Virus record (IMG/VR): IMGVR_UViG_3300032294_000893
Span: 1-29,149 of that record
Direction: 5' to 3' (one strand)
DNA: 29,149 nt
DNA from: a virus
Below, one piece after another: positions 1-29,149 of this stretch. Every line of letters begins with the position of its first letter. Position 1 is the first letter of the stretch. The notes below the pieces were generated by a model that saw only the letters and a program-made list of their open reading frames with translations, was not told the DNA's origin and ran no database searches. Made by a program: the position numbers and the translations under genes.

Positions 1-258
1 TAAGGGAAATATAACAAAGTGAAGTGCGAAAGCGATTGAACATATCCAGCCCACGCTTGGCCGCCATCCTGATTTAAATATATTATCTGATTGCGCTTCA
101 ATTGCATTTACCTTTATCTGTTCTAGTGCTATTTGAAAATCTTGAGTTGTTAATAAGTTTTGTAATTGTTCTTGAGCTTCAGCCCTTTTGTTTTTATCGG
201 GTATTACTCGATCAAGAACAGTTCCTATTGTGCCTATAACCGCATCTAAAAGTGCCAT
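1..258 (-). CDS. Holin, GTA-type three-TM family, partial (3' end outside window)
   Basis: The minus frame opens with ATG at 258 and stays open to base 1, giving 86 residues with the C-terminus cut by the window edge. A charged helical N-terminal half (RAEAQEQLQNLL) is followed by the motif IFKSGWRPSVGW and a hydrophobic stretch, CSIAFALHFVIFPL. The order EAQSDNIFKSGWRP then Trp then a membrane segment is the hallmark of the 'holin of 3TMs, for gene-transfer release' family. By family knowledge it would make inner-membrane pores that let the endolysin out at lysis. Its ATG overlaps the TAA of the SprT-like gene (TAATG), so translation is probably coupled. Only the first TM segment is in view, so the three-TM count is an expectation. 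Confidence 0.8.
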   Translation of the reverse strand, partial: MALLDAVIGTIGTVLDRVIPDKNKRAEAQEQLQNLLTTQDFQIALEQIKVNAIEAQSDNIFKSGWRPSVGWICSIAFALHFVIFPL

Positions 259-602
259 TAAAATTCATCCTCATCTAAATTATGTATATTACAAACTATT
301 TTAGCGTATTTCTTAAACTTTGCTTCATGCGCATCAAAATCATTGTGGCCTGAATACCATAAAAAACAATGGATCATTTCATGCATCATTGTATGAGTTA
401 TTTTATTCCAATCATCGCATGATCGATCTATTTGTATTCTTGGCGGATCGTTTACAAACCATCCAAAAGCTTCAGAGTTTGATACTACTTCAAAAGTAAC
501 TTTATGAGCTTGCGGTAAACGCCACTCGTTAAACGGCGGCAGTAAAGCTAGCATTTTATATATCTTGCGTAAGTTCTGTTTGGTCAGTAATTTGTTTGGC
601 AT
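258..602 (-). CDS. SprT-like zinc metalloprotease-fold protein
   Basis: The product is 114 aa from the ATG at 602. It contains HEMIH at residues 74-78, the HExxH zinc and catalytic motif, followed by GHNDFDAHEAKF, where a further His is a likely zinc ligand. This spacing fits the SprT-like family found in many phages. The frame extends upstream to 668, but the family-like helical start (LLTKQNLRKIYKML) begins just after the Met at 602, so that start was chosen. It overlaps the HNH gene by 47 bases. No strong ribosome-binding site is visible, and coupling to the upstream gene is likely. The substrate is unknown; cellular relatives act on DNA-protein crosslinks. Confidence 0.75.
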   Translation of the reverse strand: MPNKLLTKQNLRKIYKMLALLPPFNEWRLPQAHKVTFEVVSNSEAFGWFVNDPPRIQIDRSCDDWNKITHTMMHEMIHCFLWYSGHNDFDAHEAKFKKYAKIVCNIHNLDEDEF

Positions 603-996
603 AATCCGCTTCAGTATATTGAATGATTCCATTAGGTGAATAATAGTTATAAATGCCTTGATTCTCATCTTGAGTTTTTAAACTATGATGAGCTGGGCAT
701 AAACTTTGAAATAAATTTAATCTAAACTTATTACTATCTTGTCTATGTGGAAATACATGGTCAATATGCACAGCTTGAACTACTCGACCTTCAATTAAAC
801 AAGCCGCACATAATGGCTTCTTACTTAATTGAATAGCTCTTTGTTTTTTCCAAAAGGCAGTTGAATATAATTTACTATTCTCTTTGCCTTTTTCTGTTAT
901 GCCACCACCATGCTCATTGCAAAAAGTGGATCGGCTAGTCTTTAAATTCTTGCAACCTAATTCCCGACACTTATCATTAACGGGAGCGTATGGCAT
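556..996 (-). CDS. HNH endonuclease with N-terminal Cys/His cluster
   Basis: The product is 146 aa. It has a zinc-ribbon pair C63-x2-C66 and C100-x2-HH, with the catalytic-type segment HIDHVFPH (D79, H80) between them, which is the classic layout of HNH_2/McrA-like endonucleases. An extra cluster in the N-terminus (C10, C15, C26, H29) could bind a second zinc. The ATG at 996 overlaps the TAA of the DUF5856 gene by one base, so the two are translationally coupled. In phages such nucleases serve in DNA packaging or act as mobile genes. The terminase is not in the window, so the role here is undecided. Confidence 0.85.
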   Translation of the reverse strand: MPYAPVNDKCRELGCKNLKTSRSTFCNEHGGGITEKGKENSKLYSTAFWKKQRAIQLSKKPLCAACLIEGRVVQAVHIDHVFPHRQDSNKFRLNLFQSLCPAHHSLKTQDENQGIYNYYSPNGIIQYTEADYAKQITDQTELTQDI

Positions 997-1400
997 TAGT
1001 CTAAAAAGGTTAGCTTATACATTGTAGCTTCAACAATACTTAACAAGGCATCAACCTCATTTTGTAAGCTTGTATAAGGGCCAACAACGGCTCTATTAGC
1101 CACAATAAAATCTCTAATTGATGTTACCTCTTGGAGTGGATCAGCTTTAGGCAGTTCATACATATTTGGATATTCTACAATGACTTGATATGCGCCTTGA
1201 TATTGCTCAATGATTGTATCAACGGCATCAGGTAGCTTTTCATAATAACCTTGTAGGGCTTTATGCTTTGCATAGGATTTAGTTTGTAAATGCAATAAAT
1301 GTCCGTTAGTTGATGCATGTAATAGCTTTAAAAAGAATTCGCCGATAGTAACGCCAGGCGATACTACTTCAGCTTCTTTAATTGAAAACACTTTTTTCAT
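996..1400 (-). CDS. DUF5856 protein, Dps/ferritin-like fold suspected
   Basis: The product is 134 aa. The segment LLHASTNGHLLHLQTKSYA, followed by KHKALQGYYEKLPD and a later EQYQGAY, matches what I recall of the phage DUF5856 family. That family resembles Dps/ferritin four-helix proteins: His and Glu residues sit where such proteins hold metal. If so, it could bind DNA or iron, or protect phage DNA from oxidation; this is inference. The start at 1400 follows the stop of a 20-codon micropeptide by four bases, and the AGGTAA around that stop serves as its ribosome-binding site. The family call is made by memory of the motif, not by alignment. Confidence 0.65.
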   Translation of the reverse strand: MKKVFSIKEAEVVSPGVTIGEFFLKLLHASTNGHLLHLQTKSYAKHKALQGYYEKLPDAVDTIIEQYQGAYQVIVEYPNMYELPKADPLQEVTSIRDFIVANRAVVGPYTSLQNEVDALLSIVEATMYKLTFLD

Positions 1401-1404
1401 AATT

Positions 1405-1467
1405 TTACCTATTTAAGAAATATATGACGATTGTCATAATAATAACGCCGAGCAGTAATTCTATCAT
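1405..1467 (-). CDS. 20-aa single-helix membrane micropeptide
   Basis: ATG at 1467, stop TAA at 1405-1407. The product is MIELLLGVIIMTIVIYFLNR: one Glu, then about 15 hydrophobic residues, then a basic end. A very good Shine-Dalgarno (AGGGGG, about 7 bases upstream) precedes it, and the start overlaps the stop of the Ref-like gene as ATGA. The next gene begins four bases after its stop. These signals argue that it is translated. The function is unknown; a spanin, holin-regulator or inner-membrane role is possible. Confidence 0.5.
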   Translation of the reverse strand: MIELLLGVIIMTIVIYFLNR

Positions 1468-1754
1468 AATTTGCCCCCTAAAATTGTTAATGTTTGCTGT
1501 AAAAGTTCCGATTCTGATCCATACTTCTTTTCAAATGTTTTTTGACCTGCATGTAGCGCCACGCCGTAGCCACCATGTTGATGATGGTTTGGACACAATG
1601 GAATCGCAAGCGACCAATGGCTTTTTTGACCAATGCCAGCGCCATGCCTAATATGGTGAATATGTGGTGCAGAATAGCCGTAACCAAGATTGCGACAAAC
1701 AATGCAACCCATTTTAAATAGCTTTTCATAGTGTTGTTTTTCATCTTTATTCAA
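1464..1754 (-). CDS. Ref-like (RecA-dependent nuclease family) HNH protein
   Basis: The product is 96 aa. MGCIVC (C17, C20) is followed by a HIHHIRHG stretch and then IPLCPNHHQHG (C54, H57, H58) and ALHAGQKTFEKKYG. This layout is typical of the short phage Ref/RecA-dependent nuclease family (P1 Ref relatives). Such enzymes cut DNA in RecA-directed displacement loops, so a role in recombination or host DNA damage is likely. The frame opens with TTG at 1754, preceded by AGGTAAG, overlapping the end of the methyltransferase by eight bases. The next in-frame ATG lies only two codons before the first Cys, so the TTG start is preferred. Confidence 0.75.
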   Translation of the reverse strand: MNKDEKQHYEKLFKMGCIVCRNLGYGYSAPHIHHIRHGAGIGQKSHWSLAIPLCPNHHQHGGYGVALHAGQKTFEKKYGSESELLQQTLTILGGKL

Positions 1755-2421
1755 ATAATCTTACCTGTGCCGTAGCTTGATTAATTCTATTGCAAGCGGC
1801 TTTATAATAATCTTCATCTAATTCACACCCCACAAGATTAAAACCTAAATTATTACAGGCAATAGCAATAGAACCTGAACCTAAATGCGTATCTAATATT
1901 TTTTGACCTTTTTCAGCATAATTGGTTAATAACCATTCATATAATTTAACTGGTTTTTGAGTAGGATGTATGCGAGTTTCTTTGTTTTTCATATCGCCTT
2001 GTAACATTCCATTCCATGTAAATGTATATTTGCGTAAAGCCCTATCAAAAGATGAATAAGCTAATTCACAATCACTAAATTTAGTAGTTCCATTGTCTTT
2101 ATCCCAAACAATCCAACCCATAGAAGGTGGCAAATGTTCAGTCATATAATTAGCACCCCATATTATTTGATTTTTACTTACCCTAAACAATTCTTTAAAA
2201 TAATTAGCATTAGGTATTTCTGAATCCCATGATTTTTTTTCAAATGCAGTTTTCATTGCTGCACCATTTCCACTTTTTCTTAATTCACCACTAAATATTT
2301 CACCTGCATCAATTCCATAAGGTGGATCAACAATAGCCAAATCAAATGCTTTATTAGGCAAAGTAGCCATATAAGCCATACAGTCTATATTGTGTAATTC
2401 TGCTTGTCCTATCTTATTCAT
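1747..2421 (-). CDS. DNA N6-adenine/N4-cytosine methyltransferase, beta class
   Basis: The product is 224 aa. The catalytic motif DPPY (residues 32-35) comes before the SAM-side motifs HPTQKPV (152-158) and LDTHLGSGS (about 176-184), so the motif order is beta-type, Pfam N6_N4_Mtase. It transfers a methyl group from SAM to adenine N6 or cytosine N4 in DNA. No restriction partner is visible, so it is a solitary phage methylase, likely protecting phage DNA from host restriction. Its ATG overlaps the stop of the NinB-like gene (ATGA). The length is close to that of other small phage methylases. The target sequence cannot be read from the gene. Confidence 0.92.
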   Translation of the reverse strand: MNKIGQAELHNIDCMAYMATLPNKAFDLAIVDPPYGIDAGEIFSGELRKSGNGAAMKTAFEKKSWDSEIPNANYFKELFRVSKNQIIWGANYMTEHLPPSMGWIVWDKDNGTTKFSDCELAYSSFDRALRKYTFTWNGMLQGDMKNKETRIHPTQKPVKLYEWLLTNYAEKGQKILDTHLGSGSIAIACNNLGFNLVGCELDEDYYKAACNRINQATAQVRLFE

Positions 2422-2783
2422 TCAATCGACCATCCTAAATTTGAAAAATAGACCTCAATGCTTTGAATATAACTTGTAAATTCCTCGACTGTAAGATCAG
2501 TCGTTGAGCGAACATAAGGAACTTGAACTCCGTTAATAGTTTTCTGTTCCGATAAGAAAAGATGTCCACAAAGTAAATGCACTTCCATAGGTAAGTAGCC
2601 TGTGAAGTTACTAATGCTTTTATATAACCTGCCCCAAAGAAATTTGTTAGCTTCAAGCGATCTGCCTTTAGCCTTTTCTTTGATTGTAATTTGAGGTGTC
2701 TTTCCTTCTTTGATTAATTCTTCCAAATAAATCTTGAGTTGCGGAAGATTCTGTAGCGTTACTATCCATTCTCTCTGCTTCAT
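2418..2783 (-). CDS. NinB-like recombination protein (tentative)
   Basis: The product is 121 aa. A segment GRSLEANKFLWGRLYKSIS resembles the RSLDQNRKLWA signature of lambda NinB/Orf, and a later STTDLTVEEFTSYIQSIE matches the usual STT.L..EF phase of such proteins. NinB relatives help RecF-type recombination by acting on SSB-coated DNA. The phage also carries an annealase and an exonuclease in the plus operon, which fits. AAGGTG about eight bases upstream supports the ATG at 2783. The N-terminus overlaps the preceding small gene by 116 bases in another frame. The family call rests on motif memory only. Confidence 0.5.
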   Translation of the reverse strand: MKQREWIVTLQNLPQLKIYLEELIKEGKTPQITIKEKAKGRSLEANKFLWGRLYKSISNFTGYLPMEVHLLCGHLFLSEQKTINGVQVPYVRSTTDLTVEEFTSYIQSIEVYFSNLGWSIE

Positions 2784-2937
2784 CTTTTAGCACCTTTGCG
2801 TCTTCGTGTATTTTAATCATCTTATTTCCATCCCATAATACATATCTATTTGCGCCATCCGCAAGAGTGTAACGAGATATATAATAATTATTGCGCTCTA
2901 TGCAATATTGGCTGATCTTTGACCATTTATTTTGCAT
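2668..2937 (-). CDS. Hypothetical protein, 89 aa
   Basis: ATG at 2937 is preceded by GGGGGCATA, a good ribosome-binding site, and overlaps the end of the cytosine-methylase-like gene by 11 bases. The frame runs further up to 2964, but that extension lacks a better signal. The N-terminal half is rich in aromatic residues (ISQYCIERNNYYISRYTL) and looks like a small beta fold. The C-terminal 35 residues are charged and Ser/Asn-rich and lie over the start of the NinB-like gene in a different frame. No family is recognised. Confidence 0.6.
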   Translation of the reverse strand: MQNKWSKISQYCIERNNYYISRYTLADGANRYVLWDGNKMIKIHEDAKVLKDEAERMDSNATESSATQDLFGRINQRRKDTSNYNQRKG

Positions 2938-3505
2938 TATGCCCCCATTGATCTGCCATAGCATCAGCTATGCCTTGAAAAGTCCTATCTCTTAATTTTT
3001 TATTATTTGAATACCAGGTAGGAATTCTTTTGCCTGAAACAGATACAGAAAATTTACCTTTATCAACAATTTTAGTTGGAATTAATAACGGCAATCCTTT
3101 AAGCCATAAACAAGTAGATTTAGAAGCTTCATGGCCAAATTGCCAAGGATGAATAATTTGAGTTGGTTTCTTGTATATATTTGACATAATTCCTATAGGA
3201 TTTTCAATTGCTATTTTTGGTATATTTGCATTTACAATTTTCATAAAAAAATCTATACCTTGTTGCTGTCTTCCATCTTTTCTTTTTTGTTCAAAATGTT
3301 TAGCCCCACTAACAGCCAAATGAGTGCAAGGTGGAAATGCAATCATCATATTCCATCCATCATTAATAACATCAAATACATCACCTTTATAATGATTCCC
3401 AGGTATTTCTGTATCTTTAATATCACACGACATAGCATCATGTCCTAATTTTTTAAAAGCTTCTCTAACTGCCCCGCTATATTCGCAAGCAATTAATATT
3501 TTCAT
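2927..3505 (-). CDS. Cytosine-C5 DNA methyltransferase-like protein, short form
   Basis: The product is 192 aa. ILIACEYSGAVREAF at the N-terminus is the SAM-binding motif I. FPPCTHL (PPC at residues 58-60) carries the catalytic Cys of motif IV, and AIENPIG (ENP at 101-103) is motif VI. This matches the short methylase-like proteins common in phages. At 192 aa it is well below the 300 or more of full C5 methylases, and a clear target-recognition domain is missing. It may therefore be a specialised solitary enzyme with modest sequence specificity. The start overlaps the upstream stop as ATGA. Confidence 0.8.
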   Translation of the reverse strand: MKILIACEYSGAVREAFKKLGHDAMSCDIKDTEIPGNHYKGDVFDVINDGWNMMIAFPPCTHLAVSGAKHFEQKRKDGRQQQGIDFFMKIVNANIPKIAIENPIGIMSNIYKKPTQIIHPWQFGHEASKSTCLWLKGLPLLIPTKIVDKGKFSVSVSGKRIPTWYSNNKKLRDRTFQGIADAMADQWGHNAK

Positions 3506-3933
3506 TTTGCATTTACCGCTTCTTTTGCAGTCTTTAAAGATATATTGGGATAGTTTTTAGGGTTAGCAATAATACGATGCGCCCATGCTCGCATATCTTT
3601 TAGCTTCTTATCTTCAATCGGCATCTTCTCATGCACCATAGCCAATAATTTATCGGCCTGTGCTTTATTTTGTTGATTGTTTAATTTAGGCGCTTGAAGT
3701 TGGACAAACTCAATAGGCTTTTCTCGACATAGTTGCAAGATGTCAAATACAGTAGGCATAAACTTATTGTTATCAACCCACTTATCAAAAGCTTTTGTAA
3801 CAATATTAAATTCAAACTTTTCTAGCTTATGAAACCAAACGCGTAGTGTATCTATATCCATGTTTGGTTTTTGATATAGGCTTGTTACTGTATCCATCAT
3901 AGATTTAAATCCTATCTTATCTTCTAAATTCAT
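3502..3933 (-). CDS. Helicase-loader-like protein (G39P-like architecture, tentative)
   Basis: The product is 143 aa and largely helical. The segment TLRVWFHKLEKFEFNIVTKA, then a Trp and NNKFMPTVFDIL, matches the pattern of phage loader proteins related to SPP1 G39P: a small domain ending in 'P-T-x-x-D-I-L'. The C-terminus is basic and probably contacts DNA or the helicase. It would bring a hexameric helicase to the origin complex made by an O-like protein, and an O-like gene is present at 5606-6247. AAGGA before the ATG supports the start. No helicase gene is in the window. Confidence 0.45.
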   Translation of the reverse strand: MNLEDKIGFKSMMDTVTSLYQKPNMDIDTLRVWFHKLEKFEFNIVTKAFDKWVDNNKFMPTVFDILQLCREKPIEFVQLQAPKLNNQQNKAQADKLLAMVHEKMPIEDKKLKDMRAWAHRIIANPKNYPNISLKTAKEAVNAK

Positions 3934-3942
3934 ATTAGTTCC

Positions 3943-4086
3943 TTATTTAACCATTAAATATAAACCTACATTTCCAAGCGCGTATCCAAAATAACAAATA
4001 CTCATTCCGTTGTTACCTAAAAAGAATTGTTCTGCGCTGATGTAAGAATATATAAGTCCTGTAATTATTATTAGTGTGTGGCTCAA
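3943..4086 (-). CDS. 47-aa membrane protein with TTG start
   Basis: The frame opens at TTG 4084-4086, which overlaps the TGA of the upstream gene, and ends TAA at 3943-3945. The product has two hydrophobic stretches, LIIITGLIYSYISAEQFF and MSICYFGYALGNVGLYLMV, joined by LGNNG, so two short TM helices are likely. The pattern (Tyr-rich helix, GN.GM, GYA..N.GL) occurs in many small phage membrane proteins of unknown role. It fills a 150-base gap that otherwise holds no gene. The start codon is the weak point. Confidence 0.5.
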   Translation of the reverse strand: MSHTLIIITGLIYSYISAEQFFLGNNGMSICYFGYALGNVGLYLMVK

Positions 4087-4274
4087 AATGGTGGCTCTTC
4101 TTTAATTAAATCAAAAGGATTTTCTTTTGGTTTAGGTGCTAATCTTTGTATTTTATGATTTGGCCTGTGCAATATATAACATTCAGCTTCATGCTTTGTT
4201 CTAAAACGCATAATAGGTTCACCCACATCATCAAATACTAAATATCTAAATAATACTTCCATAGTAGCAATCAT
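4083..4274 (-). CDS. Hypothetical protein, 63 aa
   Basis: ATG at 4274 overlaps the TGA of the upstream micropeptide (ATGA). The product begins MIATMEVLFRYLVFDDVGEP, and a second Met at residue 5 is another possible start. It continues with MRFRTKHEAECYI and a basic, Pro-rich tail ending EEPPF. The first half looks like a small beta-hairpin/helix domain. No known family is recognised. The tight overlaps on both sides indicate a translated cistron. Confidence 0.6.
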   Translation of the reverse strand: MIATMEVLFRYLVFDDVGEPIMRFRTKHEAECYILHRPNHKIQRLAPKPKENPFDLIKEEPPF

Positions 4275-4375
4275 CGTATAAAAGCCAATTCTAACACTAA
4301 TGAGAATCCTAGTAATAGTCCAAATACGCCACCGATCATTAATATTTTGATTGCAAAATCTAAAATTTTAGCCAT
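4271..4375 (-). CDS. 34-aa single-helix membrane micropeptide
   Basis: ATG at 4375, stop TGA at 4271-4273. The product starts MAKILDFAIKILMIGGVFGL and continues with LLGFSLVLELAFIR, giving one continuous TM helix with a Gly-Gly turn. Its start overlaps the stop of the preceding 38-aa micropeptide by eight bases, and its stop overlaps the start of the next gene as ATGA. The chain of overlaps supports translation. The function is unknown. Confidence 0.5.
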   Translation of the reverse strand: MAKILDFAIKILMIGGVFGLLLGFSLVLELAFIR

Positions 4376-4484
4376 TAAATTCTTCCCATAAGAAATATAA
4401 GACGAGTGAAATAACCAAGAATATAACCACCCACAAAAGAAAACCAACAATTTTAAAGACCGACCACAAATTTGCTAGAGTCAT
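4368..4484 (-). CDS. 38-aa single-helix membrane micropeptide
   Basis: ATG at 4484 is preceded by GAAGGAG with about nine bases of spacing, one of the best ribosome-binding sites in this block. It starts inside the 3' end of the preceding gene in another frame. Product: MTLANLWSVFKIVGFLLWVV, then a hydrophobic run IFLVISLVLYFLWEEFNG. It is one long TM helix with Trp residues at both interfaces and an acidic C-terminal end. The function is unknown. It is the first of two overlapping membrane micropeptides. Confidence 0.55.
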   Translation of the reverse strand: MTLANLWSVFKIVGFLLWVVIFLVISLVLYFLWEEFNG

Positions 4485-4671
4485 ATTTTTTAACTCCTTC
4501 AATTTTTTTAACATTGCCAGCTACCATTTCAGTGATTGTTAAATTATGTTTTTTTGTTTTTAGATCATTCAACCAAGCCAATTCAGGTTCAGTCCATGAC
4601 ATAATCTTCCAGACCACATTTCCTTGATAGTCTGTTTCCTCTAATAAATATCCTATCACTTTATTTGTCAT
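4453..4671 (-). CDS. Hypothetical protein, 72 aa
   Basis: The product begins MTNKVIGYLLEETDYQGNVV and includes a WKIMSWTEPELAWLND segment rich in Trp. It is soluble, with no TM segment or signal peptide. It starts inside the 3' end of the upstream gene (11-base overlap). Its own 3' end contains the start and ribosome-binding site of the 38-aa micropeptide. I do not recognise the family. The position within a run of small accessory cistrons suggests a host-takeover or regulatory role, but nothing in the sequence proves it. Confidence 0.6.
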   Translation of the reverse strand: MTNKVIGYLLEETDYQGNVVWKIMSWTEPELAWLNDLKTKKHNLTITEMVAGNVKKIEGVKKYDSSKFVVGL

Positions 4672-4972
4672 CTTCCACCTCTAGTTTAATTTTAGCTACA
4701 CATACATATCCTTGACTTTCCATGTGAGCAATTTTAAAAAAGGAGACAAAATAAGTTTCTTTTCTGTCCATGGATTTTGGGTCTTGATAAACATACAAAT
4801 ATTGTGGCTCTTTAGGTTGTGGTTTAATGCGAAATTCATAATTATCATTTCCAAATCTTTTTAAATGCCATTCATCAACATCAATCCATTCATTCATATT
4901 TATTAATTTAATTTGCACAGCTTGACCATCAGCCCACGCTTTTATTTCTTTATGCCATTTATGTTGTTTCAT
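4661..4972 (-). CDS. Conserved-type phage hypothetical protein, 103 aa
   Basis: The chosen ATG at 4972 gives MKQHKWHKEIKAWADGQAVQ. An AGGA eight bases upstream supports it over the ATG at 4981, for which the AGGA is too close. The pattern 'H..EIKAWADG..VQ ... W ... FRIKP' is one I know from many phage proteins of unknown function, which often repeat a short Trp-containing beta unit. Here the FRIKPQPKEP end of the unit is followed by a second beta region (YLYVYQDPKSMD) and an acidic tail. The role is unknown. Confidence 0.65.
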   Translation of the reverse strand: MKQHKWHKEIKAWADGQAVQIKLINMNEWIDVDEWHLKRFGNDNYEFRIKPQPKEPQYLYVYQDPKSMDRKETYFVSFFKIAHMESQGYVCVAKIKLEVEDDK

Positions 4973-5228
4973 AATCATCATCCTGATTAATCATTTTTAC
5001 ATCTTTAAGTTTTCTAGTATTGCCATCAAATATAAATTCTATATTGCATTTAGTAAATCGTCTTTTGTTTGTAGAAGCTAACAAGCCTACCTTATCATAA
5101 GGCCTTAAAAATACCAAATATGGAATTGCTATATCGGGAATTGGTGCTGGTTTAGTTCTAGCTATCTCTTGAACATTGAGTTCGCCATTTAACTGACGAA
5201 CCCAAGTTTCTAAATTATTCATTGTCAT
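4959..5228 (-). CDS. Hypothetical protein, 89 aa
   Basis: AAGGATAAGAC directly before the ATG at 5228 is a clear ribosome-binding site. The product starts MTMNNLETWVRQLNGELNVQ. A middle segment IPYLVFLRPYDKVG and the NIEFIFDGNTRKLKDVK stretch look like a beta-rich domain. The C-terminus is acidic (NQDDDYETT) and overlaps the next gene by 14 bases. No family is recognised and there is no TM segment. Confidence 0.6.
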   Translation of the reverse strand: MTMNNLETWVRQLNGELNVQEIARTKPAPIPDIAIPYLVFLRPYDKVGLLASTNKRRFTKCNIEFIFDGNTRKLKDVKMINQDDDYETT

Positions 5229-5243
5229 GTCTTATCCTTCTTG

Positions 5244-5597
5244 TTAGTAAAAAATGTGATTTGCTATCGCTACTTTAACTTCTTTTTGTTTAGCCCAAAT
5301 AGGTTTGACTTTCCTGGTGTGATACCATTTAGCACCTCTAGTTGGATCATCAACCCTACCTTCCAATATCGCTTTAGCTAATGGCATTAAATATGCTACC
5401 TGTGTTTTAGTAGGCATTCCATAATCTAAAAACTGATACTGTGCTGGCTGTTTCATTATCTGACAAATACTTTTCGGATAATTTGGATCAGCTTTGCGGT
5501 TAATAGCTGTGTATGCAACTGCAACCTTGCCAACATCAGGCTCACCCCTAGCTTCACCAAACATAATTGCTGATAAACATAAGATTTCATTAATCAT
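5244..5597 (-). CDS. Cell-wall hydrolase, SleB type (putative endolysin)
   Basis: The product is 117 aa from the ATG at 5597, which has AAGGAAGG just upstream; the open frame extends to 5642 but lacks a comparable signal. EARGEP (residues 15-20, Glu15 catalytic) is followed by VAVAYTAINRK, DDPTRGAKWYHT (83-94) and a closing ANHIFY. This is the full SleB/CwlJ Hydrolase_2 core. It cleaves peptidoglycan, most likely as a lytic transglycosylase. There is no signal peptide, so release would need a holin; candidates are at 1-258 and 11895-12056. It is unusual that the lysin lies within the replication block instead of next to a holin. Confidence 0.85.
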   Translation of the reverse strand: MINEILCLSAIMFGEARGEPDVGKVAVAYTAINRKADPNYPKSICQIMKQPAQYQFLDYGMPTKTQVAYLMPLAKAILEGRVDDPTRGAKWYHTRKVKPIWAKQKEVKVAIANHIFY

Positions 5598-5605
5598 AGC
5601 CTTCC

Positions 5606-6247
5606 TTAAAATGTTGCTGAAACAGAAGGTTCGTCTAACCAAGCGTGATTTTTAATATAACGCTCGGGGTATTTGACAAACTTTCCACCTTGTTCAAACC
5701 ACTCCTTGGATTGTTTCTGCCAAGATAATGCGTTTAAAACATCTTGTAAATTAGGTCTTATCTTTTTCCAAACTAATTTTGCCGCTTGCTTATCCTTTTT
5801 CTTTGGATACTCTTTCCAAAAAACTTCAAAATCATCTTCCCATTTTTCTTTTACTTCTATTAAATTATGTTCTGTTATGATCTGTTCTGTATCTGTTCTG
5901 TTCTGTTCTGGTGGCGTTACTGTAACGCTACAATCATGTTTCTTTTTGGCTCTATGTTTTGCAACTCTTTCAGCGCTTGAATCAGATATATATTGTCTTT
6001 TATCCCAATTTAAAACTTCATTGTCTTTATTAATAAATCCTTTTTCGATAAAAGTTTTTTTAGATTTTTGCCATTCTTCTTCAGATATTCTTAACTGAAA
6101 AACAATTTCATCATCTTGTAACGATACAGTTCCGTTACATCTTATACAAAAAAGCATGACCAATCTTCTTTGATCTACTTCATTCAGCATTTGAACTTTT
6201 GGATCGTGAGCAAATTCACCATATAATCTAAACCATTGGTTTGCCAT
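5606..6247 (-). CDS. Replication initiator / replisome organiser, O-like
   Basis: The product is 213 aa. The N-terminal part (WFRLYGEFAHDPKVQML, then LVMLFCIRCNG and LRISEEEWQKSK) is a winged-helix domain typical of phage replication proteins. A charged linker with poly-Thr/Gln follows. The C-terminal domain FWKEYPKKKDKQAAKLVWKK, then PERYIKNHAWLDEP, matches the lambda O/DnaT-like C-terminal module. It should bind the phage origin and recruit the helicase loader. AAAAGGAAAAACAAG before the ATG is a good ribosome-binding site. The origin was not identified; lambda-type iterons inside the gene were looked for by eye and not seen. Confidence 0.75.
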   Translation of the reverse strand: MANQWFRLYGEFAHDPKVQMLNEVDQRRLVMLFCIRCNGTVSLQDDEIVFQLRISEEEWQKSKKTFIEKGFINKDNEVLNWDKRQYISDSSAERVAKHRAKKKHDCSVTVTPPEQNRTDTEQIITEHNLIEVKEKWEDDFEVFWKEYPKKKDKQAAKLVWKKIRPNLQDVLNALSWQKQSKEWFEQGGKFVKYPERYIKNHAWLDEPSVSATF

Positions 6248-6623
6248 CTTGTTTTTCCTTTTCTTCTTTTAATCTAAAATATTCAAAATGAATATAATCA
6301 GCGCCTTCACCTTGAGCAAAAGTATCTGATTCTTCTTGTATTAATTCTTTTAATTTCATTACTTGCTCATTGTTTAGCTCAAAAAATTCTCTATACATAT
6401 TTGATCTAAAATTTACATATATAGAATGCAATTTTCTTTCAAAGTCTTGTGGATGTTTCATTTCGCCATAACATACAACATCAAATTCTTTTGGCACGCC
6501 TGTTGGCCTTGATAATTCCAAAGCTCTTCCTGTTGGTGATCCGTTAGTGAATCCTATCTTATAAATATTTGGCATTAATGTATTTGATAAAACATACACA
6601 AACCCATATCCACTTTTACTCAC
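6228..6623 (-). CDS. T5orf172/MUG113-type GIY-YIG protein, GTG start
   Basis: FVYVLSNTLMPNIYKIGFT followed by PTGRALELSRPTGVPKEFDV is the signature of the T5orf172/MUG113 group in the GIY-YIG nuclease superfamily. Here YVL takes the place of GIY and YKIG of YIG. The GTG at 6623 has AAAGGGG five bases upstream, so it is preferred over the GTG at 6644, giving about 131 aa. The GTG overlaps the TGA of a 34-codon frame upstream (GTGA). The C-terminal 35 residues are charged and helical. It may nick DNA; whether it is a homing, recombination or anti-host nuclease is unknown. Confidence 0.75.
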   Translation of the reverse strand: MSKSGYGFVYVLSNTLMPNIYKIGFTNGSPTGRALELSRPTGVPKEFDVVCYGEMKHPQDFERKLHSIYVNFRSNMYREFFELNNEQVMKLKELIQEESDTFAQGEGADYIHFEYFRLKEEKEKQDGKPMV

Positions 6624-6724
6624 AATAACCCCTTTAAGCGACACACTGAAAAAGGTGATATAACCCGAAAGATCGGCAAGCCGCCTGATTGGTTCTTTAA
6701 CAATGTGTCTTTTGAAATGGTCAT
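6620..6724 (-). CDS. 34-aa hypothetical peptide
   Basis: ATG at 6724, stop TGA at 6620-6622 overlapping the GTG of the next gene. The peptide begins MTISKDTLLKNQSGGLPIFR and ends VISPFSVCRLKGLL. It fills the only sizeable gap in this block. Evidence for translation is the GTGA overlap; the ribosome-binding site (AAAGATAAG) is weak. It shows no TM segment. It could also be a chance frame in a leader region. Confidence 0.35.
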   Translation of the reverse strand: MTISKDTLLKNQSGGLPIFRVISPFSVCRLKGLL

Positions 6725-6780
6725 CTTATCTTTCGTTTGCTTGGCATATCACTGCCGTTATTAATACTATAAACCTAAAT

Positions 6781-7137
6781 TTATTTATCTTGCAAGTATT
6801 TTTGTATTATTTTTTGCCCTTCCTCAAATCCATAGGCCACTTCCGCACCATAACCCATTGATTCTGCTAAATTTAAGAACTCTATTTGATTTTGTTGTAA
6901 TTTTGCACTTTTATCTTTTTTCATCTCAATAAATAGACCATGTTGGCCATTGGATGGGATCATAAGAAATAGGTCTGAAACGCCCGCAGTAACCCCTTCA
7001 GCCTTTAATTTTATGGCCGTTCCTATGTGCCTAGCGCCCCCGTTTGGTATAGCAAATAAGCATTTAGCCATTAATGGATATTGAAGCCTAAACCATTTAA
7101 TAAGCAAAGACTGTGCCAAGTGTTCATTATTCTTCAT
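6781..7137 (-). CDS. VRR-NUC domain nuclease
   Basis: The product is 118 aa from the ATG at 7137. The stretch AIPNGGARHIGTAIKLKAEG, then VTAGVSDLFL and GLFIEMKKDKSAKLQQNQ, is the VRR-NUC core: the Asp of VSDLFL and the Glu-x-Lys of IEMK form the PD-(D/E)xK metal site. The Gln in LQQNQIEF is also conserved. Related enzymes act on branched DNA, and in phages this gene is common near replication genes. The frame continues to an ATG at 7170, but residues before MKNNEHLAQ look unlike the family and neither start has a good ribosome-binding site. It is the first gene of the leftward block. Confidence 0.85.
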   Translation of the reverse strand: MKNNEHLAQSLLIKWFRLQYPLMAKCLFAIPNGGARHIGTAIKLKAEGVTAGVSDLFLMIPSNGQHGLFIEMKKDKSAKLQQNQIEFLNLAESMGYGAEVAYGFEEGQKIIQKYLQDK

Positions 7138-7156
7138 AAAATATTTTAAAAAAAGA

Positions 7157-7184
7157 TTGCACAAAGTCATTTTATATGGATAAT
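7157..7184 (+). promoter_or_regulatory. Candidate rightward promoter in the divergent region
   Basis: The only divergent junction in the window lies between 7137 and 7231. On the plus strand TTGCAC (7157-7162) and GATAAT (7179-7184) are 16 bases apart, resembling a sigma70 -35/-10 pair with a good -10 and a weak -35. A leftward TATAAA-like box overlaps the same stretch near 7171-7176. Both operons must start here, so control of the two directions is probably linked. The exact boxes are uncertain. Confidence 0.35.
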
Positions 7185-7230
7185 AACTCTTACGGAAACA
7201 ATTTATTAACGAAACTTAAAGGAAACTAAA

Positions 7231-7572
7231 ATGAAACTTCAAACAACAGACTTCAGATTCGTAGCTAAACTTGACAAGCACGATCACTACACAGACGCTA
7301 ATGGCGTTATTCGTTGGGCTTCAAATAACTCTGTTCCACCAATTGACATTCTTGAATTAGCTTTTGTTGATGGCAAAATTTCAGAGCAAACACTTTTAAT
7401 TTCTTTAAAAACTAAATCTTCAGAAGATCAAGCATTTTTACAAAAATATTTTCAAATGCGTCAAAAAAATGGTTATTCAGAAGAAGAACTTTTTGAAATA
7501 TCTGCAAATTTTGATCCAAGTGAAACAGTAGTTGATGCACTTACAGGATTAGTAATAAGACAAGGGGCTTAA
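7231..7572 (+). CDS. Hypothetical protein, first gene of rightward operon, 113 aa
   Basis: The ATG at 7231 is preceded by AAAGGAAACTAAA, a leader seen before several genes of this operon. The product starts MKLQTTDFRFVAKLDKHDHY and is soluble, with a mixed alpha/beta look and an acidic C-terminal half (KNGYSEEELFEISANFDPSE). No known family is recognised. As the first gene after the divergent promoter it is probably made early. Its TAA lies in the loop of a GC-rich hairpin that looks like a terminator or attenuator. Confidence 0.65.
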   Translation: MKLQTTDFRFVAKLDKHDHYTDANGVIRWASNNSVPPIDILELAFVDGKISEQTLLISLKTKSSEDQAFLQKYFQMRQKNGYSEEELFEISANFDPSETVVDALTGLVIRQGA

Positions 7573-7587
7573 TTGCCCCTGTTTTTT
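7563..7587 (+). terminator. Intra-operon terminator/attenuator hairpin
   Basis: AGGGGC (7563-7568), loop TTAATT, GCCCCT (7575-7580), then GTTTTTT. This is a rho-independent terminator shape. The stop codon of the first gene sits in the loop, so a ribosome finishing that gene would cover the stem. Downstream genes have no obvious new promoter, so read-through is likely. The same 18-base palindrome recurs at 11291-11308. Confidence 0.65.
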
Positions 7588-7599
7588 AAAGGACAAAAT

Positions 7600-7767
7600 A
7601 TGATTAACAAAAAAAAATTCTTAAAAATTGAAAGTCTTATTGAAGCTTTGCAACATGAAGTAAAGTTTTCAATTCCTGTTAATTCATTTTGGGTTGATTT
7701 TGATGAAAAATTAACTCAAGCAATGGATACTCTTTATACAACTCAACAAGAAACTAAAGGAAACTAA
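7600..7767 (+). CDS. Hypothetical protein, 55 aa
   Basis: ATG at 7600 with AAAGGACAAA upstream. An open frame upstream from a TTG at 7573 lies inside the terminator hairpin and is not a credible start. The product opens MINKKKFLKIESLIEALQHE and includes VNSFWVDFDEKLTQAMD. It is small, helical and mixed in charge. Its last codons carry the AAAGGAAACTAA ribosome-binding site of the next gene, which begins directly after the stop codon. The family is not recognised. Confidence 0.55.
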   Translation: MINKKKFLKIESLIEALQHEVKFSIPVNSFWVDFDEKLTQAMDTLYTTQQETKGN

Positions 7768-8025
7768 ATGAAAACACTATTAACCGCACTATTAATCGCA
7801 CTCCCGATCATGGCTATCGGGGGTGAATCACCTAAACTTCGATACAATTGGGTTGAGAAAAAATGGAATTACGCACCCAAAGAAGCCAAACTTAAATATA
7901 ATTGGACAGCCGACCAATATGAGTTTGTTATGCCAGGCTCACAATTAAGGCTTAATACTCAATCTAATAACTATGAGTATGTTCAAACTCAAATTAGCAA
8001 TCCATATCAATCTGAAATAGAATAA
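7768..8025 (+). CDS. Exported repeat protein (L-x-YNW units)
   Basis: The product is 85 aa. An N-terminal signal peptide (MKTLLTALLIALPIMAIGG) is followed by three imperfect units of about 16 residues: KLRYNWVEKKWNYAP (23-37), KLKYNWTADQYEFVMP (41-56) and QLRLNTQSNNYEYVQ (59-73). The consensus is L-(R/K)-YNW, five residues, then an aromatic pair. Similar short exported proteins with 'YNP/YNW...WEYA' repeats occur in other phages, with no known function to my knowledge. It would end in the periplasm, so a role in envelope change or superinfection exclusion is possible. AAAGGAAACTAA precedes the ATG. Confidence 0.7.
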   Translation: MKTLLTALLIALPIMAIGGESPKLRYNWVEKKWNYAPKEAKLKYNWTADQYEFVMPGSQLRLNTQSNNYEYVQTQISNPYQSEIE

Positions 8026-8042
8026 AAAAAGGATAAGACAAG

Positions 8043-8153
8043 ATGAAAAAAGACTTAATTTTAGGATGTATATTTGCCACCGCATTTTGGGCATGGTTCG
8101 CAATTTGCTTATATATTTTAACTCCAATAGTTATGGATTGGATGGGTAAATAA
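8043..8153 (+). CDS. 36-aa single-helix membrane protein
   Basis: ATG at 8043 with AAAGGATAAGACAAG upstream, a leader also used before the ERF gene. The product starts MKKDLILGCIFATAFWAWFA and continues ICLYILTPIVMDWMGK: one TM helix rich in aromatic residues with a Cys on each side of its centre. The stop is one base before the next ATG. The function is unknown. The frame is too short to be found by length alone, but its signals are good. Confidence 0.55.
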   Translation: MKKDLILGCIFATAFWAWFAICLYILTPIVMDWMGK

Positions 8154-8154
8154 T

Positions 8155-8490
8155 ATGGCTACCGCATTAGTTCGTATGATTGAAAATAAACAAATAGTAG
8201 GAATGTTTGTTTATAAAGAACCTGAAGATTTATTTTGGCTTATTGATCAAGCTGGCAATCCTTATGATTGTGAATTTATTAATCTTAAATATGGCGGTTT
8301 AATTTGGGAATCAGAATCAGGGCCTATTATTTCTGATGAAATGCAAAAAGCTTGGGATGCTGATGACGATGGCGAAGCTATTGGAAATGTTGAAGATGAA
8401 ATTTTTGATGGCGGAAGATTAGATGCTTATGCTTTTGAGCAGGCTATTGATTCTAAATGGACTAAAATAACCAAAAAATTTGTGGAATAA
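8155..8490 (+). CDS. Acidic hypothetical protein, 111 aa
   Basis: The start ATG follows the previous stop by one base, so translation is likely coupled. The product begins MATALVRMIENKQIVGMFVY. The first half is beta-like (EPEDLFWLIDQAGNPYDCEF, then INLKYGGLIW). The second half is strongly acidic (AWDADDDGEAIGNVEDEIFD) and looks like a charged, DNA-mimic-type surface. That resemblance is only suggestive. No family is recognised. Confidence 0.6.
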   Translation: MATALVRMIENKQIVGMFVYKEPEDLFWLIDQAGNPYDCEFINLKYGGLIWESESGPIISDEMQKAWDADDDGEAIGNVEDEIFDGGRLDAYAFEQAIDSKWTKITKKFVE

Positions 8491-8558
8491 CAAATATGTT
8501 GCCAAATCAAGAAGATAAGTATAATATGACGACAAATCAATCACTTACGGGGGCTAAT

Positions 8559-8912
8559 ATGGCTGACCAAGTTGCAATTGAAAATAAGATACATATTCAA
8601 GCGTTACATCATCCTGATCCTGATTTTTATGGCGATGATGATCAAATTAGAAATATGCAAGAACTTATTGAATATTACCTAACTTTCCAATGTCAAAATT
8701 GGGGCGATTTATATGCTGACGCTGAAAATTCAGGCCCATTTATTACTCGTATTCATAGCATTTTATTTGATGCTAAAGATGATGAGCTAGGCCGTATTCG
8801 AGATGAGTTTAATAAAGCTATTAAAGACATGGCCAAATATGTTTATAACAACCATGAAACTAATAGTTGGGCTAAACGCATCTATGATGCTACAATAGAA
8901 AATATAGTTTAG
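8559..8912 (+). CDS. Acidic hypothetical protein, 117 aa
   Basis: ATG at 8559 has CGGGGGCTAAT in front, a strong ribosome-binding site. The frame is open from an ATG at 8496 and there is another ATG at 8526, but neither has a comparable signal, so the 8559 start was chosen. The product begins MADQVAIENKIHIQALHHPD. The body is helical and acidic, with a FQCQNWGDLYADAENSGPF stretch and a C-terminal helix (FNKAIKDMAKYVYNN). It precedes the ERF gene by 24 bases. The family is not recognised. Confidence 0.6.
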   Translation: MADQVAIENKIHIQALHHPDPDFYGDDDQIRNMQELIEYYLTFQCQNWGDLYADAENSGPFITRIHSILFDAKDDELGRIRDEFNKAIKDMAKYVYNNHETNSWAKRIYDATIENIV

Positions 8913-8936
8913 AAACTTTTATAAGGACAAGACAAG

Positions 8937-9482
8937 ATGAAAACTTCCGATAGCATCAAACAGATTGCTGAAGCTTTAGTGTCGGCGCAAAAAGAAATTA
9001 AATTTGCCGTTAAAGATTCAACCAATCCTCACTTTAAATCTAAATACGCTAATATTAATTCTGTTATTGATGCGGTTAAAAAACCACTCAATGATAATGG
9101 CATAGCAATACTCCAATCATTAAGCCCTTCCGATGACGGCAAGCTTCATCTAACTACTCGTTTAATCCATAGTTCAGGGGAATGGATTGAAGATACTGCC
9201 GTCTGTCCTATTCAAAAGCAAGATCCACAAGGATTAGGATCAGCCATATCTTATATTCGCCGTTATAGTTTATCTGCTATGTGCGCCGTTTATGCCGATG
9301 ATGATGATGGCCAATCAGCCGCTTTAAATGCCGCAGATTATCTTCAAAAAATTACTCATAGCCAATCTTTAGATGAGCTTCAAGCTAATTATAATTTTGT
9401 TATGGGTGAAGTTAAGAATGACAGAACTCTATCTAAAATGATCATTGAAGCAAAAGACAAAAGAAAGGCAGAACTCGTATGA
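8937..9482 (+). CDS. ERF-family single-strand annealing protein
   Basis: The product is 181 aa. The core NPHFKSKYANINSVIDAV, LNDNGIAILQSL, then SSGEWIEDTAVCPIQKQDPQ, GSAISYIRRYSL and ADDDDGQ is the ERF superfamily pattern (P22 Erf relatives). It anneals complementary single strands during phage recombination and genome circularisation or repair. It works naturally with the YqaJ-type exonuclease two genes downstream and the SSB-like protein after that. The ATG is preceded by AAGGACAAGACAAG. The C-terminal 50 residues are helical and variable, as usual in the family. Confidence 0.92.
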   Translation: MKTSDSIKQIAEALVSAQKEIKFAVKDSTNPHFKSKYANINSVIDAVKKPLNDNGIAILQSLSPSDDGKLHLTTRLIHSSGEWIEDTAVCPIQKQDPQGLGSAISYIRRYSLSAMCAVYADDDDGQSAALNAADYLQKITHSQSLDELQANYNFVMGEVKNDRTLSKMIIEAKDKRKAELV

Positions 9483-9619
9483 AAAAATCAATAGCATTCC
9501 TAGCAATCATTGTAGCTTTATTTGCAATCAAAGCTTACGCTTGTTATACCCAAACTTACATTGTTGATGGTCGCATTATTAATTGCACCACTTGTGGCAA
9601 TGTTACTAATTGTTTTTAA
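9479..9619 (+). CDS. Secreted Cys-rich small protein, 46 aa
   Basis: The ATG at 9479 overlaps the stop of the ERF gene as ATGA. A signal peptide, MKKSIAFLAIIVALFAIKAYA, ends in AYA and is followed by the mature part CYTQTYIVDGRIINCTTCGN and VTNCF, with four Cys. The mature sequence could be a lipoprotein only if a lipobox were present; A-Y-A-C is not a classic one. The pattern 'T.(T/I)IVDGR..(N/S)CT.C...CF' is one I have seen in many phage genomes, always small and exported. Function unknown; an envelope or periplasmic role is inferred. Confidence 0.65.
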   Translation: MKKSIAFLAIIVALFAIKAYACYTQTYIVDGRIINCTTCGNVTNCF

Positions 9620-9628
9620 GGGGCTATT

Positions 9629-9802
9629 ATGATTGACGGATTAAGAAACAGTAATTTTTTTGGAGTGAAGCTACCCTATTCGGATCAAGAATTAATGGCC
9701 GTAGAAGCCCGTAAAACACGAATAGAAGCCCTTAAAAGAGAGCTAGGTAATAAATATATATTAGCACCTTTATATGGCAAGATTAAAAGCCCTAGACTAT
9801 GA
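9629..9802 (+). CDS. Hypothetical protein, 57 aa
   Basis: ATG at 9629 with TTAAGGGGCTATT in front, a good ribosome-binding site. The stop TGA at 9800-9802 overlaps the next ATG. The product opens MIDGLRNSNFFGVKLPYSDQ and continues with a charged helix, EARKTRIEALKRELGN, and a basic tail KIKSPRL. It is probably soluble and perhaps nucleic-acid binding, given its Arg/Lys-rich helix. No family is recognised. Confidence 0.55.
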   Translation: MIDGLRNSNFFGVKLPYSDQELMAVEARKTRIEALKRELGNKYILAPLYGKIKSPRL

Positions 9803-10245
9803 ATGGGGCTTATTCATATAAAGAAAGAAATAATGTTGTAAATATAGCTGAAGTATTGTTTGAAGCTTATTGCCAATCTAAAGGTTATTTTTATAGAAGA
9901 TTAGGGTTTGATGAGAAAAACGATCCTATACCTAATTTTTATGACCTTAATACTTTTATTAGAAATATGCCTGATTTTTATATTAATAATAATGGCAAAG
10001 CTGGGCTAATAATGGTTAAGGGAACGGCTAATATTAAAGCTTCAGAAATTAAAATGCTTCCAATGTTTATGGAATGGTATAGCTCTGAAAAATGCCCATT
10101 ATTATATGCATTTTGTTTTAAGGATCAAAAGCCATTATTACTACATCCTGATAAAGTTATATTTTTGTATGACAATGCAACAGATCAACAATGGCATGAC
10201 GGCGTAACTTATAGAAACTTAAATTTAAACAAGGAAACTATATGA
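9799..10245 (+). CDS. Putative PD-(D/E)xK-like protein, altered active site
   Basis: The product is 148 aa. It has the order of small resolvase/restriction-fold proteins: an N-terminal helix with Glu (NIAEVLFEAYCQSKGYFYRR), then PDF (58-60), a beta strand and MVKG (72-75). In active enzymes the last strand reads E-x-K; here Met stands in the Glu position (IMVKG), so catalysis may be lost or use another residue (E21 or E83). It lies directly upstream of the exonuclease, so a recombination role is likely. The start overlaps the upstream stop as ATGA. The assignment is tentative. Confidence 0.4.
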   Translation: MNGAYSYKERNNVVNIAEVLFEAYCQSKGYFYRRLGFDEKNDPIPNFYDLNTFIRNMPDFYINNNGKAGLIMVKGTANIKASEIKMLPMFMEWYSSEKCPLLYAFCFKDQKPLLLHPDKVIFLYDNATDQQWHDGVTYRNLNLNKETI

Positions 10246-10907
10246 AATTAGAAGATAGAATTATTAGAGGTATAGAGCAGGGATCACCAGCCTGGAGTTC
10301 GCTCCGCATAGGCCGCATAGGCGGTAGCCGTATAAGTGATCTTTTAACTGAAGGTCGATCAGGCAATGAATCTTTAACTAGGCGCAAATATAAAAATGAA
10401 TTAATTAGGGAAAGATTAACGCAAAAAAAATTAGATACATATAAAACGCCTGCGATGATAAGAGGGATAGAACTTGAACCGCTGGCTCGTTCTTGGTATG
10501 AAGTTAAAAATAATGTATTTGTGGATCAAGTGGCTATTGTTAAGCATCCTACTATTGAAAATGGCCAATGCTCACCTGACGGCATAATTTTTGCTGATAA
10601 ACCATATTTGATTGAAATTAAAGTGCCTGATCCGAGTAACCACTTGGACAACTATTTAACAGGCGGTAAACAACTAGAACAGTATTATGACCAATGCATG
10701 TGGCAATTGGCCTGCATGCCTGAAATGGAGTTTTGTGATCTCATTTCTTTTGATCCCGACCTTACAGGATTGGAAGGATTTGTGAAGCGTATTTATCGAG
10801 ATGATGAATATATAAAAATGATGGAAGATAAGGTGATCTTATTCTTACAGGAAATAGAAACTACTGTTAATAACTTAAAGGAAATTAAAAATGGCAATAA
10901 CCCATGA
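10242..10907 (+). CDS. YqaJ/lambda-type 5'-3' exonuclease
   Basis: The product is 221 aa. GSPAWSSLRIGRIGGSRISD (14-33) is the N-terminal signature of the YqaJ/lambda Exo family. The catalytic parts are GIELEP (75-80), CSPDG (Asp113) and LIEIKVP (Glu125, Lys127), then a Tyr/Gln-rich helix (QYYDQCMWQLAC). It resects DNA ends and pairs with the ERF annealase to form a phage recombination system. AAGGAAACTAT before the ATG is the recurrent leader of this operon. Its 3' end overlaps the SSB-like gene by 17 bases. Confidence 0.9.
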   Translation: MKLEDRIIRGIEQGSPAWSSLRIGRIGGSRISDLLTEGRSGNESLTRRKYKNELIRERLTQKKLDTYKTPAMIRGIELEPLARSWYEVKNNVFVDQVAIVKHPTIENGQCSPDGIIFADKPYLIEIKVPDPSNHLDNYLTGGKQLEQYYDQCMWQLACMPEMEFCDLISFDPDLTGLEGFVKRIYRDDEYIKMMEDKVILFLQEIETTVNNLKEIKNGNNP

Positions 10908-11118
10908 TCTAATCGCTAAAACAGGCGAATATACAAACGCTAACGGCGAAACAAAAGCTAGATGGACTAAAGTCGGCGTGGCTATGAGCAATAAACAAGG
11001 TGGAACTTCACTCTTGATCGAAAGTATCCCTGTCAATTTTGACGGCTGGGTAACTATGAGAGAACCGCAACCTAAACAAGCTGGCGGTGCAGAGGATAAA
11101 ACTGACCTACCATTTTAA
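10891..11118 (+). CDS. Small SSB-like protein with DLPF tail
   Basis: The product is 75 aa. It reads as a compact beta domain (KTGEYTNANGETKARWTKVG, then LLIESIPVNFDGWVTM) followed by a flexible, acidic end AEDKTDLPF. The closing DLPF resembles the DIPF tip by which bacterial SSB recruits partner proteins. The context (annealase, exonuclease) fits a single-strand DNA binding or competitor protein. It is much shorter than E. coli SSB (178 aa), so a true OB fold is only an inference. AAAGGAAATTAAAA precedes the ATG. Confidence 0.55.
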   Translation: MAITHDLIAKTGEYTNANGETKARWTKVGVAMSNKQGGTSLLIESIPVNFDGWVTMREPQPKQAGGAEDKTDLPF

Positions 11119-11192
11119 TGATTTTACTGATGGCATGAGCCACAATGTAGCCCATAATGATTGTGCAGTATTTATTAATTAAGGAGCATATT

Positions 11193-11264
11193 ATGTGGAC
11201 TAAACCATCAGCAACAGAAATGAGATTTGGCTTTGAAGTAACAATGTATGTTATGAATAAGTAA
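11193..11264 (+). CDS. pqqA: PqqA-like PQQ precursor peptide, 23 aa
   Basis: AAGGAG stands eight bases before the ATG at 11193, and TAA ends at 11264. The 23-aa product starts MWTKPSATEMRFG, then FEVTMY, and ends in Asn-Lys. PqqA of Klebsiella-type bacteria is also 23 aa, starts Met-Trp, and carries the core G-(F/L)-E-V-T-x-Y. Here Glu15 and Tyr19 fall at exactly the positions that PqqE joins to begin pyrroloquinoline quinone synthesis. No pqqB, C, D or E gene is in the window, so the peptide would depend on host enzymes. It is the last gene of the recombination operon, directly before a strong terminator. The reading (length, start, core motif, Glu/Tyr spacing) is hard to explain by chance. 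It may raise PQQ for methanol or glucose dehydrogenases, or act as a decoy. Confidence 0.85.
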   Translation: MWTKPSATEMRFGFEVTMYVMNK

Positions 11265-11284
11265 GTTATACAAAAATATAACTT
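11263..11284 (+). repeat. Inverted repeat at the pqqA stop codon
   Basis: AAGTTATA (11263-11270), loop CAAAAA, TATAACTT (11277-11284): a perfect 8-base AT stem that begins inside the stop codon. It would form a hairpin at the 3' end of the pqqA message, just before the GC-rich terminator. It may protect the 3' end or act in decay; this is inference. Confidence 0.6.
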
Positions 11285-11290
11285 TTAAAG

Positions 11291-11313
11291 AGGGGCTTAA
11301 TTGCCCCTTTTTT
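11291..11313 (+). terminator. Rho-independent terminator of the rightward operon
   Basis: AGGGGC, loop TTAATT, GCCCCT, with the stem ending at 11308 and then running into an unbroken T tract. It ends transcription after pqqA, just ahead of the convergent leftward genes. The 18-base palindrome is identical to that at 7563-7580. Read on the other strand the flank is not T-rich, so it works mainly rightward. Confidence 0.85.
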
Positions 11314-11315
11314 AT

Positions 11316-11335
11316 TTGATATGATATGGTATCAA
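11316..11335. repeat. Inverted repeat in the convergent junction
   Basis: TTGATA (11316-11321), an 8-base spacer and TATCAA (11330-11335) form a perfect 6-base inverted repeat just after the terminator. It could be a weak hairpin or a protein site. Neither flank is T-rich. Confidence 0.4.
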
Positions 11336-11341
11336 CTATGA

Positions 11342-11361
11342 GATCATTTAATATAATGATC
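11342..11361. repeat. Inverted repeat over the end of the leftward block
   Basis: GATCATT (11342-11348), loop TAATAT, AATGATC (11355-11361). It contains the stop codon of the last leftward gene (11344-11346) and two GATC sites. It could help end leftward transcription, but no T tract follows on the minus strand. Confidence 0.45.
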
Positions 11362-11541
11362 GCCTGTATTGCCATTTGTGCCAATTAAATCCATACGATC
11401 CTCATCCCAAGTATCCGATGAATCGTCTGAATCAAAATACTTTTCCTTGCGGCCAAATATTAAATCGTAATTATCATCATATTGTTTCTTTTGTTTCAAT
11501 TTGTTTGTTGATCCCTTACCAGCTTCCGAATATTTACTCAT
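11344..11541 (-). CDS. Hypothetical protein, 65 aa, last gene of the leftward block
   Basis: The product begins MSKYSEAGKGSTNKLKQKKQ and continues YDDNYDLIFGRKEKYFDSDD. The start 'MSKYSE.GKGS' followed by a 'YD.NYD.IFG' core is a pattern known from many phage genomes, with no assigned function. A basic N-terminus is joined to an acidic C-terminus. The ATG overlaps the 3' end of the HNH gene by eight bases. The stop lies in an inverted repeat. Confidence 0.65.
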   Translation of the reverse strand: MSKYSEAGKGSTNKLKQKKQYDDNYDLIFGRKEKYFDSDDSSDTWDEDRMDLIGTNGNTGDHYIK

Positions 11542-11893
11542 AGTTTTCTCTCACCCAATTAGAAAAGTTAATTAAATCGTCTTTATTAGCCGTATGTTTC
11601 ATTGTATTGGCTTTTGATGATATTACTTGAATATTGCCTTTAATGTAACCTTTAGTATTGTCTATACGATCAAGGCTAGGGCTTAAATCTCGGTTTCCAT
11701 CAATGGATTTTTTTAAGGGAAGTCCCAAAATGGGACATACTTCAGGAATAACTATATCTGATATTTCTATATCAAACGGAATACCTTTAGTTTTAGATCG
11801 GTATTGAGCTTGTTGAAATAAATTTCTTTCTCGATTGTTTGCTTTCCAATCTCTTAAATACTGACATCTATTGCTCTTTTCTTTTAAGGGCAT
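11534..11893 (-). CDS. HNH/endonuclease VII-like His-Me finger nuclease
   Basis: The product is 119 aa from the ATG at 11893, one base after the stop of the holin-like gene. A Cys in the segment IPEVCPILGLPL is followed by LSPSLDRIDNTKGYIKGN and IQVISSKANTMKHT, the typical end of phage His-Me finger nucleases: Asp in SLDRID and Asn in KGN and SKAN. The frame extends upstream only through a TTG at 11926, which lies in the holin gene and was rejected. It is a likely homing or DNA-processing nuclease placed between lysis and small genes. Confidence 0.75.
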   Translation of the reverse strand: MPLKEKSNRCQYLRDWKANNRERNLFQQAQYRSKTKGIPFDIEISDIVIPEVCPILGLPLKKSIDGNRDLSPSLDRIDNTKGYIKGNIQVISSKANTMKHTANKDDLINFSNWVRENYE

Positions 11894-11894
11894 A

Positions 11895-12056
11895 TTACTT
11901 TTTAAATTTAGAACGCGCCCATTCAAAGATTCTAATGCAATACCAAACTATAGATAACAATGCCGCAATAGCTGGTAAAAATTTCATAACAGTTCCTAAA
12001 ACTGTAACTCCCGAAACTGTATCTAATACATGTTTCGTATGTTCTTGCATATCCAT
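11895..12056 (-). CDS. Small holin-like protein, 53 aa
   Basis: ATG at 12056, TAA at 11895-11897. The product starts MDMQEHTKHVLDTVSGVTVL, followed by a TM region GTVMKFLPAIAALLSIVWYC and a basic end IRIFEWARSKFKK. The layout (a short amphipathic N-terminus, 'KFLPAIAALLSIVWY.IRI.EW', a basic tail) matches the class II, T7-type holin-like proteins of many phages. It would be an inner-membrane lysis protein. A second holin type lies at 1-258, so this phage probably has two. A weak GAAAGAAATAAT precedes the ATG. Confidence 0.7.
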   Translation of the reverse strand: MDMQEHTKHVLDTVSGVTVLGTVMKFLPAIAALLSIVWYCIRIFEWARSKFKK

Positions 12057-12070
12057 ATTATTTCTTTCTA

Positions 12071-12262
12071 CTAATTAATAATATGCCTTTCAAGGGCAAT
12101 ATAAAGACTATCAGAGCTAGAAGATATATAACACACAGAACCATCAGATAGTAAAATAACCAAATAATTTTTACCATCGTAATAATCAGCGTCAATATCT
12201 TTGATTGTTTTATTTTGTAGAAAATTGAAAATGTCATCAATGGTTTCATGGGAAGTTTGCAT
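12071..12262 (-). CDS. Hypothetical protein, 63 aa
   Basis: The ATG at 12262 overlaps the 3' end of the glycosyltransferase-like gene by 17 bases. The product opens MQTSHETIDDIFNFLQNKTI and continues with DADYYDGKNYLVILLSDGSV and a Ser-rich turn (ISSSSDSLYI). It reads like a small beta-sheet domain with one helix. No TM segment is present. The alternative frame at 12058-12249 is a shadow. No family is recognised. Confidence 0.55.
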   Translation of the reverse strand: MQTSHETIDDIFNFLQNKTIKDIDADYYDGKNYLVILLSDGSVCYISSSSDSLYIALERHIIN

Positions 12263-12689
12263 TTAAACTTTCAATCACTATTTCAGGATTAACAAATTTG
12301 TTTGCATCATGCTCTGTATCTTCCCACCATAAAAATTGATTTTCAACCAAATTATTTCTATCTTTTAGTAAATTTATATTTTCAGGGTGTCCAAAGATCA
12401 GAGGATCAGAAACCGACCATAGAACTATACCATATTTTTTACGATCCCACGCAAAATGCTGAAAAAAAGAATCGCAACTTATCCATGTTTTGCATTCATC
12501 AACAAGCTTTCCTAACTCATCTAGTGATAAATTTTTTCTAAAATCATCCACTAATTGTTGCTCGCCTTCAATGCCAACTTGAACTATTGGTTCTTTAATC
12601 AGTCTAATAAGTTCCTTCCAATAAGGATAATTTTTAGCATTAGTCTTGCCACTTTTTAAAGCTTTAGAATATGGGCTAATGATAATCAT
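12246..12689 (-). CDS. GT9-like glycosyltransferase, C-terminal half
   Basis: The product is 147 aa. It begins with a strand and SPYSKALKSGKTNAKNYPYW (5-24), then VQVGIEGEQQLVDDF and WISCDSFFQHFAWDRKK, and later DPLIFGHPENINLLKDR. This is the nucleotide-sugar-binding C-terminal Rossmann domain of the GT9 (heptosyltransferase) fold. The D-S-F-x-x-H segment stands where GT9 enzymes read 'S-D-S-G-x-x-H'. The N-terminal acceptor domain is missing from this gene; its GGxGD start is found at the end of the upstream gene. The ATG overlaps that gene's stop (ATGA), so the two are made together. Confidence 0.65.
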   Translation of the reverse strand: MIIISPYSKALKSGKTNAKNYPYWKELIRLIKEPIVQVGIEGEQQLVDDFRKNLSLDELGKLVDECKTWISCDSFFQHFAWDRKKYGIVLWSVSDPLIFGHPENINLLKDRNNLVENQFLWWEDTEHDANKFVNPEIVIESLNANFP

Positions 12690-13654
12690 AAATATAACTT
12701 TCTATAAGCATTTTCTAAACTACCTTTCCATTTCCATTGATACATTTTAATATAAATATTCCATGTATCGAGATCACCAAATAATGCATGAGCTTCAGCA
12801 ATAGAACGACCAGGCACTATTTCAGGAAAGCAAGTAAATATTTCAGGATTTGTAATGTCAGGCATTACACGCTTAAACACAATATGATCGCCCATGCCGC
12901 CATTTAATATTACAATAGTTTTATCGCTATAATTAATTAAATTATTAAATACAGTTTCATCTTGGCCGTAAAGAATTTGATTTTTTTCACTTCTAATACC
13001 GCCGTTAGGATTTTTAAAATGCCAAGTATTAGCATTAGGAACGGCTAAAATTTTATAACCTTTTTTAAATAGCCCATAAGTAAATAATGTTTCCTCTCGA
13101 TGCGCTACTCTTGAAAGTCCTAGATGATAGTCATGCACCCCAGCCCTATAAAGAAAAGAACAATGAAGATGCTCAACTTCTTTGACTTTATGAATAAACG
13201 ACCATTGAATGTTAGGCTCTCTATTAATTAATTCTATTTTTCCCGTAGGTCTATAACTTTCAAATTGAAATGGCGGCGTTAAAATTGCACCGCCTATTGC
13301 ACCTACATTTTTATGAGTGTAATTAAAAAGATTTTGTAAGACATTAGGTTCGGGAATAGCATCATCATCTACGCGCCACACCCAATCAAAGCCCATACCA
13401 TTAGCCATTTGATGAATATAATGCTGACCTTTTTTATGCGCATAAACCCATTCCCATCTAATGCCTTTGATTGATAGCATTTGGAAAAAATAGCTATACA
13501 CCAATTCATTCCGCATATCTTGTGGCTCATCATTGTCATCAAAGATAACTAGCTTATCAACCTTTTTTGTTTGATTGATAACGGCATTAAGCGTTAAAGG
13601 TAAAGTCGTATGATAACGACCGCGAGTTGCTATTGAGCATAAGACACTATCCAC
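12686..13654 (-). CDS. GT2-type glycosyltransferase with GT9-like C-terminal segment
   Basis: The product is 322 aa. The N-terminal 240 residues form a GT-A fold: VLCSIATRGRYHTTLPLTL at the start, FDDNDEP and the DxD site VDDDAIPEP (Asp 96-98), which binds metal and nucleotide sugar. From about residue 246 a new strand and loop, VILNGGMGDHIVFKRVMPDI (GGMGD at 252-256), is the N-terminal hallmark of GT9 enzymes and is followed by ALFGD and a basic end. The gene therefore joins a GT2 enzyme to half of a GT9 enzyme. It likely glycosylates a virion protein or a host surface sugar. It overlaps the methyltransferase gene by eight bases. Confidence 0.75.
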   Translation of the reverse strand: MDSVLCSIATRGRYHTTLPLTLNAVINQTKKVDKLVIFDDNDEPQDMRNELVYSYFFQMLSIKGIRWEWVYAHKKGQHYIHQMANGMGFDWVWRVDDDAIPEPNVLQNLFNYTHKNVGAIGGAILTPPFQFESYRPTGKIELINREPNIQWSFIHKVKEVEHLHCSFLYRAGVHDYHLGLSRVAHREETLFTYGLFKKGYKILAVPNANTWHFKNPNGGIRSEKNQILYGQDETVFNNLINYSDKTIVILNGGMGDHIVFKRVMPDITNPEIFTCFPEIVPGRSIAEAHALFGDLDTWNIYIKMYQWKWKGSLENAYRKLYL

Positions 13655-14288
13655 GATCCCACCTCATAATCATAAGATTAAATTTATTATGCTCATTAAT
13701 TTCAGGTAAAGTTTCTGAAATAAATCCATGCTCATTAATATAATTGTATTGAAAATCAGGAAAGTGTGATTCGTTTAAGCCATGAAGTTTATGATGCTCA
13801 CCCCAAAATCCTACAGGCTCATTATGTGGCGTGGTTAATAAAAGGCGCTTACAATGTTGCTTTAATTTTTGTGCTATCTCTAATCCATTATCAATATGCT
13901 CAATTAATTCAAAAGCGATAATAGTGTCATATTGTTCAAGCGGATAAGTATTAATGTCGGCATGCACAAAAGATACATTTTCATTCCATTGCTGTTCTTG
14001 AGCTACTTGAATGATAACAGGATCGTAATCTAAACCTAGATATTGAATATTATTTGGAAGGAATTGAGAGCCGTAACCTGTCGAGCAACCTATTTCAAGG
14101 ACAGATTGTCCAAGTAAATTTTCTTTTAAATTTCGATTAGCCCAAAGATAACGAGTGGCTTCTCTAGGAAATACGGGATCGCCTTTAAGAAAAACCGCTC
14201 GCTCATAATTATTTGTTAATAAAAATCTATAATAATTTTTATCATGCTTTTTAAAGTATGGTAAAGCGTCTTGTATTGTCTTGTCCAT
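13647..14288 (-). CDS. Class I SAM-dependent methyltransferase
   Basis: The product is 213 aa. SVLEIGCSTGYGSQFL (62-77) is motif I, the SAM-binding loop. YLGLDYDPV carries the acidic residue of motif II, and FELIEHI then LLLTTPHNEP are the later motifs of the methyltransferase 11/23 group. It is probably a small-molecule or sugar methylase, since it is next to two glycosyltransferases and downstream of the fibre gene. The likely target is a sugar placed on a tail fibre or host glycan. AAAGGACTAAC before the ATG is a good ribosome-binding site. Confidence 0.85.
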   Translation of the reverse strand: MDKTIQDALPYFKKHDKNYYRFLLTNNYERAVFLKGDPVFPREATRYLWANRNLKENLLGQSVLEIGCSTGYGSQFLPNNIQYLGLDYDPVIIQVAQEQQWNENVSFVHADINTYPLEQYDTIIAFELIEHIDNGLEIAQKLKQHCKRLLLTTPHNEPVGFWGEHHKLHGLNESHFPDFQYNYINEHGFISETLPEINEHNKFNLMIMRWDRG

Positions 14289-14297
14289 GTTAGTCCT

Positions 14298-16412
14298 TTA
14301 TGCTGGATAAATTAAAAATACCCTGTCATTTAAAGTTAAGCCCGTTGCAAACACTACTGAAGTTCCACCTGAAACTGTAACATCAGCACCATTATCCATG
14401 ATAACACCATTTACTGATACTTGTATTTTATTAGCAGTATAAGTTGCTGAAGTCGTAAATGTAGTTTGAGAAGCAGTTGCATTAAATTCATCATATCTTA
14501 ATGATCCCCCACCTGCACCACTAAATCCTGAAAAGCCACTAAAGCCTGATATGCCACTACCACTAAAGCCTGAAAAGCCTGATATACCACTAGCACCTGT
14601 AGCTCCACTAAATCCTGATAAGCCACTTGCACCCGTAGCGCCACTAAAGCCTGATAACCCTGATGCACCTGTAGCTCCACTAAATCCTGAAAAACCGCTT
14701 ATGCCTTGCGCGCCTGTCGCACCGCTAAACCCACTTAAACCGCTTGCACCATTAGCACCGCTAAATCCTGATATACCTGACGCACCATTGATACCACTAA
14801 ATCCCGATAAACCTTGTTGCCCACTAAAACCACTAAACCCTGATAATCCTGAAGCACCTGTCGCACCTGTAGCCCCGCTAAATCCGCTAAATCCGCTAAT
14901 ACCTTCAGCGCCGCTATAACCCGAATAACCTGAAATACCTGAAGCACCATTAGCTCCACTAAAGCCACTAATGCCCGATGCGCCATCTTGACCGCTAAAG
15001 CCACTTAAACCTTGTTCACCACTATAACCGCTATAACCACTAAAGCCACTTAAACCTATTGGGCCTTGCTGACCGCTAAAACCGCTTAAACCACTAGCGC
15101 CATTTTGACCACTAAATCCGCTAAATCCGCTAAAGCCACTATAACCGCTAAAGCCTGAAACACCATTCACTAAAGCAAATATTAAATCATGGTTATTGCC
15201 AAAACCTGAAGTGCCTATACCTACACTTGAAATTAAAGTAACAGGATATTCCCAATAAGAAGTAGAAGTGCCTGGATTATAATGAATAGGCGTGCCATTA
15301 ATTTCCCAAGTTTGAGAATTAGCGCTTGAAGTTCTATCTTGAATAACAAATTGCTCTGTTACTTTTAATAATGCTAAATAAATGTCAATATCATCATTAT
15401 TTTTATCAAGATGTGAAACATTAATTGCAGTCGCACTTATTTGAGTTGCATTATTCCAAGACAAATAACCATTGCCTGGATAGCCTGAAGTTGAAGTAGC
15501 ATTGGCATCATATTCAAAAAAGCTTGATGATGAGCCTGGCGTGCCACTAAAACCGCTATAACCTGAATAACCCGATGCACCGCTGTCACCTGAAAAACCT
15601 GAAGTGCCTTGTTGGCCACTAAAACCACTAAAACCACTAAAGCCTGATAAACCTACTTCACCTGAATAACCACTATAACCTGATAAACCTGAAGCACCAT
15701 CTTGGCCTGAATAACCACTTAAACCATTGATACCGCTATATCCGCTAAAACCTGATGCACCTGATTCACCTGAATAGCCGCTAAAACCACTTATACCTTG
15801 TGGGCCTGCTTCACCTGAAAATCCGCTATAACCGCTAAATCCTGATAAACCAACCTCACCGCTAAAACCACTATAACCTGATAAACCGCTTGCGCCATTT
15901 TGACCTGAATAGCCGCTTAAACCATTAACACCTGAATAGCCGCTATAACCTGATTCACCTGACCAGCCACTTATACCTGAAAACCCTGATGCGCCGTCTT
16001 GACCTGATATACCGCTAAATCCTGAATAACCACTTATGCCACTAGAGCCTGATTGGCCATCAATACCGCTATAACCTGATATACCGCTAAAACCACTATA
16101 ACCCGATATGCCACTTGCACCTGACCAACCTGAAACGCCTGATCCTGAATAACCTGATATACCTGACCAACCGCTTATGCCACTAGCACCGCTATAACCT
16201 GATTCACCTGAAAAACCTGAATAGCCACTTATGCCACTAAAACCGCTAGTGCCAACGCCACTAAAACCTGAATAACCTGAATAACCTGAAAAACCTGATA
16301 AGCCTGAAGCGCCTTGCACTCCACGATCAATTGTAATTTCAGTTGTAGAAGTAGGCGTTACTTCTACTGTTATATTGTTGCTATCAACAACATCAATAGA
16401 ATAATTAGCCAT
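14298..16412 (-). CDS. Collagen-like tail fibre/appendage protein, 704 aa
   Basis: A short N-terminal domain (to about residue 30) leads into two long runs of Gly-X-Y triplets, residues about 30-291 and 414-632. X is mostly Phe, Tyr, Leu, Ile or Ala and Y mostly Ser, with repeated blocks of GFSGYSG. Pro is rare. A non-collagen domain of about 120 residues (292-413) separates the runs, and a C-terminal beta knob (about 633-704: LRYDEFNATASQTTF to DRVFLIYPA) probably trimerises it or binds a receptor. It lies next to sugar-modifying enzymes and a double oxygenase. No ATG-proximal signal peptide is present. Its attachment point is not shown by the sequence. Confidence 0.8.
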   Translation of the reverse strand: MANYSIDVVDSNNITVEVTPTSTTEITIDRGVQGASGLSGFSGYSGYSGFSGVGTSGFSGISGYSGFSGESGYSGASGISGWSGISGYSGSGVSGWSGASGISGYSGFSGISGYSGIDGQSGSSGISGYSGFSGISGQDGASGFSGISGWSGESGYSGYSGVNGLSGYSGQNGASGLSGYSGFSGEVGLSGFSGYSGFSGEAGPQGISGFSGYSGESGASGFSGYSGINGLSGYSGQDGASGLSGYSGYSGEVGLSGFSGFSGFSGQQGTSGFSGDSGASGYSGYSGFSGTPGSSSSFFEYDANATSTSGYPGNGYLSWNNATQISATAINVSHLDKNNDDIDIYLALLKVTEQFVIQDRTSSANSQTWEINGTPIHYNPGTSTSYWEYPVTLISSVGIGTSGFGNNHDLIFALVNGVSGFSGYSGFSGFSGFSGQNGASGLSGFSGQQGPIGLSGFSGYSGYSGEQGLSGFSGQDGASGISGFSGANGASGISGYSGYSGAEGISGFSGFSGATGATGASGLSGFSGFSGQQGLSGFSGINGASGISGFSGANGASGLSGFSGATGAQGISGFSGFSGATGASGLSGFSGATGASGLSGFSGATGASGISGFSGFSGSGISGFSGFSGFSGAGGGSLRYDEFNATASQTTFTTSATYTANKIQVSVNGVIMDNGADVTVSGGTSVVFATGLTLNDRVFLIYPA
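14510..16315 (-). repeat. Gly-X-Ser coding repeat tracts
   Basis: The coding strand consists of hundreds of repeats of the type GGT/GGC-(TTT/TAT)-AGT/TCA, read on the plus strand as 'cctgaaaaacctgaataacc' and variants. Codon choice varies between copies, so many units are not exact DNA repeats, but blocks of 9-20 bases recur. A gap from about 15173 to 15540 is not repetitive. Such tracts readily recombine and can change in length. Confidence 0.75.
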
Positions 16413-16413
16413 A

Positions 16414-16893
16414 TTAATTCACCACGCCATCTGATCTGACTAGGAATAATAAGAAGATAATCATATCTTGAGCGGGAGTTGATCCTGAAGCTGGGAATGA
16501 AATTTTAATGCGACCTGAAAAGCCTACACAGTTTTGAGCATTAATATCTAATTGTGGATCAGTAGAAATAACTGACCATGTAGATTCATCTATTTCTAAA
16601 GTAAATGTGCCTGCGGCATCAACGCGATTAGATATAGCTAATGAAACAGGGGTTGGTGCTGGAGTGTAATCAGCAATATCAAAAGTAAGTCCGTAACGAC
16701 TATCCCTAATATTAGATAATTGCCTACGGATAATAGAAGCCGTAATAGTAGCGCCTGTAAGATCAACAGGTGCGCCGTTACTATTAAATGCTAAATTCCA
16801 AAAGGTTTTTTGATTATAAACAAGTTCGCCTGCAATAATTTCATTATCAAAGCCTGATACTTGTTGAAGGGTGTTTTTATTAAAGATAGCCAT
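16414..16893 (-). CDS. Conserved phage structural-type protein, 159 aa
   Basis: The product begins MAIFNKNTLQQVSGFDNEII. A beta-rich body follows with DLTGATITASIIRRQLSNI, DSRYGLTFDIADYTP and a late GFSGRIKISFP then IIFLLFLVRSDGVVN. The pattern 'vDLTGA.I...++RR' followed by '(T)F.I..Y.P' and 'FLLFLVRSDG' is familiar from baseplate- or tail-linked phage proteins of unknown role. It precedes the collagen-like fibre, whose ATG follows its TAA by one base, so it may be the adaptor of that fibre. GAGGAAAAC precedes the ATG. Confidence 0.55.
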   Translation of the reverse strand: MAIFNKNTLQQVSGFDNEIIAGELVYNQKTFWNLAFNSNGAPVDLTGATITASIIRRQLSNIRDSRYGLTFDIADYTPAPTPVSLAISNRVDAAGTFTLEIDESTWSVISTDPQLDINAQNCVGFSGRIKISFPASGSTPAQDMIIFLLFLVRSDGVVN

Positions 16894-16977
16894 GTTTTCC
16901 TCACTAGGTTAATAACGCGCCTATATGCTTACAGAGCGCGGATGGTCTTATCTTATTAATGGTTTATTTTACCATAA
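16894..16977 (-). other. Intergenic spacer with hairpin
   Basis: This is one of the few gaps in the leftward block. On the minus strand CGCGC and GCGCG, 15 bases apart, can form a 5-base stem, and ATGGT...ACCAT another. No T tract follows, so it is not a clear terminator; a promoter or processing site is possible but no good -35/-10 pair was seen. Confidence 0.3.
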
Positions 16978-18117
16978 CTATTTAAAATAATCACCCACCA
17001 TCCATGTAACAACTGAATATCTTATGCCTTTTGTTACAGGCTCAACACCATGTGGCATAAATGAAGGGAATACTATAACTGTGCCAGGTGTTTGTTGAGG
17101 ATACATTCTTTCATGGCCGTTTTGTATATAAAATTTACCGCCTTCAAAATCATCATTTAAAAATGCTAATACAGTTAATTTTCTAGTTTCATTTGATCTA
17201 GCATGAAAAGTGTCAACATGAGTTTCATATTTGCCATGTATATCATACATTAAAAATTCTGATTGATTGGAATGCGTAATATGATATTGCCATACCTGAT
17301 GATTAACTTGTAAGCCAATAGCCGTTAATGTAGCGCCTATGCCTGCAAATAATGGTAATTGTAATCTTTGAACATTACGAATATCTAAATTAATATGATC
17401 GCTTCCACCACCAATATATGGAAGCTCTTTTTCTACTTCAGGTTTTGCATATTCAGCAATAATTCTTTTACAAAAGCCTTCAGAAATTGCACCTTCTACT
17501 TTATAACATTCATCAAATTGTTGTATATCATTTTGAATAGTTTTGCTTAATCCTAGTGATTCTCGCTTATCGTATTTCCATTCAGCATGAGGGCCATTTT
17601 GATCCACATAATGCAAAAATACTTGAGCTTGCCATTTGCCTTCAGCATAAGGTTCGCGCCAATGCCATTTATCGCAACCACGATACATAACGGCATCGCC
17701 TACTTTCATATCTATTTTACTTACATTAACTGTTTTATCTTCATCATCGCCCATATAAATAGGCCATACATTGCCTTCAAAACCTAATGTAATAGAAGCT
17801 GATATTTCACAAGCTGGTCTATCTCTGTGATTCTCTAAAACTTCACCTTGTTCATTATAAAGACGCGCATAAGAATAAGTAGGATAAAGTTTTAAGCCTG
17901 ATGCGGCTTCAAAATGCGGAAGTAATTGTTCTAATAAATGATCGAAAGCTAACGCACCATGCACCGCTTGAGATTTAGGGCATTGATCATCTTTAATTGT
18001 TTTTTGTTCTTTAACTAAACGATTTAATTCGTCAGTTAATTCTTTGCAATTATCTTTATTTAAAAAATCTTTTAAATGAACATAACCTTTTTGTTGAAAC
18101 TCTTGTATTGTATTCAT
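16978..18117 (-). CDS. Tandem-domain 2OG-Fe(II) oxygenase
   Basis: The product is 379 aa and carries two oxygenase domains. The first has H97-R-D99 (ENHRDRPACE) and H152 (KWHWREP), the expected iron triad; its 2-oxoglutarate-binding basic residue is unclear. The second is complete: H300-V-D302 (YETHVDTFHA), then NDDFEGGKFY, FPSFMPHGVEP (H356) and R366 (RYSVV), as in prolyl-4-hydroxylase-like enzymes. It uses Fe(II), O2 and 2-oxoglutarate to hydroxylate a substrate. Its place directly beside fibre genes suggests that it modifies a virion or surface component. Such enzymes are frequent in aquatic phages, but two domains in one chain are less common. AAGGATAAT precedes the ATG. Confidence 0.8.
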   Translation of the reverse strand: MNTIQEFQQKGYVHLKDFLNKDNCKELTDELNRLVKEQKTIKDDQCPKSQAVHGALAFDHLLEQLLPHFEAASGLKLYPTYSYARLYNEQGEVLENHRDRPACEISASITLGFEGNVWPIYMGDDEDKTVNVSKIDMKVGDAVMYRGCDKWHWREPYAEGKWQAQVFLHYVDQNGPHAEWKYDKRESLGLSKTIQNDIQQFDECYKVEGAISEGFCKRIIAEYAKPEVEKELPYIGGGSDHINLDIRNVQRLQLPLFAGIGATLTAIGLQVNHQVWQYHITHSNQSEFLMYDIHGKYETHVDTFHARSNETRKLTVLAFLNDDFEGGKFYIQNGHERMYPQQTPGTVIVFPSFMPHGVEPVTKGIRYSVVTWMVGDYFK

Positions 18118-18124
18118 ATTATCC

Positions 18125-18370
18125 TTATGTTAATTCTGCTGGCGCTTCTGTTACCTCATTAGGTTGTGCATAATTTGGATTTAATTGTATTGATCCATCA
18201 TTAGCAAGATAATAAATATCTGCAACTACCTCATCATCACAAGCCATCCAATATAATGGATCGCCTACAGGAAATGTTTGTCCTACAGGTTCAACTTGTG
18301 CAATTCTACATCCTATAACATTATCTTCAAAAGTTACAGGTTCATTTGGACTAATTAATGCTTCTTTCAT
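18125..18370 (-). CDS. Hypothetical protein, 81 aa, fibre-associated
   Basis: AGGAGAATAT leads into the ATG at 18370. The product begins MKEALISPNEPVTFEDNVIG and continues with the motif GCRIAQVEPVGQTFPVGDPL and a Trp-Met-Ala-Cys-Asp turn. Small proteins of this pattern (early 'EP', then 'R(I/V)AQV' and 'FPV..PL.W') occur after tail-fibre genes in many aquatic phages. The C-terminus is acidic and Pro-rich. No TM or catalytic motif. It may cap or chaperone the fibre encoded upstream; this is inference from position. Confidence 0.55.
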   Translation of the reverse strand: MKEALISPNEPVTFEDNVIGCRIAQVEPVGQTFPVGDPLYWMACDDEVVADIYYLANDGSIQLNPNYAQPNEVTEAPAELT

Positions 18371-18378
18371 ATATTCTC

Positions 18379-19248
18379 CTAATATTCTACAATAATAACG
18401 CCTTGAAAACCCGTGCTAGAAGAAGGGCTTGGCCAATAAAGTCCACCACCACCACCACCATAGGAAGTTGCTGGGGCTGTTGCGACAGGTGCGTTTACTC
18501 CTTGTCTTGCTATTCCACCTGAAGAACCAATAATAGAATTTCCACCTGCTCCACTAAATCTTATAGGCGGAGTTCCAGAATTAGAACCATTACCACCTGT
18601 TCCACCTGTAACATTAAAATCTGCATTTGTGCTAGTTCCACCAGCACCTCCAACCATCCAAGGACTGCCGCTATTAGGCGAACCAGCGCCACCTGTGCAA
18701 GTTACAGTTACACCACCTACAGGGCCAAAAGATGATGTTCCGCCTGGATTACCAGAACTAGGAGCGCTCACTCCAGCTCCGCCTGCTCCTACTGTATAAG
18801 CATATCCTGTATTAGTAGCAACTGAAAATATTTTAACTCCTGAACCACCACCGCCACCGCCGCCTGAATTTGTAAAAGCGCCATTACTTGCTACACTACC
18901 ACCACCACCTATAACAGTTACTTTAATTTTTGTAGTTGTAGGCGGTGAAGTCCAAGTGCTTGGGCCTGTTGCCGTTAATACATCCATATTACTAAAACCA
19001 CCAGCGGCGGCTAATGTAATTGAGCCAGCGCCATTAGTAACTGTCATATTAGCACCAGCAGTTAATGTAGCTTTAGTTAGTGTGTTTCCTGTAGTATTGC
19101 CAATTAATAATTGACCATTGGTGTAAGTAGAATTGCCTGTCCCACCATTAGCGACCGCTTGAGTGCCTGTTACTCCTGTGGCTACATCAAGCTGACCTGA
19201 TGAATTAACTTTATTGGCTAATTGACTTAAATTGAAGGCTTGAGTTAT
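18379..19248 (-). CDS. Tail fibre with Gly-rich tip; start displaced by homing gene (ATA start)
   Basis: The frame is open from 19248 to the stop at 18379, 289 aa if read from ATA at 19246-19248. The first ATG is only at 19047, which gives 222 aa. Upstream of that ATG the frame still encodes fibre-type sequence (ITQAFNLSQLANKVNSSGQL, then GTQAVANGGTGNSTYTNGQL). 'NGGTG.STYT.GQLLIGN' is a well-known tail-fibre motif, so the true start lies upstream. No ATG, GTG or TTG exists there, but GGGG stands eight bases before the ATA. The C-terminal part is a Gly-rich, adhesin-like tip (GGGGGGGSG and similar loops). The GIY-YIG gene ends one base upstream of the ATA. Confidence 0.65.
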   Translation of the reverse strand: MTQAFNLSQLANKVNSSGQLDVATGVTGTQAVANGGTGNSTYTNGQLLIGNTTGNTLTKATLTAGANMTVTNGAGSITLAAAGGFSNMDVLTATGPSTWTSPPTTTKIKVTVIGGGGSVASNGAFTNSGGGGGGGSGVKIFSVATNTGYAYTVGAGGAGVSAPSSGNPGGTSSFGPVGGVTVTCTGGAGSPNSGSPWMVGGAGGTSTNADFNVTGGTGGNGSNSGTPPIRFSGAGGNSIIGSSGGIARQGVNAPVATAPATSYGGGGGGLYWPSPSSSTGFQGVIIVEY

Positions 19249-19260
19249 TTTATTTTCCCC
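19249..19260 (-). repeat. Leader copy downstream of homing gene (pair with 19811-19820)
   Basis: On the minus strand GGGGAAAATAAA (19249-19260) follows the last codons of the homing gene and includes its stop. GGGGAAATAA (19811-19820) precedes its ATG. The two copies differ by one A and lie 560 bases apart. The upstream copy leads into ATG, the downstream copy into ATA and the fibre frame. This looks like a duplicated translation leader left by the insertion. Confidence 0.6.
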
Positions 19261-19810
19261 ACTTTCTTAAATAATTTGATTCCCAAAAAAATTGAAAATC
19301 TCTATGAATACCATTTGAAAAACTTTTACTAATTTTATCTCTATTTGCACATCTATAAACTGATCTTAAATCAAATCTTTTATCAGCTTTAATTGAAGTA
19401 TTACCATTAAATTTAATAACTTCATTATTTAATAAAGAAACACCAATAATATTTTCTTTAAATGGTTTTCCTAAACTAAATTTATTACCCATCATAAATT
19501 TACTATGATTTTCTATAAATGATTGTGGCTGTTTACTACCTATTCTACCATCGCCACCATCAGTTAAGTTACAAAGATTTAATCCTTTTTGTCTAAATTT
19601 TTTAATTAAAGACATTTCAATTTCTTTAGCTTCTTTATCATTTAAACCTGATTCATAAATCATGGTTGTATATGATATTTTATCTGTAATTCTTTTCCAC
19701 CAACTATTTCTACCAAACTTACTAAAAGCTCTTTTTATGCTTCCAATACCAACATAAAAGACTTCATTTATATCATTTCTAATATGCAGATAAACTACTT
19801 TATCTGTCAT
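19250..19810 (-). CDS. GIY-YIG homing endonuclease with NUMOD-like tail
   Basis: The product is 186 aa. VVYLHIRNDINEVFYVGIGS (5-24) is the GIY-YIG core in the YLH...FYVGIG form, followed by RAFSKFGRNSWW and the catalytic Glu region KEIEMSLIKKF, then NLTDGGDG. The C-terminal half (KPFKENIIGVSLLNNEVIKF to DLRSVYRCANRDK) resembles NUMOD DNA-binding modules. It lies exactly between the tip protein gene and the fibre gene, at the start codon of the latter. AGGGGAAATAA precedes its ATG; a near copy of that leader follows its stop. It is a free-standing mobile gene, not within a recognisable intron. Confidence 0.85.
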   Translation of the reverse strand: MTDKVVYLHIRNDINEVFYVGIGSIKRAFSKFGRNSWWKRITDKISYTTMIYESGLNDKEAKEIEMSLIKKFRQKGLNLCNLTDGGDGRIGSKQPQSFIENHSKFMMGNKFSLGKPFKENIIGVSLLNNEVIKFNGNTSIKADKRFDLRSVYRCANRDKISKSFSNGIHRDFQFFWESNYLRKWGK

Positions 19811-19820
19811 TTATTTCCCC

Positions 19821-22800
19821 TTATGCCGCACCTGCGCGAGCGAATGTTTGTTGTAATAAAATTGTTGTATTATTATCGTAAGCAGTTGTTAAAACATAAT
19901 TGTTTGTGCCTTCAGTATAATCAACGCTTGGTCTTAATAAAGTTCCATTTGCATATACATTTAATGCGTTTAATGTAAATGGGAACGAATAAGTTAATTG
20001 CCCATTAACGCTAAATGTAACCACATTTTGCGGCGTGCCTGTTGGCGTTGTTAAGTTATTGGCGCTAAACTGTATTATAACCAATCTTCCTGTAGTTGTG
20101 CTAGGAAAATTAGTAATTGCATTGTTTACAATATCAAAGTCTTGCTCATTCACAACTGTGCCATTAATAAATGGCAATTCATAACCTGAATGAAAATCCC
20201 ATGTTGTAGGTGTGTATGTCGTAGCGTTAGTTAAATCAGCTTCCCAGCGGCTAATAACAGGATAGCTTGATCCTGAAGCTCTGTAAGTATAAATCTTATT
20301 ACCAATAGATGCTGTTATAGCGCCTGTAAATGTAATGGTGCGAGTGCCATAATTAACTGTAGAAACTGTGTAAGTGGTTGGTGTGCCTGTATTGCTAAAG
20401 GTTAATAAATCACCTGCACGAATTAGTTGTTGCGGCATTTGCGCTATATCCCAAACAACACTTGATGCGCCTACAGTTGAAACTGTCAATTGAGTAGGAT
20501 CGTAATAATTGCCACTTGATGTGGCTCTAAATGAAATAATGGTAATAATGTCATTTAAAGTAACGCCTGTGCCAAAAGTAACTGTGCCTGTAGCGCCACC
20601 TGTATCAGTATATGTAGATTCGTTTTGCAATAATCCGTTTCTAAATACTAAACATTGATCTTTAATATAAGATGATGCCCTTGTTACTGTAAATACAGTT
20701 TGTCCTGAAGTTGCGGTAAATGTGGCAATCGTCATAAAGAAATCGTCAGGGCTAGTAAATCCAACAACTCGCCCATAAATATCAACTGTTATTGTTGCGG
20801 CTGATCCTGTAAATGTAGGTGAACCACCAAAATCTAGGAATTGATCTAATGATGCAATAAGTCTGCCATCGTTTGTATTGCTAACTAATACTTGACCTGT
20901 GCCAACTGTAGTCGTTCCCGTTGATATAACTTGGCCTGTTGGCTGATCTAAATCAATAATATTTGGATTTAATGAATTAGGATCAAGCGCTGACCATATT
21001 GTAGGATTAAACTGTATAGCAGTCGTAGGCACAAAAGCGCCTGTGCCTGCGGCGTATGCGGCAAAGTCTGTATCAAAACTAAACCTACGGCTTTGACGAT
21101 TGGCATAAGCTAAATAGATGTTTGTGCCAAAAGCAGGATCAGCTAAATACCAATTATATAAAGCAGGATTAGTGGGGGCGGCAGTTCCGCCTGTATTATA
21201 TAAACCAAAATAAAGTCTGTTAGTAGGGCTAAAGCTAAAGTTACTTGTGCCTGTAGCATTATCCGCATAAGCTACGGCAAGATATTTATCTGTATATTGG
21301 AATGTTCTTGGTCGCCATTGTAATTTAGCCGATGCTGGACTATACGCGCTTGAAGCTACGCTATTAACCATGCGACTAAAGAAATACCAATCACCTGCTG
21401 GAATGTCAAATAATTGAATAGGCGGCAATGTAGTATTTATGTCATAAGGATTGCCATTAGATTGTATTTCCGATGTGCCTGCAAATATAAGTTGATTAGT
21501 TGTTGGAAATTGAAAAGCTGAATACCAAATTTCAGCATATTGAATAATGCCAGCACTTGATGTTGTTACTGTTACGCTAAATGATGGATTAGCAATAGTT
21601 GGAAAAGATGATGAAACTGTAGGTGCTGGAACTGTGCCAAAGAAATTAGGTGAGCCAAGACCTGTGTTTGGAATAGGATCAAATTGTGTAATATTTTTAT
21701 CATCATAAACGGCTGGATTATATTCAGATAAACTTAATGCGGCAGTTACTTGACCTGCATCGCTAATTTTTTCAGTAACTTTCATTATTCTAAATAATTT
21801 AGCAGTCCATCCATAATTAGCGTTAGTTACTGTAACCACATCACCAGCTTCTAATTGAAGCCCTACATAATTAATTTCACATTGGACTTGTAAATCATCT
21901 CTTACTGATTCAAGTAATCTATTTGCGATATATTGAGCTTGTATGTCGTTGTTTGTTAATTGTAAAGATAATGATTGTTTATTAACAGGCTCATTAGGAT
22001 AAAGCAAATCAGGTCTTATCACCGCAAGATCATAAGTAACGGAACTAAATGAATCAGTTTGTAAACCATCAGGATATTTAACTTCAATAATATTAAAAGT
22101 ATTTGATGCGTCAATAGGCGTTACTTGAATAGCTGAAATCATATTACTGTTGTTAATATCCATAACAACTGTATATGTTGATTTTTGAATAATAACTGAC
22201 CAAAGGCTTAATATTTCATTGTAACGAACTAAAGAATCACAAGAATTAGCCATAAGCTGTATGTTATTCATAATTCTTTGATTTGTATCTATTACGCCAT
22301 TAAATTCAAATCTTTTAATTGTGGCTGTAAATCCATTAAAAGTAGTGTAGTTTATTAATTCATTTGAATAAGTATTTAATGCGGTTAATGATGCAGTATC
22401 AATTTGAGATACAGGAATAGCCGCACCATAACGAGTAGAGGTAAAATAATCTAATAAACAATCTCCTGGCGCTGATCTTGAATTAGTAACTTTAAATCTA
22501 ACTTGCTGTAAAGCAGTAATATTTAAAGTGGCATTGTATGTAATTTTTACAATAGCAAAAGCCGCATTTGTCATTAACTTGGTTGAATCCCAAGTGTAAA
22601 TAAGATTGCTTGATTGCATAACTTGAATAGCAGTTAATCCGCTATTGGTTGGATTATTTGATCCGTTTCTATACAGATAAATTTCCATATATCCTGTAAC
22701 ATCTTGTGTTACATTTGTTGATTCATCTAACAATCCTGTTACTTTATATTCTTGACCTGGTGTAGTGCTAAATATAACTTTATTACCACCATAATAAACA

Positions 22801-23210
22801 TCGCCAAAAGTAATTGTATCAGGCGTGCCACCTGTTTCTGTATTCGTTACTTCACATAATGAAATGACATAATATAAATTTTGATTGTTTGCAGTAATAG
22901 AAAGGTCTGTAATAATACCGCCAAGCCATGCAGTTCCATAAACTACAGGAAGTTTATTATCGCCAGCCGCAGGAAGTGTTGTTGGATTGCCAGGATTAGG
23001 TTGTTCTTGTTGATTTGGTAAATTCGGTGCAAATACTTTTGATACGACTGAAGATATAACTAAATTAACACCAAAAGCAACAACTCCATAAAGAAATGTT
23101 CCTGCAGTCAATTTTAAAACAGTCCCAGCAATAACACTTCCTACCGCCCAAGCATCTGTGCAGATAAAAAAGAATAAAGCAAAATTAATAATAAATAATA
23201 CTATTTTCAT
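19821..23210 (-). CDS. Tail tip/central fibre protein, J-like, about 1130 aa
   Basis: The start at 23210 gives an ATGA overlap with the GNAT stop; an ATG at 23219 is also possible. The N-terminus is hydrophobic (KIVLFIINFALFFFICTDAW and a second stretch), then LPAAGDNKLPVVYGTAWLGG begins the tip-assembly domain. A middle region LTNNDIQAQYIANRLLESVR to LQLEAGDVVTVTNANYGW is the conserved part of lambda gpJ-like proteins. Fibronectin-like and receptor-type beta modules follow. Two modules, at about 832-895 and at the very end (1073 onward), resemble the knob of the collagen-like fibre. It forms the tail tip and probably contacts the receptor. Confidence 0.8.
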   Translation of the reverse strand: MKIVLFIINFALFFFICTDAWAVGSVIAGTVLKLTAGTFLYGVVAFGVNLVISSVVSKVFAPNLPNQQEQPNPGNPTTLPAAGDNKLPVVYGTAWLGGIITDLSITANNQNLYYVISLCEVTNTETGGTPDTITFGDVYYGGNKVIFSTTPGQEYKVTGLLDESTNVTQDVTGYMEIYLYRNGSNNPTNSGLTAIQVMQSSNLIYTWDSTKLMTNAAFAIVKITYNATLNITALQQVRFKVTNSRSAPGDCLLDYFTSTRYGAAIPVSQIDTASLTALNTYSNELINYTTFNGFTATIKRFEFNGVIDTNQRIMNNIQLMANSCDSLVRYNEILSLWSVIIQKSTYTVVMDINNSNMISAIQVTPIDASNTFNIIEVKYPDGLQTDSFSSVTYDLAVIRPDLLYPNEPVNKQSLSLQLTNNDIQAQYIANRLLESVRDDLQVQCEINYVGLQLEAGDVVTVTNANYGWTAKLFRIMKVTEKISDAGQVTAALSLSEYNPAVYDDKNITQFDPIPNTGLGSPNFFGTVPAPTVSSSFPTIANPSFSVTVTTSSAGIIQYAEIWYSAFQFPTTNQLIFAGTSEIQSNGNPYDINTTLPPIQLFDIPAGDWYFFSRMVNSVASSAYSPASAKLQWRPRTFQYTDKYLAVAYADNATGTSNFSFSPTNRLYFGLYNTGGTAAPTNPALYNWYLADPAFGTNIYLAYANRQSRRFSFDTDFAAYAAGTGAFVPTTAIQFNPTIWSALDPNSLNPNIIDLDQPTGQVISTGTTTVGTGQVLVSNTNDGRLIASLDQFLDFGGSPTFTGSAATITVDIYGRVVGFTSPDDFFMTIATFTATSGQTVFTVTRASSYIKDQCLVFRNGLLQNESTYTDTGGATGTVTFGTGVTLNDIITIISFRATSSGNYYDPTQLTVSTVGASSVVWDIAQMPQQLIRAGDLLTFSNTGTPTTYTVSTVNYGTRTITFTGAITASIGNKIYTYRASGSSYPVISRWEADLTNATTYTPTTWDFHSGYELPFINGTVVNEQDFDIVNNAITNFPSTTTGRLVIIQFSANNLTTPTGTPQNVVTFSVNGQLTYSFPFTLNALNVYANGTLLRPSVDYTEGTNNYVLTTAYDNNTTILLQQTFARAGAA

Positions 23211-23641
23211 TGCATCCAATTTTCTTCAATTTTTTGAAATTCAAATCTTGAATAATCAATATTAGGGCTAGTTGTCATTTTTGTTATAGTAAAAAGTTTA
23301 ATTCTGCCTTGTGCTTTTAATTCTTTAGCATAATCAATATAAGCTTTTAATAATTTATATCCTATTGTTTTATGTCTATATTCAGGCTTTACATACCAAG
23401 CTAATTCATACATAGCTAAAGTTTGATCGCACCATATTACAGGACTTATAATTCCCATAATAAAACCTATGTTATCTTCTATAAATATTACACCTTGACC
23501 TGCTATTATTCCATTAACTAACTTATTAAAATATTCAGGATTATCTATATCTTTGTATTGCTGAATAGGGCTTTCATCCCTAAACATCCTCATCATTTCT
23601 GTTAATTGTGTTATGTCGTATTTTGTGGCTTGTCTTATCAT
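23207..23641 (-). CDS. GNAT acetyltransferase
   Basis: The product is 144 aa. IRQATKYDITQLTEMM at the start, FIEDNIGFIMGIIS in the middle, then MYELAWYVKPEYRHKTIGYK (motif A, with the acetyl-CoA loop R-H-K-T-I-G) and FEFQKIEENW are the GNAT fold in order. It transfers an acetyl group from acetyl-CoA, probably to a protein amine. Its location between the distal tail gene and the tip protein gene is common among aquatic siphophages. A target on the tail tip or on a host protein is unproven. The start overlaps the upstream stop by one base. Confidence 0.85.
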   Translation of the reverse strand: MIRQATKYDITQLTEMMRMFRDESPIQQYKDIDNPEYFNKLVNGIIAGQGVIFIEDNIGFIMGIISPVIWCDQTLAMYELAWYVKPEYRHKTIGYKLLKAYIDYAKELKAQGRIKLFTITKMTTSPNIDYSRFEFQKIEENWMQ

Positions 23642-24387
23642 TAAGTTTTACCGAATGGATAATTAATAGTTTGAATAAAAGGCACGCGCAACATTGAAGT
23701 ATCTAATGGTGCAAAATAACGCCAACTATTGTTATTGGTATATCTTCCAGCCGTTCTATTTTGTAAAATAATTTGAACGCTAGATGCTGAAATAGAAATA
23801 ATGCCTACATATTGTCTTACTTCTTCCATCCATTGCTCTGATATGCCATAAGAATTAATGTAGCCTGTAAAAAACTTATATAAACCACCTGTGCCACCTG
23901 TCGTTATTAATGCGCCATTTGTATTAAAAAATCCATGCCACATTTCAATTAATGATCCTTTAGCATTAAGACTTAATACCCAACCTAATAAAGCAGTATC
24001 AATGCCGACAATTGTAATTGTAGTTTCGTTAGCAGTTGATTTAATATCTCTTGTTACATCGCCTACTTGCACTAAAGTTCCAAGAGCGCTAAATGGTTGA
24101 GTATCAACGGCTGATATAGTTAATTCGGAAGGAGCGGTAGACATTCTGTAAATTAAAGATTGTGTTGCATAACCTGTGCCACCTGTTGAACCTGTAGCTA
24201 CAAAAGAAACGCCTACAGTATTAGATGATGCGCCAACGGAAACAAAATCTGTAGTTCCTACTCTTTTAATTGTATAAGTAGTGCCAATAACAAGATCAGG
24301 CGGATCAACATTTTGTTGCGTAGTGATACGCACAAAATCTGCCATTCTTATATTATTGGTATTATCTACAGGCGTTATTACATTCAT
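23641..24387 (-). CDS. Minor tail protein (L/DUF2163-like) with inserted beta domain
   Basis: The product is 248 aa. An N-terminal FVRITTQQ segment and a later LIYRMSTAPSELTISAVDT are the two parts of a tail-protein start that are usually adjacent. Between them (about residues 32-75) sits a separate domain, IGTTYTIKRVGTTDFVSVGA and SNTVGVSFVATG, a module that also occurs in other phage structural proteins. The C-terminal half (WVLSLNAKGSLIEMWHGFF, then FTGYINSYGISEQW) is the L-like domain that joins the tail tip. The start overlaps the upstream stop as ATGA. Confidence 0.65.
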   Translation of the reverse strand: MNVITPVDNTNNIRMADFVRITTQQNVDPPDLVIGTTYTIKRVGTTDFVSVGASSNTVGVSFVATGSTGGTGYATQSLIYRMSTAPSELTISAVDTQPFSALGTLVQVGDVTRDIKSTANETTITIVGIDTALLGWVLSLNAKGSLIEMWHGFFNTNGALITTGGTGGLYKFFTGYINSYGISEQWMEEVRQYVGIISISASSVQIILQNRTAGRYTNNNSWRYFAPLDTSMLRVPFIQTINYPFGKT

Positions 24388-25067
24388 AGGACATCTTCAA
24401 AAGCTTTAAAAGTTCCTGACCATTGAATAAATGAATCGTTAGTCATAGGCACTAAAGCATAAGTTGGATATTCTCTTAAAATAACAGGGAAAGTAGTTCC
24501 TGTAAAAGTAGTGCCACCTAATGAAATAGTTGTGCCATATTGACCTATGACACATTGAACAGTAGTAACTACGGCATCAATAAGGTTTCTGTGAACAGGA
24601 ATAGATACAGTTGAGCCAGCACCTCTTTGAACATCAGCCGTTGCTATATAAGCATATCGACCTACTTGGCAAAAGTCGCCTGTTTTAACAATAAAAGCAG
24701 TTGATGATATAGAAGGCAAGCTTCCAAGCACTAAAGTTTTATTTGCTGAAGCTGAAGTCCATGAGCAAGCGCCAATTTGAGCAGGTGACATATCGCCTTG
24801 ATATGAAATATAACTATTCCAGCCTGTAGAACCAAAATTTAAAAATTGCTCTGTGGATTTATCTGCTACGCGCAAGGCTGATAATAATTCTCTGTTTTGA
24901 GAATAAAGCAAATAATTCATTGGCTTCATTTCAAAAGCAAAAGGTTGAACAGTAAGAAGTTCGGAAGTGGATATTCTTTGGTTACGGCTAACCATTTGAC
25001 CTACAAATTTTTGGTCATTAATGCCTACGGATTCAGCAATAGCAAGTATAGTGTTTAAATTAGCCAT
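24384..25067 (-). CDS. Distal tail-type minor tail protein, 227 aa
   Basis: The product begins MANLNTILAIAESVGINDQK, then MVSRNQRISTSELLTVQPFA and YSQNRELLSALRVADKSTEQ. The strand pattern 'SR.QRI...V.PF.F...P....YS..R.LL' followed by YISYQGDMSPAQIGA is one I associate with distal tail proteins of marine and freshwater siphophages. It lies directly after the tape measure gene, where the distal tail protein is expected. No ribosome-binding site better than CAGATAAT is seen, and coupling to the tape measure stop (four bases) is probable. Confidence 0.65.
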   Translation of the reverse strand: MANLNTILAIAESVGINDQKFVGQMVSRNQRISTSELLTVQPFAFEMKPMNYLLYSQNRELLSALRVADKSTEQFLNFGSTGWNSYISYQGDMSPAQIGACSWTSASANKTLVLGSLPSISSTAFIVKTGDFCQVGRYAYIATADVQRGAGSTVSIPVHRNLIDAVVTTVQCVIGQYGTTISLGGTTFTGTTFPVILREYPTYALVPMTNDSFIQWSGTFKAFEDVL

Positions 25068-25070
25068 ATA

Positions 25071-26777
25071 TTATCTGCTTTGTGGTAATGATCTTTGTGC
25101 TGATTGATTAGCTGACCAAATTGTTTCTTTATTTTTACTTAAAAATTGAATGCCTGATTGTGTATCAATAGCACTCATATTTTGTATGTAAGGACCATTA
25201 TACACGATTTGAGCGCCACCGTTCATCATAGAGCTTAATTGATTGTTAGGAATAATAGCGCCTGCGGTTTTAGGAATAAACAATTCAGGGCCACGCTCGC
25301 CAACAATAGCTGGGCCTGAAATAGGGCCACCATCAGCTAAAAATTTTATCCCACCACTAAATGCAGTTTTGCTTCCACCACCGCCAAATATGCCACTAAA
25401 AAAATCACCTATGCCCAAACTATTAAATATACTTGTAGCTTGAGCTTTTAATTGTATTTGAATTAAATCTGCAATAATGCTACGAGCTAAATCACTAAAA
25501 CTTAATTTACCTGTTCTAACAAAATTATCTAATGCTTGTTCCATATTTTGTGTAATTGATATAAAAGCTTGCTGTCCCATAAGAGCGGCATTATTAGCTT
25601 GTTCAGCATATTCTTCAAAAGCTTTAGACCATCCAGCAGAAAAAGTTTGTTGCGCTTTTAATGTTTCTTTTTGTTGAGCTTGATAATCTAAAAATTTAGT
25701 CAATAACTCAATTTTTCTTTCTGCGGTAAGTAATCCTTTTTGCTCTTCTGTATCTAATTTTTTTTGATAATCAAATTGATCCATTAAATATCTAGTTTGT
25801 AAATCGCTTAATCCTGTAATTTGTGCTTCTTTTTTTAATCTTTCTGTATTTACATCAAGAATTCTTTTTTCATTATTATAATTTTCTTCTTGCATTTTAA
25901 GTCGTTTGAGAATGTCTTTATTAAGTTCCTGTTCTCTATTTATTTTTTCTTCAGCATCTTTTTCGCCTTTAGGCTTTGTGGCAATTTCTTGATTTGGCAT
26001 ATAAACAGCGCCAGGAACAAATCTAGCAAAAAGACCTAAATTTTCATTTAAGAAATTTTTAATCTTTGCCATCATGTTATAAAAAGCAATAGCTTTATCT
26101 GTTATGTATTCAAAAGCTTCACCTATTTGAATAGCAAAACTTGTTTTCATAGTGTCTGAAATTTTTTGAAGGTTATCTAAAGCATTGCCTATTGCTTCAA
26201 AAGCTCGTTGAGCATCTTTATATGATTCTTTATTTCTTTCAAAAGCATCAGCCGCACCACTTAAATCAAGACCTTTAGCTGATTTTCCAAATATATCAAA
26301 AGCAACACCTGTTTTTTCTGTTATATCTTTTAATTCTTTAAAGCCTTTTAAACCTTTAGAAAGTAATTGCTCCATTGATTTGGTGCGTAAATCTTCCATA
26401 GATATACCAAGCTTTTCGAAAGACTTTTGCATATCTGCATTTTGGTGATTAGCTTCAAAAACACTACGGCTAAATTTAGTAACCATTTGAGAAGCGGATT
26501 CAGATTTACCGCCATTTGTTACTAATGCTTCATTAAGTCTTAAAACAGTTTGAACAGAAAGTTCGGAAGCTTGTGCTACATCATTAATGCTATCAGCAAA
26601 GCGAACGGCATTAGTGGCGGCCGCAACAAAAGTTGCGCCAATAGCCGCAACACCTAATCGAGAACTTATAATGGATTGACTAAATCCTTGAAGGCGTTGT
26701 TGAGCTATGCCTAAATTCTTATTGAATTCGCCAGCATCTAAACCTAAAACAACACCTAATCTCGATATTAAAGACAT
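25071..26777 (-). CDS. Tail tape measure protein, 568 aa
   Basis: The N-terminus LGVVLGLDAGEFNKNLGIAQ is typical of tape measure proteins. Long charged helices follow (EEKINREQELNKDILKRLKM and similar), with one hydrophobic run near residues 40-60. Near the C-terminus FVRTGKLSFSDLARSIIADL, then IQIQLKAQA and a Gly-rich FFSGIFGGGGS, is the lambda_tail_tape signature. At roughly 1.5 angstrom per residue it implies a tail of about 85 nm, shorter than lambda (853 aa). AAAAGGTAAG precedes the ATG. The gene spacing on both sides is tight. Confidence 0.88.
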   Translation of the reverse strand: MSLISRLGVVLGLDAGEFNKNLGIAQQRLQGFSQSIISSRLGVAAIGATFVAAATNAVRFADSINDVAQASELSVQTVLRLNEALVTNGGKSESASQMVTKFSRSVFEANHQNADMQKSFEKLGISMEDLRTKSMEQLLSKGLKGFKELKDITEKTGVAFDIFGKSAKGLDLSGAADAFERNKESYKDAQRAFEAIGNALDNLQKISDTMKTSFAIQIGEAFEYITDKAIAFYNMMAKIKNFLNENLGLFARFVPGAVYMPNQEIATKPKGEKDAEEKINREQELNKDILKRLKMQEENYNNEKRILDVNTERLKKEAQITGLSDLQTRYLMDQFDYQKKLDTEEQKGLLTAERKIELLTKFLDYQAQQKETLKAQQTFSAGWSKAFEEYAEQANNAALMGQQAFISITQNMEQALDNFVRTGKLSFSDLARSIIADLIQIQLKAQATSIFNSLGIGDFFSGIFGGGGSKTAFSGGIKFLADGGPISGPAIVGERGPELFIPKTAGAIIPNNQLSSMMNGGAQIVYNGPYIQNMSAIDTQSGIQFLSKNKETIWSANQSAQRSLPQSR

Positions 26778-26782
26778 TTTAC

Positions 26783-27124
26783 TTACCTTTTAAATTTGTT
26801 TATATCAAACCCTTGCGCTTGGCTTATAAAAGTAAGTAGCGATTCACTTGCAGATAATTCAGGCTCATTATAATAATAATTATAAGTTGTTCCCAATATA
26901 TCTTTAAGCTTATAAGTTGAACTATTACTTGCTCGCAGATAATTAAACACGCCTGTCGTTAGCGTTCCTAGCCCTACCGCAACACTTTTATTACCTAAAG
27001 CACCATCAGCATACATAACCATAATTTGATGCATTGTAGCTTCATCTAATGCGTTTATAGTGTCTTGTGTATGCCCATTAAAAATAAGTGCCGCACGAAC
27101 TTGAGTTCTTAATGAGCTAGTTAC
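26783..27124 (-). CDS. Tail assembly chaperone T-part, made by -1 frameshift
   Basis: Only the last 83 codons have an ATG (27034). The frame is open upstream for 30 more codons (VTSSLRTQVRAALIFNGHTQ and on) with no ATG, GTG or TTG, up to the stop region of the preceding gene in the -1 frame. This is the lambda G/GT arrangement: ribosomes slip back one base near the end of G and produce a GT fusion, here 271-272 aa. The slip site is probably A-AAG at 27124-27127 in front of the TAA; no ideal X-XXY-YYZ heptamer is seen. The T segment (FNYLRASNSSTYKLKDIL and others) fits known GT tails. It recruits tape measure and tube proteins during tail assembly. Confidence 0.7.
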   Translation of the reverse strand, partial: VTSSLRTQVRAALIFNGHTQDTINALDEATMHQIMVMYADGALGNKSVAVGLGTLTTGVFNYLRASNSSTYKLKDILGTTYNYYYNEPELSASESLLTFISQAQGFDINKFKR

Positions 27125-27600
27125 TTTGAGCGGATTTCCTTATATTCAGGGCTTATAACTTCGTTAATCTTTTCGACCAATGTTAGCTGGATTGCTAATG
27201 GAAATTCAGCTTCCACATCTTTATATTCAAGGCCTTCTAGCGTTTGACCATCTTCAGGTATTAAAAATTTAATATATTCAGTAATTCTGTGTTGAATCGT
27301 AGCTTTATTTTTAGCGGCTTCTTTAATAGATCGACCATCCACAATAATGTCATTATCTTTAAATTCTACATTATCGCTTGCTTCATCTTTAAATTTAATT
27401 AAATCTTTACTTAATTCTTGATATATTTCTTCAACTTCTTTTTCATTAGGATTTTTAAAATATTCATAAATAGCTTCAATTTCTGCTACGCTTGGCACTC
27501 TTACTTTAAAAGTATGATTACCCAATTCAAAAGTTCTAGTAAGAATAGAAATTTTATTCTCTTCATACTTTTTCCCTAAAGCTGATCCCAATTTACTCAT
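27121..27600 (-). CDS. Tail assembly chaperone G-part, 159 aa
   Basis: The product begins MSKLGSALGKKYEENKISIL and carries RTFELGNHTFKVRVPSVAEI then YEYFKNPNEKEVEEIYQEL, an acidic, helical protein typical of G-type chaperones of siphophage tails. It ends with EIRSK and TAA, from where a -1 shift continues into the T frame. It is upstream of the tape measure gene, as the synteny of such phages demands. The start overlaps the gp10-like stop (ATGA). It is a scaffold for the tape measure and is not expected in the virion. Confidence 0.75.
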   Translation of the reverse strand: MSKLGSALGKKYEENKISILTRTFELGNHTFKVRVPSVAEIEAIYEYFKNPNEKEVEEIYQELSKDLIKFKDEASDNVEFKDNDIIVDGRSIKEAAKNKATIQHRITEYIKFLIPEDGQTLEGLEYKDVEAEFPLAIQLTLVEKINEVISPEYKEIRSK

Positions 27601-28145
27601 ACATTCTTACTCCTATATTGTTCAATCTTTTGTTTTAAAATTTGTCCTAATGTTGCACTTACCGCTTGAGCTTGTGATTCTAAAGAAATTCTTAAAAAAG
27701 GTTGAGCCGCCATTTTTGCAGTTCCAAACTCATTAGCCGCCGCTCTACCATCCGCAAGATAACCCTGCTCTGCAAAATAAGCTTTTCTAGCGCTTTTATA
27801 TTCAGCACCTTTTAAATGTCCATGCGATGCTTTAAATTTATTTTTTAAAGATTTAGGAATTGGTTTTGTGGAAACTAAAGATATGACAGAATCTTGGTAT
27901 TTTACATATCTTGATTGTTTGTCTTTTCCGCTTGGTCGTCTAGCCGTAATATATAGCGAACGATCCAATGTTCCTGTATCTTTAGGAGATAATGATTTTG
28001 CCATAGCCAAAACAGGTTTTATGGCTTCTCTAACGGCTGGAATTAAAACTTTACTTGTAGATTGTTTATCCCCAATTTCGTTTCTTAATTTTTCAAACAC
28101 TTCAAGGGTTTCTTTTAATCCTTTTATTTCAAAGGCTGTAGCCAT
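27597..28145 (-). CDS. HK97 gp10-like minor tail/neck protein
   Basis: The product is 182 aa. A helical start (EIKGLKETLEVFEKLRNEIG), then VREAIKPVLAMAKSLSPKDT, GTLDRSLYI and the closing AANEFGTAKMAAQPFLRISL are the features of the HK97 gp10 family in order. It has a joining role between head and tail tube. In most genomes it stands before the tail tube gene, but here it comes after it, which is a modest rearrangement. The C-terminal basic helix is usual. It overlaps both neighbours by a few bases. Confidence 0.8.
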   Translation of the reverse strand: MATAFEIKGLKETLEVFEKLRNEIGDKQSTSKVLIPAVREAIKPVLAMAKSLSPKDTGTLDRSLYITARRPSGKDKQSRYVKYQDSVISLVSTKPIPKSLKNKFKASHGHLKGAEYKSARKAYFAEQGYLADGRAAANEFGTAKMAAQPFLRISLESQAQAVSATLGQILKQKIEQYRSKNV

Positions 28146-28372
28146 TATTCTGCCTTAATAATTTTTTGATAAATCGTATTATTAAGTTTAATAGCGTAAT
28201 CGACTGCTTCTTCAGGCGTTAATTTATCCGCATGATTTTTAGCAATATCATGGGCTAAAGCAATACCTGTTAATCGTTGTTGAGCAAAACCAAACCAATT
28301 CTTTTGACCTGAATTGGCTTGGCTCACTAAATAACTTAATAGATCATCGCTATTCTTGATTTGTGTCGTCAT
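28145..28372 (-). CDS. Hypothetical protein, 75 aa
   Basis: The product begins MTTQIKNSDDLLSYLVSQAN and continues with a NWFGFAQQRLTGIALAHDIA helix and PEEAVDYAIKLNNTIYQKII. It is helical and soluble. It lies between the tail tube gene and the gp10-like gene, so a tail assembly role is likely, but no family is recognised. It overlaps its upstream neighbour by 23 bases in a different frame, and its stop overlaps the next start by one base. Confidence 0.6.
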   Translation of the reverse strand: MTTQIKNSDDLLSYLVSQANSGQKNWFGFAQQRLTGIALAHDIAKNHADKLTPEEAVDYAIKLNNTIYQKIIKAE

Positions 28373-28574
28373 TGTGTTTTACCTTTTCTTTTTTTGTGTT
28401 TTCATAAGGATTAACTTTTGCTAGTGCCTGTAAAGCAATATATTCTGCGCTATCAGGATTAGCTTTTGCTAAAGCGTCAGCAACTTCTTTTGCATCAACA
28501 GGCAAACCCAAAGCTACTGTATCAAGGCTTTGATAGGTGCTAGTTAATATTTCAATAGCTTCAGATAATTTCAT
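28350..28574 (-). CDS. Hypothetical protein, 74 aa
   Basis: AATAAGGATTAAAAA precedes the ATG at 28574. The product begins MKLSEAIEILTSTYQSLDTV and includes GLPVDAKEVADALAKANPDS; the C-terminus is basic and acidic mixed (KKEKVKHNDDTNQE). It is all-helical. It directly follows the tail tube gene, and the 23-base overlap with the next gene lies in its charged tail. No family is recognised. Its position suggests a tail assembly accessory. Confidence 0.6.
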   Translation of the reverse strand: MKLSEAIEILTSTYQSLDTVALGLPVDAKEVADALAKANPDSAEYIALQALAKVNPYENTKKEKVKHNDDTNQE

Positions 28575-28587
28575 TTTTTAATCCTTA

Positions 28588-29082
28588 TTAAGTATTATTT
28601 GACCAACCATATTGATTGCCGCGTGGATGAATTGTAAATGTGCATTTAGCTTCAGCCGTTGGATTAGGATCAACTGTAAATTGACCAACTCGGCCATTAA
28701 ATGCGTAATTAACAATGTTTGAACCATCAGTAGCAGAGATCACAAAAGTTCTATCAATAGTGCCGTTATAAGCATCGCCACGCATTAAGAGAAGGTTAGC
28801 GTCTGAAGGATTCCATGCCGCAGTAATTGTCATTGATGTTGGAGCGGCTTGTGTAGGAATCTTGTCTGATTGACGAGAACCTGCAACATTATAGTTTGCC
28901 ATTGCATCATCTTGACCAAAAGCTGGAATAGCTTCTACAGGTAATAAGTTTGATGAAACTGTGATACCTGATACTGAAGCATAAACAGAAAGGTTAGCTG
29001 TTGATAAAGCAGTTGGTGTTGCGCCTGATTGACAATAAAGACTTGCGCTAAAACCTGGTAAAACTTTATTTGGAAGTGCCAT
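28588..29082 (-). CDS. Major tail tube protein
   Basis: The product is 164 aa. It begins MALPNKVLPGFSASLYCQSG and reads as a beta-rich chain. The stretch PTSMTITAAWNPSDANLLLM, then RTFVISATDGSNIVNYAFNG and GQFTVDPNPTAEAKCTFTIH matches the tail tube proteins of siphophages, where one strand set forms the tube wall and a G-rich C-terminal end follows. It precedes the chaperone pair and the tape measure gene as expected. GAGGAAATAAATT before the ATG supports strong translation. It should be the most abundant tail protein. Confidence 0.8.
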   Translation of the reverse strand: MALPNKVLPGFSASLYCQSGATPTALSTANLSVYASVSGITVSSNLLPVEAIPAFGQDDAMANYNVAGSRQSDKIPTQAAPTSMTITAAWNPSDANLLLMRGDAYNGTIDRTFVISATDGSNIVNYAFNGRVGQFTVDPNPTAEAKCTFTIHPRGNQYGWSNNT

Positions 29083-29106
29083 AATTTATTTCCTCACATT
29101 AAAAAA

Positions 29107-29149
29107 TTAAAAATTCTTATGTTGGTATGTATAAGGTGCAATCCATAAA
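29107..29149 (-). other. 3' end of an upstream leftward gene, frame ambiguous
   Basis: Two minus frames stay open from the right edge: one ends with LYIPT and TAA at 29117-29119, the other with YQHKNF and TAA at 29107-29109. One of them is likely the end of a tail terminator or neck protein gene that lies outside the window. The rest up to 29083 is the leader of the tail tube gene. Confidence 0.3.

Follow-up and report, generated by a model that had tools for sequence, protein, structure and literature searches.

A PQQ precursor gene, pqqA, in phages of methylotrophic Methylophilaceae

A classical auxiliary metabolic gene of phages is psbA of cyanophages, a host-like gene believed to keep energy metabolism going in infected cells. 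Closer to the gene described here is a T4-like methylophage population from Lake Baikal, VP_266, in which PqqA was found together with a methanol dehydrogenase (Coutinho et al. 2020, PMC7678222); the same study proposed that viral PqqA raises PQQ for methanol oxidation. According to the literature cited in PMC9851590, a glutamate and a tyrosine of PqqA are cross-linked by PqqE and become PQQ. The novelty of viral PqqA that the initial annotation of our locus had implied was thus forestalled by the report of this one population. Two papers on phages of OM43 (PMC9004378, PMC10580990) do not mention pqqA as a phage gene. What appears to be new, allowing that further reports may exist, is the spread of the gene over unrelated phages, its repeated acquisition, the evidence for selection on it, the observation that it often occurs without the dehydrogenase, and the fact that it had been missed in isolates.

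The locus lies in an IMG/VR virus record of 29,149 bases, which we refer to as the window. A frame of 23 codons and a stop on the plus strand (11193..11264) encodes MWTKPSATEMRFGFEVTMYVMNK. It follows a ribosome-binding site, AAGGAG, read from the sequence at 11181..11186 with a six-base spacer to the ATG, and translation and comparison of copies place the codons from Glu15 to Tyr19 (E-V-T-M-Y), the residues turned into PQQ, at 11235..11249. The initial annotation had described just such a frame behind a perfect AAGGAG and had called it a phage-encoded PqqA, and both points are borne out: the peptide scores above the curated cut-offs of Pfam PF08042 (E=3.2e-11, 43.3 bits, cut-off 21.1) and NCBIfam TIGR02107 (E=2.3e-10, 40 bits, cut-off 20), in both cases far beyond chance, and is the sole PqqA match in the contig. 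PHROGs holds no family for it, and a PDB search gave no sequence match to it. With host Methylophilaceae PqqA it shares the length, W-x2-P, E/D9, R11, G13, E15-V-T-x-Y19 and N22. The E-x3-Y spacing of glutamate and tyrosine is conserved in 137 of 137 copies among its relatives, most of which are preceded by an AGGAG-like site. The peptide thus agrees with PqqA in every testable sequence feature, and its identification as a phage-encoded PqqA is well supported.

The window matches methylophage P19250A in 40 of its 51 frames, and the DNA round pqqA is 78% identical between the two. Its genes include an Erf annealing protein, an exonuclease, an endonuclease, a tail fibre and a tape-measure protein. 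Three plus-strand genes lie upstream of pqqA: an Erf-like single-strand annealing protein recognized by family match (8937..9482), which belongs to the same rightward unit, a recombination exonuclease of the RecE/YqaJ type (10242..10907; phrog_149, E=1.2e-38) and, directly adjacent, a 75-residue protein of a PHROG of unknown function (10891..11118), placed similarly to a gene of the metagenomic phage ctXG6705 called 'putative single-stranded DNA-binding protein'. By its fold, a hairpin with a T run on the plus strand (11287..11312) resembles an intrinsic terminator that would end the rightward unit after pqqA; one such hairpin was found, against 0.6 expected in shuffles. Promoter consensus sequences upstream of pqqA, reversed copies included, did not exceed shuffles or chance. 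On the minus strand, the window has an Endonuclease VII/HNH-like gene (11534-11926); 'Srd anti-sigma factor' is a further match of its family, and a homologue in a Rhizobium phage bears the label 'postulated decoy of host sigma factor', which is probably a misnomer. A collagen-like repetitive tail fibre of 704 residues (14298-16412, minus strand) is found at about the place where P19250A has a gene of far greater length, annotated there as tape measure.

A translated search of 50,697 phage records recovered pqqA from isolated methylophages of OM43/LD28 (Venkman, P19250A, MEP301, MEP401, MEP402 and four strains of Melnitz) and from ctXG6705. Six unlike phages searched whole (Venkman, P19250A, MEP301, MEP402, Melnitz, ctXG6705) have one copy each, and that of MEP401 is known from a protein search. 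Among these phages are a T4-like member of the Kyanoviridae, one of the Zobellviridae and small tailed phages. HTVC008M, a pelagiphage from the same collection, had no PqqA match. That annotation would overlook so short a gene had been anticipated, and indeed it is unannotated in five isolates (Venkman, P19250A, MEP301, MEP401, MEP402), while in Melnitz and ctXG6705 a 'hypothetical protein' is wrongly called on the opposite strand. Degenerate DNA patterns, used in IMG/VR because the peptide has only 23 residues, matched at least 120 contigs, and 115 of the 120 loci listed have further proteins in common with the isolates or the window.

Matches to PqqA of the Enterobacteria and alpha types were kept apart from the methylophage set. 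Two viral contigs (L287, at 2623, and L291, at 5893) carry a different, alpha-type peptide, MKTWNIPTVTEVEVGLEVTAYMPAEVEIV, in what is apparently a phage context, which suggests that phages infecting other hosts acquired pqqA separately. Enterobacteria-type genes, for instance MWKKPAFIDMRLGLEVTLYISNR, occur in L277, L279-L285 and L288-L290; several of them are near the ends of contigs of about 40 kb and adjoin the start of a TonB-receptor-like frame, and these contigs may be prophages inserted beside a host pqqA rather than phage-borne copies. Five further contigs (L272-L276) have a Methylobacterium-type peptide (GMEVTSY), and their viral status is doubtful because the neighbouring genes look at least partly bacterial. 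Two records named 'Acinetobacter phage MD-2021a' matched pqqA (CAKLQF020000010.1, CAKLQH020000055.1); inspection of one of them revealed pqqB, pqqC and pqqD, and it was rejected as host sequence.

We used the exonuclease gene of the window as a neighbour by which relatives could be found without recourse to pqqA. In 22 of the 23 relatives obtained in this way the two genes are near each other. One of these is L313, which has a 52% identical exonuclease and encodes pqqA on the other strand; the remaining relative, L314, is a short fragment. The frame is therefore conserved in related phages, a point on which the initial annotation had staked its reading. Of 34 informative Venkman-like relatives, which reach down to 62% identity in the exonuclease, 31 have pqqA; none of 43 more distant relatives does. 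Neighbouring genes of MEP402 and Melnitz led to relatives with pqqA within reach in 4 of 45 and 8 of 80 cases, respectively. At the homologous site the gene is missing from some near relatives of Melnitz, MEP402 and Venkman, these being fragments that may carry it elsewhere: Melnitz has it between a gene and tRNA-Leu, where L492, L497 and L498 have very similar flanks and an empty site, and the Venkman-like L398 has an empty site where L395 has pqqA. Sites and orientations differ among phages, with pqqA opposed in direction to both of its neighbours in 43 of 149 loci. An accessory gene repeatedly gained and lost would show this pattern, and we take pqqA to be one. Although strain H5P1 is a host of both Venkman and Melnitz, the pqqA genes of these two phages match at no more than 49 of 66 bases.

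The phage peptide is under strong purifying selection at the protein level. Over 131 distinct copies dN/dS was about 0.12 (0.18 at positions free of the search pattern), and among the copies reached through the exonuclease gene, an unbiased sample, 0.095 (0.167 at free positions); the isolates together with the window gave 0.12. Synonymous sites are highly variable (pS 0.43-0.55), whereas Glu15 and Tyr19, for which selection had been predicted, are kept in all 137 copies examined; a scan by residues 1-14 alone found no copy that lacked Glu15 or Tyr19. What is maintained is therefore the peptide, in particular the two residues that are turned into PQQ.

On the host side, pqqA was found in 142 of 142 Methylophilaceae genomes searched, with 1-12 copies each; published genomes have 3-12 copies of pqqA as against single pqqBCDE genes (PMC4109929), and one PQQ producer has five differently expressed copies (PMC9851590). 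In contrast to the host gene, the phage gene is encoded without pqqD or pqqE: among 26 phage records (20 from IMG/VR, the window included, and six other phages) there was no PqqE above the cut-off and no PqqD, while the same searches recovered both genes in a host genome used as control (G001). The initial statement that the window contains no other pqq gene holds for pqqE and pqqD, the two sought. Three phage peptides are identical to host peptides. The exact peptide of the window is absent from the host peptides retrieved, with a best host match of 59 of 66 bases; tracing the source host of each copy by distance is limited by these 66 bases. A PQQ methanol dehydrogenase was detected in one of 34 viral contigs, several of which are short, and in none of the six other phages. 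The one case, a 72-kb viral contig (L041, IMGVR_UViG_3300025120_009955), has a methanol/ethanol dehydrogenase (TIGR03075) at 34049-35731 and pqqA at 41890-41952, and thus combines the two as VP_266 does. The window resembles VP_266 in having PqqA in a phage of Methylophilaceae, but VP_266 is a single T4-like population with the dehydrogenase, whereas the window represents a tailed phage like P19250A, and the majority of the carriers found here have no methanol dehydrogenase.

We conclude that this is a genuine pqqA gene, which probably serves as an auxiliary metabolic gene of a phage of methylotrophic Methylophilaceae: it is located in real phage genomes, both in the window and in isolates, it is kept there by selection, and the hosts have a homologue and the pathway, the window's own host being judged from its relatives. 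Like psbA, it is host-like and tracks host physiology; unlike psbA, it would provide a consumable 23-residue substrate of a cofactor pathway and not an enzyme or photosystem protein. As for its role, our preferred reading, to which we assign a probability of about three in four on the sequence evidence, is that phage PqqA serves as a substrate of the host PQQ pathway and sustains PQQ and methanol oxidation during infection. Host PqqD would bind the phage-made PqqA, and host PqqE would cross-link its Glu15 to its Tyr19; the PQQ that results from further processing would load methanol dehydrogenase and maintain the energy supply. The occurrence of pqqA without pqqD and pqqE, in phages whose hosts have the pathway, supports this, as do the joint presence of pqqA and a methanol dehydrogenase in L041 and VP_266 and the lack of a match in the pelagiphage HTVC008M. 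Each PQQ uses up one PqqA, whereas the enzymes act repeatedly, so that additional substrate costs less to provide than any other part of the pathway. The many host copies of pqqA beside single copies of the other pqq genes indicate that hosts themselves raise substrate dosage, to which phages add one copy. The benefit of a phage pqqA is not obvious, because hosts already have several. It also counts against this reading that the gene is not universal, being absent from the homologous site in some near relatives (fragments that may have it elsewhere), and that no promoter above chance was detected for the reversed copies.

Of the two mechanisms proposed at the outset, this supply of substrate fits the data, while the other, a decoy, fits poorly. 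Here the peptide would occupy host PqqD or PqqE and block PQQ synthesis or the maturation of another peptide, stopping methanol oxidation. PqqA does bind PqqD tightly (Kd 0.39 uM; PMC10906245), so that an excess could saturate it, but binding alone needs no retention of both cross-linked residues, and a decoy would gain by losing the reactivity that all phage peptides examined have preserved. As, in addition, three phage peptides equal those of hosts and one phage contig pairs pqqA with methanol dehydrogenase, we regard a decoy as quite improbable. It is unlikely, too, that pqqA is a mere passenger, a small host gene often picked up with little effect on the phage. The many dispersed copies in hosts and the polymorphic sites, with relatives whose sites are empty, are what one would expect of a passenger; purifying selection within phages and the retention of one site across a lineage, as in the exonuclease relatives of the window and the informative Venkman relatives, are not.

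In several phages pqqA forms a short cassette between genes and close to those of recombination, which could also bring to mind a conserved DNA or RNA object, such as an attachment or recombination site or a regulatory RNA, rather than a peptide. This is contradicted by the codon pattern, in which synonymous sites diverge around a fixed peptide, and by sites and flanks that differ between phages, and we consider it very improbable. Host DNA misassigned to a virus does occur, as the host contig with pqqBCD under the name of an Acinetobacter phage illustrates, but the chance that it explains the present gene is negligible: the window has most of its frames in common with an isolate, as well as tail and recombination genes, and complete isolate genomes carrying pqqA refute it.

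Supply of substrate thus remains our favoured reading, and since pqqA recurs in many unrelated viruses of methylotrophs, supplying PqqA seems to help these viruses. On balance we lean towards the view that phages of methylotrophs have acquired pqqA repeatedly, with PQQ supply as a general bottleneck in the infection of methanol oxidizers and with a class of 'substrate' auxiliary genes that has been missed for its length. As this case shows, viral gene surveys systematically overlook metabolic genes of peptide size. The hypothesis of substrate supply can be tested at once, because several isolated carriers have cultured hosts. OM43 and related methylotrophs convert methanol from phytoplankton to CO2 and biomass. 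Should it be common for their phages to replenish the cofactor of methanol dehydrogenase, infection would act directly on methanol oxidation in oceans and lakes.
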